A stretch of DNA of 64,000 nucleotides from Muribaculaceae bacterium (GTDB taxonomy: Bacteria > Bacteroidota > Bacteroidia > Bacteroidales > Muribaculaceae): NCBI GenBank assembly GCA_017409345.1, contig JAFQSX010000032.1, positions 1 through 64,000 of the forward strand. Reading direction: 5' to 3'. Made by a program: the position numbers and the translations under genes. The notes beneath the pieces were generated by a model that had not been told where the DNA came from, made no database searches, and saw only the letters and a list, made by a program, of their open reading frames with translations. Numbering within the stretch: position 1 is the stretch's first letter; each line of letters begins with the position of its first letter. Positions 1-64,000 of the stretch are shown here, one piece after another.

Positions 1-17
1 CTATTAGTAATTTGGCT

Positions 18-70
18 GTCCCTTTGTTTTTCGTAGAAAAATAGGGGGACGAGAATTGCGAATGCAATTC
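18..70. repeat. Two adjacent intergenic hairpins (REP/MITE-like)
   Basis: Two inverted repeats lie side by side. The first pairs 18-32 with 36-50 (GTCCCTTTGTTTTTC against GAAAAATAGGGGGAC, imperfect, 3-nt loop). The second pairs 53-59 with 64-70 (GAATTGC-gaat-GCAATTC, perfect). No coding frame is supported here. The layout resembles small palindromic intergenic elements, but no second copy occurs in this window, so mobility is only a guess. The rest of 71-230 holds nothing I recognise. Confidence 0.35.
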
Positions 71-230
71 GGAGGGGGTTACCATATAACAATCAACTCA
101 TTATGCCGAAAATTGTGCCAACAAAGTTATAATTCCCTTTATTTTTTTGTGCGACAAAAGAAGAATTTACTTTGAGGTTATGTTTTTGCCTCAGTAAGTT
201 AATAATCCCAATTTTGCTACTATTAAAAAC

Positions 231-263
231 GAAAGAGCCGGCAACACGAAGTTGTCGGCTCTC
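231..263 (-). terminator. Rho-independent terminator of the rplM-tsf operon
   Basis: An 11-bp GC-rich stem pairs 235-245 with 251-261 around a 5-nt loop. It starts about 30 nt past the tsf stop. On the minus strand the stem is followed by a short T-rich tract (TTTCGTTTTTA). Confidence 0.8.
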
Positions 264-291
264 TCTATGTTGAGATGTTATGACTACGAGA

Positions 292-1287
292 TTAGTCTAC
301 GTTGAGGTTTACGCGTTTGAAAGAAACAACGTTCAATTCAGGGTCGATTGCTTTCAATGTTTCGCGTACTGATTTTTTGTCTTCGCTTGTTACATCGTCT
401 TGGTTCAACAAACAAACTTCTTTCAAGAATTTGCCAAGGCGACCTTTAGCGATGTTTTGAATCATAGCCTCAGGAAGGTTTGCTGCTTTTTCGGCAGAAA
501 CGGTAGCGATGATTTCTTTAGCCTTAACAACGTCTTCTTCAGTGAGCCATCCTTTAGCCTTGTTGCTTTCCATGTGATCTTCTGAATCAACGTGAGCAGG
601 GTTGATGCCTGCTTTTTTCAATGCAGCATCAACTGCTTTTTGAACTTGTTCGGCTTTAGTTTTTTCGATTGCTACAGCGATTTCTTTTTCTTTAACTTCT
701 TCAGAAACGTTGCATTCGTCAACTGCAAGAGGATTCATTGCAGCAACTTGCATTGCTACGTTTTTGTAAACTTGCTCAGCGATACCTGCTTTGTTGAAAG
801 CAACGAGAGTCGCAAGTTTGTTGCCGAAGTGGTTGTAAGCGATAGTAGCAGGAGCTTCAACATATTCAAATGCGCCGAGTTCCATTTTTTCGCCTGTTTT
901 GCCTGATTCTTCAACGATGAGGTCAGCGATTTTTTGACCGTTGATTTCAAGACCTTTTACATCTTCAATGCTTTTTGCTTTTGCTTCAACTGCTGCAGCA
1001 AGGATTGATTTAGTAAGGCCTACGAAACCTGCGTTTTTAGCAACGAAGTCAGTTTCGCAATTAAGGGCAACAACTGCAGCATATTCGCCAACTGATTGAC
1101 CAAGAACACAACCTTCTGCTGCATTGCGGTCTTCACGTTTAGCGGCAACTGCTTGACCTTTTTTGCGGAGGATTTCAATCGCTTTGTCCATGTCGTTTTC
1201 GGCTTCGGTCAAAGCTTTTTTGCAATCCATCATACCAGCACCTGTCATTTGACGAAGTTTGCTGATTTCTGCCATTGTAACTGCCAT
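292..1287 (-). CDS. tsf: Elongation factor Ts
   Basis: EF-Ts is the guanine nucleotide exchange factor that recycles EF-Tu-GDP in the cytoplasm. The N-terminus (MAEISKLRQMTGAGMMDCKKAL) is the conserved UBA-like domain and TDFVAKN is the EF-Ts signature that contacts EF-Tu. At 331 residues it is longer than the roughly 283 of E. coli, as expected for Bacteroidetes. Start at MAVTMAEI; a start four codons later is possible. It is the last gene of rplM-rpsI-rpsB-tsf, 42 nt after rpsB, and is followed by a strong terminator. Confidence 0.97.
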   Translation of the reverse strand: MAVTMAEISKLRQMTGAGMMDCKKALTEAENDMDKAIEILRKKGQAVAAKREDRNAAEGCVLGQSVGEYAAVVALNCETDFVAKNAGFVGLTKSILAAAVEAKAKSIEDVKGLEINGQKIADLIVEESGKTGEKMELGAFEYVEAPATIAYNHFGNKLATLVAFNKAGIAEQVYKNVAMQVAAMNPLAVDECNVSEEVKEKEIAVAIEKTKAEQVQKAVDAALKKAGINPAHVDSEDHMESNKAKGWLTEEDVVKAKEIIATVSAEKAANLPEAMIQNIAKGRLGKFLKEVCLLNQDDVTSEDKKSVRETLKAIDPELNVVSFKRVNLNVD

Positions 1288-1329
1288 ATCTGTGATATAG
1301 TTTAATGTCGATTAATAAAATGTTTTTAA

Positions 1330-2133
1330 TTAAGCCTCTTCAGTTGCAGGAGCTTCTTCTTCTGCTGATTTAGAGATGCGACGACGAGTGCGTTTTGGAG
1401 CAGCGGCTTCGCCTTCACCTGCAGCAGCAGTGTCAACTTTTTCGGCTTTGCGTTCTTCGATACCTTCTGCCATTGCTGAACATACAGTGTCGAGGATGAT
1501 TTCGATTGATTTAGAAGCATCATCGTTAGCGGGGATTACGAAATCCACGTTTGATGGATCAGAGTTAGTATCTACCATAGCGAATACGGGGATACCAAGG
1601 CGATTTGCTTCTGCAACAGCGATGCGTTCTTTCAATACGTCAACAACGAAAAGTGCTGCTGGAAGACGATTGAGGTCAGCGATTGAACCAAGAGTCTTTT
1701 CAAGTTTAGCACGTTGACGAGTTACTTGAAGTTTTTCGCGTTTTGAAAGGTTGTCAAATGTGCCATCTTTCATCATTTTGTCGATAGATGTCATTTTTTT
1801 AACAGCCTTGCGGATAGTAGGGAAGTTGGTGAGCATACCACCAGGCCAACGTTCGATAACGTATGGCATACCTACTGAAGTTGCTTTATCGGCAATAACT
1901 TGTTTTGCTTGCTTTTTAGTAGCAACGAAAAGCACTTTTTTGCCTGATTTTGCTATGCTCTTAAGTGCAGCAGCGGCTTCTTCAACTTTTGCTGCAGTCT
2001 TGTAGAGGTCGATAATGTGGATACCATTGCGCTCCATGAAAATGTAAGGAGCCATAGCAGGATTCCATTTTCTTTTTAGGTGACCGAAATGGCAACCTGC
2101 TTCGAGAAGTTGTTCAAATGTAGGTGTTGACAT
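1330..2133 (-). CDS. rpsB: 30S ribosomal protein S2
   Basis: Protein S2 of the small ribosomal subunit, which binds late in 30S assembly and helps recruit S1. The conserved start MSTPTFEQLLEAGCHFGH, the block RWNPAMAPYIF-like segment and the PGGMLTNF motif identify it. The open frame extends 14 codons upstream, but that segment is Asn/Ile-rich and unlike S2, so I start at the ATG ending at 2133 (267 residues). The C-terminus has an Ala/Glu-rich tail with an Arg cluster, a lineage extension. It pairs with tsf downstream as in most bacteria. Confidence 0.96.
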   Translation of the reverse strand: MSTPTFEQLLEAGCHFGHLKRKWNPAMAPYIFMERNGIHIIDLYKTAAKVEEAAAALKSIAKSGKKVLFVATKKQAKQVIADKATSVGMPYVIERWPGGMLTNFPTIRKAVKKMTSIDKMMKDGTFDNLSKREKLQVTRQRAKLEKTLGSIADLNRLPAALFVVDVLKERIAVAEANRLGIPVFAMVDTNSDPSNVDFVIPANDDASKSIEIILDTVCSAMAEGIEERKAEKVDTAAAGEGEAAAPKRTRRRISKSAEEEAPATEEA

Positions 2134-2256
2134 TTTTTTAATAATGTTGTTTACGTTCTTAATAATTACAATCAATGAGTAGGGAACGTGTCCATCTCAA
2201 AGATTTAGATACTAAACACTTTATAATATATCGGTGCAAATAATGCACCAAAAATA

Positions 2257-2643
2257 TTAACGTTTTGAGAATTGGAAGCGTTTGCGTGCTTTTGGTTGAC
2301 CTGGTTTCTTGCGTTCCACTGAACGAGGGTCGCGAGTCATGAAACCTTCGGCGCGTAAAGCAGGCTTATCTTCTGGGTTGATTTTTACAAGAGCGCGAGC
2401 GATAGCAAGACGAAGTGCTTCTGCTTGGCCTTTGTAACCACCACCATCAAGATTTACATTGATGTCGTATTTTTCTACTGCATCAAGAGTCAAGAGTGGT
2501 TGTTTTACGATATATTGAAGTATAGAAGAAGGGAAATATACTTCGATAGGGCGCTTGTTAATGGTGATTGAACCATTGCCTTCTTTAACGATTACTCGTG
2601 CGATGGCAGCCTTACGACGGCCTACTGCGTTAACTGTTTCCAT
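2257..2643 (-). CDS. rpsI: 30S ribosomal protein S9
   Basis: S9 of the small subunit; its C-terminal tail reaches toward the P-site tRNA. The protein has 128 residues with the family blocks GRRKAAIARV near the start, GGGYKGQAEALRLAIARAL in the middle and the terminal KARKRFQFSKR, where the last Lys-Arg is the conserved tRNA-contacting end. It lies 7 nt after rplM. A small hairpin (2233-2249, GGTGCA/TGCACC) sits in the 123-nt gap before rpsB. Confidence 0.97.
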   Translation of the reverse strand: METVNAVGRRKAAIARVIVKEGNGSITINKRPIEVYFPSSILQYIVKQPLLTLDAVEKYDINVNLDGGGYKGQAEALRLAIARALVKINPEDKPALRAEGFMTRDPRSVERKKPGQPKARKRFQFSKR

Positions 2644-2650
2644 ACTTCAA

Positions 2651-3130
2651 TTATTTAATTGTGTTGATATCAATTACTTTTGGGTTTTGAGCAGCATGTG
2701 GGTGCTCTGGTCCGTTATACACGTGAAGGTTGCCAATGATGCGACGACCGAGACGGTTTTTAGGAAGCATACCTTTCATAACTTGGAGATACAATGGGTG
2801 ATATCCAGGTTTGATGTGCTTGTTGTAAGATTTCTTAATAAGAATCTCAGGAGTTGCTTCGCGTTGACCACCGGGGTAACCTGTGTAACGAAGGTAAGTT
2901 TTGTCAGTCATCTTTTTGCCTGTAAGAACGATTTTTTCGGCATTGATGATGATTACATTGTCACCACATTCTACGTTAGGAGAATATGTGGGTTTGTGCT
3001 TGCCACGAAGAATTTTCGCAACTTTAGCGCAAAGACGACCAAGAACTTGGTCAGTTGCATCGATAACGACCCATTCGCGTTCTACGCTTTGAGCGTTAGG
3101 TGATACGGTTTTGTAACTTAAAGTATCCAC
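2651..3130 (-). CDS. rplM: 50S ribosomal protein L13
   Basis: L13 of the large subunit, an early assembly protein. At 159 residues it is slightly longer than the E. coli form (142). Family blocks visible are WVVIDATDQVLGRLCAKVAKILRGK, GDNVIIINAEKI, YTGYPGG and GMLPKNRLGR. It is the first gene of the operon, with a good promoter about 110 nt upstream (3243-3274). Confidence 0.97.
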   Translation of the reverse strand: MDTLSYKTVSPNAQSVEREWVVIDATDQVLGRLCAKVAKILRGKHKPTYSPNVECGDNVIIINAEKIVLTGKKMTDKTYLRYTGYPGGQREATPEILIKKSYNKHIKPGYHPLYLQVMKGMLPKNRLGRRIIGNLHVYNGPEHPHAAQNPKVIDINTIK

Positions 3131-3242
3131 GTTTAAATGTTTGATTAATAGTTAAATAAATTGACCGCAAAAATGCCGATACTCGGCCAGAAGTATCGTC
3201 ATATTGACATGTCGGGGTTATTAATTGGACATAATCGGACTG

Positions 3243-3274
3243 CAAAGGTACAAATTTATTTGCTTATAATCAAA
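3243..3274 (-). promoter_or_regulatory. Promoter of rplM operon
   Basis: On the minus strand TTTG (3271-3274) is followed after 20 nt by TACCTTTG (3243-3250). This matches the Bacteroidetes primary sigma consensus TTTG-N19-21-TAnnTTTG exactly. Confidence 0.85.
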
Positions 3275-3299
3275 GATTTTGAGAAAAAAGTTTGTGTGT

Positions 3300-3337
3300 A
3301 TGAAAAAGGACTGCTTCAAAAATAATTGAGGCAGTCC
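3300..3337 (-). terminator. Terminator of the GntR/ABC operon
   Basis: A 12-bp stem with one wobble pairs 3308-3319 with 3326-3337 (GGACTGC.. against ..GCAGTCC). On the minus strand it is followed by TTTTT. It lies about 50 nt past the last gene of the operon. Confidence 0.8.
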
Positions 3338-3387
3338 ATGTGAAATATATCAGAAATATTATGTGTCGGAATATTGATGAAATTAGA

Positions 3388-4023
3388 TTAATAACTCTTC
3401 TCTTCTACGATGTGATAATTGACCATTCTCCAATTATTAGCATCGCCAATAAATGAATATTCGAGAATATTTGAGTTGATAAAAGATATTCTTGCCATTT
3501 TGCCAATGATTAGTTTGTTGATGTTGCAGTTGTTTAATTCAAAGTCCCCCTCTATAATTGAAAGAGAATCAAGAGTCATCTCAGATATAGTTACGCAATT
3601 ATTAGAGTAGTCGTGTATGTGTTTTACGGAATCAGCCGATATATGTATGCATGTTCGGGCAATGTCGCTATAATTAAAATCAGAGTCATAAGGGATGCTG
3701 ATTTTGATTTTTAGTGAGTCTCCTATAGTTTTGAATGAGACGTATTTTTTTATTTTTTTGGCAATGTGTATTCCAGGAGTATTTTTGTTATAGGTTGGTG
3801 TTAAAACTATTTTGGGGCGATAGTATGAGTCAGAAGAGTCGGATATCGCAATGTGGGTGGTAGTTGGAGGGATAGGATTAAAAGTGTTATCTAATACAAT
3901 AGTGTCCATTGTATTATAATTGCCGGTGTAGTGTTCTTCTTTGTGGTTAATGCCAAAGATGACAATGGATATGCACCATAGAAGGGTTGTGGTGAAAATT
4001 AATATTTTTGTTGTAGTTTTCAT
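3388..4023 (-). CDS. Hypothetical membrane-anchored protein of the GntR/ABC operon
   Basis: Unrecognised 211-residue protein. The start at 4023 is chosen because it overlaps the GntR stop by ATGA; the open frame runs 9 codons further upstream inside gntR. Residues about 4-24 form one hydrophobic segment (signal anchor). The rest is predicted to be outside the membrane, and its second half looks like a short beta-solenoid (repeated short hydrophobic strands such as VTISEMTLDSLSIIEGDFELN), somewhat like DUF2807 adhesin-type proteins. Translational coupling to the regulator suggests a job in the same envelope response; that is inference. Confidence 0.8.
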   Translation of the reverse strand: MKTTTKILIFTTTLLWCISIVIFGINHKEEHYTGNYNTMDTIVLDNTFNPIPPTTTHIAISDSSDSYYRPKIVLTPTYNKNTPGIHIAKKIKKYVSFKTIGDSLKIKISIPYDSDFNYSDIARTCIHISADSVKHIHDYSNNCVTISEMTLDSLSIIEGDFELNNCNINKLIIGKMARISFINSNILEYSFIGDANNWRMVNYHIVEEKSY

Positions 4024-4400
4024 TTTTTCAAAGTTTTGTGGTTGTTGCAATATTCTTTGTAAAGGCTTGTCAATCTTTCGCTATCAATACCAAGTGTGAG
4101 CAGTTGGCGAAAGAAGTATTCTATTTCGTTGTTAAGGAATGATTCTTGTTTCATGTTTAGAACTTTTTTCTTTGCGTCGGGGCTAATGAAGTAGCCTATG
4201 CCTCGACGATTATAAATGATGTCGATATTTTGAAGTAACTCGTATGTGCGCATCACGGTGTTGGCGTTGACTTCCACGGTTGCTGCATATTCTCTAACGG
4301 AAGGTATGCGGTCGTGGTCGCTGTACTTGCCAAGTATGATGTCATCGCATATGCGATCGGCGAGTTGTTGGAATATGGGTTTGTTTTCTTGAAAATTCAT
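4020..4400 (-). CDS. GntR-family regulator, YtrA type
   Basis: A 126-residue transcription factor with an N-terminal winged helix (about residues 8-75: IFQQLADRICDDIILGKY, RIPSVREYAATVEVNANTVMRTYELL, GIGYFIS) and only a short helical C-terminal part. This is the layout of the YtrA subfamily, which usually represses a linked ABC transporter. It lies 11 nt after the permease gene and overlaps the next gene by 4 nt. A palindrome at 6185-6200, next to the operon promoter, is its likely binding site, which would give autorepression. Confidence 0.93.
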   Translation of the reverse strand: MNFQENKPIFQQLADRICDDIILGKYSDHDRIPSVREYAATVEVNANTVMRTYELLQNIDIIYNRRGIGYFISPDAKKKVLNMKQESFLNNEIEYFFRQLLTLGIDSERLTSLYKEYCNNHKTLKK

Positions 4401-4411
4401 ATATGCTGGGG

Positions 4412-5317
4412 TTACATTCGTTGGATGATTTCTGATTCTTTGAGCCGGTAATATGCTAATGTGAAGCAGAATATTGATGCGATGGCCAATGCAAGTAGAA
4501 CTATCGTAATTGATATTGTTGCGTCGTCAAAAATTAATTCAAATAAAGGGTCTTTTGCTAAAATGCTCATTGCTAACAGTAAATTAGAAAAGAAGATGGC
4601 TGATAATGCTCCAAATGTTTTTACAAATGAAAATCGAGGCCATATTGTACTCCCAAGGAAGAATAATGAAGTAGAGAACATTGTTATGAGTAAATATAGG
4701 TTGACCGGGTTGACTGCAAAAGTGTTATAAAAATTAGAGTCAAATAATAATTCTACTATATAATGACTTGGTATCATCTGGATGATGCCATACCCGGTGT
4801 ATATTGCGGAAAAAATGAGGAATCGTACAAAATCGGCAATTATGCATCCTATAATAAATATTATAGATGTTCCGAATATGTAGATTATGAATTGTGAGAT
4901 ATATTTTTCGAGTGTCGTTGCCGGTGTCATTAGAAATGAGATCTTTTTTCTTTTAGATGACATTCCTTCAAATGCAAATGATGCACTTAGTGCCATTGTT
5001 ATTGGGAACGCAAATAAGAAAAAGATAATAGAATCATTGATGGCATGGTCGGTTGGGACACCATTAATCTGGAGATTATAATCATGATAACATTCATAGG
5101 CGATTGGGGTGTATTTGCCGGAAGGGCTATTGTCAATTTCTTCGGTGATATTCTCGTAATGGTAATTGTTGCTCACTCCAATAAATAGGGTCGCTGAAGT
5201 TAAAATTGCAATTAGTATTATACTCCGAAGGATTAATACTTTTCGTTTCTCAAAAAACTCTTTCTTGAGAAGTTGAGAGATGCGAGTAAATGATATGTTG
5301 TCAGATAAAGATTTCAT
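4412..5317 (-). CDS. ABC-2-like transporter permease subunit
   Basis: A 301-residue integral membrane protein with about six hydrophobic segments: one after an amphipathic N-terminus (LILRSIILIAILTSATLFIG), several in the middle (FFLFAFPITMALSASFAF, FIIYIFGTSIIFIIGCII) and two to three near the C-terminus. A cytoplasmic loop with GMSSKRKKISFLMTPATTLEKY is typical of these Bacteroidetes ABC-2-like permeases. Its ATG overlaps the ATPase stop by ATGA, so the two are translationally coupled. The substrate is unknown; YtrA-linked exporters often respond to cell-envelope antibiotics, which is only an analogy here. Confidence 0.85.
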   Translation of the reverse strand: MKSLSDNISFTRISQLLKKEFFEKRKVLILRSIILIAILTSATLFIGVSNNYHYENITEEIDNSPSGKYTPIAYECYHDYNLQINGVPTDHAINDSIIFFLFAFPITMALSASFAFEGMSSKRKKISFLMTPATTLEKYISQFIIYIFGTSIIFIIGCIIADFVRFLIFSAIYTGYGIIQMIPSHYIVELLFDSNFYNTFAVNPVNLYLLITMFSTSLFFLGSTIWPRFSFVKTFGALSAIFFSNLLLAMSILAKDPLFELIFDDATISITIVLLALAIASIFCFTLAYYRLKESEIIQRM

Positions 5318-6168
5318 AATTGTGATGAATTAGGATTAAAATATTCTTTAACAATATGTGGTTTTTCAATTGCAAGATTAAATAAGGTCTCAAGATTTAT
5401 ATCGCTTTCAAGTTTATTGGTGTTGGGTAGTATGGCTGATGTTCCATAAATTGTGCTATGTGAATAGAGCACTTCGGGTATTGCTTGATTGGAATCGACG
5501 TTGGTAAAATATAAGTTTTTTGATATTTCATTGATGTCATGGTTGAGTAATACCTCGTTGTCGTTAATAATTATGATGTGGTCGAGAAGTTGGTCAATGT
5601 CGCGCACTTGGTGTGTGGAGATTATGATGTTTCGTTCTTCACTCATGCCCGCTGCAATGAATTTGCGAAACTGACTTTTGCCTGGGATGTCAAGACCATT
5701 AGTGGGCTCGTCCATGAGGATAAGAGAAGTGTTGGTCGCAAGGGCAAATGACATATACGCTTTTTTCTTTTGTCCCATAGATAATGATCCGAGATTGAGA
5801 TCTAAAGTCATGTCAAATAGATGAAGATAGCGAATCATGTCGTCAATGCTAAATCGAGGATAGAGTGGGGCATTGGTTTTTACAAACTCTAAAAGGGAAA
5901 TTGATGGTAGATCAAATTCTTCGGGAATAATGAAAATCTCTTGAAGAGTCTTTGGTAATCGGCGACGAGTGTTGGTGCCGTTGAATAATACTTCTCCGCT
6001 TTTAGGAGTCAGTAATCCCGAAATAAGATAAAGTAGTGTAGATTTGCCGGCTCCATTCTTGCCAAGCAGTCCGCTGACCTTTCCTTTGTCGATATTGATG
6101 GAAAAGTCGGATAGTACAGCAGGTTTCTTTCGGCTGTAACTAAAGGTTAAATTTTTTACTTCAATCAT
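5314..6168 (-). CDS. ABC transporter ATP-binding protein
   Basis: Cytoplasmic ATPase that powers the neighbouring permease. Walker A is GKNGAGKST (residues 36-44), the signature LSMGQ is at 129-133, Walker B LILMDE at 149-154 and the switch His is H186 (STHQVRD). I start at the ATG ending at 6168, which gives MIEVKNLTFSY, the usual beginning of the family. The frame runs 12 codons further up, but those would cross the likely transcription start and the operator. First gene of the operon ATPase-permease-GntR-hypothetical. Confidence 0.93.
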   Translation of the reverse strand: MIEVKNLTFSYSRKKPAVLSDFSINIDKGKVSGLLGKNGAGKSTLLYLISGLLTPKSGEVLFNGTNTRRRLPKTLQEIFIIPEEFDLPSISLLEFVKTNAPLYPRFSIDDMIRYLHLFDMTLDLNLGSLSMGQKKKAYMSFALATNTSLILMDEPTNGLDIPGKSQFRKFIAAGMSEERNIIISTHQVRDIDQLLDHIIIINDNEVLLNHDINEISKNLYFTNVDSNQAIPEVLYSHSTIYGTSAILPNTNKLESDINLETLFNLAIEKPHIVKEYFNPNSSQL

Positions 6169-6184
6169 AATGTGTGAGTGTATT

Positions 6185-6200
6185 AGTGTAATAGTACACT
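6185..6200. promoter_or_regulatory. Candidate YtrA/GntR operator
   Basis: Perfect 6-bp arms AGTGTA and TACACT are separated by 4 nt (minus strand AGTGTACTATTACACT). The spacing fits the GntR-type rule GT-N-TA-N-AC. The palindrome begins 1 nt downstream of the -7 element, so bound repressor would block initiation. Assignment to the GntR gene of this operon is inference. Confidence 0.6.
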
Positions 6201-6201
6201 G

Positions 6202-6234
6202 CAAAGATAGCGATTGCTTTCTTGATAAAACAAA
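6202..6234 (-). promoter_or_regulatory. Promoter of the GntR/ABC operon
   Basis: On the minus strand TTTG (6231-6234), 21 nt, TATCTTTG (6202-6209): an exact match to the Bacteroidetes consensus. Transcription would start within the palindrome at 6185-6200. Confidence 0.8.
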
Positions 6235-6291
6235 TGAAAGAGAAAATTTAACACAATTTTAACCAATGTAATATTGGAGAAGATAAAAGAG

Positions 6292-6326
6292 ATGAGTCTC
6301 TGCAAAATTATTTTGCAGAGACTCAT
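6292..6326 (-). terminator. Terminator after the two-lipoprotein operon
   Basis: A perfect inverted repeat with 17-bp arms around position 6309 lies about 20 nt past the stop of the lipoprotein gene. The minus-strand tail (CTCTTTTATCTT) is moderately T-rich. Confidence 0.75.
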
Positions 6327-6348
6327 TCATTATTGAATTTAGAAGTGT

Positions 6349-7314
6349 TTATTCTTCTTTGATTAGATTGAATTTTGTTGAAATCTCTTTTTGCTCAATT
6401 GCTTGGCGAAGGTTGAATCGTTTCTTTTGAGTAATGTATCCAGATTTTTCGCAAATAACTTCGATTTGAACATTTCCGGAGTTGTTAAATGTGAGGCCTT
6501 TGATGTCAAATGTTTCGGTCGTTTCATAAGGGGTTGTTCCTACATAATTTTGATTTGTGTTTTTTACATCAGAAGTAGAAGATACAACACGAGTATAAAC
6601 ATCGGCGCCTCTTGGAGATGATTCAATAAACCAGCGAATAACAGTGCTTTCAAGTGCAGTGTTTCCTTCTCCCGTTACTTGTTTGTTTTTCTCAAGGGCA
6701 GGATTGTCTGCTTTTTTTAAGAAGAATGCGATTCTGTCCCAGTCAATATCTTCAAGGGCTGTTGCAAAAGCATTGTTAATTGCTTGAGATGCCAAAGCTG
6801 AATTTTTGCTGGAACCACTTACATTTGCTCTTCCTGCTGCAGTAACATTTGGGTAAACTTGTTTCCGATTGTTGTCGTGAACTTCAATGCCAAGTTGAAC
6901 TAATCCCGACCAACCAATTCCTGAAAGATAACTAATATTATATTCTTTAATAGTTATAGATAAAAAGTAGTCGGTGGCAATATCTGCGTCAAGGTTAAAT
7001 CCCATGTTGCGCATATATCTACGAGTGCTTTCTGATACAAATGAAGATACATCTGGATATATCGTTGTTCTAGGCGTAGATGTTACGCTTGCGTCGTAGA
7101 TGTTTAATATTTTATTACTAGCACGAGCATCTGTTACTTTTAGTCTGATTCCATAGTCTAAGTTGACAAATCTATTGGGCTCGCCATCTTTTGCGAGATT
7201 TAATCTTATGTCAAGGGTGGTGGGTTGTTGTACGATGACTTTCTTTGAACCACCGCAAGATTGTATTGATAAGGCAATGCAGATTGCTAGTATGTATTTT
7301 ATTATTGTTCTCAT
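6349..7314 (-). CDS. Lipoprotein with C-terminal PEGA-like domain
   Basis: A 321-residue lipoprotein: N-terminal signal with lipobox IQSC (Cys about residue 20). The middle region (IRLKVTDARASNKILNIYD to about residue 200) resembles YajG-like outer membrane lipoproteins. The last 90 residues look like a PEGA-type beta domain (SSPRGADVYTRV, YVGTTPYE, CEKSGYITQKKRFNL). It lies 5 nt after a second lipoprotein gene and is probably cotranscribed. No function is known to me; assembly or anchoring in the cell envelope is inference. Confidence 0.85.
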   Translation of the reverse strand: MRTIIKYILAICIALSIQSCGGSKKVIVQQPTTLDIRLNLAKDGEPNRFVNLDYGIRLKVTDARASNKILNIYDASVTSTPRTTIYPDVSSFVSESTRRYMRNMGFNLDADIATDYFLSITIKEYNISYLSGIGWSGLVQLGIEVHDNNRKQVYPNVTAAGRANVSGSSKNSALASQAINNAFATALEDIDWDRIAFFLKKADNPALEKNKQVTGEGNTALESTVIRWFIESSPRGADVYTRVVSSTSDVKNTNQNYVGTTPYETTETFDIKGLTFNNSGNVQIEVICEKSGYITQKKRFNLRQAIEQKEISTKFNLIKEE

Positions 7315-7319
7315 ATTAA

Positions 7320-7856
7320 TTATTTAGAAGTTTTAAGTTTTACTAATTTTGCAGTGACTGTTGTTTTGAAAATAATCTCATCTCCTATCTGTTCTGCCTT
7401 AGTGGAAATGATAGGCTCGATTAATCCGTCAGCTCCATATTGTTGAGCGGTGTTTATTGCACGATATGAAGCGAGTCTGATTGCTAACTCTTCGGGATTG
7501 AATATCTCAAAATTAGTTCGATTATAAGTGTTATTAAGATATCCAAGACGAACTACTCCACTATATTTTTTAAGAGTTAATCCAAAGCCGGGATCTTCGT
7601 AGTATAGGGAAAATTCACCAGTGCCTTCATGAATTTCTCCTTTCTTTTTTTTGATAATGGCTTTAATTACTGCATCACTACTAATTGTATTTAGGATTTG
7701 ATAGTCTCCGTTTTCTAAGTTTAGTTCGTTAAGAGATACAGAATTTACAGTGTTAATGGCATTAGGAACAATATAAGTTTTTCTAGCGGAGCCACATGAT
7801 GAAATTGCAAAAGCCGCAATTGCTATAATAATGCTATAAAAGAATGATTTAGTCAT
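7320..7856 (-). CDS. Small lipoprotein, function unknown
   Basis: A 178-residue lipoprotein: signal segment with lipobox ISSC (Cys about residue 21), then an alpha/beta region ending in TAQQYGADGLIEPIISTKAEQIGDEIIFKTTVTAKLVKL. The motif A..YGADGLIEP is common in small Bacteroidetes lipoproteins that contain a dodecin/YbjQ-like fold; I do not assign a family. It is the upstream gene of the lipoprotein pair. The 5-prime region contains a structured RNA on the same strand (7943-8097) and no clear promoter between that RNA and the start codon, so the RNA may lie in its leader. Confidence 0.8.
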   Translation of the reverse strand: MTKSFFYSIIIAIAAFAISSCGSARKTYIVPNAINTVNSVSLNELNLENGDYQILNTISSDAVIKAIIKKKKGEIHEGTGEFSLYYEDPGFGLTLKKYSGVVRLGYLNNTYNRTNFEIFNPEELAIRLASYRAINTAQQYGADGLIEPIISTKAEQIGDEIIFKTTVTAKLVKLKTSK

Positions 7857-7942
7857 AGTGTTTACGTTTATTGTTTTAGTTTATTGGCCATTAGGCCTAT
7901 TATTTGTTGTAAATTAAGGTCCGGTTTTTTGATGTGTAGACA

Positions 7943-8097
7943 ATAAAAAAACGTGGACCTAATCTTTATTTGTTTCTGAGGTATCGCCAAACACCTTACT
8001 CCCAAATAAGTAAAAGCCCACGTCATATGACGCGAGCATTAACTTCTACTCTTGGGAGTTTCTTCTAATTGGCGATTTTCAGAAACAAGAATAAAGC
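7943..8097 (-). ncRNA. Structured RNA copy 1 (6S-like candidate or leader)
   Basis: On the minus strand the RNA folds into one long irregular rod. Stems, in plus coordinates, are: 8080-8096 with 7964-7978 (closing), 8069-8076 with 7982-7989, 8052-8059 with 7998-8005, 8043-8050 with 8009-8016, a one-sided UUAAU bulge (8038-8042), and an apical stem GCTCGCGTC/GACGTGGGC. The 3-prime end is GTCCACG plus seven U (about 7944-7957). The same arrangement occurs at 28677-28830 with compensatory base changes, which argues for a conserved RNA. Size and rod shape with internal loops recall 6S RNA; I cannot confirm the family. A weak promoter (TTTG 8171-8174, N20, TTTTTTTG) lies upstream. Confidence 0.65.
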
Positions 8098-8207
8098 TAA
8101 CGCTTTTTTATTAATATGTCTTTATTGGTTTATTTACATAGGCAAAAAAATGATTATTGTTACTTTTGTGCAAATTTTATAATTTTTTTTATAAGATGCA
8201 AATTTTT

Positions 8208-9680
8208 TTATTTTTTCTTTGATTGTTTCACGAGTTTGAGATAGTCTTCGATTCCTTTTACCGCTTGTTCGGCTATTCGTTGGCGATAGTCGGGGTCGGC
8301 AAGGAGTTCTTCTTCGGGGAGGCTACTCATAAATAATGCTTCGAGGAGTAGGTTAGGGTACTCGGTGGGTGCGTTGAGTGAGAAGTTAAAATTGCCGGTA
8401 AGCCCGAAATTTCTTACTCCAAGTTCAAGCATGCGGTTGAGGACGCATTGTGCCAGGTCACGATTAGAGATGTGTTTGAAGTATGTGCTTGTGCCCATTT
8501 CTTTAAGTGCTGATCCACCGGCGTTGTTGTGTACCGACATCATTAAATCGACATTTGCATTGCAGAATATCTTTTTGCGTTCTGCCATGGTGATGTCAAC
8601 ATCGCTATCTCGTGAGAGAACGACTTTTGCTCCTTTTTTCTCAAGGAGTTTTTTGATGCGTTGAACGATGTCAAGGTTTACAAAACTTTCTTTTAGTCCG
8701 GTGTTGCCTATCGCTCCGGGATATTTGCCTCCATGCCCGGCATCGAGTCCTATTGTTAAATCTTTGAGGTTTAGTGAGGGGCAGTGTTTTACATTTATTA
8801 CGAGGTTGTTATTTTCGTATCCTACGGAGTAGCCCCATGAATATTTGTCTTTAAGTTTGATGATAACGCGAAGGACATCGCAATCAACTTGACGCCAATC
8901 AACATATTCTATCATGCCCAATTTGTTGCGTTGGGTTATCCAGTTACTGTTGTTGGTTACTCCGAAAATGTCAACGCATATTGTAGTGGGGTCAAGTTGG
9001 GTCCATGCTTGATAAGCGTGACGAGTGGGTAGAGAGATTGTGATGCGGTCGGTCTTGCCGGTATTGTTGATTGCCCAACTGCCGGAATTGTCAACTTCGG
9101 CACGTTCAAGGGTTTCGGCTACATATTCTTTGGGGATATATGCAACGCGATTTTTTGAAAGTTGAACGAGGTAAAGGTTGCTCGTTTGTCCTATTGCTTT
9201 TAATGGAATTTCTGCTTCGAGGTATCCCATTTTAGAGCCGCCAAGTCGGTCACTGCCATCGCCAAATTGCAAATAAGCATTGGGTAGGGTCTTGATGTTG
9301 AGGGCTGGGCTTATGTGTGTTGTTTTTGGACGTGCAGCAGGGTCTTTTGATGAGAGTGATGAATTGCTGATGTTTTTGTAATTGATTTTTATCTCTTGGC
9401 TATTTGTTTCGGCAGTGGCGTTTTTTGTGATAATGGAGATGGTGTTGTCGCCTTCGTTAAGGGTGACGATGTCGCCAAAGGTGCCTGTTTTGTAAACGTG
9501 TACCTCTTTGTTGTTGATGAATGCTTTGTTTCCTGGCTCGGTAATGCCTACTATGGTATGTTGTGCTTTAGTTGTTGATCCTTTCTTGCCTTGGGTTATC
9601 TTTAAAGATGGGGTGGCTGCTTGTGAAGAAATGAAAAATATTGAAGCTAGTGCCAATGTGCTGATTCGAAAGAGTTTCAT
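8208..9680 (-). CDS. N-acetylmuramoyl-L-alanine amidase (Amidase_3)
   Basis: Periplasmic zinc enzyme that cleaves the bond between MurNAc and L-Ala in peptidoglycan. The catalytic domain fills about residues 308-482: Zn ligands H316 (DAGHGG), E331 (LKES) and H384 (SVHNN), with the catalytic Glu in LLLEALF. I start at the ATG ending at 9680, which gives a signal peptide (MKLFRISTLALASIFFISSQA) and 490 residues; the open frame extends 23 codons upstream without signal-like character. The N-terminal 300 residues carry beta-rich segments, possibly SH3-like and AMIN-like targeting domains. It stands alone between the rpmA terminator and the structured RNA. Confidence 0.93.
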   Translation of the reverse strand: MKLFRISTLALASIFFISSQAATPSLKITQGKKGSTTKAQHTIVGITEPGNKAFINNKEVHVYKTGTFGDIVTLNEGDNTISIITKNATAETNSQEIKINYKNISNSSLSSKDPAARPKTTHISPALNIKTLPNAYLQFGDGSDRLGGSKMGYLEAEIPLKAIGQTSNLYLVQLSKNRVAYIPKEYVAETLERAEVDNSGSWAINNTGKTDRITISLPTRHAYQAWTQLDPTTICVDIFGVTNNSNWITQRNKLGMIEYVDWRQVDCDVLRVIIKLKDKYSWGYSVGYENNNLVINVKHCPSLNLKDLTIGLDAGHGGKYPGAIGNTGLKESFVNLDIVQRIKKLLEKKGAKVVLSRDSDVDITMAERKKIFCNANVDLMMSVHNNAGGSALKEMGTSTYFKHISNRDLAQCVLNRMLELGVRNFGLTGNFNFSLNAPTEYPNLLLEALFMSSLPEEELLADPDYRQRIAEQAVKGIEDYLKLVKQSKKK

Positions 9681-9746
9681 TTTGTATGGTTGTTGATTTG
9701 TTTTAGATTTAGTGTTAAGATTGAGAGTTGAAAAGTTGCATTTAAT

Positions 9747-9783
9747 CAAAAAGGCGACTTCAAGGTTTATGAAGACGCCTTTT
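9747..9783 (-). terminator. Terminator of rplU-rpmA
   Basis: A 14-bp stem with one mismatch pairs 9749-9762 with 9770-9783 (AAAAGGCG.. against ..CGCCTTTT). The minus-strand copy ends in a T5 run. It lies 34 nt past the rpmA stop. Confidence 0.8.
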
Positions 9784-9816
9784 GTGATGTTTTTTGTCTG
9801 AATTTAAGCGGGTCGC

Positions 9817-10077
9817 TTATGCTTCAGCAGGAGTTACGTTGATGAAACGACGGCCATTTTTACCTTCGGTAAAGAGAACTGTTCCGTCAACAAGAGCATA
9901 AAGAGTGTGATCTTTGCCCATACCAACATTCAAACCTGGGTGGTGAACTGTACCACGTTGACGTTTGATGATGTTGCCAGCTTTAGCATATTGACCACCG
10001 AAAATCTTAACGCCGAGTCGTTTGCTTTCCGATTCGCGTCCGTTCTTAGAACTACCTACACCTTTCTTATGTGCCAT
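9817..10077 (-). CDS. rpmA: 50S ribosomal protein L27
   Basis: L27 sits near the peptidyl transferase centre. It has 86 residues with the N-terminus [24 protein letters not shown] and the block [24 protein letters not shown]. The N-terminus begins directly with the mature-type sequence, with no Firmicutes-style propeptide. It is 20 nt after rplU, the normal pairing. Confidence 0.97.
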
Positions 10078-10097
10078 TTTCTTAAGATTTTAGAGGG

Positions 10098-10418
10098 TTA
10101 TGCGACTACGTCTTTAATCACTACTTGGGTGAAGCATTGGCGATGACCGTTTTTACGGCGATAGCCTTTACGTCTTTTTTTCTTGAAGACGATAACTTTT
10201 TCACCTTTTACGAGGGGACGTTTTACCTCGCAAACTACTTTTGCTCCTTCTACGGTGGGAGCACCAACCTTAACGGCACCGTCGGCATCAGCGAGGAGAA
10301 CACGATCAAATTCTACTGTGTCACCTTCTTTAACTTGCTCGCCGAGATAGTGAACATACAAGAACTTACCAGCTTCAGCCTTGAATTGTTGTCCTTGAAT
10401 TTCTACGATTGCGTACAT
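10098..10418 (-). CDS. rplU: 50S ribosomal protein L21
   Basis: L21 of the large subunit, 106 residues, with [22 protein letters not shown] at the start and the C-terminal [16 protein letters not shown] block that binds 23S rRNA. First gene of rplU-rpmA, with an exact-consensus promoter about 95 nt upstream. Confidence 0.97.
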
Positions 10419-10512
10419 CTGTTAAATAAAAAATTACAGGTTACATCCGTTGGGCGAGGTGCGAAACCATTGCACGCTGCTTAATTTGAGCCCATTGCGG
10501 AAAATTAGCGCA

Positions 10513-10543
10513 CAAAGATACTGCTTTTTTTTTATTCTGCAAA
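10513..10543 (-). promoter_or_regulatory. Promoter of rplU-rpmA
   Basis: On the minus strand TTTG (10540-10543), 19 nt, TATCTTTG (10513-10520). The spacer contains an A9 tract. Confidence 0.82.
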
Positions 10544-10627
10544 ATATTTTTTTGCGTGATGTGGATTTTGAAATAAAAATGGTCAAAATGATTATGGTGT
10601 GAGAGGGATTCGCACTCCATGTATTGA

Positions 10628-11116
10628 CTATCGTCTTATGGTGTATCCTCCGAATTCGTTGGGCCCGAATACATGATATTGTTGTAGTCCATATTTTTTC
10701 TCGGCTGCAGGGCCTGAGATGGGGTAGCCCGGGTTGTCATAGACGTCAAATCGACTGCCACATTGAGGACATACGGCTTGGAGTTTCTCTCGGTCAATGT
10801 AGATTCTTACGGTGCTTTTCGCTTCATAGGGACATGCCATATCATAAGCCAATGGTATGTTCATGATGTTGCTTACAAGTAAAACACCTCCAAATCCGGT
10901 ATATGATAATCCGGTATATGGAAATCCCGATGGTTTTAATTCTGATTTGATAAAATAACGATAGTCGGGGGCTGCTGCTACTCCATAGGTATTCCACATT
11001 CCAACGTTTGCAAATTCAATGTTGACGGCTACTGGTGGAATGCGGTCGTCGTTAATGGTTTCACACGAAGTGAATATTATAGCCATTGTTATAATGGAAA
11101 GCAGCCAATGTTTCAT
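10628..11116 (-). CDS. Rieske-fold-like lipoprotein lacking the His ligands
   Basis: A 162-residue lipoprotein: signal with lipobox FTSC (C18). The C-terminal half (about 75-160) resembles a Rieske [2Fe-2S] domain: a CPYE box (C95, Y97) followed 19 residues later by CPQCGS (C116, C119) and the NPGYPISGPA loop that normally covers the cluster. A true Rieske site is CxH...CxxH; here both His are replaced (Tyr97 and Cys119), so ordinary Rieske chemistry is unlikely. The start overlaps the argH stop by ATGA, so the gene is coupled to pyrE-SRPBCC-argH. Metal binding and role are unknown. Confidence 0.8.
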   Translation of the reverse strand: MKHWLLSIITMAIIFTSCETINDDRIPPVAVNIEFANVGMWNTYGVAAAPDYRYFIKSELKPSGFPYTGLSYTGFGGVLLVSNIMNIPLAYDMACPYEAKSTVRIYIDREKLQAVCPQCGSRFDVYDNPGYPISGPAAEKKYGLQQYHVFGPNEFGGYTIRR

Positions 11117-12453
11117 GCGTTTAACAATTTGTCAAATGCTTTATGATAGGTATCAAAGTCAAATTGAGCCAACGTGTCGTTAAAGAGTTGGGTTATTTTG
11201 TCATTGCAAAGGTTGCCGATTGAACCTTCATGAGTGTGGCTAATGTCATAACGAGGCTCAAAGTTGCCTGCTTCAATCTCAAGCCCTACTTGTTTGTAAG
11301 AATCACGGAATGGTGTTCCTTCTGCTACACGACGATTTACTTCTTCTACCGAATACATTAGTTTATATCTAGGATCGGTTGCTACTTCGGTGTTGACTTT
11401 TACTTGAGCAAGCATTGTATTAACCATGTTGATAATATCAATAATTGAATCAAATGCAGGCAGGAAGTTTTCTTTAATTAGTTGTAGGTCACGGAAGTAT
11501 CCCGATGGGAGGTTGTTGGTGATTAATGTAATCTCCATTGGAAGTGCTTGCAGTTTATTGCATTTGGCACGAGTCAACTCAAATACGTCCGGATTTTTCT
11601 TGTGAGGCATTATTGAAGATCCGGTGGTAAATTCATCAGGAAGTTTGATGAACCCGAAGTTTTGAGAGTTAAACATGCAAGCATCAAATGCTAATTTTGA
11701 TAGTGTAGCGGCAATTCCGGCAATGGCTTGAGCCACAATGCGTTCTGTTTTGCCTCGGCCCATTTGCGCATATACGACATTATAAGCCATAGTGTCAAAT
11801 CCCAATAAACGAGTAGTCATCTCACGATTAAGAGGAAATGATGATCCATATCCTGCAGCTGAGCCGAGAGGGTTACGATTGGCAACCTTGTATGCGGCTT
11901 GTAATACCATCAAATCATCGGCAAGGGACTCGGCATAAGCCCCAAACCATAGACCAAATGAGGATGGCATGGCTACTTGTAGGTGGGTGTATCCCGGGAT
12001 TATTACATCTTTGTATCGATTGCTTTGGGTAATGAGTGTATTGAATAATTGTTTCATTGCCATTGCAATATCTTCAATGCGAGAGCGTGTAAACAATTTT
12101 AGGTCAACAAGCACTTGGTCATTACGAGAGCGACCGGAATGTATCTTTTTCCCTATATCGCCAAGGGAACGAGTTAGCATCAATTCTACTTGAGAATGTA
12201 CATCTTCAACACCTTCTTCGATTACGAATTTGCCACTTGTGGTAATGTAATATATATTTCGTAATTCATTAAGTAATATGTCGAGTTCATTGGCTTCAAG
12301 AAGCCCTATTGATTGAAGCATTGTAATATGAGCCATTGAACCAAGTACATCATACGGTGCGAGATATAGGTCCATTTCACGATCAAGACCCACAGTGTAT
12401 GTTTCTACATTGTGGTCAACTTTTACGTTTTTCTCCCAAAGTTTTGATGCCAT
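11113..12453 (-). CDS. argH: Argininosuccinate lyase
   Basis: Last step of arginine biosynthesis: argininosuccinate to arginine and fumarate. The 446-residue protein carries the superfamily signature GSSIMPHKKNPD, the N-terminal SGRSRNDQV box and YTHLQVAMPSSFG with the His that takes part in catalysis. A typical length is about 450-470. It lies 15 nt after the SRPBCC gene and overlaps the Rieske-like lipoprotein gene by 4 nt. No other arg genes are in the window; grouping with pyrE may reflect shared carbamoyl-phosphate metabolism. Confidence 0.96.
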   Translation of the reverse strand: MASKLWEKNVKVDHNVETYTVGLDREMDLYLAPYDVLGSMAHITMLQSIGLLEANELDILLNELRNIYYITTSGKFVIEEGVEDVHSQVELMLTRSLGDIGKKIHSGRSRNDQVLVDLKLFTRSRIEDIAMAMKQLFNTLITQSNRYKDVIIPGYTHLQVAMPSSFGLWFGAYAESLADDLMVLQAAYKVANRNPLGSAAGYGSSFPLNREMTTRLLGFDTMAYNVVYAQMGRGKTERIVAQAIAGIAATLSKLAFDACMFNSQNFGFIKLPDEFTTGSSIMPHKKNPDVFELTRAKCNKLQALPMEITLITNNLPSGYFRDLQLIKENFLPAFDSIIDIINMVNTMLAQVKVNTEVATDPRYKLMYSVEEVNRRVAEGTPFRDSYKQVGLEIEAGNFEPRYDISHTHEGSIGNLCNDKITQLFNDTLAQFDFDTYHKAFDKLLNA

Positions 12454-12468
12454 AATTATAGTGTTAGT

Positions 12469-12894
12469 TTATTTATTGCCGTTGAGTTGACCTATCATTT
12501 CTCCGAATTTGTCGGCGGCCTCTTGCATCTTTCCTCCAAGTAGGGGACGCAACATAGCGGGTATGTCAACATCAATTGCAGTAACAACATTTGATGATGT
12601 TTCATTGATAGCAGTAATGTCAATGACCATTGATAATGGAATAGGAGAACCTACTGCTGAGAAAACAATATGCCCTGGAGCCGTACGCTCGGTAACTTTA
12701 AACTTAAGTTGACCAACTTGTGGAGTGTTGATGCATATAGCATCGGCTTCAAATGTTACATCTCCGATTTTAGCGCGTTGATCGGCTGGTATTTCTTCAA
12801 TTTTTTGTTGAAAAAGAGATATATCACTGAAGCGGTCAAACAATACTTCAATAGGTTGGTTGACCGCTACAGGTTTGCTTTCATATTTTGCCAT
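12469..12894 (-). CDS. SRPBCC/START-like domain protein
   Basis: A 141-residue cytoplasmic protein without signal peptide. The order of elements (N-terminal strand, IEVLFDRFSDISLFQQKIEEIP helix, beta-sheet with VGQLKFKVTERTAPGHIVFSAVG, and a long C-terminal helix LLGGKMQEAADKFGEMIGQL) fits the SRPBCC helix-grip fold, which binds hydrophobic ligands. It lies 10 nt after pyrE; this pyrE-SRPBCC neighbourhood is common in Bacteroidales as far as I recall. The ligand is unknown. Confidence 0.82.
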   Translation of the reverse strand: MAKYESKPVAVNQPIEVLFDRFSDISLFQQKIEEIPADQRAKIGDVTFEADAICINTPQVGQLKFKVTERTAPGHIVFSAVGSPIPLSMVIDITAINETSSNVVTAIDVDIPAMLRPLLGGKMQEAADKFGEMIGQLNGNK

Positions 12895-12904
12895 AAAAAA
12901 ATAA

Positions 12905-13555
12905 TTATTCTGCTTGAGGATTTCCTGGCACCCAATTGGCTGGGTCTTTACGCCATTCTTTAAGAGTTTCGATATCTTCGGCCTTGATGTAATTGGTAGC
13001 CAATGCTGCGTCTAGCATAGAATTATAGTTGCTCAATGTGCGAAGTGTAACTCCTGCTTTACGGAAGTTTTCAATTGCAACAGGGAACTCATAGGTGAAA
13101 ATTGCTGCCATCCCTACAACTTCGCATCCTGCAGCGCGAATAGCTTCTACCGCCTTAAGACTGCTACCACCTGTTGAGATGAGGTCTTCAATCACTACTA
13201 CTTTTTGACCGGGTTTGAGGTTTCCTTCAATGAGATTTTCAAGACCATGATCTTTTGGAGTAGAGCGAACATATACATAAGGAAGGCCCATTGTGTCGGC
13301 TACGAGTGCACCTTGAGCGATGGCTCCGGTTGCAACGCCTGCGATAGCGTCAACATCTCCAAATTCTTCCATAATCAAGCGACATAATTCAACTTTGATG
13401 AAACTACGAATGTCGGGGTATGAAAGAGTCTTGCGATTGTCGGTATATATAGGAGAGTTCCAGCCCGAAGCCCAAGTAAAAGGATTGTCGGGTTGCAATT
13501 TTATAGCACTAATTTTTAAAAGTTTTTCGGCTAAAAGTTGTTCCATTTTTTCCAT
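12905..13555 (-). CDS. pyrE: Orotate phosphoribosyltransferase
   Basis: Transfers phosphoribose from PRPP to orotate to give OMP in pyrimidine synthesis. The PRPP-binding motif VVVIEDLISTGGSS is clear, and the flexible catalytic loop region (VYVRSTPKDHGLENLIEGNL) carries the Lys-Asp-His of the family. The length of 216 residues is normal. Start MEKMEQLLAEKLL; a second ATG three codons later is possible. First gene of the operon, with a promoter about 30 nt upstream. Confidence 0.95.
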   Translation of the reverse strand: MEKMEQLLAEKLLKISAIKLQPDNPFTWASGWNSPIYTDNRKTLSYPDIRSFIKVELCRLIMEEFGDVDAIAGVATGAIAQGALVADTMGLPYVYVRSTPKDHGLENLIEGNLKPGQKVVVIEDLISTGGSSLKAVEAIRAAGCEVVGMAAIFTYEFPVAIENFRKAGVTLRTLSNYNSMLDAALATNYIKAEDIETLKEWRKDPANWVPGNPQAE

Positions 13556-13586
13556 AATCTAAATAGGTATTAATTGATTTAAGTTA

Positions 13587-13618
13587 CAAAATTAATGCAA
13601 GCAAAGTGTAATTGCAAA
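13587..13618 (-). promoter_or_regulatory. Promoter of pyrE operon
   Basis: On the minus strand TTTG (13615-13618), 20 nt, TAATTTTG (13587-13594), an exact consensus match, with the pyrE ATG about 30 nt downstream. A weaker plus-strand candidate for the divergent gene is TTTG-N21-TATATTGG near 13675-13707. Confidence 0.8.
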
Positions 13619-13788
13619 TTATAAAAGATGATTTTTCTTGAAAAAACACATAATTAAGTGGTGCTAACTTTTGAAAACTTGTTAAAAATGGCCTTATATT
13701 GGTAAAAATGGCGAATTTTTATTTTTCAATTAAACCTTTTGGGAATGTTTATCTCATATAAAGAAACGAATCATTAAAACTTACGATC

Positions 13789-14703
13789 ATGAAAAAGATT
13801 TGGAGAATATTATCAATTGCAATAATTTGTGGAGCATTATCTACACCACAAATAGATGCACGCGGAAGAAATAATAGTGGACAACGTTATTCAACATCTA
13901 CATCTCGTTCAAGCAGTCCATCACGATCAAATAGCAGCAGAAATAATTCACCAAGACCGGGCAACAATAGCTCACGCCCGGGAGGAAACAATAATACGCC
14001 TAAACCTGGAGGTAATAGTAATACACCAAAACCCGGTGGCAACAACAATGCTCCAAAACCGGGTGGTAACAGCTCTCGTCCCGGCGGTAACAACTCACGC
14101 CCCGGTGGAAACTATCACAACACGCCTAAACCCGGAGGAAATAACCACTATGCACCAAAGCCAGGCAGCAACCATTACCATGCTCCAAGTCACGGACACG
14201 GACATGTACATCGTCCTCACTGCCCACCACCTCGTCCATATCATCGCCCCACTCCTCCCCCTACATTTCGTCCATATCACGGATGTCCGGTATTGAGAAG
14301 TGTATTTGGAATTACGTTTGGAACAGCGATAAATATTTCACTTGATTATTTATATCGCAATAGTTACAATGTTTATGGATATGGAAACGATGTAATCTAT
14401 CTCCGCAACGTTAATCAATATGGTTATCTTTGGCCCGACGCAACTCTTTATTACGGCTCTGGAGGTTTGACAGGCTCACAATTGATGTATTCAACAAACT
14501 TCTATGATAGAGGACGATATAATAATGTTTATCGCACATTGGTAAATCAATATGGCTCGCCAATTAGTGTACAAAATATATCAAATGGGATAATTGCAAC
14601 GTGGTGGGGATATGATAATCAATATGTGTCACTAGAGTTCCGACCCATTTATACCAATAATGGTCAACTTCGTTACTTTACAACCTTATCTTTCGGAATA
14701 TAA
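13789..14703 (+). CDS. Secreted low-complexity Asn/Gly/Pro repeat protein
   Basis: Unrecognised 304-residue exported protein. Residues 1-24 are a signal peptide (MKKIWRILSIAIICGALSTP). Residues about 25-60 are Ser/Asn/Arg-rich, about 60-130 consist of degenerate PGGNN-x-PKP repeats, and about 130-165 are His/Pro-rich (HGHGHVHRPHCPPPRPYHRPTPPP), which could bind metals. The C-terminal 140 residues look globular and aromatic (Tyr-rich, with WWGYDNQYVSLEFRP). It resembles a cell-surface or periplasmic protein with a flexible linker. No operon partner: it is divergent from pyrE and convergent with the glycoside hydrolase. Confidence 0.8.
   Translation: MKKIWRILSIAIICGALSTPQIDARGRNNSGQRYSTSTSRSSSPSRSNSSRNNSPRPGNNSSRPGGNNNTPKPGGNSNTPKPGGNNNAPKPGGNSSRPGGNNSRPGGNYHNTPKPGGNNHYAPKPGSNHYHAPSHGHGHVHRPHCPPPRPYHRPTPPPTFRPYHGCPVLRSVFGITFGTAINISLDYLYRNSYNVYGYGNDVIYLRNVNQYGYLWPDATLYYGSGGLTGSQLMYSTNFYDRGRYNNVYRTLVNQYGSPISVQNISNGIIATWWGYDNQYVSLEFRPIYTNNGQLRYFTTLSFGI
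13972..14190 (+). repeat. In-frame degenerate tandem repeat
   Basis: About eight imperfect units of 21-30 nt encode GGNN/GGNS followed by TPKP, APKP or SRP. Codons differ between units (CCG, CCC, CCT for Pro; GGA, GGT, GGC for Gly), so the repeat is maintained at protein level and is not a recent DNA duplication. Confidence 0.75.
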
Positions 14704-14757
14704 AGCAATCACAAGCTTCAAAACAATTAGTTTTACATAGAATTATTACTAAACGAC

Positions 14758-14795
14758 CAACGGCTACCGTGTAACTCGGTAGCCGTTGCTATAAT
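14758..14795. terminator. Bidirectional terminator between convergent genes
   Basis: A perfect 12-bp stem pairs 14758-14769 with 14777-14788 (CAACGGCTACCG against CGGTAGCCGTTG), with a 7-nt loop. It is midway between the plus-strand gene ending at 14703 and the minus-strand gene ending at 14813. Confidence 0.75.
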
Positions 14796-14812
14796 ATTAG
14801 AGTCGTATTTTT

Positions 14813-17800
14813 TTATTTAATCAACACTTTTGAGGTTTTGTTCCCTTGGCGGGTGATGTAGATGCCTGGGATGAGATTGTCGGCATTTACTTTCACTCCG
14901 TTGAGGTTGTAGTATTCTATTGGAGCCAAAGGAGAGGCTATCTCTGATTGAATATCTTCAATGCTTGAAATACTTGAGTCTTTAATATCATAAGCACACA
15001 CTCCATCACCGGGGATATAAAGGAAAATGCGCACAGTGTTGGGCGTCATTTGCAAGTAATCCACAACGGCATTTGCAGTTTGGCTGTTTACCGAGCCGAG
15101 ACCTTTCTTGGGGAGTACCCATAGTTGCGACATATCTCCAAAGGTGAAGTTGCTGGTAGTTGTTACAACTTTGAATGTATTGTAGGGGCGAGTGACAGGG
15201 TCGTCATTGGCATATATCACATAGGTGTTGTCGCCAAGGTTAAAGAATGCGCCACCATTAGCCGATATGCTTGAGGGTTGCACAGTTGTATTAGCCATGA
15301 AAGAACCCGAACGAGAGCCATCGGTCAATGAATAGCGAGTAAAATATGTGTTGGCGCCATCGACAAATACATCATCATTGGAGATAGGCATTATGCGTGG
15401 AGCGATGCCGAAATCAGATGCCGAAGTTGGGTAGAATTGGCTCACGTTAGTAACCGATTCGGTATAAGAACCGTTTTTGAATATCCAACGAATGATTTTT
15501 TTGTTATTTGCAGGCACCCCAAACACAATGAAGTTGCCCGATGTCACATCACCTGTGATTGCAATATAGTCTAAACGAGCGTCACTTACTGATGATGTAA
15601 TGCGAGCCACCTCGGTCAATGCTCCGGTTTCGAGATTTACTTTGTGTATTACCAACGGTCCATATTGCATCATGATGAGGTTAGAAATACATACATTGCC
15701 TTTTGTGTCTTTGCACACATTGTTACAAGGATAGTAAGCAACAGATGCTTCTGAACCTAAGGTGAGACGACCAATGTGCTCACCTGTTGCAGCGCTATAT
15801 TTTTCAAGGAATGCAGTGCCGGTTTCATCGTTTTCGGTGCGTCCTGAAATATATACATAGTTACCTGCAGCAACCATTGAACGGTTGTAACTTCCTGAAC
15901 CGGCAAAAACAATATTTTTGTAACCGGTGCGTACTGAACGGAACCAAATGCTTTCAACGTTAATCGAACCTACTGAGCTATATGAATCACCATCGGTTTT
16001 GATAGTATAACCGCTTTCGTAGTTACCTATGCCAATGCTTGTGATAGTGAACGAACGCGCATCGGACGGAGTGTCGAGATATTTACCTCCACCACCTATC
16101 ACACGCCAATAATAAGTACCCACACCTATCGAAGCTGCAGGAACAGTTACCGTTCCGCTCATTCCTTCAAATGTTTTTGTTGAAGATGCGGGGAAAGAAG
16201 CATCGGCCGACACTTCCACCCGATAGTCGGTCATGCCATCATCAGATTCAAGCCATGTGAATGTCACTTCATTTTCAAGACTTGCACCATCTTCGGGTGA
16301 TACGAGTTGTGGCTTTGATCCTTGAACACGTGCCGGACTTTTAAATGAGGCAATTTCGCTTGACGCAGTGAGTTTGCCGGGTTGTGAAGATGTCACTTTC
16401 CAATAATATGTAGCATTGTCTTTGAAGTCGGCTATATCACTAACATCAATTGATATTGAGTTTGAGGTAAGCCCAGTTTGGCTATATTTCACCGATGTGC
16501 AAGCAGCATCATCGCAGATGTATAGGTTATATGTTCCGTTTTCGATAGCACTCCATGAGAATATTGCGCTATCCCATGAAACGGCTGCTCCATTAATAGG
16601 TGAGATAAGTGTAACTTTTTCGGCTTCGCCATCGGGATACCCCACATATGAGGCGGGGTGTTCTTTGCCGAATCCATCATATACACACACAGCATACCAA
16701 TAGCCCGATTGTCGGTCGGTAGGTAATGTGAACGAATTGTTGTAACTTACGTCAACGAGATATTGCCCGTCGATGCCGTCATCGGTAGTAGCGTCATCGA
16801 TTGTAACGCTCAAAGGCACGGCATAGATAGAGTAACGAATGATTGTTTTAGCGTGAGGACCTGTTGCGGCAGTCCATGAGAGAGTGCCGTTTGTATTGGT
16901 AAGATTGCCGGGAGCGGCATATGGAGTCACTGTTTTCCAATCAATCTCGGGCACAAGTGCTTTTGTGGGGAAACATTCTTTAGCCACATAGTCGCCATGA
17001 GATTTGTATTCGCCACAGAAATATTGAATGCTATAGAAATTTGAGCCAAATGCCTTCACGCCGTTGTCGGCAGCAAATTGGCGAGATTGTTTCACATTAT
17101 ACACATGTTCTTCCCAATGCTCTTGAGTGTTGCCAAGATCTTCTTGGTAGCCCATCGCTTGAGCAAGGTCATAGATGTTTACACTAATACTGCAATGCAC
17201 TTTGCCAAAATGCTTGGCAAGACCATACCACCAGTTTGAGATTTTGCCAAATGAAGCCATTGAGTGGTCGTTGTGCCAATAGATTTGAGGCGACATAAAA
17301 TCGACAATATGCTTGTTCATCCACGAGAGAGGGTCGGAATAAAGCGAAGTATATTGAGTGTCATATCCACCGGGCCAAGTAGTAAGACCATATTTGCTTG
17401 CCGATGCACCGGCAGTTCCCGGAGGTGCGAGACCAAAACGCACTTCGGGGCGAGTTTCTTGCACCATGTTATATACGTCGGCAATCATTTTATCGACATT
17501 TTCACGACGCCAATCGCCTATTGAAAGGCTTGTGCCACTGTTTTTCCATAACTGATAATCAGGTGCGTCACTACCTTCAGATGTGCCACCTGATGGATAG
17601 AAGTAGTCATCGAAAATCATACCTTCAACGGCATAATTTGAGATAATTTCTTTACACACCTTTACGATATGCTCACGAGTTTCATCTAACCCCGGGTTCA
17701 ACACTGTAAACGTGCCGTTAGTGATGAGCCAACCATTATTTTTCACTTGGGTGTCGAAAGCGGTGTTCCAAGTAGAGGTAGAGCCTGTGCTCGACCAGCG

Positions 17801-18202
17801 ATAAGGATTTACCCACGCATATACTTCAATGCCACGTTTATGACATTCGTCAACGCAAAATTGCAAAGGATCCCAACCCGGGTCGGTGCCACGTGTGCCG
17901 GTAAGATAACTTGCCCAAGGTTCATAACTTGATTTGTACATTGCATCACACATGCTTCGCACTTGGAAACAAATTGTAGTGAGATTCATTTCTTGCATTC
18001 GTTCGATATAAGCAAGAAGGTCGGCTTTTTGTTGCGCTACGACCGAGGCAGAAGAGCCTTTTTGTTTTGGCCAGTCGATGTTTGCCACTGTTGCAATCCA
18101 CACCGAACGGAATTCGCGTTTAGGAGCAGTTACGGCCAAAATGTTACTTGAGATAAACAGCGAGAGTAAGGCTAAAAGTAGCCATTTTTTTGTTTTTTGC
18201 AT
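14813..18202 (-). CDS. Secreted GHL10 (DUF187-type) glycoside hydrolase with sorting tail
   Basis: A 1129-residue exported enzyme. Signal peptide at 1-23. Residues about 28-420 form a glycosyl-hydrolase-like 10 TIM barrel (REFRSVWIATVANIDWP, QVRSMCDAMYKSSYEPWASYLTG, IEVYAWVNPYRW, VEGMIFDDYFYP, DFMSPQIYWHN). Acidic residues in the FDDYFYP segment are the probable catalytic region. Then come fibronectin-III-like repeats (about 430-720), a beta-propeller-like stretch and a C-terminal tail (YYNLNGVKV, GIYITRQGNKTSKVLIK) like a type IX sorting domain. Surface polysaccharide or peptidoglycan-related glycan cleavage is plausible; the substrate is unknown. A -7 box TACTTTTG (18271-18278) lies upstream. 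Confidence 0.88.
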   Translation of the reverse strand: MQKTKKWLLLALLSLFISSNILAVTAPKREFRSVWIATVANIDWPKQKGSSASVVAQQKADLLAYIERMQEMNLTTICFQVRSMCDAMYKSSYEPWASYLTGTRGTDPGWDPLQFCVDECHKRGIEVYAWVNPYRWSSTGSTSTWNTAFDTQVKNNGWLITNGTFTVLNPGLDETREHIVKVCKEIISNYAVEGMIFDDYFYPSGGTSEGSDAPDYQLWKNSGTSLSIGDWRRENVDKMIADVYNMVQETRPEVRFGLAPPGTAGASASKYGLTTWPGGYDTQYTSLYSDPLSWMNKHIVDFMSPQIYWHNDHSMASFGKISNWWYGLAKHFGKVHCSISVNIYDLAQAMGYQEDLGNTQEHWEEHVYNVKQSRQFAADNGVKAFGSNFYSIQYFCGEYKSHGDYVAKECFPTKALVPEIDWKTVTPYAAPGNLTNTNGTLSWTAATGPHAKTIIRYSIYAVPLSVTIDDATTDDGIDGQYLVDVSYNNSFTLPTDRQSGYWYAVCVYDGFGKEHPASYVGYPDGEAEKVTLISPINGAAVSWDSAIFSWSAIENGTYNLYICDDAACTSVKYSQTGLTSNSISIDVSDIADFKDNATYYWKVTSSQPGKLTASSEIASFKSPARVQGSKPQLVSPEDGASLENEVTFTWLESDDGMTDYRVEVSADASFPASSTKTFEGMSGTVTVPAASIGVGTYYWRVIGGGGKYLDTPSDARSFTITSIGIGNYESGYTIKTDGDSYSSVGSINVESIWFRSVRTGYKNIVFAGSGSYNRSMVAAGNYVYISGRTENDETGTAFLEKYSAATGEHIGRLTLGSEASVAYYPCNNVCKDTKGNVCISNLIMMQYGPLVIHKVNLETGALTEVARITSSVSDARLDYIAITGDVTSGNFIVFGVPANNKKIIRWIFKNGSYTESVTNVSQFYPTSASDFGIAPRIMPISNDDVFVDGANTYFTRYSLTDGSRSGSFMANTTVQPSSISANGGAFFNLGDNTYVIYANDDPVTRPYNTFKVVTTTSNFTFGDMSQLWVLPKKGLGSVNSQTANAVVDYLQMTPNTVRIFLYIPGDGVCAYDIKDSSISSIEDIQSEIASPLAPIEYYNLNGVKVNADNLIPGIYITRQGNKTSKVLIK

Positions 18203-18345
18203 GGTTATGTTTGTTAGTTATTTGTCTTATTTATAAGTGGTATTAAAATGTTTGTGTAAAACACCGAGTGCAAAAGTAATGAAAATAATTGAGATAGCGA
18301 AATGTCTGTGTGATTAGTACGGGTTAGAACGATATTGAAATGAAT

Positions 18346-18382
18346 ATAAAAAACAATGGCGACCGATGAGGCCGCCATTGTT
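18346..18382 (-). terminator. Terminator of the giant subtilisin gene
   Basis: A 10-bp stem pairs 18352-18361 with 18373-18382 (AACAATGGCG against CGCCATTGTT). On the minus strand it is followed by a TTTTTTAT tail. It lies about 45 nt past the stop codon. Confidence 0.85.
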
Positions 18383-18426
18383 GGTATTTGAGATAATCTC
18401 TTAAGAATTAAATTCCGTATTAGAGA

Positions 18427-21400
18427 TTATTTTTTGATCAATGGGTATGTAGCAACACCTTGGTCGGTTGTCACCTTGAGGAGGTAAAGACCGGCAGGGA
18501 GTTTTTCTACATTGATAACTTTTGCTTGACCGCTGATGCAAGATGTTGTTTCGTTATAAACTTCAGCACCATTTGCACCATAGATGCAGTAGTTTGCAGC
18601 ATCGCAATTGAAGTCGCAAATCACGTTGAGAGCAGTAACCACTGGGTTAGGGAATACGCTCACTTGTGAGTTGATTGAGATGTTTTCAACACCATCAAAT
18701 TCAGTTACTTCAAGTTCGAATGCGTAAACAGCTTGAGCGCCTGATGGGTCGGTAGCTGTGATGCGAACGATTACCACACCTACTTCGTTGGCAACGAAGA
18801 TTGCGCTTTCGTCTGATTTGAATGCAGTAACGATATCGTCGGGTGATACTGTCATTTCGAATGTCAACGCATCGCCATCGGGATCTTCAAACATGTCGGC
18901 AAACGACATGATGTCAGATGTAGTTGTTGCCATCATTACCATATAGTCAGTAGTAGCAACCACGCGAGGTGCACGGTTAACATGTTCAACGAGGTAACGA
19001 GCCGAAGCTTGTGATTCGTTGTTGCAAGAGTCGGTAGCAGTGAGTGTCAATGCGTAGTCGCCAGCTGAACCAAATTCAGGAGTGATGTCGGCTACAACTT
19101 TCACACCGGCAACAGCTCCCTTAACGGTTGCAGTGTTTTCGCTGATTTCGATAACACCGTTTTCGTCGAGTGAAGTGACGGCCGAGAGTTTAGCGATATT
19201 ACCATTGTCGTCAAGACGCAATGTGAAGTCATCGCTTTCAGGTTCGTTAACTGTAAACTCGATTTGAGTCAATGCGCCTTCTTTAGCATAAGTGATGCTT
19301 GATGGAGCAGTGATTGCAGGAGCTGCGTTCTTGTCGAGGAAGATTGGGAAGTTAACGATAGGAGATTCCGGATCGTTGCTCTTAATCACAAGCACAGCTT
19401 TATTTTCTTTATCCATAGGAGCATCGGCTGCGCTGAGGCGGAACTTCATGTTGAGAGATTCACCTGGAGCGATTACGCCAACTTTGTCGCTTTCGGGGTT
19501 AAGCATTTTCACCCAAGCGGCACCTTCTTTGGTTTCAAGACAAGTCATGATGTAACCGAGAGATCCATATTGGTCTTCAAACATTGTAGCAACGTCAAAC
19601 CATCCGTAACCTTCTACAAATCCCATGAAGCGGTTAGATTCCACACCTTCTTCTTTATAAGAAAGGTAAGCAGGATATTCAACACCAACAGGATAAGTGA
19701 TCACAACGTAGAATTCTTGACCCGGAGCCATGTAAACGGCGCGGTCGAGAGGAATAACGATGAAGTTGGCAGTTTCCATTTCGTCGATATGGAATGTGCC
19801 TTTACCGAGCACTGTAGTGCCTTCAACATTGTTGCCCTTAATGATTTCAACTTTGATGTCAACATCTTTGAGACCGGGTAGATAAGTAGCGGTGTAGATG
19901 TGAGAAATGTTGAAGCCGGTTTCAGGAGCTACATAGTAAGTAGCAGCTTTGTATTCGCCAAATGTGTTGCCGGTGCCATATTGGTAAGATGTGTTGTTGC
20001 CGGTCGCAGTTGGGTAGTAAAGAGCTCTATTGTAAGAGAATGTTTCGGAACTAGGAGCATCAAGAACCGATACTTCGGCATTTTCAAATGCTTTAACAGG
20101 AACTTTGATGTTTTGACGAAGAGTCGAATCGGCTTGAGCTGAGAGAGTGCGAGCCATAACAGCAGGAGCAATGCCACCACCGAGGTCTTCTTCTTCAACG
20201 ACTTCACCTTCGCCTGTTGGGTCGAGACGGAGTTCGTAAGTGAGGCGATATTCGCCGGCGTTGTTAATCACAACTGAGTCTTCGCCAACATAGTCGTCGG
20301 TAACGTTCACAGCGCGAATTTCTTCTTTGTCAAGAGCCAACTTAGGAGCAGGTGTGACAATGAAGCGAATATTTACTACCGCTGAGTCGTTATCGTTGTA
20401 GTAGAATGTCAAAGGTACATCGTATGTGCCGGGTTGTGAAGCCATGTCATACATCATAGGAACAGATACACCTTGAGGAGTAGAACCTACTGTGATAGGA
20501 GTATTGTCGTAGTATTGTGTCCAGATACGGTTGCCTGTAGGTTCGCCGGTCATCCAGTCGGTTTCTTCGGCTTCATAATAAGTCATGAATAATGGATACC
20601 ATACCATTTCACCGGTAAACCAATCTTCTTGTTCGTAGCCGGGACCACCATTTTTGATATTGGTGATTACGAATGGAGCAGTACCTTCGTTAACAACGTT
20701 GAAGTATGCTTCATAGTTAGCACCCATTTGGGTAACAGGACCTGCTGATGGATCATCGAAGTGACCTATTACGCGTTCAACAATGATAGAGTCAGTAGGG
20801 AATACCGGTTTCGCTTCACCTGTAATAGTGAGGTTGATAGGAATTTGAATTTTTTCCTTACCTGGAACATTAGACGTGATGTCGATGTTGCTGCTATATT
20901 GACCTGCCATGCGAGTGGTATTTACGTCAATATCAATATCGCGACTATTGTTTGGCTCAATAGCGTTTTCAACAACAGGATAGAATTGAACAGCGTTGTT
21001 GAATGTTACATAACGTTCAGGAAGGCGGATGCCCACTGAGCCGTCTTCGTTAGAAAGACCTGCAAGACCAAAGACTCCATAGATGATCGCGTAGTCGCCA
21101 TAACCTTTGTATTGGAACTTGAATGAACCATCTTTCTTCATGATGAGTTGATAACATACACCCATGTTCATAGAGTTACCATATTCCATCCACGAAACGA
21201 TAACTTCGTTTTCGGTCATATAGTGATATGTTCCTGCAGTTTTGCTTTGGTCGCAAGTGTGCATACCCCAATATGGAGCGATGATGTTGGTGTAAACTGT
21301 ACCGCCGGGGAATTCAGCAGGAGGTTCAGGCCAAATCTTGTCATCATTGCGTTTTGTGAATGATACGAAACCGGTGTTGTAGATATACATTGTATCGTAT

Positions 21401-24400
21401 TTCTTACCATAGTATGGGAATTCAAATGGCAATTTCACTTCTACATAGTCATTATTGTTGTAGTAAGTGAAGTTGTTTTGTTCGCCAAGACCGGTTGTCT
21501 CAATATCAACCCAATTGAAAGTAACATTCTTGTCATCAACAGATGCACTATAAGAATAAGCAACGTTAGCACCATCGGTGATGTCATTGAATGAGAAGTA
21601 TTCGGGGTTAGGAGTGATAGAGTAACGAAGGACTTCGTTTCCAATGTTTGCGATATTAAGTGGTTTTTCTAATTTAGTACCACTCAATAGGGTAGAATCA
21701 ATTGAAGTGAAACTCAAGTTGATGTCAGGACAACCTATAACTTCACCATTAACTGCTACAGCCAAAGTATCGGCATCGGAATATACGAAGATACTATCTT
21801 TAATCGCTCCTTCTTGTTCAGTAGGAAGAATAATGATAACATCTTTTGATATGCCGGCAGGAATTTTGAATTCATTAGCAGAATTGATGCCAATAGAATC
21901 AATATAAACCAAGTGGTTATATGTGCTAACTTTGTTTACAGTTAAAGTGTCGTTACCGGTGTTCTTGATTGTCAAAGGAAGACGAGCATCGGAAGTGCGG
22001 AACACTTTGCCGAAGTTGATTTCATTTTGAACAATTGCAGCACCAGGAGCGAGACTAGAACCTTCAATGTTGGCATTAAATCGAATGTAAGAAGTGCTGT
22101 TGTATGGGTCATTGCTTGACACAATGAGGTTGTTGAATGTAGCACCTGCATACATTGACTCATTTGCCTTAAGAGTAGCGACAATATCGATTGATTCACC
22201 GGGGTTAACAATTCCATAAGGATTTGTTAGTGCTGTGATGAAGTTTGGCTTAGGAGCGATGAATTTCACTGCTGTTTGATTGGTGAATTGAGTATATACA
22301 TCACCGGCAGGATCATCATTGTTGCCCCAATAGTCAGCGATATCGGCCGAGGTTACTGTCAATGGGTCGGCTCCGTAAGTATCGTGGATACCGCAATAGA
22401 GAGTAGAACCATCTTGGAAGAGGCTCATCGACATTGGGTCGTAACTGTCATAGAATATTTCAATGTCGCCATTTGTAGAAAGGGCGATGCGGAATGAAAT
22501 AGGAGTGTATTCTTGGTCATAAACCAACGCTAATACGTTAGAGTAGTTAACCACGAATTTGCCGTTTTGTACGCCATACTCAATCTTTGAGTTAGGTCCT
22601 AATGCTAATTGACGACCATAAGCCGAGATGTAAGGCACGCCCACAAGGCGTTCAGATGTTTCGGTCAATGGTGAGAAGTAAGCATATTCGCCTACTTTGA
22701 ACGCGATACCACCATAGCTTGTGATATAAGCATAGTCAAATGTTTCGCCAAAGAATGGGAACGCAAATCCAAGAGGAATTTGTTTTGACAAATAGGTGTT
22801 ATCATCAAACGAAGATGTGATGTCTGTACCACCGATAAGAGCAGGATTGCCATCGTAAGCAAAGTCGGTAGCTTCATTGAGGTTAGTAGCGGTTACATAG
22901 CCAAAACGGTGAGCGGCTTTGCCTTGGTTTTCAAGCTTGCGGTCAGAGAATTTAGGGAATACATATTCCAAAGGATAGTTGCCTTCGTTTTTGATTGAGA
23001 ATGTTTTAGTGATTTCGGCAGAGTCGATATTGAGTGCGCCCACTTCGATAGTGTCGGGGTCAATAGCGATGCGAGCAGGATCGGTTGCAACACCTGTAAC
23101 AGTGATTTTGAATTCAGAGTTGTCAGAGTGTTTAAACACGATGTTGCCTGTGTGGCTACCGGCTGCTTTAGGCGCAAACTTCACATCAAATGTTTTGTAT
23201 GTGCGAGCAGGGAAACCACCGTTTACATAAGTAGGACCTTGGAAATGCTCAGAAGTAGAGCTGATGCGGTTGCCGCTCAATGAACCATAGTAACCAAATG
23301 GGCCATAACCTTCGTTGAATACTTCAACAGTGATAGTTTTTTCTTCACCCACGAGGAGGTTGCCGAAGTTAACCACTTTAGCCGGCGACATTACAGGAGC
23401 GTTGCCGCTAACAGTCATTGTAACAGGAATAACAGTGGTGTTCTTTTCGCTTTCGTTGGTGTTGAAGTGGAGGTTAAATTTATATGTACCGTTTACAACA
23501 GGTTGCCCGTCATTTGTAACGATAACGGCTTGAGTTTCGCCATGTTTTACTTGACCTTCATTAGGAGTGATTGTGATAATCTTACTCCAGTCGGGGTTAA
23601 GACTCATTGCTGTGATTGCCCAACCGGCTTTACTGCTGATTGATTCGTATTTAGAACCTTTGAGCGCGTCGGCGAGAGTAACCCAAGTTTTACCCATGTC
23701 GTTACTCATATAAGAGTAAGCGGCATAGTTATTGTCGGTAACAGTGGCAAGACCAAGAGGATAATCTTCTTGGTTTGCTGGGAAGTGAACAACAATCCAG
23801 AATGATTCACCGGGAGCGAAATAGATTTGTTCATCTAATTTCATTGCTCCGTCAGAGTAGAAGTAAGGTGTAAACTCTTGAAGGAGTGTTGAAGTTGAGA
23901 TGTTGCTACCTTTGTAAACTTGGAATGTCGGGTTCTTTCCATAAGTGCTTGTTACTTTGATGTTGGTGAGGTTGAACCCTTCGGGATAAGTTTCCGCGTC
24001 AACATAGAACCATTGAGCCATAGAGTTGGTCAATGTTTTGTCTTCGTCACCAATTGAAGCATAGAGCTCATTGAAATATTTAAATTCTTTAGGATAGTCG
24101 CTTGCGATGAAGTCGGTTGTTTTAAATACTGCATTAGCTGCGTAAGGAGTGGCGCCAAGTTTGCTGTTGTACTTAACGATAGCTCCCGGAGAGGCTTTTT
24201 CAATCGAACGAGTAGCAGCGGTTGCTTGAGTTGTGTGGATAAATGCATTCCATTTCAAAAGACCTTCGTCGTCATTGCCAATGTTGAAGGTTGCATTGCC
24301 TTGTGCATCTGGTTTAACTGTAAATGACAATGAAGATTTGCTTACTGTCATCTTTGGTCCGGCATTTGTAGTTGCTACAACAACAGGAGAAAGTGCCGAT

Positions 24401-26202
24401 GCATCACCCCAACGGTTTACTGCCTTCATTGCAAGGTAGTAAGTAGTCAATGGTTGAAGCCCTTCCAACACGTAAGTTGTAGTTTCGCCCGAAGAAAGGA
24501 ATTTTGTATCGATGTTTACCTTGTTGATAGTGCTCAAATCAGTAGTTGCATCAAATGCTTCAGTGCTGAAATAAAGAGCGTGATAATTCACGTTATTGTC
24601 GTTTGAAGCAGGGATAACCCATTCGAGTGTGATATTATCTTGAGCAGGAAGTGCAGTGAATGTGTCAACCGGTTCGGGAGCGACACCGCTACCGCTCATG
24701 TTGAGGGCTTTTGCAGCATCGATATAACCTGCACCATGAAGACCTTCTTTCCCTTCGTTGTAAGCATAGATGTCATTTACCGAAGTGACGATTTGTTGAC
24801 GAACAGTTTCAGCCGGTAGGGTAGAGTTGCCATGTTGTGAAACAACAAGGGCAGCAATACCGGTAACGTGAGGTGTAGCCATTGATGTACCTTCATTGAA
24901 ACCATATTGGTTACCGGGAAGAGTACTTAACACACCATGAGCTTCGCCATAGTCGAGGAGACCACCGGGAGCTACGATGTCAACCCATTCGCCATAGTTT
25001 GAATAAGTGGCGATAGTGAAATCATCGGTCATAGAACCTACTGCAACAACTTTTTCGTAGCATGCAGGATACATATTGCCTGTAGCACCATCGTTACCTG
25101 TTGCGAAGAACATTACACCACCGCTCACGTTGTTACCACGGTTCATTGCGATGAAGTAGTCGATAGCATCGAGCACATCTTGTTCGTAGTAGTCGGGTGT
25201 GGCCCAACCCCATGAACAGTTGGCGATGTTGGCGCCATTATTGGCTGCATAAACGATAGCAGCGGCAAAGTCGCCTTGGCCTGAACCTGAACGAGAATCA
25301 AATACTTGACAAGAAAGCATCTTAACACCGCTATTGGCAAAACCGTTACCACCGGCTACACCACACACCCCGATGCCATTGTTGTTGACAGCGGCGATTG
25401 TTCCGGCTACGTGAGTACCATGTGCATGAGGATAGATGTCTTTTGAGTTGGTACAGAAGTTCCAACCATAAATGTCGTCGATATATCCGTTGCCATCATC
25501 ATCTTGACCGGCTACACCATTTAACTCGGCTTGGTTGAGATAAACGTTGGCAGCAAGGTCTTCGTGAGTGTAGTCAATACCACCATCGATTACTGCAACA
25601 AGAGTGTTGCTGTTACCGGTAGTGATTTCCCATGCTTTGAAGAGGTTGATGTCGGCACCTACTTTGCTGGTTCCTAATACCCCTGTGTTGTTGTAGTGCC
25701 ATTGACTGCTCAAACGAGGGTCGTTGAATGGCATAGATGAAGGACGCACTTCATCAGAAAGTGGTTCAGCTACTTTATAAGTGCCGTTTTCTTTCAATAC
25801 CATAGGCACTTTGCATGTAGCCACTTGCACACCTGCTGTTTGGCTAAAGATGCGTTGTGCGTCTTTGGGATTGATAGTTTCGTCAAATGTCACTTCATAC
25901 CAACGGTCAAGACCGAATTGTGCCATTTGATCTTCAAACTTTGCACTATAAGGGAATACCCTTTTGAAACTCATGGCCTTTACTTGACGAGCCGAAGCAT
26001 CTAGTGCGTGAACACCTGTGCTAAGCACTCCATTGGTTGCGGTGATAGTCTTATTGCCTACCGATTTAGCAACCTCGGTTTGCAATTTCACGCGCACCAC
26101 GCCTTTTTTAGGCGTAAGGCTTTGAGCTTGTGCAATCACAACGCTGCTCATTGCGATAACGAGCAACATCAAAAATCGTGAAAAGATTTTTTGCATAAGC
26201 AT
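18427..26202 (-). CDS. Giant secreted subtilisin-like protease with T9SS sorting domain
   Basis: A 2591-residue S8 serine protease. Signal peptide at 1-27, propeptide-like region to about 165, catalytic domain about 185-495 with triad D206 (VIDGGID), H261 (HGTHVAG) and S440 (GTSMATPH), and oxyanion N370. A fibronectin-III domain follows at about 515-615. The rest is a long array of Ig-like domains of the choice-of-anchor/HYDIN type with several repeated DYAYITSYGGIAF- and TMYIYNTGFVSF-like segments, then cadherin-like domains. The end (VFPNPV to ATYPLIKK) is a type IX sorting domain. Likely anchored to or released from the cell surface. A -7 box TAACTTTG (26286-26293) is the likely promoter element. 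Confidence 0.93.
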   Translation of the reverse strand: MLMQKIFSRFLMLLVIAMSSVVIAQAQSLTPKKGVVRVKLQTEVAKSVGNKTITATNGVLSTGVHALDASARQVKAMSFKRVFPYSAKFEDQMAQFGLDRWYEVTFDETINPKDAQRIFSQTAGVQVATCKVPMVLKENGTYKVAEPLSDEVRPSSMPFNDPRLSSQWHYNNTGVLGTSKVGADINLFKAWEITTGNSNTLVAVIDGGIDYTHEDLAANVYLNQAELNGVAGQDDDGNGYIDDIYGWNFCTNSKDIYPHAHGTHVAGTIAAVNNNGIGVCGVAGGNGFANSGVKMLSCQVFDSRSGSGQGDFAAAIVYAANNGANIANCSWGWATPDYYEQDVLDAIDYFIAMNRGNNVSGGVMFFATGNDGATGNMYPACYEKVVAVGSMTDDFTIATYSNYGEWVDIVAPGGLLDYGEAHGVLSTLPGNQYGFNEGTSMATPHVTGIAALVVSQHGNSTLPAETVRQQIVTSVNDIYAYNEGKEGLHGAGYIDAAKALNMSGSGVAPEPVDTFTALPAQDNITLEWVIPASNDNNVNYHALYFSTEAFDATTDLSTINKVNIDTKFLSSGETTTYVLEGLQPLTTYYLAMKAVNRWGDASALSPVVVATTNAGPKMTVSKSSLSFTVKPDAQGNATFNIGNDDEGLLKWNAFIHTTQATAATRSIEKASPGAIVKYNSKLGATPYAANAVFKTTDFIASDYPKEFKYFNELYASIGDEDKTLTNSMAQWFYVDAETYPEGFNLTNIKVTSTYGKNPTFQVYKGSNISTSTLLQEFTPYFYSDGAMKLDEQIYFAPGESFWIVVHFPANQEDYPLGLATVTDNNYAAYSYMSNDMGKTWVTLADALKGSKYESISSKAGWAITAMSLNPDWSKIITITPNEGQVKHGETQAVIVTNDGQPVVNGTYKFNLHFNTNESEKNTTVIPVTMTVSGNAPVMSPAKVVNFGNLLVGEEKTITVEVFNEGYGPFGYYGSLSGNRISSTSEHFQGPTYVNGGFPARTYKTFDVKFAPKAAGSHTGNIVFKHSDNSEFKITVTGVATDPARIAIDPDTIEVGALNIDSAEITKTFSIKNEGNYPLEYVFPKFSDRKLENQGKAAHRFGYVTATNLNEATDFAYDGNPALIGGTDITSSFDDNTYLSKQIPLGFAFPFFGETFDYAYITSYGGIAFKVGEYAYFSPLTETSERLVGVPYISAYGRQLALGPNSKIEYGVQNGKFVVNYSNVLALVYDQEYTPISFRIALSTNGDIEIFYDSYDPMSMSLFQDGSTLYCGIHDTYGADPLTVTSADIADYWGNNDDPAGDVYTQFTNQTAVKFIAPKPNFITALTNPYGIVNPGESIDIVATLKANESMYAGATFNNLIVSSNDPYNSTSYIRFNANIEGSSLAPGAAIVQNEINFGKVFRTSDARLPLTIKNTGNDTLTVNKVSTYNHLVYIDSIGINSANEFKIPAGISKDVIIILPTEQEGAIKDSIFVYSDADTLAVAVNGEVIGCPDINLSFTSIDSTLLSGTKLEKPLNIANIGNEVLRYSITPNPEYFSFNDITDGANVAYSYSASVDDKNVTFNWVDIETTGLGEQNNFTYYNNNDYVEVKLPFEFPYYGKKYDTMYIYNTGFVSFTKRNDDKIWPEPPAEFPGGTVYTNIIAPYWGMHTCDQSKTAGTYHYMTENEVIVSWMEYGNSMNMGVCYQLIMKKDGSFKFQYKGYGDYAIIYGVFGLAGLSNEDGSVGIRLPERYVTFNNAVQFYPVVENAIEPNNSRDIDIDVNTTRMAGQYSSNIDITSNVPGKEKIQIPINLTITGEAKPVFPTDSIIVERVIGHFDDPSAGPVTQMGANYEAYFNVVNEGTAPFVITNIKNGGPGYEQEDWFTGEMVWYPLFMTYYEAEETDWMTGEPTGNRIWTQYYDNTPITVGSTPQGVSVPMMYDMASQPGTYDVPLTFYYNDNDSAVVNIRFIVTPAPKLALDKEEIRAVNVTDDYVGEDSVVINNAGEYRLTYELRLDPTGEGEVVEEEDLGGGIAPAVMARTLSAQADSTLRQNIKVPVKAFENAEVSVLDAPSSETFSYNRALYYPTATGNNTSYQYGTGNTFGEYKAATYYVAPETGFNISHIYTATYLPGLKDVDIKVEIIKGNNVEGTTVLGKGTFHIDEMETANFIVIPLDRAVYMAPGQEFYVVITYPVGVEYPAYLSYKEEGVESNRFMGFVEGYGWFDVATMFEDQYGSLGYIMTCLETKEGAAWVKMLNPESDKVGVIAPGESLNMKFRLSAADAPMDKENKAVLVIKSNDPESPIVNFPIFLDKNAAPAITAPSSITYAKEGALTQIEFTVNEPESDDFTLRLDDNGNIAKLSAVTSLDENGVIEISENTATVKGAVAGVKVVADITPEFGSAGDYALTLTATDSCNNESQASARYLVEHVNRAPRVVATTDYMVMMATTTSDIMSFADMFEDPDGDALTFEMTVSPDDIVTAFKSDESAIFVANEVGVVIVRITATDPSGAQAVYAFELEVTEFDGVENISINSQVSVFPNPVVTALNVICDFNCDAANYCIYGANGAEVYNETTSCISGQAKVINVEKLPAGLYLLKVTTDQGVATYPLIKK

Positions 26203-26420
26203 AAAATTAAATTAATAAAATATAGAAATATAAAATGTAATTGTTTCTTAGATAAATATTTGAGAATAGACGACCTAAAAGTGTACAAAGTTACAAATAA
26301 ATATGGATTTATAGCCAATAAATAAGATAAAAAAGTTGATTTTGTAGAAGTTTTATCCCTGATATGCAGCAGATTGAGTATTTATGCATTAATTTATGAA
26401 TAAAATGCAGTGCTTATGCA

Positions 26421-26464
26421 AAATGAGAGTTGAATCTTTGCGAATTACAACTCTCATTTTTTAT
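26421..26464. terminator. Hairpin terminator between HD gene and protease gene
   Basis: A 12-bp perfect stem pairs 26421-26432 with 26448-26459 (AAATGAGAGTTG against CAACTCTCATTT). The T-run is better on plus, but the position fits the end of the minus-strand HD gene. Confidence 0.5.
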
Positions 26465-26514
26465 TCTCGATGTTTCGATTGCAACTTCTCCCAGCTCGAA
26501 GAAATAGGGGGGAG

Positions 26515-26700
26515 TCTAATTTATAATTCATAATTCATAATTCATAAAGCATAATTGCCATGCGGCAGCCTTTATGTTCATTCTGTCCTTCTGTCTAATT
26601 CTTTTCTGACACGGCACGCCGTGTCCCTACAAAAAGCAACCCTCAATTCCGCACTCCGCATTAAATAGGTTCATTCTGTCAAAAAACAACCCTCAACTCT
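26515..26700. repeat. Degenerate intergenic repeats
   Basis: This 186-nt stretch has no gene. It contains three tandem copies of TAATTCA (about 26524-26544), a palindrome GACACGG-cacg-CCGTGTC (26608-26625), a twice-occurring TTCATTCTGTC (26577-26587, 26670-26680) and a twice-occurring CAACCCTCAA (about 26637-26646, 26687-26696). It looks like a decayed small repeat array of the kind scattered between genes; no transposase is present. Confidence 0.5.
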
Positions 26701-26709
26701 CAACTCAAA

Positions 26710-27318
26710 TTACTTCCCTTCGAGGATGCCGGCTGCGAGAGTGTCGGCAGTGTGTATGAGGGTGAGAAGAGGGCACACATCCTTTGCTTTTTTATTGCTT
26801 GCTATCATTTCGCTACTTTGAAAAGGTAAATCCCAACCACCCATGTGCCAACGGATTGCAATAATCTCATCGTCGCTAAGATCAAGACCACTACGCAATA
26901 ATATTATTACTGATTTCTCGCCATGTCCAAGTGGAAAATTTGAATAGTCAATATTATATGATTCTTGTGGTTCCCACACTCCTATTTCGTTTTTGACTTT
27001 TTTGACTACTTTCTTGTAAATATCGGCTTTACACACATCATGGAGAAGGGCTGCGATGGCAATGCTATCGTCAGGAATACGATTTACTATATCGGGACGT
27101 AATTTTATTATTTGCTCTTTGAGCATAATTGCTATTTTATAAACATTGAGAGAATGCTCTACTAAACCACCCTCAAAGTTAAAGTGATTTTTGCTTGATG
27201 CCGGAGCCTCAAAAAATCCGAGGTCCTCAAGATCTTCAATTACATAATCAATATTCTCACGACCGGTATCCTTAAGAATTTCAATAAATTCGGATTTGTA
27301 TTTGTTTTCTGTAGCCAT
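26710..27318 (-). CDS. HD-domain protein (predicted phosphohydrolase)
   Basis: A 202-residue cytoplasmic HD-superfamily protein. Likely metal ligands and catalytic residues are H55 (EHSLNV), H93-D94 (LLHDVCKAD), H132 (GHGEKS), H158 and D192 (HTADTLA). This is the order found in HD hydrolases acting on nucleotides or related phosphates; the substrate is not known. A TACCTTTG -7 element (27346-27353, minus) lies about 28 nt upstream of the ATG. Single-gene unit. Confidence 0.88.
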   Translation of the reverse strand: MATENKYKSEFIEILKDTGRENIDYVIEDLEDLGFFEAPASSKNHFNFEGGLVEHSLNVYKIAIMLKEQIIKLRPDIVNRIPDDSIAIAALLHDVCKADIYKKVVKKVKNEIGVWEPQESYNIDYSNFPLGHGEKSVIILLRSGLDLSDDEIIAIRWHMGGWDLPFQSSEMIASNKKAKDVCPLLTLIHTADTLAAGILEGK

Positions 27319-27440
27319 AGTAAAGATGTTTCAATAAAATTTATGCAAAGGTATGAAAAATACAAACAAATAAAAAGTAAAATGAATATATACAAGTTTG
27401 TAAAAATGAGTAAATTTGTGATACTAAAAGATTTTATGCT

Positions 27441-27595
27441 ATGGGATATTTGCGATATATATTTTTATTTGCGATAGTATGTTGCCTTGAGTGTTGGGCA
27501 GCATATCCATATACGGTGATTGCTAATGTGGGGGAAGATGCCTCTACTGCAATGCGCGCCTTAATTGGCACACTGATGAGAATGGTGGTGAGAGT
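27441..27595 (+). pseudogene. Signal-peptide part of a frameshifted metallophosphatase
   Basis: From the ATG at 27441 the frame encodes a signal peptide (MGYLRYIFLFAIVCCLECWA) and the start of a mature domain (YPYTVIANVGEDASTAMR), then runs out of the family frame at 27554-27559, where there are three GC dinucleotides in a row. The frame continuing the family sequence (LNWHTDENGGES) is the one used by the gene at 27596. Removing one GC joins both into a continuous STAMR-LNWHTDENGG. A -7 box TAAATTTG (27411-27418) precedes the ATG. Either a real +2 frameshift, a phase-variable tract or an assembly error. Confidence 0.7.
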
Positions 27596-28702
27596 GTGTG
27601 CCACTATACCACGGTTGATGATGTTGAGTGGGTAGATGCTAAATCAATAAAGGCTCATCAAGAGTTGTGCACAGTGTTTGATAGCATCTTCTCGAAAACT
27701 GCCGATAATAAGGATTATTATGAGCAAGCACGTTTTATACGCAACACTCTTGAGATTGATTCGCTCGTTCCCGGCACACGATATATGTATCGAATCGATA
27801 ACGATACTATTGTACGATATTTCACTACGGCACCAAGTGATAATAATTGGTCGGCTGCGATAATCTCTGACTTCCATGCCTATGCGCCGCTCCCGGCACG
27901 CACTCAGTCGGCAATGAATATGCTAGCGATGCTTGAACAACGCAATGGAGCATTTGATATGGTATTGCATGTGGGTGATATTATTGCATGGGGTGGCAGT
28001 TACTCTTTTTGGCGCGACCTTTATGCAAACGAACCGTTCAAAAAATATGTGTGGGCAGGTGTTAATGGCAATCACGATAATATGAGTCGCGGTTATGCTC
28101 ATCAATCAAATCAGTTCTTCCGTAATACCAATAATAATCCTCTGAATGGATATGAGGGTGAAATAGGAGTGTGCTATCATTTCACTTATGGCAACACGCT
28201 ATTCATTATGCTCAACAATGAGTCGATGCGTAGTGATGAAGGGTTGCTCAAGGCGCAACAATGGGTGCGCGATGTTATCGCTCAAAATCCCCACCGATTT
28301 ATTGTTGTAATGGAACATTATCAATGGTTCTTTGGCGAATCGGGTAAAACGTCGCAATATGACCGTTGGCGCCAACTCTTTGATGAATGTGGTGTAGATT
28401 TGGCCATTGCGGCCAATAATCACATCTATGCACGCACAAATGCTCTTTTCGGAGGAGTGGAAACCGACGGAAGCAAGGGAACGGTGTATATTCAAACACC
28501 ATCTTCCGACAATGAACGTGGGCAAGAACTGAAAGAGTGGACCGAGAACCTCGATATAATTAAAAGTCGATGGAGCGAGGGGGCAAAGACTGTAGGCGCA
28601 CTACTGCTAAAAGCCACTGACAACAACCTAACCATAACACTCTATGATCGCGATGGAAATACTATTGATGAGGTGATTTCAGAAATTTCGGCAAAAAATT
28701 AG
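27596..28702 (+). CDS. Metallophosphoesterase (purple-acid-phosphatase-like), catalytic part
   Basis: Calcineurin-type phosphoesterase domain about residues 85-290 of the open frame: D-x-H in ISDFHAY, GD in VLHVGDII, GNHD in VNGNHDN, His in VVMEHYQWF, and the last motif as ANNHIYAR. Compared with the usual GHxH, the first His is Asn, so one metal ligand may be missing. The N-terminal part with CHYTTVDDVEWVDA resembles the fibronectin-like domain of purple acid phosphatases. The first in-frame start is GTG at 27596, but the natural start is probably the ATG at 27441 in another frame, so as written the product lacks its signal peptide. The 3-prime end overlaps a structured RNA. Confidence 0.8.
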   Translation: MCHYTTVDDVEWVDAKSIKAHQELCTVFDSIFSKTADNKDYYEQARFIRNTLEIDSLVPGTRYMYRIDNDTIVRYFTTAPSDNNWSAAIISDFHAYAPLPARTQSAMNMLAMLEQRNGAFDMVLHVGDIIAWGGSYSFWRDLYANEPFKKYVWAGVNGNHDNMSRGYAHQSNQFFRNTNNNPLNGYEGEIGVCYHFTYGNTLFIMLNNESMRSDEGLLKAQQWVRDVIAQNPHRFIVVMEHYQWFFGESGKTSQYDRWRQLFDECGVDLAIAANNHIYARTNALFGGVETDGSKGTVYIQTPSSDNERGQELKEWTENLDIIKSRWSEGAKTVGALLLKATDNNLTITLYDRDGNTIDEVISEISAKN

Positions 28703-28830
28703 AAGCATTCAAGAGTGGAAGTTAATGCTCACGGTATATCCGTGGGCTTTTACTCGTATATGAATGCATGGTGTTTGCCGATACCTCTGAGACGTAGACG
28801 AAGTTTTAGTCCACGTTTTTTATTTGTCTA
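28677..28830 (+). ncRNA. Structured RNA copy 2 (6S-like candidate)
   Basis: Same architecture as the minus-strand RNA at 7943-8097. Stems pair 28677-28683 with 28786-28792, 28688-28695 with 28774-28781, 28705-28711 with 28761-28767, 28714-28720 with 28748-28754; a one-sided UUAAU bulge (28722-28726); apical stem GCTCACGG/CCGTGGGC with loop UAUAU; and 3-prime GTCCACG followed by six U (28809-28821). Shared blocks include GAAGTTAATGCTC, GTGGGCTTTTACT, CGATACCTC and TCCACGTTTTTT. The 5-prime stem lies inside the last nine codons of the phosphatase gene. TM2 downstream has its own -7 box, so this RNA is probably independent. Confidence 0.65.
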
Positions 28831-28948
28831 TCTCTAAACTTTTGGACTAATCTCAAATGGACAAAATGGATAAAACGATAACGATAATTTTATGCTACTT
28901 TTGTCAAGAAAACTTAAATTAATTATTAATTAAAAAAAAATTAAAATT

Positions 28949-29161
28949 ATGAAAAGTGAAAAAAGTTGGTTATCGACACTTTTATTGTGTTTCTTTTTAG
29001 GAGGTTTGGGTATTCACAGTTTTTATGCCGGAAAAACTGTATTTGGTGTAATTCAGTTATTAACAGGTGGAGGCTGTGGCATTTGGTGGCTAATAGACTT
29101 CATAATAATCTTGGTAAAGAAATACAAAGATGGTGAAGGAAATGTTATCTGCGAAGGATAA
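28949..29161 (+). CDS. TM2 domain membrane protein
   Basis: A 70-residue protein made almost entirely of a TM2 domain: two hydrophobic helices (WLSTLLLCFFLGGLGIHSFY and FGVIQLLTGGGCGIWWLIDFIIIL) joined by a short AGKT turn, the pattern G.fG.HrFY.g......q in TM2 proteins. It is followed 16 nt later by a DUF2752 gene, a frequent pair in Bacteroidetes. A -7 box TACTTTTG (28896-28903) lies 45 nt upstream. Function unknown. Confidence 0.9.
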   Translation: MKSEKSWLSTLLLCFFLGGLGIHSFYAGKTVFGVIQLLTGGGCGIWWLIDFIIILVKKYKDGEGNVICEG

Positions 29162-29177
29162 TATTTCAATAATAAAA

Positions 29178-29564
29178 ATGAAAAAAGGTGGCAAACGAGC
29201 AAACTATCTATTGTGTGTGCTAGTTGTTGCCACCTTTCTATTTTGTATTAACTATTTACTTTTTGATTCACTATATATTAAGTGTATAGTTAAAGAATTA
29301 ACAGGATATGATTGTCCGGCATGTGGTGCGCAAAGGGCAATGGTTTCTCTTCTCAAAGGAAATCTCATTGATGCATTTTGGTATAATCCATATTTATTAT
29401 TAGTATCAATCACTTTATCATTGGCAATTATAAAGAGGAAGATTCTGAACAATAAACAAGTTAGGCTCATATATATAATTCTAGTATTATTAATGGTTGT
29501 GTGGGTGATTGTTCGAAATCTCACAATATGGAAAGAGTATGTAATCACTAAATTGTCATTATAA
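29178..29564 (+). CDS. DUF2752 membrane protein
   Basis: A 128-residue protein. The core motif CPACGAQRAMVSLLKGNLIDAFWYNP defines DUF2752, with two Cys that may be redox-active or bind metal. Hydrophobic helices flank it on both sides (LLCVLVVATFLFCINYLLF, YLLLVSITLSLAII, IYIILVLLMVVWVIV). I start at the ATG at 29178, 16 nt after the TM2 stop; the open frame reaches back to 29130 inside TM2, which seems too early. Function unknown, probably works with TM2. Confidence 0.88.
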   Translation: MKKGGKRANYLLCVLVVATFLFCINYLLFDSLYIKCIVKELTGYDCPACGAQRAMVSLLKGNLIDAFWYNPYLLLVSITLSLAIIKRKILNNKQVRLIYIILVLLMVVWVIVRNLTIWKEYVITKLSL

Positions 29565-29661
29565 ATTATTTCTATTAGATGAATGTTTATTCTATCTAGA
29601 ATTGCCAAACTTTTTGATTCTCCACACTAAAAGCTATTGAGCCCAATATTGCTCTAAATAC

Positions 29662-29697
29662 AAAAGAACTAATCATCAATTGATGATTAGTTCTTTT
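29662..29697. terminator. Bidirectional terminator (perfect 36-bp palindrome)
   Basis: Positions 29662-29697 form an exact palindrome (arms of 18 bp, A4 at one end and T4 at the other). It serves the DUF2752 gene on plus and the tRNA-Leu gene on minus. Confidence 0.85.
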
Positions 29698-29700
29698 CTG

Positions 29701-29782
29701 TGCGCACGAAGGGACTCGAACCCCCACGTCTCACGACACTAGATCCTAAGTCTAGCGCGGCTACCAATTACGCCACGTGCGC
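29701..29782 (-). tRNA. tRNA-Leu (anticodon UAG)
   Basis: An 82-nt class II tRNA. The acceptor stem pairs 29776-29782 with 29702-29708; the anticodon loop is CUUAGGA, giving anticodon UAG (reads CUA). A long variable arm and the T-loop GGTTCGAGTCC are present. The promoter lies directly upstream (29797-29828). Confidence 0.95.
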
Positions 29783-29787
29783 AATGA

Positions 29788-29819
29788 TTACGGGTACAAA
29801 GTTAGTAAACTTTCCGTAA
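29788..29819 (-). other. Hairpin overlapping the tRNA-Leu promoter
   Basis: Inverted repeat TTACGG (29788-29793) with CCGTAA (29814-29819), plus inner AAAGTT/AACTTT. It follows the PII-like gene by about 20 nt and overlaps the -7 box of tRNA-Leu. It may end the efflux operon transcript; no U-run follows. Confidence 0.4.
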
Positions 29820-29828
29820 CCGTGCAAA
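29797..29828 (-). promoter_or_regulatory. Promoter of tRNA-Leu
   Basis: On the minus strand TTTG (29825-29828), 20 nt, TAACTTTG (29797-29804): exact consensus. Transcription would start within a few nt of the tRNA 5-prime end at 29782. Confidence 0.82.
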
Positions 29829-29838
29829 TATTTTTGCA

Positions 29839-30132
29839 TTAAATTGATTTTTCAATATTCCAAACGAATGCGCGAAGTCCTAATTTAGGCGTTTCAACAT
29901 CCATTTGATGCAAAATTTCAAGCACATTATCTACGCGATTGTCTTCAACCACGGTAATGATAGCCGAGGCAAGAGAAGGCCAAGCGTGAGAGCCATAGTG
30001 AGGCTCTCCGTTTTTGGATCCACGACCTTGTACCTCTTGCCATGCGGTAAAACCACGGCAGTTGTTACGTTCAAGCATATCAATGATGCGTTCGTAGTAG
30101 GCTTGGTCAAATGTTATCAATATAGATTTCAT
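29839..30132 (-). CDS. PII-like small regulatory protein of the efflux operon
   Basis: A 97-residue cytoplasmic protein with the PII (GlnB-like) ferredoxin-type fold: MKSILITFDQAYYERIIDMLERNNCRGFT, then EVQGRGSKNGEPHYGSHAWPSLAS in place of the T-loop, then the second beta-alpha-beta unit (VVEDNRVDNVLEILHQMD, GLRAFVWNIEKSI). The T-loop is shorter than in GlnB and lacks the usual uridylylated Tyr context. It is 43 nt after the RND pump gene and probably cotranscribed. PII-like proteins downstream of RND pumps may sense a ligand linked to transport; inference. Confidence 0.8.
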   Translation of the reverse strand: MKSILITFDQAYYERIIDMLERNNCRGFTAWQEVQGRGSKNGEPHYGSHAWPSLASAIITVVEDNRVDNVLEILHQMDVETPKLGLRAFVWNIEKSI

Positions 30133-30175
30133 TGTTTTTAGTCTATTTTAGGTTGAGGCTCAATTTGTGCTAATT

Positions 30176-33100
30176 TTAGACAATATCATTATTAGCATTG
30201 AGTTTCTTTGATTTTTTTACTTTTACTTTTTTTATTCCTAATGCTTTGCGCATTTTTTTGCGAGTTCGTTTTACTCCTACTGATGCAAACATACAATACA
30301 TCGCAGGAACAAAGAATAAGGTTAGGAATGTAGAGAATGTCAAACCACCGATAACGGCGATACCCATTGGTTTCCACATTTCGGCACCTTCACCCGAACT
30401 TACAGCCATAGGCACCATACCGAGAATAGTGGTTAATGCAGTCATTACGATAGGACGAAGACGAGATTCACCACCATCAACAACCGAAGTTCGAATTGAC
30501 ATGCCACGCTCGCGGTTAAGAGAGATGTAGTCAATGAGCACAATACCATTCTTTACAACGATACCTATCAACATGATACCACCAATCATTGACATTACAT
30601 TGAGGTTTTGCCCTGTTAGGAATAATAACAAGAAAATACCGGTAAATGCGAATGGTAATGATGTCATGATGATGCCCGGATATACATACGATTCAAATTG
30701 GGCTGCCATTACGATATATACCAATATGATGATTAGCAAGCCAAGCATCAACAAGTCGGCAAATGATTCTTGTTGGTCTTCGTAACTACCTGCGAGTTCG
30801 ATTGCGATACCTGCCGGAATGTCCATTTTGTCAATTTCTACTTGAGAAGCGGCAACAACTTCACTCATTGGAACGCCTGAAACGACAGTTGAAACGGTAA
30901 TGATACGTTCACGGTCTTTACGCTCAATAGTAGGAGGTGAGAAGCGTTCAACGACAGTACCCACATCTTTGATTCTGACTGCATTTCCATCTGCGCTATA
31001 AATGAGGATGTTTTCGATATCTTCGATTGAAGTACGATGCTCTGGAGCATACATTACTTTAATATCATATTCTTCACCATCTTCGCGATAAAGAGAAGCA
31101 ATACTACCATTGATGCGATTGCGAAGATATCCGGCTGCAGTTTGGAGATTCAATCCATATATAGCCAATTTCTCGCGGTCGAAATCTACTTGATATTCGG
31201 GTTGGTAATCTGAACGAGAGATGGTAATGTCGGCAGTTCCTTTGATGCCTTGTAGCACACGTCGGAGTTGTTGTGCGACTGAGTCGGTTGCTTCAAAGTC
31301 ATAGCCATATATTTCGTAGTCAATAGTTGATTGTCCACTCATACCACTGCCGCGGCTACCACCGACATTTACTTGTGCTTTTTTGAATTCGGGGTAGTTT
31401 TTGAGGTCTTGACGCATAAGGTCGGCAATCTCAACAATGCCACGATTACGATCGGCGACATTTACTAACTTGATGTTCATTGACACAATATGAGAACCAT
31501 TGTCTTGCAATGATGCAAAGGTGTTGTCGCTTGATGCTTGCCCGGTAGTATAGTTGAGTACATCGATTTCGGGATATTTTTCACGCCATTCATTGGCGAG
31601 ACGAGCGGTAACCTCATCGGCAATTTCAACTCGAGTGCCAATAGGAAGCTCAAGAGATACTCCTAAACGACCATTGTCGGATGTAGGGAAGAATTCTGTC
31701 CCCACAAATTTTAGCAAGAATATTGATGCTATAAAAATGACTGTACATACAATTATGGTTGAGATTTTGTGTCGTACAACAAATTCAAGAGAACGACCAT
31801 ACGCACGATCTATTGCATCAAGGCATTTGTTAATTGGGGTGAAAAATAATTGATAGATTTTTCCATGTTTTACACCTTTGCGAAGCAATTGAGAGCAAAG
31901 CATAGGAGTGAGAGACAAGGCACAAGTGGTAGATATAATCATCATGATTGTCACCATCCATCCGAGTTGTTGGAATAGCACCCCGGTCATACCTGTTACG
32001 AGTGTCAATGGGAAGAATACGGCAATCAATGTAAGAGTAGATGCGATAACCGATATACCCACCTCGTTGGTGCCATGGACGGCGGCTTGTTTCGGGTCGC
32101 TACCACGTTCAATATGGGTTGTTACGTTTTCAAGTACCACAATAGCATCGTCCACCACCATACCGATAGAGATTGAAAGGGATGATAGAGAGATGATGTT
32201 GAGGCTTGTTCCGGTCATTGCAAGGTAAATAAACGATGCAATCAATGAGATAGGAATGGTGATACAAATAATCATTGTAGCGCGCCAACGCCCAAGGAAA
32301 CTAAACACCACAATAACCACAAATAATAGGGCATACAACACGGTTTCGACGAGTGAGTTGATAGTGTTGCGAATGTTTTCAGATGTATCTACGATGATAC
32401 CGAGTTTGACATCGGCAGGGAGTCGCTTTTGAAGAGAAGGAAGCATCTCAAGCACTTTGTTTGAGATTTCAACCGAGTTGGCTCCAGATTGTTTTTGAAT
32501 AATAACCATTGCACCTTTGATGCCATCGGTGTGAGTTTGTTGAGCACGTTCTTCAAGAGAGTCGTCAATTCGGGCTACATCTTTAAGATAGATGTTTTTG
32601 CCATTTTGAGAGCCTACTACGATGTTGCTCATTTGCTCGGGTGAAACAAACTCACCTTGTACACGCAATGAGTATGTGTCAGAACCGATATCAAAGTTAC
32701 CACCGGGAATGTTGCGGTTTTCAGCGGCAATGAGAGCTGAGATTGATTCAATAGTGAGATTGTAAGCCTCAAGGCGTACTGGGTCAACATATACGTGAAT
32801 TTCACGTTTAGGTGCACCTGAAATAGAAACCGAACCGACTCCATCAACACGTGCCAATGGGTTGGCAACAGCATCGTCAAGAATCTTGTATAGCCCTGGC
32901 ATACTTTCATCGGCTTGTACCGATAACAACATGATAGGAATCATGTCGGTACTAAACTTGAAGATGATGGGGTTCTCTGCGTCATCGGGCAGAGAACTTT
33001 CGACCATATCTAGTTTGTCGCGCACATCATTGGTCAGCGCGTCAATATCATAACCAAATTCAAATTCAAGAGTAATAACTGAAATGTTTTCTCTTGATTT

Positions 33101-33346
33101 AGAAGATATGTGTTTAAGGTGCTCTACCGAGTTGAGGGTATTCTCAAGAGGGCGAGTCACATTTTGTTCAATATCTTGGGCACTAGCCCCCGGATATGCA
33201 GTCATTACCATGATGGTATTGGTCTCAATATCGGGGAAAAGGTCGATTGGTAGAGTAGAAAGCGAGAAAAGACCCATAATGGTTATGGCAACGAAACATA
33301 GCGTTGTCATAATAGGTCGTTTTACCGCACTTGAATATAAACTCAT
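30176..33346 (-). CDS. RND efflux transporter, HAE1/AcrB family
   Basis: Inner membrane proton-driven pump, 1056 residues, the standard length. N-terminal TM1 (RPIMTTLCFVAITIMGLFSLSTLPIDLFPDIE), two large periplasmic loops, and the TM4 proton-relay segment GMVVDDAIVVLENV with two Asp. The C-terminal half repeats the pattern (MIGGIMLIGIVVKNGIVLIDY). The end is Lys-rich. It is the inner membrane part of a three-component system with the adaptor gene 40 nt upstream and TolC-type gene before it. Substrate specificity (drugs or bile acids) cannot be read from sequence. Confidence 0.95.
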   Translation of the reverse strand: MSLYSSAVKRPIMTTLCFVAITIMGLFSLSTLPIDLFPDIETNTIMVMTAYPGASAQDIEQNVTRPLENTLNSVEHLKHISSKSRENISVITLEFEFGYDIDALTNDVRDKLDMVESSLPDDAENPIIFKFSTDMIPIMLLSVQADESMPGLYKILDDAVANPLARVDGVGSVSISGAPKREIHVYVDPVRLEAYNLTIESISALIAAENRNIPGGNFDIGSDTYSLRVQGEFVSPEQMSNIVVGSQNGKNIYLKDVARIDDSLEERAQQTHTDGIKGAMVIIQKQSGANSVEISNKVLEMLPSLQKRLPADVKLGIIVDTSENIRNTINSLVETVLYALLFVVIVVFSFLGRWRATMIICITIPISLIASFIYLAMTGTSLNIISLSSLSISIGMVVDDAIVVLENVTTHIERGSDPKQAAVHGTNEVGISVIASTLTLIAVFFPLTLVTGMTGVLFQQLGWMVTIMMIISTTCALSLTPMLCSQLLRKGVKHGKIYQLFFTPINKCLDAIDRAYGRSLEFVVRHKISTIIVCTVIFIASIFLLKFVGTEFFPTSDNGRLGVSLELPIGTRVEIADEVTARLANEWREKYPEIDVLNYTTGQASSDNTFASLQDNGSHIVSMNIKLVNVADRNRGIVEIADLMRQDLKNYPEFKKAQVNVGGSRGSGMSGQSTIDYEIYGYDFEATDSVAQQLRRVLQGIKGTADITISRSDYQPEYQVDFDREKLAIYGLNLQTAAGYLRNRINGSIASLYREDGEEYDIKVMYAPEHRTSIEDIENILIYSADGNAVRIKDVGTVVERFSPPTIERKDRERIITVSTVVSGVPMSEVVAASQVEIDKMDIPAGIAIELAGSYEDQQESFADLLMLGLLIIILVYIVMAAQFESYVYPGIIMTSLPFAFTGIFLLLFLTGQNLNVMSMIGGIMLIGIVVKNGIVLIDYISLNRERGMSIRTSVVDGGESRLRPIVMTALTTILGMVPMAVSSGEGAEMWKPMGIAVIGGLTFSTFLTLFFVPAMYCMFASVGVKRTRKKMRKALGIKKVKVKKSKKLNANNDIV

Positions 33347-33386
33347 GATTGTGAGATGTTATGTTGTGGTTAATATGTTTTTATGA

Positions 33387-34484
33387 TTATTTTTTTATAG
33401 AGTCATTTTGAGTAGTATCGGCAGCATTTGATTGAGTTGCATTACCATTGGCTTCGCGATTGATTAGTTCAACTTTAGAGCCATTGATGAGTTGCGCTTG
33501 GCCGGTAATTACTACGAGGTCTCCATCTTCAACTCCGGAGATGATTTCATAAGAGTCATTGATGCGTTGTCCAAGTTCCACTTTGTTATATGATACTTTA
33601 CCATCTTTATATACATATACATATCTATTACCCGAACCTTGTTGTTTTACGACTGCACGATCGGGGACAACAACGTGTTTTTCTGTGCCATGATTGATTT
33701 CTACACGAGCAAACATACCCGGTTTGATGCGTTGGTTGTTATTTGCGATGCTGATCTCAACGGCAAATGTGCGAGTTCGAGAGTCAATAGTGGGGTGAAT
33801 GCGTTTGATGCGACCGCTAAATGACTCATTGGGGAATGCATCAAATTTAACATCTACATGCATACCATTTTTAAGTTTTGAATAATCGTTTTCTGTAACA
33901 TTGATCATAGCGATAACTGTTGGGCTGAGTTGACCAACGGTTAAGATAGGAGATCCTCCTGTCATGTCACCCGGGTCATAATTGCGAGCAGTTACAACTC
34001 CATTGATAGGAGAAGTGAGGACTGTGTTCTCCATCATGTTACGATATTGACTTTTAAGCGCGTCGAGTTCGGTTTTGCGTAGGTCAACGGCTTGTTGAGT
34101 TCCAGAACCGATTTCAAGTAAGTTTTTTGCACGTTCATATTCAATTTGGGCGAGGTCGAGGCGCACCTTTAATTGGTCTGTATTTGCTTTGTCGAGAATG
34201 ACAAGCGTTTGTCCTCGTCTTACTTGTGAACCCACATCAACCAATATTTGTTTGATGCGATTAGGGGTTGACGGAGAGATGTTGTTGAGGTTGTCAACTT
34301 CAACAGTCGCAGTATATTCTTTGATTTGCGACACATCTTGAGATGATACTTTTTTTACGTCAACTCTAGGGAGTTCTTCTACTGTTGTTTGTTGTGCTTG
34401 TGCTGATTCTTCCTCTTTAGAAGAACATGCTATCATTGTTGTAGCAATAGCAATGTAGATTGGTAATTTGCGATATATTTTCAT
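33387..34484 (-). CDS. RND periplasmic adaptor (membrane fusion protein)
   Basis: A 365-residue lipoprotein with lipobox IACS (about residue 20). Barrel-sandwich lipoyl halves (GSQVRRGQTLVILD and VLTSPINGVVTARNYDPGD) flank an alpha-helical hairpin (LDLAQIEYERAKNLLEIGSGTQQAVDLRKTELDALKSQY). Beta-barrel and membrane-proximal domains follow (FDAFPNESFSGRIKRIHP, VPDRAVVKQQGSGNRYVYV). The tail is Asn/Thr/Asp-rich. It links the pump and the TolC-type channel; gaps are 40 nt on both sides. Confidence 0.94.
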   Translation of the reverse strand: MKIYRKLPIYIAIATTMIACSSKEEESAQAQQTTVEELPRVDVKKVSSQDVSQIKEYTATVEVDNLNNISPSTPNRIKQILVDVGSQVRRGQTLVILDKANTDQLKVRLDLAQIEYERAKNLLEIGSGTQQAVDLRKTELDALKSQYRNMMENTVLTSPINGVVTARNYDPGDMTGGSPILTVGQLSPTVIAMINVTENDYSKLKNGMHVDVKFDAFPNESFSGRIKRIHPTIDSRTRTFAVEISIANNNQRIKPGMFARVEINHGTEKHVVVPDRAVVKQQGSGNRYVYVYKDGKVSYNKVELGQRINDSYEIISGVEDGDLVVITGQAQLINGSKVELINREANGNATQSNAADTTQNDSIKK

Positions 34485-34524
34485 ATAGATATGTTTTTTG
34501 CTAATGGAGTATATATTTGTTTGA

Positions 34525-35973
34525 TTAATCTTCGCTAGTATATTGGTCTATGTTGGCACTGCCAAGCAATAATTCAAGATCGTTGTTAGCGATGAGGTAG
34601 TTAAATATTGCTTGATAGTATGCGAGTTTAGAGCGAGTTAAGGCTAATTCTGAATCACGAAGGTTGAGATATGAAGCAGCGCCTATTTTGAAACTCTTTT
34701 CCATGATGTCGTGAGCCTTTTCGGCTTGTTTTACACTTTCGGCACATGAAGAAATTTGTTTAACGTTTTGGTTTATATTGTCAATAGCTAAATCTACTTG
34801 CATATTTATTGCGCGTTCAAGATTTTCGCGTTGGAATTTCATTTCGTTGACTTGAATTTCGGCTTGTTTGATTTTAGTATATCGTTGTCCCCCTTGGAAA
34901 ATCGGGATTGAGAGGGATAATCCTACTGTAGAATATGGACTCCAACGGAAATTTTTAAAAGGATTGCCATCTGACATAGAAGTCCAGTTATAGTTTGCGC
35001 TGAGGGCGAGGGTAGGATACCATGCCATCTTTTGAACTTCAAGGACATCTTTTAATGAACGAGTTTGCAAATCAAGCATTTTTAAGTCGGAGTTTTGATC
35101 GATTGATCGATTGATCGAAAGGACATCGTCGTACATTGTCTTTTCATAATCGGAAAGAGTTGTTGTGGGTTCAAATGGAATTGCTACATCCATACCCATC
35201 AATATTGACATTTGAAGTTTTGCTTGTTTGATTGCAATCTCGGCTTGTAAAAGTTCGGGTTCCACATTTTTTACCGCAACAGAAGTTCTTAAAACATCGT
35301 ATTCAGATGCAGCCCCCAACTCAAATTGTTTAGAGTAGATCTCATGAGTAACTTTTGCGTTTTCGTAGTTGTCAAGAATTACTTTATAAGAGTCTTTTGC
35401 AAGCAAAAGAGCGTAGTATGCTGATTTAACTTGATTGATTAGATCAAGGCGTGATTTGCGAGCCGTTTCAACTGATTGTAAAATTTGGCTATCACTTAGG
35501 TTGAGAGATTTCCATAATTGAGGTGCGATAAGAGGCATTGATGCAGAGAATCCCATTGACCATGAGTTGTCAAGCCCCATTTTTATGCCACCATCACTTG
35601 ATGCTTTGCGGCTTGCTGCTTCACTTTCGCTCCCTTCTGTGCCTGTAGCACCTTCAGTTGACCCTGACGCCGAACCACCACCAAGAGCTCCCATATTGAG
35701 ATACATTACTTGTTTGGCTATAGTGCGACTATATTGTGCACCAAAACTGATACTGGGGAGAAGTTGGCCTAAAGTTTCTTTTTTAGAATAGTCCATTCTC
35801 TCAATTTCCATGTCGGCCACTTTGATAGTGGGGTTTTCGCTGAGGGCAATAGTGATACATTGATCAAGCGAAAGGGCAAGTGTGTCATTATAGCTCTCTT
35901 CTTGAGCATAAGAAGGGAGAACTGCTCCTATGCAAAATGATGCAATTAAAGATTTTATTGAGATTATTTTCAT
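34525..35973 (-). CDS. TolC-family outer membrane efflux channel
   Basis: A 482-residue outer membrane protein with signal peptide (SLIASFCIGAVLPSYA) and two OEP repeats (about 35-250 and 260-475), for example LSLDQCITIALSENPTIKVA and LVNEMKFQRENLERAI-like helices. Unusual: a Gly/Ser/Glu-rich insertion of about 35 residues near 95-130 (GGGSASGSTEGATGTEGSES and following), in the position of an extracellular or strand-connecting loop. First gene of the operon; a TAATTTTG -7 box (36004-36011, minus) lies 30 nt upstream. Confidence 0.93.
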   Translation of the reverse strand: MKIISIKSLIASFCIGAVLPSYAQEESYNDTLALSLDQCITIALSENPTIKVADMEIERMDYSKKETLGQLLPSISFGAQYSRTIAKQVMYLNMGALGGGSASGSTEGATGTEGSESEAASRKASSDGGIKMGLDNSWSMGFSASMPLIAPQLWKSLNLSDSQILQSVETARKSRLDLINQVKSAYYALLLAKDSYKVILDNYENAKVTHEIYSKQFELGAASEYDVLRTSVAVKNVEPELLQAEIAIKQAKLQMSILMGMDVAIPFEPTTTLSDYEKTMYDDVLSINRSIDQNSDLKMLDLQTRSLKDVLEVQKMAWYPTLALSANYNWTSMSDGNPFKNFRWSPYSTVGLSLSIPIFQGGQRYTKIKQAEIQVNEMKFQRENLERAINMQVDLAIDNINQNVKQISSCAESVKQAEKAHDIMEKSFKIGAASYLNLRDSELALTRSKLAYYQAIFNYLIANNDLELLLGSANIDQYTSED

Positions 35974-36047
35974 AATATATTTATGTGTAACTTAAAATTC
36001 GTGCAAAATTAATGCAAATCCATCGTATATTAAATTGAGAAATCATA

Positions 36048-36085
36048 AAAAATGCCAAAAGTGCCAATTAAATAGCACTTTTGGC
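36048..36085 (-). terminator. Terminator of ilvA
   Basis: A perfect 11-bp stem pairs 36054-36064 with 36075-36085 (GCCAAAAGTGC against GCACTTTTGGC). A TTTTTTAT tail follows on the minus strand. It ends about 30 nt past the ilvA stop. Confidence 0.85.
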
Positions 36086-36114
36086 GTAGATTTTCCCAAA
36101 AATGAGGAGTTGTG

Positions 36115-37317
36115 TTAATTTATAACACAATATCCGGCTTCGCTCAACCCTCGTCTAATTGTTTCGATGTGGTTGTGATTTAGAGTTTCAAGTTCTATGC
36201 GAAGGATACAACCATTAATCTCGGAACTTGCATTGATGCGTTCATGAGATACCGATAAAATGTTTCCTCCCAAATCGGCGATGATGTTGCAGACACCTGA
36301 TAGTTGACCGGGTTTGTCATAAAGGTCAATTTTGAAGGTGTAGTTACGTCCACTTTTTGACAACCCTCGTGTAATTACGCGACTCAATGTTGTAACATCA
36401 ATATTCCCTCCTGAAACCAAGCACACGACTTTTTTTCCTTTGATGGGGACTTTGTTAAACATTGCCGCGGCTACAGCAACGGCTCCGGCTCCTTCAGCGA
36501 CAAGTTTGTGTTGCTCAAGCAGGGCAAGTATTGCTGCCGCAATTTCATCATCGCTTACGGTAACTACTTCATCAACATATTTGTTGCACAATTCAAATGT
36601 GTTGATGCCCGGTTCTTTAACGGCGATGCCATCGGCGATTGTCGAAACTGCCGACAAATGTTGTATTTTTCCTTCTTGAAGAGAGGTTGCCATACTTGGG
36701 GCTCCCGATGATTGCACTCCATAAACTTTTATATTGGGGTGTAGTGATTTTATTGCAAATGCTACTCCTGATGCTAATCCTCCACCTCCAATGGGTACTA
36801 TTACGGCTTCTACATCGGGAAGCTCTTCTAGGATTTCAAGACCTATTGTCCCTTGGCCTGCAATGACCTTGGGGTCGTCAAAGGGATGTACAAAAGTGTA
36901 ACCTTTTTCTTCGCGTAGTTGTAATGCTTTCATGTAGGCATCATCGTAAACACCGGGGACTAGGCACACATCGGCACCATAACCTTTTGTTGCTTCAACT
37001 TTTGAGATTGGAGCACTTGCAGGGAGGCATATTAATGCTTTTATGCCGTTGTGAGATGCTCCGAAAGCAACTCCTTGAGCATGATTGCCGGCAGAACAAG
37101 CAATTACTCCTCGCGATTTTTCTTCATCGGTTAATTGTGATATCTTATAATAAGCCCCACGCAATTTAAAAGACCCGGTATATTGCATGTTTTCGGGCTT
37201 GATATATATGTTGGCGTCGGGATTTAATCGTCGTGACCAGATAAGAGGAGTTTTGCGTAATACACTACTCAATACTTTTTTTGCATTATAAACTTCTTTG
37301 ATATCAAGATTTGTCAT
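36115..37317 (-). CDS. ilvA: Threonine ammonia-lyase
   Basis: PLP enzyme converting threonine to 2-oxobutyrate and ammonia, the first committed step toward isoleucine. K51 in GSFKLRGA is the PLP-binding Lys; SAGNHAQGVA and the glycine loop PIGGGGLASGVA hold the phosphate. A C-terminal ACT-like domain (about 320-400: YTFKIDLYDKPGQLSGVCNIIADLGGNIL) suggests allosteric control. The length of 400 is the short single-ACT type rather than the long E. coli IlvA. A TAAATTTG -7 box precedes it. Single-gene unit. Confidence 0.94.
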   Translation of the reverse strand: MTNLDIKEVYNAKKVLSSVLRKTPLIWSRRLNPDANIYIKPENMQYTGSFKLRGAYYKISQLTDEEKSRGVIACSAGNHAQGVAFGASHNGIKALICLPASAPISKVEATKGYGADVCLVPGVYDDAYMKALQLREEKGYTFVHPFDDPKVIAGQGTIGLEILEELPDVEAVIVPIGGGGLASGVAFAIKSLHPNIKVYGVQSSGAPSMATSLQEGKIQHLSAVSTIADGIAVKEPGINTFELCNKYVDEVVTVSDDEIAAAILALLEQHKLVAEGAGAVAVAAAMFNKVPIKGKKVVCLVSGGNIDVTTLSRVITRGLSKSGRNYTFKIDLYDKPGQLSGVCNIIADLGGNILSVSHERINASSEINGCILRIELETLNHNHIETIRRGLSEAGYCVIN

Positions 37318-37510
37318 ATTGTATTATTTAGTGTTGCAAATTTAATTAATATTTGAATATTAGCGACGAAAATTTTAATAAAAAAGTGTCAAATGCAAAT
37401 TGAAAGCAAAAAGGGTGCATTTCAAGAGAATATTAATTAAAAATGGGGATTTGCTTACAAAATGTAAATATTTTTTCTTGAAAATATATCGTCAATTAAA
37501 TAGTTTTTTG

Positions 37511-37518
37511 TAACTTTG
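37511..37518 (+). promoter_or_regulatory. Promoter -7 element of maeB
   Basis: TAACTTTG matches the -7 consensus about 85 nt upstream of the start codon. A clear TTTG -33 box at the right distance is not seen. Confidence 0.5.
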
Positions 37519-37604
37519 CACTTGATAACGAAGAAACGGATAAGTTTGTCTCGATTATTAGAGATTATACTACACAGAAACATAGACTTAAATTTAGATT
37601 TATT

Positions 37605-39899
37605 ATGCCAAAGGTAACAAAAGAAATGGCTCTCGATTACCACCGCGAAGGTAAATGCGGAAAAATCGAAGTGGTACCCACTAAACCTTATTCATCACAA
37701 AGTGATTTGGCTCTCGCATATTCTCCGGGAGTAGCATATCCATGCCTTGAAATAGAACAACGTCCAGAGGATGCTTATGAATACACAAGCAAAGGCAATC
37801 TTGTTGCCGTGATTTCAAATGGCACAGCGGTGCTTGGCTTGGGTGATATAGGAGCTCTTGCCGGAAAACCAGTAATGGAAGGTAAAGCATTGTTGTTTAA
37901 AATATTTGCCGGAATTGATTGCTTTGATATAGAGGTGGATGAAAAGGACCCTGATAAGTTTATTGAAATCGTAAAGAGCATATCTCCAACATTTGGAGGT
38001 ATTAACCTTGAAGATATAAAGGCTCCGGAATGTTTTGAAATTGAGCGTCGATTGAAAGAGGAATGTAATATTCCGGTAATGCATGATGACCAACATGGTA
38101 CAGCAATTATTTCAGCAGCAGGTTTGCTTAATGCTCTTGAACTCCAAGGGAAGAAAATTGAGGAGGCAAAACTTGTGGTAAATGGAGCGGGTGCAGCTGC
38201 CGTTTCGTGTACACGTCTTTATATTGCACTTGGTATTAAACCTGAAAATGTGGTGATGTGTGATAGTAAGGGTGTATTAAATAAGAAACGCAAAAATCTG
38301 AATGCTCAAAAACTTGAGTTTGCAACAGATAGAGATATTGATACTCTTGAAGACGCAATGAAGGGGGCCGATGTATTCCTCGGATTGTCGGTGAAAGATG
38401 TGGTTACTCCCGAAATGGTGCAATCAATGGCAAAAAATCCTATTGTGTTTGCTCTTGCTAATCCCGACCCCGAAATTGCTTATGATAAGGCTATCGCATC
38501 ACGTGCTGACTTGATTTTTGCAACCGGACGCTCTGATTATCCAAACCAAATTAACAATGTTCTTGGGTTCCCATATATTTTCCGTGGCGCTCTTGACTCG
38601 GGTGCAACAGCCATAAATGAAGAAATGAAACTTGCGGCAGTGCGTGCTATCGCAAAATTGGCAAAACAACCTGTGCCATCAGTGGTAAATGCAGCATATA
38701 ATATGACTGCATTGAAATTTGGTGCCGATTATATATTACCCAAGCCACTTGACCCACGACTATTGACAACTGTGGCTCCAGCTGTAGCCAAGGCTGCTAT
38801 GGAATCGGGTGTGGCCCGTCGTCCTATTGCTGATTGGGATGCATATTGTGCAAAACTCCGTCAATTGATGGGTTATGACAACAAGTTGATGCGTCGTTTT
38901 ACCGAAGAAGCAAAACGCAATCCAAAACGAGTGGTATTCTCCGAAGCAAATACCGACAACATGCTCCGTGCTGCGGCATCGGCTGCCCGTCAAGGCATCT
39001 GTATTCCAATATTATTGGGTAACGAAGAAATGATTGAAAAACGTGCTGCTCGTCTTGGCGTGAATATCGAAGGTCTTGAAATTGTAAACCTTCGCCATGA
39101 TCGTGAAGCCGATCGTCGTCATCGTTTCGCTACTATTCTTGCTCAAAAACGTCAACGTGCAGGGTTGACCTATCCTGAGGCTCTTGAGAAAATGTTTGAC
39201 CGTAACTACTTCGGTATGATGATGGTTGAAACAGGTGAGGCCGATGCATTTATTGCAGGAACTTATTCAGGTAGTCACCAAACAGGTGAGATTGCTAAAG
39301 AGGTTGTTGGAATCCGTCCAAGTTACAATCACTTTGCAACTATGCACATTATGAACACCAAGCGTGGTACATATTTCCTTGCCGATACAATGATTAATCA
39401 GACAAACGATGAAGATACGTTGTTTGATATCGCACGATTGGCTCGTCACTCGGTTGAATACTTTGCTCACGATCCTGTAATGGCAATGGTGTCATATAGC
39501 AACTTTGGCTCAAATTGTGAAAATGAATGTACTCGTGTCCATTCTGTTGTAGATAAATTACAACAACGCTATCCTGAGTTGCCTATTGATGGTGAAATGC
39601 AAGTGCACTATGCTCTTAATAAGAAATTACGCGATGAAAACTTCCCATTCTCTCGTTTGAAAGGTAAAGATGTTAATACTCTAATCTTCCCCAACTTGAG
39701 TGCTGCCAACACAGCCTATCGTATGATGCTTGAATTGGGTGTTGCGGAGGCTATTGGCCCAATCCAAATGGGATTGAATAAACCTATTCACTTTATCGCA
39801 GTAGATTCAGAAGTGCGTGATATTATCAACCTCACAACAATCGCAGTTCTTGATGCTGCCGTACTTGAAAAAGCCGGAGACAAGGTTGAAGATAAATAA
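37605..39899 (+). CDS. maeB: NADP-dependent malic enzyme fused to phosphotransacetylase domain
   Basis: A 764-residue fusion. Residues about 1-430 are the malic enzyme (malate to pyruvate plus CO2): [27 protein letters not shown], the HDDQHGTAI box and the nucleotide-binding [11 protein letters not shown]. Residues about 430-764 are a phosphotransacetylase-like domain ([24 protein letters not shown]) that in MaeB proteins acts as a regulatory rather than catalytic unit. It lies alone between a promoter and a strong terminator. Confidence 0.95.
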
Positions 39900-39918
39900 A
39901 TTTGAATAAAATAAAGGT

Positions 39919-39965
39919 AAGAGTCCACAATTAATGTTCAATTGTGGACTCTTGTTGTTTTTTTA
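39919..39965 (+). terminator. Terminator of maeB
   Basis: A 14-bp perfect stem pairs 39919-39932 with 39940-39953, followed by TGTTGTTTTTTTT. The next promoter (TAATTTTG, 39967-39974) begins right after it. Confidence 0.85.
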
Positions 39966-39997
39966 CTAATTTTGTAGAAAAATAGATCGTTTAGCAA

Positions 39998-41626
39998 ATG
40001 AAAAACAAAATACAGGCAAAGAATGGATATGTGATGTCGATGGTGCTATTGTTGCTGATTGCAATTGCATCTATCGCATGGATGTATTGTGGTGTTGAGT
40101 GGTTTGATGATTTGCAATATAAACGAATGCCGGGAGAAGGAATTGACTTTTGGCTTAGTGAGGGACCACTTATTACTACCTTTTCTCAAGCATGTGAGGC
40201 TGTGCCGTATCACTTCACGGTTGGATCTACTCGTTTGCCCAATTTAATTCAGGTCTTCTTCAATTTAGTGTCGCCTATTATAGTAGATGTGTTGCATGGG
40301 TTGATGATTGCCATATTTATGTATGTGGTCGTAGTTGTGTCGGGTGGACGAAAGGCTATGCATTCATTTGGCTTTGTGGGAGTGGCAGTGTTGTCGGTAT
40401 GGGTACTTTTGCCATGGTACGACCATATGTTGCCAAGTGTGTGTCAATTAAATTATGTGTGGGTATCGGTTGCATGTTTGTTGTTTATTCGTTTGTTTGA
40501 ATCAGATGATATGCTCCCACAACGTTGGAAACCATTGCAGTGGGTTGTCGCTATCCTTGCCGGATTAATGCACGAAGGTTTTACATTCCCTATTATGGTA
40601 GGTGCATTGTTGGTTATGGTTGTTGATAAGCAAGATCGAAGACGAAGGGCAATAATGACATCGTTAATGGCGATAGGTGCAATCGCATTATTCTTGACAC
40701 CGGGAATGTTCAGCCGTTTGGATGCACAGGTCAAGCCACAAACGTTAGGGCACTTTATAAGTGCGATTAATGTGAGTGTGCTTCAATTGATATCAGTGTA
40801 TATATTAATCGTCGTAACCACATTTACTGCATGGAAACGGGGGCGACAATATATAAAGAATTTCTATCGTCAAAATTTGATGTACATTGTCATTATGATC
40901 GTGGGATATGCTTTGGCAATAGTAAGTGTTTCGGTTAGACGTGGGTTGTGGTTTGTAGAACTTGCAAGCATCATATTAATACTTAAATTATTGGTTGATA
41001 CATTTGAATGGTGGCGTCGCCCAAATATATTATTAGGTATTGTTACCGGGCTTGCTGCAGTTGTATCGATTTCGGGAGTTGCAGTATGGCAATCCAAATT
41101 TTCAAAAGAAGTCAAAGAAGTGTGTCGGCAAGTAGAGGCATCGGGACGCCCAATCGCATTCGTTGATCTTGTTGATCCGGGAAATGCTCCTTGGTGGACT
41201 TTTAATATTGCGCAATCGATGGCGTCAAATGGAGGGAATAATGCCTATTGTCGTCATTTTGGACATGTTGACTATGAATGTATACTCATATTGCCCTCTA
41301 GATATAAAGATAAACCGACATCACAATGGGATAAATTGCCGGGTGATGCCGGTGCTATGGGGCAATTTCCATATATTGTAACAACCAAGTCCACCGGAGG
41401 ACATTTGCAATTGACATTTGGCCATCATCAACCGGCAGCATCGCCTTTAGACAGAGTAATAAGCAAGTTGACGACCGAAGAAATTGACAGAGGGATGGTG
41501 CCGGCACATTATTGGACTTTTGTTTTAGATTCGGGTGATACGATTTATTGTCATAATATTAATTTATTAGGACATGCTAAGCGTCATCGGGAACTTTTGT
41601 CAATAGATGAGTATAAATATGAATAA
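39998..41626 (+). CDS. DUF6056-type polytopic membrane protein
   Basis: A 542-residue protein with about 9-11 hydrophobic segments in the first 360 residues (VMSMVLLLLIAIASIAWMY, GLMIAIFMYVVVVVSG, WVVAILAGLMHEG) and a C-terminal soluble domain of about 170 residues. Conserved acidic or His spots in the DD of WFDDLQY and the MHEGF segment fit DUF6056, which resembles lipid-linked GT-C glycosyltransferases. Envelope glycan synthesis is possible but unproven. The promoter box TAATTTTG is 24 nt upstream of the ATG; single-gene unit. Confidence 0.83.
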   Translation: MKNKIQAKNGYVMSMVLLLLIAIASIAWMYCGVEWFDDLQYKRMPGEGIDFWLSEGPLITTFSQACEAVPYHFTVGSTRLPNLIQVFFNLVSPIIVDVLHGLMIAIFMYVVVVVSGGRKAMHSFGFVGVAVLSVWVLLPWYDHMLPSVCQLNYVWVSVACLLFIRLFESDDMLPQRWKPLQWVVAILAGLMHEGFTFPIMVGALLVMVVDKQDRRRRAIMTSLMAIGAIALFLTPGMFSRLDAQVKPQTLGHFISAINVSVLQLISVYILIVVTTFTAWKRGRQYIKNFYRQNLMYIVIMIVGYALAIVSVSVRRGLWFVELASIILILKLLVDTFEWWRRPNILLGIVTGLAAVVSISGVAVWQSKFSKEVKEVCRQVEASGRPIAFVDLVDPGNAPWWTFNIAQSMASNGGNNAYCRHFGHVDYECILILPSRYKDKPTSQWDKLPGDAGAMGQFPYIVTTKSTGGHLQLTFGHHQPAASPLDRVISKLTTEEIDRGMVPAHYWTFVLDSGDTIYCHNINLLGHAKRHRELLSIDEYKYE

Positions 41627-41631
41627 AAAAC

Positions 41632-41662
41632 AACACCCTCAAGGCATCGCTTTGAGGGTGTT
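41632..41662. terminator. Bidirectional terminator between convergent genes
   Basis: An 11-bp stem pairs 41632-41642 with 41652-41662 (AACACCCTCAA against TTGAGGGTGTT). On minus it is followed by TTTTTTAT, serving the NfnB-like gene; on plus it ends the DUF6056 gene. Confidence 0.82.
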
Positions 41663-41687
41663 AATATTTAGATAGAAATATCTAATG

Positions 41688-43151
41688 CTATTTTTCAAGA
41701 GCCTCGGCCATAGCTGCTGCTGCACGGCGTCCGTCGCCCATGGCGAGGATTACGGTTGCACCACCACGCACAATGTCGCCACCGGCATATAGGTCACCGA
41801 GTGAAGATTGCATTGTTTCTTCGTTTATAACGATTGTACCACGGCGTGATACTTCAAGTTCGGGGATTGCGTTAGGAATAAGTGGGTTGGGAGAAACCCC
41901 AACACTCACAATCACTAAGTCAACAGGGATTTCTTTGATTGCTCCTTCAATAGCAACAGGAGAGCGACGACCTGATTCATCGGGCTCGCCAAGTTCCATT
42001 TGTTGCACTACCATCATATTTACGCGACCATTTTCGTCGGCACGATATTCAATAGGGTTATGGAGTGTCATAAATTCCACGCCTTCTTCTTTGGCATGCT
42101 TCACCTCTTCAACACGAGCAGGCATTTCGTCTTCGCTACGACGATAAACAATCATTGCCACTTCGGCACCCATACGGCGTGCTGTACGCACAGAGTCCAT
42201 AGCAGTGTTGCCACCACCTATCACCGCCACGCGCTTGCCACGCAACACTGGGGTGTCCCAATCAGGACGACCTGCTCCCATGAGGTTTACACGAGTGAGG
42301 TATTCGTTGCTCGACATTACGCCATTAAGGTTCTCGCCGGGTATATTCATGAAGCGAGGAAGACCTGCTCCCGATGCAACAAATACACCTTTGAATCCCA
42401 TTTCATGGAGATTGTCGTAACTTAATGTTTTGCCTACGATGCAGTCTTTTTCAAATTTTACGCCCATATTGCGTAGTCCATCAATCTCAACTTCAACAAC
42501 TGCGTTGGGAAGACGGAATTCTGGAATACCATATTTCAATACACCACCTATTTCATGGAGTGCTTCAAATACTGTCACGTCATAACCGCGTTTAGCCATG
42601 TCTCCGGCAAATGATAGCCCGGCAGGACCTGAACCCACAACTGCAACTTTTACGTTTTTAGGTTCGGCCATAGCAGGAACGGCAGTGTTGCCACTTTCGC
42701 GTTCGGTGTCGGCTGCAAAACGTTCAAGATAACCGATTGCCACCGGTTCTTTTTTCATTTTGTGGTAGAGACATTTTGATTCGCATTGTTTTTCTTGAGG
42801 ACACACACGTCCACACACAGCAGGCAATGCGCTTGTTTCTTTCAAAACTACGGCTGCCGCATGGAAGTCGCCACGCTCGATGTTTTTGATAAACCCGGGG
42901 ATGTTTATGCTTACCGGACAACCTTTCATGCATTGAGGATCGGGGCAGTCCATGCAACGAGAAGCCTCTACGACTGCTTGCTCGGCATTAAGTCCTTGGT
43001 TAACTTCTTCGTTACAAGTCACGCGATAAGCCGGGTCAAGTTCAGGCATTTTTACGCGCGCAATTGCAGTTCGTTCTTTTGCAGTATATTTTTTGCGTAA
43101 CTCTTCGCGCCATTGGGCATCACGAGGAGCCGATGTTATTTGTTCACTCAT
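41688..43151 (-). CDS. NfnB/GltA-type flavoprotein (NADPH-dependent, 4Fe-4S)
   Basis: A 487-residue flavoprotein related to the glutamate synthase small subunit and to NfnB. An N-terminal double 4Fe-4S domain (CMDCPDPQCMKGCPV, then CGRVCPQEKQCESKC) precedes the FAD-binding GSGPAGLSFAG and the NADPH-binding GGGNTAMDSV; the C-terminal GGDIVRGGATVI closes the FAD site. No large GltB subunit lies next to it. The PyrK-like partner gene 20 nt upstream argues for an NADH-dependent ferredoxin:NADP oxidoreductase (NfnAB) rather than glutamate synthase. The database label may be gltA. Confidence 0.9.
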   Translation of the reverse strand: MSEQITSAPRDAQWREELRKKYTAKERTAIARVKMPELDPAYRVTCNEEVNQGLNAEQAVVEASRCMDCPDPQCMKGCPVSINIPGFIKNIERGDFHAAAVVLKETSALPAVCGRVCPQEKQCESKCLYHKMKKEPVAIGYLERFAADTERESGNTAVPAMAEPKNVKVAVVGSGPAGLSFAGDMAKRGYDVTVFEALHEIGGVLKYGIPEFRLPNAVVEVEIDGLRNMGVKFEKDCIVGKTLSYDNLHEMGFKGVFVASGAGLPRFMNIPGENLNGVMSSNEYLTRVNLMGAGRPDWDTPVLRGKRVAVIGGGNTAMDSVRTARRMGAEVAMIVYRRSEDEMPARVEEVKHAKEEGVEFMTLHNPIEYRADENGRVNMMVVQQMELGEPDESGRRSPVAIEGAIKEIPVDLVIVSVGVSPNPLIPNAIPELEVSRRGTIVINEETMQSSLGDLYAGGDIVRGGATVILAMGDGRRAAAAMAEALEK

Positions 43152-43171
43152 AGTGATTGATTCTTTGTTGA

Positions 43172-43954
43172 TTAATTATAAGAGCGAAGACGCATAAGCA
43201 TTTCGTCGAAATTCACTTTGTGAGCATCGAATTCTGGACCGTCGATGCATACAAATTTAGTTTTGCCGTCAACAGTAATACGACAAGCACCACACATGCC
43301 GGTGCCATCAACCATGATCGTGTTAAGAGAGCACACTGTGGGGATTTCATATTTTTTAGTGAGCAATGCCACAAATTTCATCATGATAGCCGGACCGATT
43401 GTAACTACTTGGTTCACTGTTTCGCGTTGGATAACACTTTCGATACCATTAGTAACAAGACCTTTTGTGCCATAAGAACCATCATCGGTCATGATAATAA
43501 CTTCATCGGAATATTCGCGCACTTGGTCTTCAAGGATGATGAGGTCTTTTGTGCGAGCGGCAAGAACAGAGATTACTCTGTTACCGGCTTGCTTCATAGC
43601 CTTGATGATAGGAAGAAGGGGTGCAACTCCCACGCCACCACCACAGCACACCACGGTGCCTACATTGGCAATGTGAGTGGCTTGTCCAAGTGGTCCTACT
43701 ACATCGGTGAGGTACTCGCCTGCATTAAGTTCACAAATTTTTGAAGATGAATCACCCACGGCTTGAACGACGAGGGTAATTGTTCCTTTTTCGATGTCAG
43801 CATCAGCGATTGTCAAAGGAATACGTTCTCCGTGTTCTCCGGTGCGCACAATTACGAAGTGACCGGGACGGCGTGAACGAGCGATAAGTGGAGCCTCTAC
43901 TACTAGTTTTACGACTTTTTCAGAGAAATGCTCCTTTTCAACTATTTTGTTCAT
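43172..43954 (-). CDS. NfnA-like FAD/NAD-binding subunit (PyrK/SudB family)
   Basis: A 260-residue protein of the ferredoxin-NADP reductase superfamily. FAD domain at about 1-100 (RPGHFVIVRT, RIPLTIADAD), NAD-binding domain with CCGGGVGVAPLLPI, and the C-terminal 2Fe-2S loop with Cys in VCSLNTIM, MCGACRI and KFVCIDGPEFD. PyrK has the same order; pairing with the NfnB-like gene 20 nt downstream supports electron bifurcation between NADH, ferredoxin and NADPH. A TAACTTTG -7 box (43995-44002, minus) lies about 40 nt upstream. Confidence 0.88.
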   Translation of the reverse strand: MNKIVEKEHFSEKVVKLVVEAPLIARSRRPGHFVIVRTGEHGERIPLTIADADIEKGTITLVVQAVGDSSSKICELNAGEYLTDVVGPLGQATHIANVGTVVCCGGGVGVAPLLPIIKAMKQAGNRVISVLAARTKDLIILEDQVREYSDEVIIMTDDGSYGTKGLVTNGIESVIQRETVNQVVTIGPAIMMKFVALLTKKYEIPTVCSLNTIMVDGTGMCGACRITVDGKTKFVCIDGPEFDAHKVNFDEMLMRLRSYN

Positions 43955-44130
43955 CGTGAAATATGATTGATTGTATTATTATCTATTGACTTGGCAAAGT
44001 TATTAAAAAATCTACAACCTACCTACAATTTATCACTTAAATCTATTCCCACGATGAAATTTATTATAAAAATAACCAATATTGCGGAATTTTGCCAAAT
44101 AGGAAAGAGTTATGATTTGTTTTATAAAAA

Positions 44131-44155
44131 GAAAGCCCATCGAATAATGGGCTTT
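44131..44155 (-). terminator. Terminator of pepP-carbonic anhydrase operon
   Basis: A 9-bp stem pairs 44132-44140 with 44147-44155 (AAAGCCCAT against ATGGGCTTT). On minus it is followed by CTTTTTAT. It lies 20 nt past the stop of the carbonic anhydrase gene. Confidence 0.75.
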
Positions 44156-44174
44156 TGATTGTATTAAGTGAATT

Positions 44175-44705
44175 TTATTCCGGTTTATAGTCTTTGTCGT
44201 ACCATTTTGAGTACATCAGATAGTTGCGAGCGATTTTTTGGTTTATCTCGCGGCTTTGTGCAGGATCTACCATCTTAATAAATTTGGCAGGTGCGCCTCC
44301 CCATAGTTCATTGGGGCCGATTTTTGTTTTAGATAATACTACACTACCGGCTGCAACCAACGCACCTTCGCCTACTTCGGCGTCGTCCATCACCACTGCT
44401 CCCATGCCAATGAGTGCAAGATTGTGGATTTTTGCACCATGAATGGTCACATTGTGACCTATCGATACGTCGTCGCCAATCTCGATGGTTGATTTTTGGT
44501 AAAGGGTGTGAAGTACCGATCCGTCTTGGATATTTACGCGGTTACCTATGCGAATAGAATTTACATCGCCTCGCAACACGGTGTTGAACCAAATGCTACA
44601 TTCGTCACCCATTACAACATCGCCTATTATCGTGGCATTGTCGGCAAGGAAACAATCTTTGCCTATTGTAGGGACTATTCCCAATAAGGGTTTTATAAGT
44701 GCCAT
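44175..44705 (-). CDS. Gamma carbonic anhydrase family protein
   Basis: A 176-residue left-handed beta-helix made of hexapeptide repeats (NATIIGDVVMGDECSIWF, RIGNRVNIQDGSVLH, VSIGHNVTIHGAKIH). The three metal-binding His are H66, H84 and H89, all present, so zinc or iron binding and CO2 hydration are plausible; many members have untested activity. A C-terminal helix (SREINQKIARNYLMYSKWY) is family-typical. It follows aminopeptidase P by 25 nt and shares its promoter. Confidence 0.92.
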   Translation of the reverse strand: MALIKPLLGIVPTIGKDCFLADNATIIGDVVMGDECSIWFNTVLRGDVNSIRIGNRVNIQDGSVLHTLYQKSTIEIGDDVSIGHNVTIHGAKIHNLALIGMGAVVMDDAEVGEGALVAAGSVVLSKTKIGPNELWGGAPAKFIKMVDPAQSREINQKIARNYLMYSKWYDKDYKPE

Positions 44706-44730
44706 ATTTTATTTTTTATTTGTTGAATTA

Positions 44731-46518
44731 TTATCGAGATAGTTTTTCTGTTTTCTTTTTAAGCCATGCTGCTTGTTCGGCATTGAGGTGTGGAGTGAGA
44801 CGCTCGCGAACCATGTCGTGATAATTGTTTACCCATGCAATCTCTTCGTCGCTCATTATTGAGGTGTCAAAGAGGTTGAGGTCAAATGGGAATAATGTCA
44901 ATGTCTCAAATTTGAGGAATTCACCAAAGTCGGTGGAGAATGCCGGAACTGTCAATACCAAGTTTTCGCAACGAATACCATATTCGCCTTCGCGATACAC
45001 CCCCGGTTCGTTAGATGTAATCATGCCGGGAGTGAGTGGAGTGGGGTTCTCGTTGAGGCGAATGCTTTGTGGCCCTTCATGTACGTTGAGGAAGTGTCCC
45101 ACACCATGGCCGGTGCCATGAAGATAACTCAATCCGTCTTTCCAAAGGAATTGGCGAGCCATAGCATCCAATTGAGCGCCACGGGTGCCGGTAGGGAATA
45201 TCATTGAGCCAAGTGCGATGTGACCTTTCATTACAAGGGTGAAGTCTCGTTTTTGTTGTGCAGTGGTATTTCCAAGTGAAACAGTGCGGGTAATGTCGGT
45301 TGTGCCGTCAAAATATTGAGCCCCCGAGTCAAGAAGGAACATGTTGTCGGGAGATAATGTTGCGTTGCTTTCTTCGGTAGCAGAATAGTGAACGATTGCG
45401 CCATGTGCGCCAAAACCGGCAATGGGGTCAAAGCTATCGTCAAAATAAAAGTCGCTTTCACCTCGATATTTAGCGGCAAGCTTGCCTACTTCAATCTCGG
45501 TTATATTTTCTCCTTTTGCCAATCGATTCTCAATCTCCATGAATAGTTTTACGAGTGCAACACCATCGCGTATCATTGCCTTGCGAGTGCCTTCAATCTG
45601 GATGTCATTTTTGATTGATTTTAATAGCGCAATAGGAGATTGCCCACTTACAATTCTATTCCCAACCATTGGTAGAATTGCGATTGCAGTGTGTGGAATG
45701 TCAATTAATACCTTTTCTTCCTTGGGTAGATTTGTGAGAAAGTTGCTGATTGAATTATATGGGGCTGTTGTTATCTTGCTGTTTGCAAGATAGTTTTTTG
45801 TTTCGTCGGTGAGTTTTGCTTCGTCAATAAAAAGCGTAGAGCCTTTGGGTGAGAGATATAGGAAAGAAGTTGCAACGGGGTTGCATTTTACATCACGAGA
45901 ACGAATGTTTAAAACCCATGCAATTTCATCGAGAGCCGAAATAAAAGTGCTGTCGGCACCTTGTGAAACTACATTATTAAGAACTTTTGCTATTTTGCTA
46001 CTTGTTGTTTCACCTGCATGTTTTTCTTCATGAATGATTATTTTGCAATCGGGAAGAGCCGGGCGATCGGTCCACATAGATGGAATGGGGTTGAAAGAGT
46101 CGTTTATGCTGATGTTGTGAGGCGCAAAAGTCGCTTTCATATTTTCAGCTTCGCTAGCCGAATAAACCATGCCGTCAATGCCTATTGTTGCTCCGGATTG
46201 AAGATTGTCAATGATATATTGAGTGATAGACGGCGTTTCGGCCAATCCGTCTTTCATTAGTTTGATTCCGGTGCCATCGAGTTGTTCAGTGGCTTGAAGA
46301 AAGTATCTGGAGTCGGTCCATAGCAGGGCTTCATTCTTTGTGACAACAAGGGTGCCTGCTGAACCGGTAAACCCACTTAACCAACGGCGCACTTGCCAAT
46401 GGTTGGCGATATATTCACTTTGGTGAGGATCGGATTGAGGGATTATTGCTGCGTTGATATTTTGTGCTGACATCTCTTTACGAAGATTTGAGATGCGTTC
46501 AATGTATTTAGTTTTCAT
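44731..46518 (-). CDS. Aminopeptidase P family protein (M24B)
   Basis: Cleaves the N-terminal residue before proline. Two N-terminal creatinase-like domains (about 1-310) are followed by the pita-bread catalytic domain (about 315-595): metal ligands in LLDSGAQYFDGTTDITRT (two Asp), GTGHGVGHFLNVHEGP (His), TSNEPGVYREG and RCENLVL (Glu). I start at the ATG ending at 46518 (595 residues); the open frame extends 39 codons upstream through the TATATTTG -7 box (46549-46556), which rules out an earlier start. Confidence 0.94.
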   Translation of the reverse strand: MKTKYIERISNLRKEMSAQNINAAIIPQSDPHQSEYIANHWQVRRWLSGFTGSAGTLVVTKNEALLWTDSRYFLQATEQLDGTGIKLMKDGLAETPSITQYIIDNLQSGATIGIDGMVYSASEAENMKATFAPHNISINDSFNPIPSMWTDRPALPDCKIIIHEEKHAGETTSSKIAKVLNNVVSQGADSTFISALDEIAWVLNIRSRDVKCNPVATSFLYLSPKGSTLFIDEAKLTDETKNYLANSKITTAPYNSISNFLTNLPKEEKVLIDIPHTAIAILPMVGNRIVSGQSPIALLKSIKNDIQIEGTRKAMIRDGVALVKLFMEIENRLAKGENITEIEVGKLAAKYRGESDFYFDDSFDPIAGFGAHGAIVHYSATEESNATLSPDNMFLLDSGAQYFDGTTDITRTVSLGNTTAQQKRDFTLVMKGHIALGSMIFPTGTRGAQLDAMARQFLWKDGLSYLHGTGHGVGHFLNVHEGPQSIRLNENPTPLTPGMITSNEPGVYREGEYGIRCENLVLTVPAFSTDFGEFLKFETLTLFPFDLNLFDTSIMSDEEIAWVNNYHDMVRERLTPHLNAEQAAWLKKKTEKLSR

Positions 46519-46707
46519 TGCTAATATTGATTTAATATGTTCTTTCTGCAAATATAGTGAAAATAATGGATATTGGGTTGTTTTGGCTGAAATTTGGGTG
46601 TAAAAGTGTGTAAAGGATGAAAAATCATAGATCAATATCTATTAATATATGTGTAAAATGTAAAATGAACGATTTTTTTGTGTTGAGATAAATAAAATGA
46701 GGAAAAA

Positions 46708-46739
46708 GTTGTAAGGATTGAGTAATATTGTTACCTTTG
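46708..46739 (+). promoter_or_regulatory. Distal promoter of the tRNA-tuf cluster
   Basis: GTTG (46708-46711), 20 nt, TACCTTTG (46732-46739). It starts a leader of about 190 nt before tRNA-Thr. The stretch 46740-46855 between the two promoters holds no gene. Confidence 0.65.
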
Positions 46740-46855
46740 CATCGCAAAAGCAACGGAGAGTTGTAGTGCCGAAAATTTTTGAGATATCTAAAATCAAGAA
46801 AATGAGCGCAATTTTGAAAAAAGTTGAAATTTTCTTGAAAAAAAAGTTGAAAAAA

Positions 46856-46887
46856 TTTGGTGGAACGAAAAACTTGCAGTACCTTTG
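46856..46887 (+). promoter_or_regulatory. Proximal promoter of the tRNA-tuf cluster
   Basis: TTTG (46856-46859), 20 nt, TACCTTTG (46880-46887): exact consensus, 49 nt before tRNA-Thr. An A/T-rich stretch with several GTTGAAA-type blocks lies upstream, as in strong rRNA/tRNA promoters. Confidence 0.85.
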
Positions 46888-46935
46888 CACTCGCTTGAAG
46901 GTTGGAGCGCAACTTAAAAGCAAAACAACGATAAT

Positions 46936-47009
46936 GCCTCTTTAGCTCAGTTGGCCAGAGCACGTGATTTGTAATCTCGGGGTCGTTGGTTCGAATCCGA
47001 CAAGAGGCT
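46936..47009 (+). tRNA. tRNA-Thr (anticodon UGU)
   Basis: A 74-nt cloverleaf: acceptor GCCTCTT pairs with AAGAGGC. Anticodon loop UUUGUAA gives UGU. T-loop TTCGAAT. First tRNA of the cluster before tuf. Confidence 0.95.
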
Positions 47010-47059
47010 CAAAAATGACGAAAAATAAAATCGAGACTTCGGTCTCGATTTTGGTCAAA

Positions 47060-47142
47060 GGGCGAATACCAGAGTGGCCAAATGGGGCAGACTGTAAATC
47101 TGCTGGTTTATACCTTCGGTGGTTCGAATCCATCTTCGCCCA
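47060..47142 (+). tRNA. tRNA-Tyr (anticodon GUA)
   Basis: An 83-nt class II tRNA: acceptor GGGCGAA pairs with TTCGCCC, anticodon loop CUGUAAA (GUA), long variable arm. Confidence 0.95.
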
Positions 47143-47151
47143 CAACTCTTT

Positions 47152-47224
47152 GCGGAAGTAGCTCAGTTGATAGAGCATCAGCCTTCCAAGCTGAGGGTCG
47201 CGAGTTTGAGCCTCGTCTTCCGCT
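47152..47224 (+). tRNA. tRNA-Gly (anticodon UCC)
   Basis: A 73-nt tRNA: acceptor GCGGAAG pairs with CTTCCGC, anticodon loop CUUCCAA (UCC). The T-loop is TTTGAGC instead of TTCGANN, and the D-loop has TTGATAG instead of TTGGTAG; together these read as an A19-U56 pair in place of G19-C56. Confidence 0.93.
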
Positions 47225-47229
47225 CTATT

Positions 47230-47301
<72 letters not shown>

Positions 47302-47402
47302 CGAGAATTTTGAAACGGACGACGCGATAGTGCCTTGTGCTGTCGTGATCTTTTGTTAGAAGTTAATCATTTAATCAATAAAAATATTAAAATAGCAAAG
47401 TT

Positions 47403-48587
47403 ATGGCTAAAGAGAAATTCGAAAGAACCAAACCGCATGTTAACATCGGTACAATCGGTCACGTTGACCACGGTAAGACTACTTTGACTGCTGCTATCAC
47501 TACAGTGCTCGCTAAAGCAGGTCTTTCTGAATTGAAGTCATTTGACCAAATCGACAACGCTCCTGAAGAAAAGGAACGTGGTATTACTATCAATACTTCT
47601 CACGTAGAGTATGAAACTGCTAACCGTCACTACGCTCACGTTGACTGTCCAGGTCACGCTGACTACGTAAAGAACATGGTTACTGGTGCTGCTCAAATGG
47701 ACGGTGCAATCATCGTTTGTGCTGCTACAGACGGTCCTATGCCTCAAACTCGTGAACACATCCTTCTTGCTCGCCAAGTAAACGTTCCTCGTATCGTTGT
47801 GTTCTTGAACAAATGTGACATGGTTGACGACGAAGAAATGTTTGAACTCGTTGAAATGGAAATGCGTGACCTTCTTTCTTCTTACGAATATGATGGTGAC
47901 AATACTCCTATCATCCGTGGTTCTGCTCTTGGTGCGCTTAACGGTGAACCTCAATGGGAAGAAAAAGTTATGGAACTTATGGCTGCCGTTGACGAATGGA
48001 TTCCACTTCCTCCACGTGACATCGATAAACCATTCTTGATGCCTGTTGAAGACGTATTCTCAATCACTGGTCGTGGTACTGTTGCAACTGGTCGTATCGA
48101 AACTGGTATCGTTAAAGTTGGTGACGAAGTTCAAATCATGGGTCTTGGTGCATCACTCAAATCTACTGTAACTGGTGTTGAAATGTTCCGTAAACTTCTC
48201 GATCAAGGTGAAGCTGGTGACAACGTAGGTCTTCTTCTTCGTGGTATCGACAAGAACGAAATCAAACGCGGTATGGTAATTTGCCACCCAGGTGTTGTGA
48301 AACCACACAGCGAATTCAAAGCAGCTGTTTATATCTTGAAAAAAGAAGAAGGTGGTCGTCACACTCCATTCCACAACCACTATCGTCCTCAATTCTACAT
48401 CCGTACTCTTGACGTAACTGGTGAAATCTCTCTTCCAGAAGGTGTAGAAATGGTTATGCCTGGTGATAACGTGGAAATCACAGTTAAATTGATCAACCCT
48501 GTAGCATGTGACCAAGGTCTTCGTTTCGCTATTCGCGAAGGTGGTCGTACTGTAGGTTCAGGTCAAATCACTGAAATCATCGACTAA
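47403..48587 (+). CDS. tuf: Elongation factor Tu
   Basis: EF-Tu delivers aminoacyl-tRNA to the ribosome. 394 residues. G1 GHVDHGKTT, switch [14 protein letters not shown]3 [13 protein letters not shown]4 NKCD and G5 SAL are intact. Domains 2 and 3 follow (about 210-394). Codon choice is strongly biased to CGT, GGT and similar codons, as expected for a highly expressed gene. Four tRNA genes lie upstream and tRNA-Trp, secE and nusG downstream, the usual order in Bacteroidetes. Confidence 0.98.
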
Positions 48588-48610
48588 TAAGTTTTAACTT
48601 ATATAATCTT

Positions 48611-48649
48611 AACCGGTTCTTTTGAGGACCTCTGATGAAGAACCGGTTT
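48611..48649 (+). terminator. Hairpin after tuf
   Basis: An 11-bp perfect stem pairs 48611-48621 with 48638-48648 (AACCGGTTCTT against AAGAACCGGTT). Only a weak T-run follows, so it may be a partial terminator or processing site before tRNA-Trp. Confidence 0.55.
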
Positions 48650-48654
48650 AATTT

Positions 48655-48727
48655 ACAGGTTTAGCTCAGTTGGTAGAGCACTGGTCTCCAAAACCAGGTG
48701 TCGGGAGTTCGAGCCTCTCAACCTGTG
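48655..48727 (+). tRNA. tRNA-Trp (anticodon CCA)
   Basis: A 73-nt tRNA: acceptor ACAGGTT pairs with AACCTGT, anticodon loop CUCCAAA (CCA), T-loop TTCGAGC. Typical place between tuf and secE. Confidence 0.95.
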
Positions 48728-48749
48728 CTAAAAAGAATAATTAAAGAAA

Positions 48750-48941
48750 ATGAAACTACTTACGAATATACAAGAGTCTTACGAAGAACTTCGCTATAAG
48801 ACTTCTTGGCCTACCAAAAAGCAGTTAATTAAGAGTGCCATCATAGTCATGATTGCTTCCGTCATTATCGCTTTGATAATATTTTTCATGGACTATGTGG
48901 TTGAACACTTGATGAAATTAATCTACAGCTTTGGTGCTTAA
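48750..48941 (+). CDS. secE: Preprotein translocase subunit SecE
   Basis: The small essential subunit of SecYEG. 63 residues: an amphipathic N-terminal part (ESYEELRYKTSWPTKKQL, with the conserved W-P-T) followed by a single TM helix (SAIIVMIASVIIALIIFFMDYVV). This is the one-TM form of most bacteria. Located between tRNA-Trp and nusG as is normal. Confidence 0.95.
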   Translation: MKLLTNIQESYEELRYKTSWPTKKQLIKSAIIVMIASVIIALIIFFMDYVVEHLMKLIYSFGA

Positions 48942-48961
48942 TTTTTAACGTGGAGAAGTCA

Positions 48962-49507
48962 ATGGCTGAATGTAAAAGAGCATGGTACGTTTTGCGTGCC
49001 ATTTCAGGTAAAGAGGCTAAGGTTAAAGAGGTTTTGGATGCTGCTATCCGTAACACTGACCTTGGTAAAAATGTATTTCAAGTGTTGATTCCCACTGAGA
49101 AAGTTTTGACAGTACGTAACGGAAAAAAGGTTGTAAAAGAAAAGAACCTTTATTCCGGTTATGTTTTTGTCGAAGCAAATCTTCAAGGCGAGGTGTTGCA
49201 CGAATTGCGTAACACTACCAATGTGATTGACTTCCTCGGAGGTAAGGGTAAAGGATCTGCTCCGGAGCCTTTGCGCGAGAGTGAAGTTAAACGTATGCTC
49301 GGTATGGCTGATGAAATGCAGCAAATTACTGAGGATAGTGATTATATCGTAGGTGAAACAGTGAAGGTTAATTATGGCCCCTTCAGCGGTTTCTCTGGTG
49401 TAATTGAAGAGGTTAATGCTGAGAAGAAGAAACTCAAAGTTATGGTTAAGATCTTCGGAAGAAGAACTCCTTTGGAATTGGAAAATTCACAAGTAGAACG
49501 TGAATAA
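48962..49507 (+). CDS. nusG: Transcription termination/antitermination protein NusG
   Basis: Binds RNA polymerase and modulates pausing and Rho termination. NGN domain (about 1-115: CKRAWYVLRAISGKEAKVKEVL, YSGYVFVEANL) and C-terminal KOW domain (GETVKVNYGPFSGFSGVIEEV). I start at the ATG at 48962, preceded by a rare visible purine-rich site GGAGAA (48953-48958); a GTG four codons earlier would include that site in the protein. The product is 181 residues. Confidence 0.95.
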   Translation: MAECKRAWYVLRAISGKEAKVKEVLDAAIRNTDLGKNVFQVLIPTEKVLTVRNGKKVVKEKNLYSGYVFVEANLQGEVLHELRNTTNVIDFLGGKGKGSAPEPLRESEVKRMLGMADEMQQITEDSDYIVGETVKVNYGPFSGFSGVIEEVNAEKKKLKVMVKIFGRRTPLELENSQVERE

Positions 49508-49574
49508 TTGGTGTGGTTACGAACATCGGTTATTTGCAAATTTCAATTAACAAATTAAATTTAAGTTTTACAAA

Positions 49575-50018
49575 ATGGCTAAAGAAATTGCTGGACAGAT
49601 CAAATTGCAGATTAAAGGTGGAGCAGCAAATCCATCTCCTCCCGTAGGGCCTGCGTTGGGTTCTAAGGGTATTAACATCATGGAGTTTTGCAAGCAATTT
49701 AATGCCCGCACTCAAGACAAAGCAGGTAAAGTTCTTCCTGTAGTTATTACTTACTACACAGATAAGAGCTTTGATTTCGTTGTAAAGACTCCTCCTGTTG
49801 CTGTTCAACTTCTAGAAGTGAGCAAGAAGAAGAGTGGTTCTGCACAACCTAACCGTTCTAAGATTGCGGAAATCACTTGGGAACAAGTGAAAACTATTGC
49901 TGAAGACAAAATGCCCGATTTGAACTGTTTTACTGTGGAATCTGCAATGCGTATGGTTGCAGGTACAGCCAGAAGTATGGGTATCACCGTAAAAGGGGCG
50001 TTCCCTGAAAATAACTAA
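49575..50018 (+). CDS. rplK: 50S ribosomal protein L11
   Basis: L11 forms the base of the L7/L12 stalk at the GTPase centre. 147 residues: N-terminal [28 protein letters not shown] and the C-terminal rRNA-binding part ending [11 protein letters not shown]. Lies 67 nt after nusG and 15 nt before rplA. Confidence 0.98.
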
Positions 50019-50033
50019 TAAACTTCAATTGAA

Positions 50034-50729
50034 ATGAGTAAACTTACAAAAAATCAAAAGTTGGCTTTAGAGAAGATTGAAGCTGGGAAGACTTACACTC
50101 TTGCGGAAGCGGCTCAAAAAGTGAAAGAAATTACTTTTACAAAATTTGATGCATCGCTTGATATTGATGTGCGTCTTGGCGTAGATCCACGTAAGGCTAA
50201 TCAAATGGTGCGCGGTGTCGTTACATTGCCCCATGGTACTGGCAAGCAAGTAAAAGTGCTTGTTCTCTGCAACCCCGACGCTGAAGCTGCTGCTAAAGCC
50301 GCTGGTGCCGACTATGTTGGTCTTGATGAATATATTGAAAAGATCAAAGGTGGATGGACTGATATCGATGTTATCATCACTCAACCCGCTATCATGGGTA
50401 AGATTGGTGCTCTCGGTCGTGTTCTTGGTCCTCGTGGCTTGATGCCTAACCCCAAAAGTGGTACTGTGACTAACGATGTAGCGAAAGCTGTTGAAGAAGT
50501 TAAAAAAGGTAAGATTGACTTCAAGGTCGATAAGAATGGTATCGTTCACTCATCAATCGGTAAAGTATCGTTTACACCCGAACAGATGAAGGAAAATGCT
50601 CGTGAGTTTATCAACACTCTCATCAAGCTCAAACCTGCAACTGCAAAGGGTACCTATATTAAGAGTATTTATCTCTCAAGTACTATGAGTCCCGGTGTTA
50701 AGGTTGACTCTAAGTCTATCGACGATTAA
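50034..50729 (+). CDS. rplA: 50S ribosomal protein L1
   Basis: L1 forms the stalk near the E site and often represses its own operon. 231 residues; signature blocks [39 protein letters not shown] and [14 protein letters not shown]. Follows rplK closely. Confidence 0.98.
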
Positions 50730-50751
50730 TCTTTAAAAAGTTAAGTAGAAA

Positions 50752-51270
50752 ATGAAAAAAGAAGATAAATCACTCGTTATAGAAAAAATCGCGGCTACAC
50801 TCAAAGAGTATAACTGCTTTTATGTGACAGAAACTGCTGGTTTGGACGCTGAAAAAACTGCTGCTTTGCGCAAGGCTTGTTTTAAGGCTGATGTAAAGTT
50901 GATGGTTGTGAAGAATACTTTGCTTAGAAAAGCATTGGAATCTCTTGACGGCGACTTCAGTGAACTTTATCCTACTTTAAAAGGCTCTTCTTCATTGATG
51001 TGTTCAAATGTAGGTAATGCACCTGCTAAACTCATCAAGAGCATTGTAAAGAAGGATGACACTCTTCCTCGTTTGAAGGCTGCTTATGTTGAAGAAACTA
51101 TATATGTTGGTGCTGATCAACTTGAAACTCTTGCTAATATCAAGAGCAAAAATGAACTTATTGCCGACGTTATTGCTCTTCTTCAATCTCCAGCGAAGAA
51201 TGTTGTTTCTGCTCTTACTTCAGGCGGAACTAAACTTCACGGCATCCTTGAAACATTATCAAATAAATAA
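50752..51270 (+). CDS. rplJ: 50S ribosomal protein L10
   Basis: L10 anchors the L7/L12 dimers to the ribosome. 172 residues; N-terminal rRNA-binding domain ([36 protein letters not shown]) and C-terminal helices for L12 binding. 22 nt after rplA. Confidence 0.97.
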
Positions 51271-51305
51271 TTAACCGAAAAAATAATCAATTAAATAATA
51301 CTAAA

Positions 51306-51683
51306 ATGGCAGATTTAAAAGCTTTTGCAGAACAATTAGTTAACCTCTCAGTAAAAGAAGTAAACGAACTTGCTCAAATCCTTAAAGAAGAATATGGTAT
51401 CGAACCTGCTGCTGCAGCTGTTGCAGTTGCTGCTGGTCCTGCTGCTGCTGGTGCAGCTGCAGCTGAAGAAAAAGATTCTTTCGATGTAGTTCTTAAAAAC
51501 GCTGGTGCAAGCAAACTTGCAGTTGTTAAACTTGTAAAAGAACTTACCGGTCTTGGCTTGAAAGAAGCTAAAGAAATGGTAGATGGTACTCCTTCAGTAA
51601 TCAAAGAAGGCCTCGCTAAAGCAGACGCTGAAGGTCTTAAAAAACAACTCGAAGAAGCTGGCGCTGAAGTTGAACTTAAATAA
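51306..51683 (+). CDS. rplL: 50S ribosomal protein L7/L12
   Basis: Stalk protein that recruits translation GTPases. 125 residues: N-terminal dimer domain, an Ala-rich hinge (about 36-58), and the C-terminal domain starting [12 protein letters not shown] with [18 protein letters not shown]. Follows rplJ by 35 nt and precedes an attenuator and rpoB. Confidence 0.98.
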
Positions 51684-51688
51684 TATTG

Positions 51689-51746
51689 CCTGATTTTCAG
51701 GTAAATAGGTTAAGAGTCCTCTCGACGGATGATTCTTAACCTTTTT
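51689..51746 (+). terminator. Attenuator-like hairpins between rplL and rpoB
   Basis: Two stems follow rplL: CCTGA/TCAGG (about 51689-51701) and the stronger AGGTTAAGA (51707-51715) with TCTTAACCT (51734-51742), followed by TTTTG. Partial termination here would set rpoBC expression below ribosomal protein level, as known for the E. coli rplL-rpoB junction. Confidence 0.65.
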
Positions 51747-51787
51747 GTGTTATTTTTTAATTTGAGTTCCCTTTAACGTTATTTTAG

Positions 51788-54700
51788 ATGTCAGTCTCAA
51801 CAACCAAAAAAAGAATTAACTTTGCCTCGGTTAAGAATCCACTTCCTTATCCCGATTTTTTAGAGGTGCAGTTAAAGTCGTTTCATGACTTTTTACAATT
51901 AGACACTCCTCCCGAGAAAAGAAACAACGAGGGGCTATACAAAGTATTTGCTGAAAATTTCCCTATCGCAGATACTCGTAATAATTTTGTTCTTGAGTTC
52001 CTCGATTATTATATCGATCCACCTCGTTATACTATTGACGAATGTCTTGAGCGTGGATTAACTTATAGTGTGCCCTTAAAAGCAAAATTAAAACTATATT
52101 GTACCGACCCTGATCACGAAGATTTTGATACTGTGATTCAGGATGTATATCTTGGTCCTATCCCTTATATGACTGAGAAAGGTACTTTTGTTATTAATGG
52201 CGCTGAACGAGTGGTTGTGTCACAGTTGCACCGTTCTCCCGGTGTGTTCTTCGGACAAAGTACTCATGCCAATGGTACGAAACTTTATTCGGCTCGTATC
52301 ATTCCTTTCCGTGGATCTTGGATTGAGTTTGCTACGGATATCAATAATGTGATGTATGCTTACATCGACCGCAAGAAAAAGTTGCCTGTTACAACTCTTT
52401 TACGTGCTATTGGTCTTGAAAGCGATAAAGACATCATTGAGATTTTTGGTCTTGCTGAGGAACTCAAAGTAACAAAAACTAATCTTAAAAAAGCAGTAGG
52501 TCGTAAATTGGCTGCCCGTGTGCTTAAAACATGGGTAGAGGACTTTGTTGATGAAGATACAGGTGAAGTTGTTTCTATCGAACGTAACGATGTAGTTATC
52601 GATCGTGAAACAGTCCTTGAAGAAGATCTCATTGATGAAATTCTTGAATCGGGTGTGAGTCATATCCTTCTACACAAAGAAGATGTTAACTCTAGCGACT
52701 ACTCTATTATTTTCAATACTCTTCAAAAAGATACTAGTAACTCTGAAAAAGAGGCTATTCAATATATCTATCGCCAACTTCGCAACGCGGAGCCACCGGA
52801 TGACGCTAGTGCTCGTGAAGTAATCACTAACCTTTTCTTCTCTGAAAAGCGTTATGACCTTGGCGATGTGGGTCGTTACCGTATCAACAAAAAGTTGGAT
52901 CTCGGTATCCCAATGGAAGTGCGTGTGCTCACTAAAGAGGATATTATTGCCATCATCAAGTATCTAATCGAACTCATCAACTCAAAAACTGATGTTGACG
53001 ATATTGACCACTTGAGCAATCGTCGTGTTCGCACTGTTGGCGAGCAACTTTATAACCAATTTGGGGTAGGGTTGGCTCGTATGTCTCGTACTATTCGTGA
53101 ACGCATGAATGTGCGCGATAATGAAGTATTTACTCCTATTGATTTGATTAATGCGAAGACTATTTCTTCTGTAATCAATTCTTACTTTGGTACTAATGCA
53201 TTGTCACAATTTATGGATCAAACCAACCCATTGGCTGAAATGACCCATAAACGTCGTATGTCGGCTCTCGGTCCTGGCGGTCTTTCTCGTGAACGCGCAG
53301 GTTTCGAGGTTCGTGACGTGCACTATACTCACTACGGACGTCTTTGTCCGATTGAAACTCCTGAAGGTCCTAATATCGGTCTTATCTCTTCACTTTGTGT
53401 ATATGCTAAGATTAATGAACTCGGTTTCATTGTGACTCCTTATCGTCAAGTGAGCGACTCAAAGGTTAATCTTAATAACGATGAAGTTGTTTATCTTGCT
53501 GCAGAAACAGAAGAAGGAAAGGTGATTGCACAAGGCAATGCTCCATTGAACGAAGATGGTACATTTGTGCGTGACCGTGTTAAGGCTCGTCATGATGCCG
53601 ATTTCCCAATCGTTGCTCCGGGCGAAGTAGAACTTATGGACGTTTCTCCAACACAAATTGCTTCTATTGCAGCATCACTCATCCCATTCCTTGAACATGA
53701 TGACGCTAACCGTGCGTTGATGGGTTCTAACATGATGCGTCAAGCAGTTCCTGTGTTGATTTCTGAGGCTCCTATCGTTGGTACCGGTCTTGAAGGTCAG
53801 TTGATTCGCGACTCTCGCACTCAAATCACTGCCGAAGGTGCTGGTGTTATCGAATATGTTGACTCTCGTGTTATTCGCATTCGTTATGACCGCACTGAAG
53901 ATGAAGAATTTGTTTCGTTTGAAAGTGCTGTTAAAGAATATAGTATTCCTAAGTTCCGTAAAACTAACCAAAGCACAACAATTGACCTTCGTCCTATTTG
54001 CGAAAAGGGTCAACGTGTTGAAGCAGGTCAAATTCTTACCGAAGGTTATTCTACCGAAAAAGGTGAGTTGGCACTTGGTCGCAACCTCAAAGTGGCTTTC
54101 ATGCCATGGAAAGGATATAACTATGAGGATGCTATCGTGTTGAACGAACGTGTTGTTCGCGAAGACATCCTTACTTCAGTTCATGTTGACGAGTATTCTC
54201 TCGAAGTACGTGAAACTAAACGAGGAATGGAAGAATTGACTTCTGATATCCCCAATGTGAGCGAAGATGCAACTAAAGATCTTGACGAAAGAGGTATTAT
54301 TCGTGTAGGTGCCCACGTAGGACCTGGCGATATTCTTATTGGTAAGATTACTCCTAAAGGCGAGTCAGATCCTACTCCGGAAGAAAAACTTCTTCGTGCT
54401 ATCTTTGGTGACAAAGCCGGTGATGTTAAAGATGCTTCACTTAAGGCTAATCCATCACTTAAGGGTGTTATTATCGGTACAAATCTATTCTCTCGTGCCG
54501 CTAAAAAGAAAAAAACTAAAGGCGCTAACTCTCAATTGCAGAAATTAGATGAAGAATACGAAGTAAAACAAAATGCACTAAAAGATGTGCTTGTTGAAAA
54601 ACTTCTCGTATTGACATCAGGTAAAACTTCTCAAGGAGTTAAAGACTTTATCGGATCAGATATTATTCCTAAAGGGGCTAAATTCTCGGCTGCAGTATTG

Positions 54701-55600
54701 AAAGAAATCGATTACGATACAATCAATCTCAGCAAGTGGACAAATGATCCTTACAAGAATGATATGATACGAGCTACAATTGTTAACTATCTCCGCAAAT
54801 CAAAAGAAATCGATGCTGAATTGCGTCGTAAGAAATTTGATGAGTCAATCGGTGACGAACTTCCTACCGGCATCATGCAAATGGCGAAAGTTTATGTTGC
54901 TAAGAAACGCAAAATCAGCGTAGGAGATAAGATGGCTGGTCGCCACGGTAACAAAGGTATTGTATCACGTATCGTGCGTCAAGAAGATATGCCATTCCTT
55001 GCTGATGGTACTGCTGTTGACATTGTATTGAACCCACTTGGTGTGCCTTCTCGTATGAACCTTGGTCAGATTTTTGAAACTGTTCTTGGTTGGGCTGGTC
55101 GCGAATTGGGCGAAAAATTTGCAACACCAATCTTTGATGGTGCAAGTCTTGATGATCTTAATGAATGGACTGATAAAGCCGGTCTTCCTCGCTATGGTCG
55201 CACATATCTTTATGATGGTGGCACTGGTGAACGCTTTGACCAACCCGCTACTGTAGGTGTTATCTACATGTTGAAACTTGGTCACATGGTAGAAGACAAG
55301 ATGCATGCTCGTAGCATTGGTCCATACTCACTTATTACTCAACAACCTCTCGGTGGTAAAGCACAATTTGGTGGTCAACGCTTCGGGGAAATGGAAGTTT
55401 GGGCGCTTGAAGCATTCGGCGCAGCTCACATCCTACAAGAAATACTTACCGTTAAGAGTGATGATGTTAACGGTCGTAGTAAAGCCTATGAAGCGATTGT
55501 CAAGGGTGAACCAATGCCAAATGCAGGTATCCCCGAATCGCTTAACGTGCTTCTCCATGAATTGCGCGGCTTAGGCTTGAGTATCAACTTACAACAATAA
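51788..55600 (+). CDS. rpoB: RNA polymerase subunit beta
   Basis: Core transcription enzyme, 1270 residues. The rifampicin region reads [20 protein letters not shown] with the Asp, His and (in SALGPGG) Ser that match sensitive-type positions 516, 526 and 531 of E. coli; the Ser at 522 is Ala here. Other blocks: [39 protein letters not shown] and [12 protein letters not shown] near the C-terminal third. 26 nt before rpoC. Confidence 0.98.
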
Positions 55601-55626
55601 TAATCGCTTTTATAATCAATTGATAT

Positions 55627-58600
55627 ATGGCTTTTAGAAAAGACAATAAGACAAAGACCGGATTCTCTAAAATAACTATCGGGCTTGCTTCGCCCGAAGA
55701 GATTTTGGAAAAATCAAGCGGTGAGGTGCTCAAACCCGAAACCATCAACTATCGTACCTATAAACCCGAACGTGATGGTTTGTTCTGCGAACGCATTTTC
55801 GGTCCTTGTAAGGACTATGAATGTCATTGCGGAAAATATAAGCGCATACGATATAAAGGCATCGTGTGTGACCGTTGTGGTGTTGAAGTAACCGAAAAGA
55901 AAGTGCGCCGTGAGCGTATGGGTCACATTAAACTTGTGGTACCTGTGGCTCATATTTGGTATTTCCGTTCTTTGCCCAACAAGATCGGTTATCTATTGGG
56001 GCTTCCTTCAAAGAAACTAGATGCTGTAATCTACTACGAACGCTATGTGGTGATTCAGCCGGGTAATGTTGAAGGTGTGCAACAACTTGACCTCTTGTCA
56101 GAAGAAGAATATTTTGACATCATTGACAAGTTACCAAAAGAAAATCAATTACTTGAAGATACTGATCCCAACAAGTTTATTGCGAAGATGGGTGCTGAAG
56201 CAATTTACGAATTGCTTAAACGCATCGATCTTGATGACTTATCATATAAATTGCGTCACCAAGCAGATACTGACGGCTCTCAACAACGTAAAACGGAAGC
56301 GCTCAAACGCCTTCAAGTTGTTGAATCGTTCCGTGCTTCACGCAATGTAAACCGTCCTGAATGGATGATTCTTCAAGCAGTGCCTGTAATTCCACCCGAA
56401 TTGCGTCCATTGGTACCTCTTGATGGTGGACGTTTCGCTACAAGTGACTTGAACGACCTTTATCGTCGTGTAATCATCCGTAACAATCGTCTAAAACGAC
56501 TAATCGAGATTAAAGCTCCTGAAGTAATTCTCCGCAATGAGAAACGTATGCTTCAAGAAGCCGTTGACTCTTTGCTTGACAACTCTCGTAAATCTTCAGC
56601 CGTTAAAACTGATGCAAACCGTCCTCTTAAGTCTTTGTCAGATAGTCTTAAGGGTAAACAAGGTCGTTTCCGTCAAAACCTTCTTGGTAAGCGTGTTGAC
56701 TACTCGGCTCGTTCGGTTATCGTTGTAGGTCCTGAATTGAAGATGCATGAGTGTGGTCTTCCTAAAAATATGGCAGCCGAACTTTACAAACCTTTCGTTA
56801 TCCGTAAACTCATTGAACGTGGTATCGTAAAGACTGTAAAATCAGCAAAGAAAATTGTAGATCGCAAAGAATCAGTTGTTTGGGATATTCTTGAATATGT
56901 AATGAAGGGTCATCCGGTATTGCTCAACCGTGCCCCAACACTTCACCGTCTTGGTATTCAAGCATTCCAACCTAAGATGATTGAAGGTAAAGCAATTCAA
57001 TTGCACCCACTTGCATGTACAGCGTTCAATGCCGACTTCGATGGTGACCAAATGGCGGTTCACTTGCCTCTTGGTAACGAAGCCATCCTTGAGGCTCAAA
57101 TGCTTATGCTCGGTGCACATAATATTCTTAACCCAGCCAATGGTGCTCCTATCACTGTGCCTTCTCAAGACATGGTGCTTGGTCTCTATTATATCACTAA
57201 ACTACGTAAAGGGGATAAAGGTGAAGGAACTAAATTCTATGGTCCTGAAGAAGCCGAAATTGCTTATAACGAAGGTCGAGTGACACTTCATGCTCCTGTA
57301 TCAGTGGTGGTTGATGATATTGACGAAAATGGAAATGCAGTAACTCGTCTCATTGAAAATACTTCAGTGGGTCGTATGCTTGTTAACCAATATGTGCCAA
57401 AAGAATTAGGTTATGTCAATGAAGTCCTTTCAAAGAAATCATTGCGTACAATTATTAGCAAGGTAATTAAGAAATGTGGTATTCCTCGTTCTGCTCAATT
57501 CCTTGATGATATCAAGAACCTTGGTTACAAAATGGCATTTAAGGGTGGTCTTTCTTTCAACCTTGGTGATGTTATTATTCCTGCCGAAAAAGAACAACTC
57601 GTTAAGGAAGGAAACGAACAAGTGCAAGAAGTTATGGCCAACTACTCAATGGGTTTCATCACAAACAACGAACGTTACAACCAGATTATCGATATTTGGA
57701 CACACGTAAACTCTCGATTGTCTGATACATTGATGAAACAAATCTCGGCCGACCAACAAGGTTTCAACCCTGTATACATGATGCTTGATTCGGGCGCTCG
57801 TGGTTCTAAAGACCAAATTCGACAACTTTCAGGTATGCGTGGTCTTATGGCTAAACCTCAAAAAGCCGGTGCTGAAGGTGGTCAAATTATCGAAAACCCA
57901 ATTCTTGCGAACTTTAAGGAAGGTCTTTCGGTGCTTGAGTACTTTATCTCTACTCACGGTGCGCGTAAGGGTCTTGCCGATACCGCATTGAAAACAGCCG
58001 ACGCCGGTTATTTGACTCGTCGTCTTGTTGACGTGGCTCACGATGTAATTATTCACGAAGAAGACTGTGGTACATTACGTGGCCTTGTTTGTACTGAAAT
58101 CAAAAATAATGACGAAGTAGTTGCTTCTCTTGGTGAACGCATTCTTGGTCGTGTATCAGTTCATGATATAGTTGATCCTATCTCTGGCGAAGTTATTGTT
58201 GCTGCCGGTGAAGAAATCAACGATGATGCTGCTGATCGCATCAATGCTTCTCCTATCGAATCAGTTGAAATCCGTTCGGTATTAACTTGTGAAGCAAAAC
58301 ACGGTGTTTGTGCTAAATGTTATGGTCGCAACCTTGCTACTAATCGCCTTGTTCAAAAAGGTGAAGCAGTGGGTGTTATTGCAGCACAATCAATCGGTGA
58401 ACCAGGTACACAGTTGACACTTCGTACTTTCCACGTCGGTGGGGTTGCGTCAAATATTGCTGCTGTATCTTCAGCAACTTCTCGTTATGATGGTGTGCTT
58501 GAAATTGATGAATTGCGCACTGTTGTTACTGACGAAGTTGGTCCAAACGGACAACCTGTAGAGGTAGTGATTGGTCGTCTTGCTGAAATGCGCATTATTG

Positions 58601-59910
58601 AGCCTAAGACTAAGATGATGTTGACCAATGCTAACATTCCGTATGGTTCTAAACTTTACTTCAAAAATGGCGATGCCGTGAAGAAAGGCGATGTAATTTG
58701 TGAATGGGATCCATTTAACGCTGTTATTGTGAGTGAAGTTGCCGGTAAGATTGAATTTAACAATGTTATCGAAAATGTAACATATCGTGTTGACTCGGAT
58801 GAGCAAACTGGTCTTCGTGAAAAAATTATTATTGAATCAAAAGACCGTACAAAGGCTCCTGAAGCCAACATTGTTGATGCCAATGGTCAAATCATCAAGA
58901 CTTATGCACTCCCAGTAGGTGCTCACTTGATGGTTGATGAAGGTGCTGAATTAAAAGTGGGTGAAATATTCGTTAAGATACCTCGTGCTACAGGTAGCGC
59001 TGGTGACATCACCGGTGGTCTTCCTCGTGTTACAGAGTTGTTTGAAGCGCGTAACCCATCTAATCCTGCTATCGTTTCTGAAATTGATGGTGAAGTAACC
59101 TTTGGTAAGGTAAAACGTGGTAATCGTGAAATCTCAGTTACTTCTAAACTTGGTGAAGTTAAGAAATACCTCGTTCCATTGTCAAAACAAATTCTTGTTC
59201 AAGAAAACGACTATGTACGTGCAGGTACGCCTCTATCTGATGGAGCTATTACTCCTGCTGATATCCTTAATATCATGGGTCCAACAGCCGTTCAAGATTA
59301 TATCGTGAACGAAGTACAAGACGTTTACCGCATGCAAGGTGTGAAAATCAATGATAAACACTTTGAAGTTATCGTGCGTCAAATGATGCGTAAGGTTAAC
59401 ATCCTTGATCCAGGTGATACAGGCTTCCTTGAACAACAAGTTGTTGATAAACGCGACTTTATGGATGAAAATGATCGCATTTGGGGTAAAAAAGTGGTTG
59501 TTGATGCCGGTGATTCTGAAAATGTAAAACCAGGTCAAATCATTACCGCTCGTAAACTTCGTGACGAAAATTCAGCACTTAAACGTCGTGATCTCAAGAC
59601 AATTGTTGTGCGTGATGCTGTTCCTGCAACATCTGAACAAATACTTCAAGGTATCACTCGTGCAGCATTGCAAACTTCAAGTTTCATGTCGGCAGCATCG
59701 TTCCAAGAAACTACAAAAGTGCTTAATGAGGCTGCAATCAATGGTAAGACCGATATGCTTGTAGGTATGAAGGAAAATGTGATTTGTGGTCACTTAATCC
59801 CTGCCGGTACAGGTCTTCGTGAATACGATAGATTGGTAGTTTCAGGAAAAGATGACATTGAAACAGTGTATACTGCATCAGCCGATGTGCTTGAAATGCA
59901 TCGCAAATAA
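55627..59910 (+). CDS. rpoC: RNA polymerase subunit beta-prime
   Basis: 1427 residues. N-terminal zinc finger [20 protein letters not shown], the catalytic NADFDGD at residues 468-474 holding the active-site Mg, the bridge and trigger region ([23 protein letters not shown]), and the second zinc site [15 protein letters not shown]-terminal end [13 protein letters not shown]. Last gene of the long operon, followed by a terminator. Confidence 0.98.
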
Positions 59911-59950
59911 ATATTGAAGATTAAATAAAAAACTCTTCATAAACTCCAAG

Positions 59951-59985
59951 AGCGGGCTATCATAATTGATGGCCCGCTTTGTTTG
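59951..59985 (+). terminator. Terminator of rpoBC operon
   Basis: AGCGGGC (59951-59957) pairs with GCCCGCT (59972-59978), with an inner ATCA/TGAT pair, followed by TTGTTTGTT. Its tail provides the TTTG -33 box of the next promoter. Confidence 0.82.
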
Positions 59986-60009
59986 TTATAAATCTTTTCG
60001 TTATCTTTG
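59978..60009 (+). promoter_or_regulatory. Promoter of DUF4836 lipoprotein gene
   Basis: TTTG (59978-59981), 20 nt, TATCTTTG (60002-60009): exact consensus, about 100 nt upstream of the ATG. The -33 box overlaps the tail of the rpoC terminator. Confidence 0.8.
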
Positions 60010-60109
60010 TAATTAATCATATTTCTGATTATAGTGCCGTGTTGCCAATGTATTACACATTTGATAATATTTAACTAATTAAAATGCGATACCTAAAACC
60101 ATTACAATT

Positions 60110-61747
60110 ATGAAAAAAACTAAGTTGTTATCATTGTTCACATTAGTGATTACTATGATGTTTGTTGCATGTTCAAGTAAAGATGATTATCTATCAGCAT
60201 TGCCTGCACAACCCTTTGCTCTGTCAAAAGTGAATGTGGGTAATCTCATTACAAAATCTCAAGTTCTTGAAGATGCTCAAGTAAAAGGATTGTTGAAAAA
60301 AGGAATCAATGAGTTGTCGGGCGATTCTCGAATTTTATTGCGTGAGGTACTTGAAAATCCTGATAAAACAGGATTGGATTTCAGCCGTGATGTATATTTC
60401 GTAATGGAGAATTTTGAGCAACAAATAGGGTTGATACTTTTTGCAGTAAAAGATGTTGATGCGTTGAAGAATATGATTAAAACATTGTTGGCTGATTCTG
60501 AATTTAATTCAAATTTAACATTGGCTTCAGTGGAGGATATAAACACTATTGAAGACCGCAAAGGAAATGCTGTCGCAGCTTTTGATGCATCTAAATTTGT
60601 TATTGCGATTGCAGAAAAATCAAATGCCGATGCTCTTGAATATATGAAAGCTGATAACAAAGAATCGACAAGGTCAGATAAATTAAATGACTTTATTTCA
60701 TCAGAGTCCGATGTGTCTGTTTTTATTGATTATGAGCAAATAATGCGCTTCGTAATTAATAGCATTCCCGAAATGACAGAATTTAATATAGAAGATTTCA
60801 AGGATGCATCACTGTCTATGGCTCTTAATTTTGAACATGGACGAGTTGTGGCAAATGCTCACTATCAGGGATTTGGGAAATTTAATAAAATATATGATGA
60901 AATAATTCAAGTTCCTAATAAGGATTTGTTATCATATATCCCCAATAATAGCTATGTAGTGGGTAACGCCGGGATAAAAGATTTAGCTAAATTTATTAAA
61001 CTCTTACCGGAGATTTATGTAAATCAAGCTAATAAACAAATGGATGAGTTTAATAATCGGATTGCTCAAATGGATACCTTAAACACTCAAGGCAAGAACA
61101 ATAATATTAAGATGAAATGGGAACTACTCAATTCGTTGAATGGCGGTATTGTTGTCGCAGTTACTCCATCGATTCCTAGTGCAAATCAATCGGAGCCTCA
61201 ATTTATGGTTGTTGCCGAGTGTAAGGATTCAAAATTATTTGACTTTATCGAGATGCTGATGAAATTAGACGGCAATCAAAAGCCTGAGGTCGCAAAAAAT
61301 GTATATGCTTTGGGCCTTAATAAAAAGATTGATTGGGATAATCATGTGTGGGGAGAAGATTTTAAATATATACTTAAGGGGTATGACTATTATTTGGGTT
61401 ATGTTGATAATAAAATTTTTGTTATGCCCGAGAATTTTTATCGTAACCCATTAAATGCGCTTTCAAATAATTTTGCGACTAATTCACTCTCATCAAAAAT
61501 TAAAGATAAATATGCATTTGTAGTCGATGTGCCGGCAATTATAAATGATTTAGAACAAAATATAGGAAATGAGAGAGTCAATGATAAAATTTTATTGAAA
61601 AATTTTCGCAAGATTGAAAATGTAACATTTGAATTTGATGGAACTAATAGTGAATTTGTTGTAAATCTAGCCGATAAAGAAAATAATGCGTTGAAACAGA
61701 TTAAAGATTTTGTGATATCATTAGCTATTGCTGAAGCCGTTGACTGA
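60110..61747 (+). CDS. DUF4836 family lipoprotein
   Basis: A 545-residue lipoprotein: signal with lipobox FVAC (about residue 21), followed by SSKDDYLSALPAQPFALSKVNVGNLITKS. The N-terminal half has repeated alpha/beta units (GLDFSRDVYFVMENFEQQIGLILFAVKDVDALKNMIKTLL) as in DUF4836 proteins of Bacteroidales, often periplasmic-facing. Function is not known. Single-gene unit with own promoter and terminator. Confidence 0.87.
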   Translation: MKKTKLLSLFTLVITMMFVACSSKDDYLSALPAQPFALSKVNVGNLITKSQVLEDAQVKGLLKKGINELSGDSRILLREVLENPDKTGLDFSRDVYFVMENFEQQIGLILFAVKDVDALKNMIKTLLADSEFNSNLTLASVEDINTIEDRKGNAVAAFDASKFVIAIAEKSNADALEYMKADNKESTRSDKLNDFISSESDVSVFIDYEQIMRFVINSIPEMTEFNIEDFKDASLSMALNFEHGRVVANAHYQGFGKFNKIYDEIIQVPNKDLLSYIPNNSYVVGNAGIKDLAKFIKLLPEIYVNQANKQMDEFNNRIAQMDTLNTQGKNNNIKMKWELLNSLNGGIVVAVTPSIPSANQSEPQFMVVAECKDSKLFDFIEMLMKLDGNQKPEVAKNVYALGLNKKIDWDNHVWGEDFKYILKGYDYYLGYVDNKIFVMPENFYRNPLNALSNNFATNSLSSKIKDKYAFVVDVPAIINDLEQNIGNERVNDKILLKNFRKIENVTFEFDGTNSEFVVNLADKENNALKQIKDFVISLAIAEAVD

Positions 61748-61772
61748 AATTTTAAGTAAATATTTTTACATT

Positions 61773-61822
61773 AACAAGAAGGAGATGTGTTATGTTATTA
61801 ACACATCTCCTTCTTGTTTAAG
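61773..61822 (+). terminator. Terminator of the DUF4836 gene
   Basis: A 20-bp perfect stem pairs 61773-61792 with 61799-61818 around a 6-nt loop (AACAAGAAGGAG.. with ..CTCCTTCTTGTT). Confidence 0.85.
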
Positions 61823-62139
61823 ATATTATTATTGGGCAAAACATCTTCAAGAATAAATACGATCCTAGTGGAATTGATTAATATGAGGCCGTTTTAGCAC
61901 CATAGTGGATACTCCAACTTCAATGCTCAAATTTAACTTTATTCCAAGCATTATCTATGCAAATTCGCATTGGTTTGTAATAGGTTACATTTTGCTGAAT
62001 TCAAATAAATTGGATATATTGCACTCATTGACACTATTGTCTTACAGCTATTCAAAATATTACCTTAGTCGTCAGTCAATGCGTGTGGATGGATATAATT
62101 CAACAAAAGAGATGTCTTGTATATGTTGTCTTTTGCGTT
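61823..62139. other. 317-nt stretch without a supported gene
   Basis: It lies between the DUF4836 terminator and the 3-prime end of the YitT gene. An open frame on plus (61905-62207, GTG start) runs into the YitT gene and has no signal, motif or family resemblance; I do not call it. No hairpin or promoter stands out. Confidence 0.6.
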
Positions 62140-63114
62140 TTATGCTAATGATTCGGGATGCCCACTTGAAGAGGCTATTTCTTCATCATTTTTTATCGGT
62201 TTCATAGACCGATTGTCGGTTGGCTTCATTTTGAGTTTTATCTCATCAAATCCTTGCCCATACACACCATTAACATTGGCTTGTGTGATGAATGCGTTAT
62301 TGTCAATAGACTTAATAATGCGGAATATTGTGACCGATTCAATTTTACGACACATTACTAATAGCACTTTAACATCTTGTTTACTATACCATCCGGTACC
62401 ATTTAGTACGGTACAACCACGATTGGCCTCGTTGTTTATCGCTGTTGCTATTTCTTTCCATTTGGGAGAGAAGATTGTAAATTGTACGGCTTGTCGGTTG
62501 GTGTTGATAATCATGTCGGCAACAATTGAAGCCACAAAAAGCACGACTAAACCATATACAATCTTATTGATGTCTTGAAATAATATGTAAGATGATGAAA
62601 TAATGAAAAAGTCGGTGTAAAGCATTGTTCGACCGATGCTTACGTTGCTTTTTTTGGACACCATTGCAGCCACAATGTCTGTGCCTCCTGTACTACCATT
62701 GTGTGTAAACGCCATACCGATACCAAGTCCACAACAAACACCACCAATCAGTACATTCATAAATGTCTCGCCTTGTACTAATGGCTTTCCTCCAAGTAAG
62801 TCAAGGAAAAATGGTTGCATAAAACCAATCATTATAGAGATGACAGTAGCCCCAAAAATAGTGCGAAGTACAAATCGTTTTCCAACGATTTTATAGGCAA
62901 AGGCTAGTAATAAAAGGTTTATACTATATTGTGTTATTGCAACAGGTATGTCAAATGCAAAATAAATCAATGAGCCTATACCTGATACTCCTCCCATAAC
63001 CACTTTTTCGGGAAGGATGAAAGCCGTAAACCCAAAAGAATAAATTGCAATACCAAGGACTATCATGATGTAATCCTTTGATGAAATCCATAAATTTTTA
63101 CTACTTAAACGCAT
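62140..63114 (-). CDS. YitT family membrane protein
   Basis: A 324-residue protein with five to six TM helices in the first 200 residues (IMIVLGIAIYSFGFTAFILPEKVVMGGVSGIGSLIY, FMNVLIGGVCCGLGIGMAFTHNGSTGGTDIVAAM) and a C-terminal cytoplasmic DUF2179 domain (about 225-300: FTIFSPKWKEIATAINNEANRGCTVLNGTGWYS). The motif NGSTGGTDI is the YitT signature. I start at the ATG ending at 63114, about 20 nt after the promoter; the open frame reaches 34 codons further but through the promoter. Transport role suggested for the family, substrate unknown. Confidence 0.92.
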   Translation of the reverse strand: MRLSSKNLWISSKDYIMIVLGIAIYSFGFTAFILPEKVVMGGVSGIGSLIYFAFDIPVAITQYSINLLLLAFAYKIVGKRFVLRTIFGATVISIMIGFMQPFFLDLLGGKPLVQGETFMNVLIGGVCCGLGIGMAFTHNGSTGGTDIVAAMVSKKSNVSIGRTMLYTDFFIISSSYILFQDINKIVYGLVVLFVASIVADMIINTNRQAVQFTIFSPKWKEIATAINNEANRGCTVLNGTGWYSKQDVKVLLVMCRKIESVTIFRIIKSIDNNAFITQANVNGVYGQGFDEIKLKMKPTDNRSMKPIKNDEEIASSSGHPESLA

Positions 63115-63132
63115 GTTGATTTTATTTGTTCT

Positions 63133-63163
63133 CAAAGTTAATATTAAATTTACAATCGGCAAG
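63133..63163 (-). promoter_or_regulatory. Promoter of the YitT gene
   Basis: On minus CTTG (63160-63163), 19 nt, TAACTTTG (63133-63140). Transcription would begin just before the ATG at 63114. Confidence 0.7.
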
Positions 63164-63307
63164 TCTCTTTTTGAGATTTTTTTGTTTGTGGTATATTTTT
63201 GTAGGATATTGGTCAAATTGGACTATGCTAAATTTATTTGCTGAAAAGTTAGGGAATAGTTCATTATTTTTTATAATTTTGAGAGTTGAAAAATTTATGA
63301 AATAAAA

Positions 63308-64000
63308 ATGAAGAATAGAATATTTGTAACAATACTTTTTGCATTGTTAATGTCCAAAAGCCTTGTCGCCGAAGAATTGATGTTTTTTAATACCGATAAG
63401 GCTTCTAAATTTTTAGAATGTGATGTACATGCCATTGTCGGAACCTCGGTGTTATCACAAGATTATGCCGACCATGTACCATCAATAACAGCGGTCAATG
63501 TTTCTCCGGGGTGTGGAGGCGGAATTGGTGCATCCGTGCAATTTGCCTTTAAAGATTTCTTTGCGATAGGTACCGGTCTTGACCTTATGGCAATAAATAA
63601 CAAATACTCAATGGCTCTGATTGATGTAAAAGGGTCAGGGTCGCATTGCAGTGCATTCGTCTCCAATCAGGCATTTAATGTGACGATTCCTTTATATGTT
63701 TCAGTGCGATTTAATGTGGCGTCTAACGTGAGGTGGAATGTTGATGGAGGTATATATTTTGGATTAGGTATAGGAGGAACACAAAAGGCTGATACCTATA
63801 CAACAACTCAAAATGAATTAGGGCAAATTGTAACTAAATATCAACATTATAAATGGGACTATTATAATGAGACGCACCCAATTATTCATACTATTGACGA
63901 TGTTGATTGGGGATTGATTATTGGCACTAATTTGTTGTTTCACAGCCATTATAAAGTTGGGGTAGAGGCTCGTGTGAGTACCAAAAATGCTACTGCTGAT
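63308..64000 (+). CDS. Outer membrane beta-barrel-like protein, cut by window edge
   Basis: From the ATG at 63308 the frame stays open for 231 codons to the window end. It starts with a signal peptide (MKNRIFVTILFALLMSKSLVA, Ala at about 21), then Gly-rich amphipathic strands (GCGGGIGASVQFAFKDFFAIGTGLDLMAI, VTIPLYVSVRFNVASNVRWNVDGGIYFGLGIGG) like the PorT/outer membrane beta-barrel family of Bacteroidetes. The C-terminus is missing. The product probably sits in the outer membrane; function unknown. Confidence 0.75.
   Translation, partial: MKNRIFVTILFALLMSKSLVAEELMFFNTDKASKFLECDVHAIVGTSVLSQDYADHVPSITAVNVSPGCGGGIGASVQFAFKDFFAIGTGLDLMAINNKYSMALIDVKGSGSHCSAFVSNQAFNVTIPLYVSVRFNVASNVRWNVDGGIYFGLGIGGTQKADTYTTTQNELGQIVTKYQHYKWDYYNETHPIIHTIDDVDWGLIIGTNLLFHSHYKVGVEARVSTKNATAD

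Follow-up and report, generated by a model that had tools for sequence, protein, structure and literature searches.

Two segments of the window, a stretch of 64,000 nt from a Muribaculaceae bacterium (GenBank assembly GCA_017409345.1, contig JAFQSX010000032.1), probably represent a new class of Bacteroidota 5′ leader RNA, most likely a transcription attenuator. They belong to a large and apparently undescribed family of structured mRNA leaders present across the phylum; no prior description of the element was found in the titles and abstract openings of the open-licence literature. The leader position is well supported by the sequences compared here; switching, and the signal that would drive it, we infer from the same material. 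To our knowledge, few regulatory RNA classes are known for the Bacteroidota, which dominate the human and ruminant gut.

Fold and distribution of the family

The segments at 7943–8097 (minus strand, copy A) and 28677–28830 (plus strand, copy B) were alignable, with a mean column identity of 81%, and both folded into long rods (−56.5 kcal/mol, z −8.2, and −52.0 kcal/mol, z −6.5, respectively; 0 of 200 dinucleotide shuffles were as low in either case) with a one-sided bulge, UUAAU, after AAGU. The common blocks, the rod fold and the bulge described in the initial annotation were confirmed by this alignment and by folding against shuffles. The segments were real, but the extent given for them was too short (Table 1).

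A third copy was found in the source genome by BLAST, and a search of the genus gave matches in 10 of 12 genomes. In the covariance model built on 14 genus copies (R1), 94.4% of the cells were paired and 20 of the 49 pairs differed on both sides, a count reached in none of 500 shuffles. In the model built on 51 diverse copies (R2), 92.5% of the cells were paired, 48 of the 49 pairs showed double-sided changes, and the covariation score was 0.701, compared with 0.238 for shuffled and 0.069–0.113 for slid partners; the R2 alignment was fitted to the R1 structure and is biased towards it, the double changes being judged too numerous to come from that fitting. Selection on RNA structure, which had been proposed from the two copies, is very strongly supported by these double changes in both sets.

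From 5′ to 3′, the element consisted of a promoter box, a 5′ cap, the rod (helices P1–P6), a pre-U segment with a U-tract, the P7 complement and the gene. P1 was formed by an A-tract and GCG paired with CGC and the U-tract, and all the rod helices (P1, P2, P3, P4, P5 and the apical P6) covaried in the 51 copies. The sequence of P3 differed between subfamilies while its complementarity was kept (−12.4 kcal/mol within elements, −5.9 kcal/mol across them, z −18.6). The pre-U segment, e.g. AGUCCACG, ran directly into the U-tract (in 49 of 51 copies, at least 5 of the following 8 nt were U) and was complemented by a downstream GGACU (P7), forming a pseudoknot with P1 (z −9.5, 98 copies). The pairing tests of P3, P7 and the T-helix described below used 98 of 99 rows, one antisense row being dropped. 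A kissing-loop form of P3, between hairpins GAAA..UUUC and GGY..RCC, was also considered. Of the two hairpins, the local GGY..RCC stem around the P3 3′ strand was the one counted, and it was weakly supported (double changes in 4 of 144 cells; 11 of 500 shuffles attained its covariation score). P3 is accordingly described here as a nested helix.

The source genome contained 17 copies at E ≤ 1e-6 (R2), a lower bound because the assembly is about 75% complete; the idea of a “double set”, i.e. a merely two-copy element, was discarded on this count. Of the genomes sampled, 293 of 397 in the host family (R1, E ≤ 0.001), 167 of 393 in the order, representing 104 of its 206 genera (R2, E ≤ 1e-5), and 37 of 296 in the phylum (R2, E ≤ 1e-6) had at least one match. 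The 37 comprised the source genome itself, one other genome of its order, 29 from elsewhere in its class and 6 from outside that class. Copy numbers per genome are lower bounds in these scans because 6 candidates (family and order) or 8 candidates (phylum) were scored in each genome. Muribaculaceae, Prevotellaceae, Bacteroides, Phocaeicola, Paraprevotella, Alistipes, Hoylesella and Paludibacteraceae were among the matches listed in a pattern scan of named genomes. The covariance model and genome search suggested in the initial annotation thus gave a family with strong covariation, widespread in the host family and order, and the Rfam comparison suggested with it gave no Rfam 15 family match for the element at the gathering score. 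In five large fragmented genomes of the order (G412, G568, G465, G442 and G408), many copies lay close to contig ends, at distances of a few hundred bases or less, the placement expected of repeated DNA.

Copy A was complete, with promoter box, AUG-UAA, rod, U-tract, P7 and two putative lipoprotein genes (Table 1), neither of which had a Pfam match at E ≤ 0.01. Copy B kept the rod and lacked both promoter and mini-ORF, as well as the greater part of the P1 5′ strand; its 5′ end overlapped the end of an ORF at 27596–28702, metallophosphatase-like by eye. Since its 5′ third is missing, copy B is a truncated copy, and it is probably a relic or relies on transcription from upstream; the loss of promoter and mini-ORF, together with the promoter-like box of the TM2 gene itself, means that it may be a relic. 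In the sister genomes G004 and G005, the amidase-like and ABC-ATPase-like neighbours were about 180 and 210 nt apart, compared with about 2040 nt in the source genome (G000), and the site was empty, with neither the copy A leader nor the lipoprotein genes; the whole copy A transcription unit was therefore gained or lost. Elsewhere in the window, a 2591-aa ORF (18427–26202, minus strand) was subtilisin-like near its start and had an apparent C-terminal sorting domain (by eye).

Table 1. Positions in the window of copies A and B, their parts and the genes behind them.
Feature	Position	Strand	Basis
Copy A, full extent (mini-ORF to P7 strand)	8143 to 7917	−	sequence and model match
Copy A, TTTG near −33	8199–8202	−	sequence reading
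Copy A, −7 promoter box of Bacteroidota type, TATAAAATTTG	8171–8181	−	sequence reading
Copy A, start-stop mini-ORF GCCTATGTAA	8134–8143 (AUG UAA at 8134–8139)	−	motif
Copy A, structured core	7933–8121	−	covariance-model match, 191.6 bits (R1), 186.4 bits (R2)
Copy A, P1 5′ strand (A-tract, GCGUU), partner of the U-tract	8099–8112	−	covariation model
Copy A, 5′ arm of apical helix P6 (putative antiterminator arm)	8031–8037	−	
Copy A, P6/P5 3′ arm, common to the rod and the terminator-like T-helix	8007–8024	−	
Copy A, AGGTCCACG then TTTTTTTATTG: T-helix 3′ arm and U-tract, also P1 3′ strand	7941–7960	−	
Copy A, U-tract	7941–7952	−	
Copy A, P7 3′ strand GGACCT, partner AGGTCC at 7955–7960 (pseudoknot with P1)	7917–7922	−	
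Gene 1 behind copy A, 178-aa putative lipoprotein (by eye)	7320–7856	−	
Gene 2 behind copy A, 321-aa putative lipoprotein (by eye)	6349–7314	−	
Copy B, full extent	28643–28850	+	
Copy B, structured core, 5′ third degenerate	28643–28834	+	138.2 bits (R1, from 28655), 118.2 bits (R2)
Copy B, P6 3′ arm / T-helix 5′ arm CCGTGGGCT	28740–28748	+	
Copy B, pre-U segment TTAGTCCACG and U-tract	28806–28826	+	
Copy B, P7 3′ strand GGACTAA	28844–28850	+	
TAnnTTTG-like box of the TM2 gene, behind copy B	28896–28903	+	
Gene behind copy B, TM2-domain protein, 70 aa	28949–29161	+	

Leader position, 5′ cap and downstream genes

The genomic setting was analysed in a set of 131 copies: the genus hits, 30 loci from the family scan, the loci of the source genome and 80 regions chosen by hand among the family-scan matches listed. 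Rows near contig ends were mostly excluded and related genomes were included; permutation counts overstate independence because the copies are related. A second set of at least 120 copies came from the named genomes and overlapped the first in part (e.g. L259 and L068).

Of 129 copies with a downstream ORF, 124 had the nearest one on the same strand (opposite in L044, L057, L064, L065 and L135; no ORF in L032 and L119), and the upstream ORFs were divided 66:63 (none in L058 and L099). In the second set, the downstream ORF was on the same strand in 102 of 107 copies (5 opposite), and the upstream ORFs were skewed to the same strand (72:36). The start of the same-strand downstream ORF lay within 100 nt in 94 of 124 cases; ORFs were called by a longest-ORF rule (at least 60 aa), by which short genes can be missed (e.g. 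L141). In three leaders (L062, L127 and L141) the AUG of the gene directly followed the U-tract; the proteins were related (69–77 aa) and helix-turn-helix-like by eye, that of L062 having no Pfam match, and these leaders may represent a branch of the family that has been inherited vertically.

A TAnnTTYG box was present within 100 nt upstream in 111 of 130 copies, compared with 22 of 381 background 100-nt windows further upstream, and between the leader and the start codon in only 9 of 87. The Bacteroidota promoter consensus is reported as TAnnTTTG / TTTG (PMC7366714). In the second set, 116 copies had enough upstream DNA and 79 of these had the box.

In front of the fold, 77 of 131 copies had a mini-ORF motif, GCC[T/A]AUG-like plus a stop, as defined after inspection of the data. 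The stop followed after 0 codons in 30 copies, 1 in 40, 2 in 6 and later in one, i.e. within three codons in 76 of 77, compared with 27 of 326 ATGs inside the elements; in the second set, all 49 motifs behind a promoter box had a stop within three codons. The distance from the A of the AUG to the conserved RGACAT was 16–24 nt in 55 of the 68 copies measured (mode 20). The edge of an E. coli ribosome stalled at a start codon is reported at +16 to +18 (PMC12121999), and RGACAT begins at or just past this edge, a geometry suggesting that a ribosome on the start-stop codon is part of the device. The GCYWATG motif was absent from 54 of 131 copies. Many of these had a 5′ hairpin instead (30 of 46 tested had z < −1 against base-composition shuffles), and in others no clear one was seen. 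With the motif missing from so many copies, the mini-ORF cannot be the only sensor.

Downstream proteins were signal-peptide-like in 78 of 113 cases, compared with 32 of 129 upstream ORFs, by a simple hydrophobicity rule that is crude and in which upstream ORFs cut by locus ends may lower the upstream share. For the domain searches, 100 of the 113 downstream proteins were used and 13, mostly long, were omitted. Sixty-four Pfam families matched some of the 100 proteins and none matched more than five; the best 25 of the 64 included T9SS sorting domains, WG repeats, BspA-type LRR and TerB and, once each, DNA methylase, DarT, GmrSD, Mrr, TOTE-type helicase, SPFH and TM2. Each of the best 25 of 104 PADLOC families matched one protein. 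No coherent regulon or common pathway was found by Pfam among the 100 proteins, and a metabolite regulon is unlikely given the diversity of the Pfam families and the single-protein PADLOC matches.

Defence-like domains were seen behind five leaders: DarT (L130), GmrSD (L124), Mrr (L090), a TOTE-type helicase (L143) and a cytosine methylase (L052). In three genus genomes (L006/L020, L007/L028 and L009) the leader lay behind a recA-like gene (by eye) and the next gene differed each time. Locus L191 had two leaders back to back (2929–3114, minus strand, and 3657–3847, plus strand), each before its own gene. In L015, a mutS-like 5′ fragment (about 1033–1311) preceded the leader and gene and a mutS-like start (about 2771–3155) followed them (by eye), as if the unit had been inserted with duplication.

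The 293 family genomes with a match, the copy number of the source genome and the secreted, lipoprotein-like and defence-like genes behind the leaders mean that this leader may rank with the most widely distributed classes of cis-regulatory RNA in the phylum. Control of surface and accessory genes after transcription start in Bacteroidota is thereby opened to direct test, as is the question of whether start-stop ORFs serve as bacterial sensors.

Competing helices and possible modes of action

Two alternative partners are available to the 3′ arm of P6/P5: its own 5′ arm, which gives the rod, and the segment before the U-tract, which gives the T-helix. The T-helix pairing was stronger within elements than across them (−18.2 vs. 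−14.4 kcal/mol, z −15.5, 0 of 2000 permutations, 98 copies). In its columns, 92.7% of the cells were paired. Double changes occurred in 7 of 9 pairs, a number that 3 of 500 shuffles attained, and the covariation score was 0.329, compared with 0.253 for the shuffles, none of which scored as high. The helices P1/P5/P6 and the T-helix are mutually exclusive, and both were kept by covariation. The T-helix with the U-tract has the form of an intrinsic terminator, and the rod with P1 that of an antiterminator. Forced folds had mean energies of −56.1 kcal/mol in the rod state and −53.8 kcal/mol in the T state, and for the element alone the rod was favoured by a median of 6.0 kcal/mol (range −28.3 to +18.4). 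That the T-helix actually stops the polymerase is suggested by this form, and because its loop is long and the rod is energetically favoured, termination may be weak.

In the proposed mechanism, transcription would begin upstream and the 5′ cap would form before the rod folds. If the emerging pre-U segment stays out of the rod, P1, and later P7, would capture the U-tract and transcription would continue; in this state of rod and P1 (with the P7 pseudoknot), RNA polymerase would read into the gene. If the pre-U segment instead invades the apical helix, the resulting hairpin and the U-tract would act as an intrinsic terminator. Occupancy of the 5′ cap, by a ribosome that is held at the start-stop codon and abuts P1, may help to choose the state, a step proposed with less confidence. 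More tentatively, the ribosome parked on the 1–3-codon ORF might itself be the sensor, making the leader a global translation-status switch for the Bacteroidota secretome and the accessory (including defence) genome. If so, the state of translation initiation or termination would set polymerase read-through into secreted and accessory genes.

Four other readings were weighed, and the likelihoods given for them are not mutually exclusive. The leader might mainly stabilise the mRNA or recruit ribosomes, without switching, the T-helix being a leaky terminator or an mRNA-processing signal. In favour of this, the 5′ cap is a ribosome site or, in many copies, a hairpin, both classic protectors of 5′ ends, and the rod has the lower energy; the reading is nevertheless unlikely, as the T-helix was kept by covariation though incompatible with the apical helix. 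The promoter box, the terminator-like helix with its U-tract and the rod shape would suit a free-standing sRNA family, 6S-like or otherwise trans-acting, with a promoter and a terminator of its own and an incidental downstream gene. This is improbable in view of the same-strand downstream genes in both sets, the few promoter boxes between leader and gene, the three leaders in which the AUG abuts the U-tract, the lack of an Rfam 6S match and the diversity of the 17 copies in the source genome. One form of attenuator would be a ligand-binding riboswitch, in which the rod is the aptamer for a metabolite common to the diverse genes. The large conserved core with invariant unpaired positions and the resemblance of the T-helix and U-tract to an expression platform are consistent with this, but the downstream genes (WG repeats, LRR, DNA methylase, DarT, GmrSD, Mrr, TM2) have no common pathway and P3 changes in sequence between subfamilies while keeping its pairing, which makes a riboswitch improbable.

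A structure of mobile elements or recombination sites, such as an attC-like single-stranded DNA hairpin or a cassette end carrying cargo genes, would explain the many copies with varied cargo, the empty site in G004 and G005 compared with G000 and the many hits near contig ends (by eye). It would also accommodate the tandem leader-gene duplications of L188 (copies 1.9 kb apart) and L190 (1.1 kb apart), with similar genes behind each copy, and the 209-aa serine-recombinase-like ORF (by eye) found on the opposite strand behind lipoprotein-like cargo in L027, L029 and L047. On the other hand, G-U pairs were kept on one strand (U-G in 44 of 51 copies at one apical pair), a promoter box and mini-ORF lay upstream, and the AUG stood at the U-tract in three leaders. 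No exact pattern match was seen in viral contigs, copy A gave no blastn match in plasmid or phage records, and neither a target duplication nor a terminal repeat was seen by eye at the empty site. An integron attC or other mobile site was rejected as the main reading for the absence of a duplication at the empty site and of plasmid, phage or viral matches for the queries used, and is very improbable. Attenuation by the competing helices is the preferred reading.

Comparison with known systems

In transcriptional riboswitches and T-box leaders, mutually exclusive helices and a U-tract come after a conserved core. The same arrangement was seen here, but the genes behind the present leaders have no common pathway.

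6S RNA occurs in few copies and is transcribed as an independent RNA. Its models, 6S (RF00013) and 6S-Flavo (RF01685), describe a rod of comparable size, and the size and shape of the two segments had been taken to recall it, another Bacteroidales RNA family being the fallback. Neither segment matched 6S at the gathering score or at E ≤ 5 (Rfam 15), RF00013 gave no match in the source genome at E ≤ 10, and RF01685 gave none over the cut-off in the 12 genus genomes, a single weaker match (E 0.025) lying in G003. At the gathering score, Rfam 15 gave tRNA matches only, both in the window and in 20 diverse loci; at E ≤ 5, the two segments gave 7 and 1 matches, all far below the family cut-offs and none of them 6S. 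Unlike 6S, the element has many copies, a fixed 5′ leader position before same-strand genes and a terminator-like helix competing with the rod; together with the model tests, these features rule out 6S RNA and leave the fallback as the correct branch. A 6S RNA with pRNAs has been reported for B. thetaiotaomicron (PMC7366714).

A computational survey of the human microbiome reported 3161 candidate motifs (PMC8040213), including palindromic, terminator-containing candidates, mostly from Bacteroidetes (e.g. HMP2_4205, 132 bp, near TPR genes). The motif lists of this work and of PMC2864571 (e.g. Bacteroides-2 and GUCCY-hairpin) could include fragments of the element.

The nearest working analogues would be translation-coupled leader-ORF attenuators such as tetQ, a Bacteroides attenuator reported to control translation (PMC5418344), and toiL (toiL/topAI) of E. 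coli, reported to respond to ribosomes stalled at the toiL start codon (PMC12121999). As in these leaders, a short ORF precedes alternative structures placed before the downstream gene. Unlike tetQ and toiL, each of which serves one operon, a single fold recurs here before many unrelated genes, the ORF is reduced to a start codon and 0–2 further codons, and the platform resembles an intrinsic terminator.
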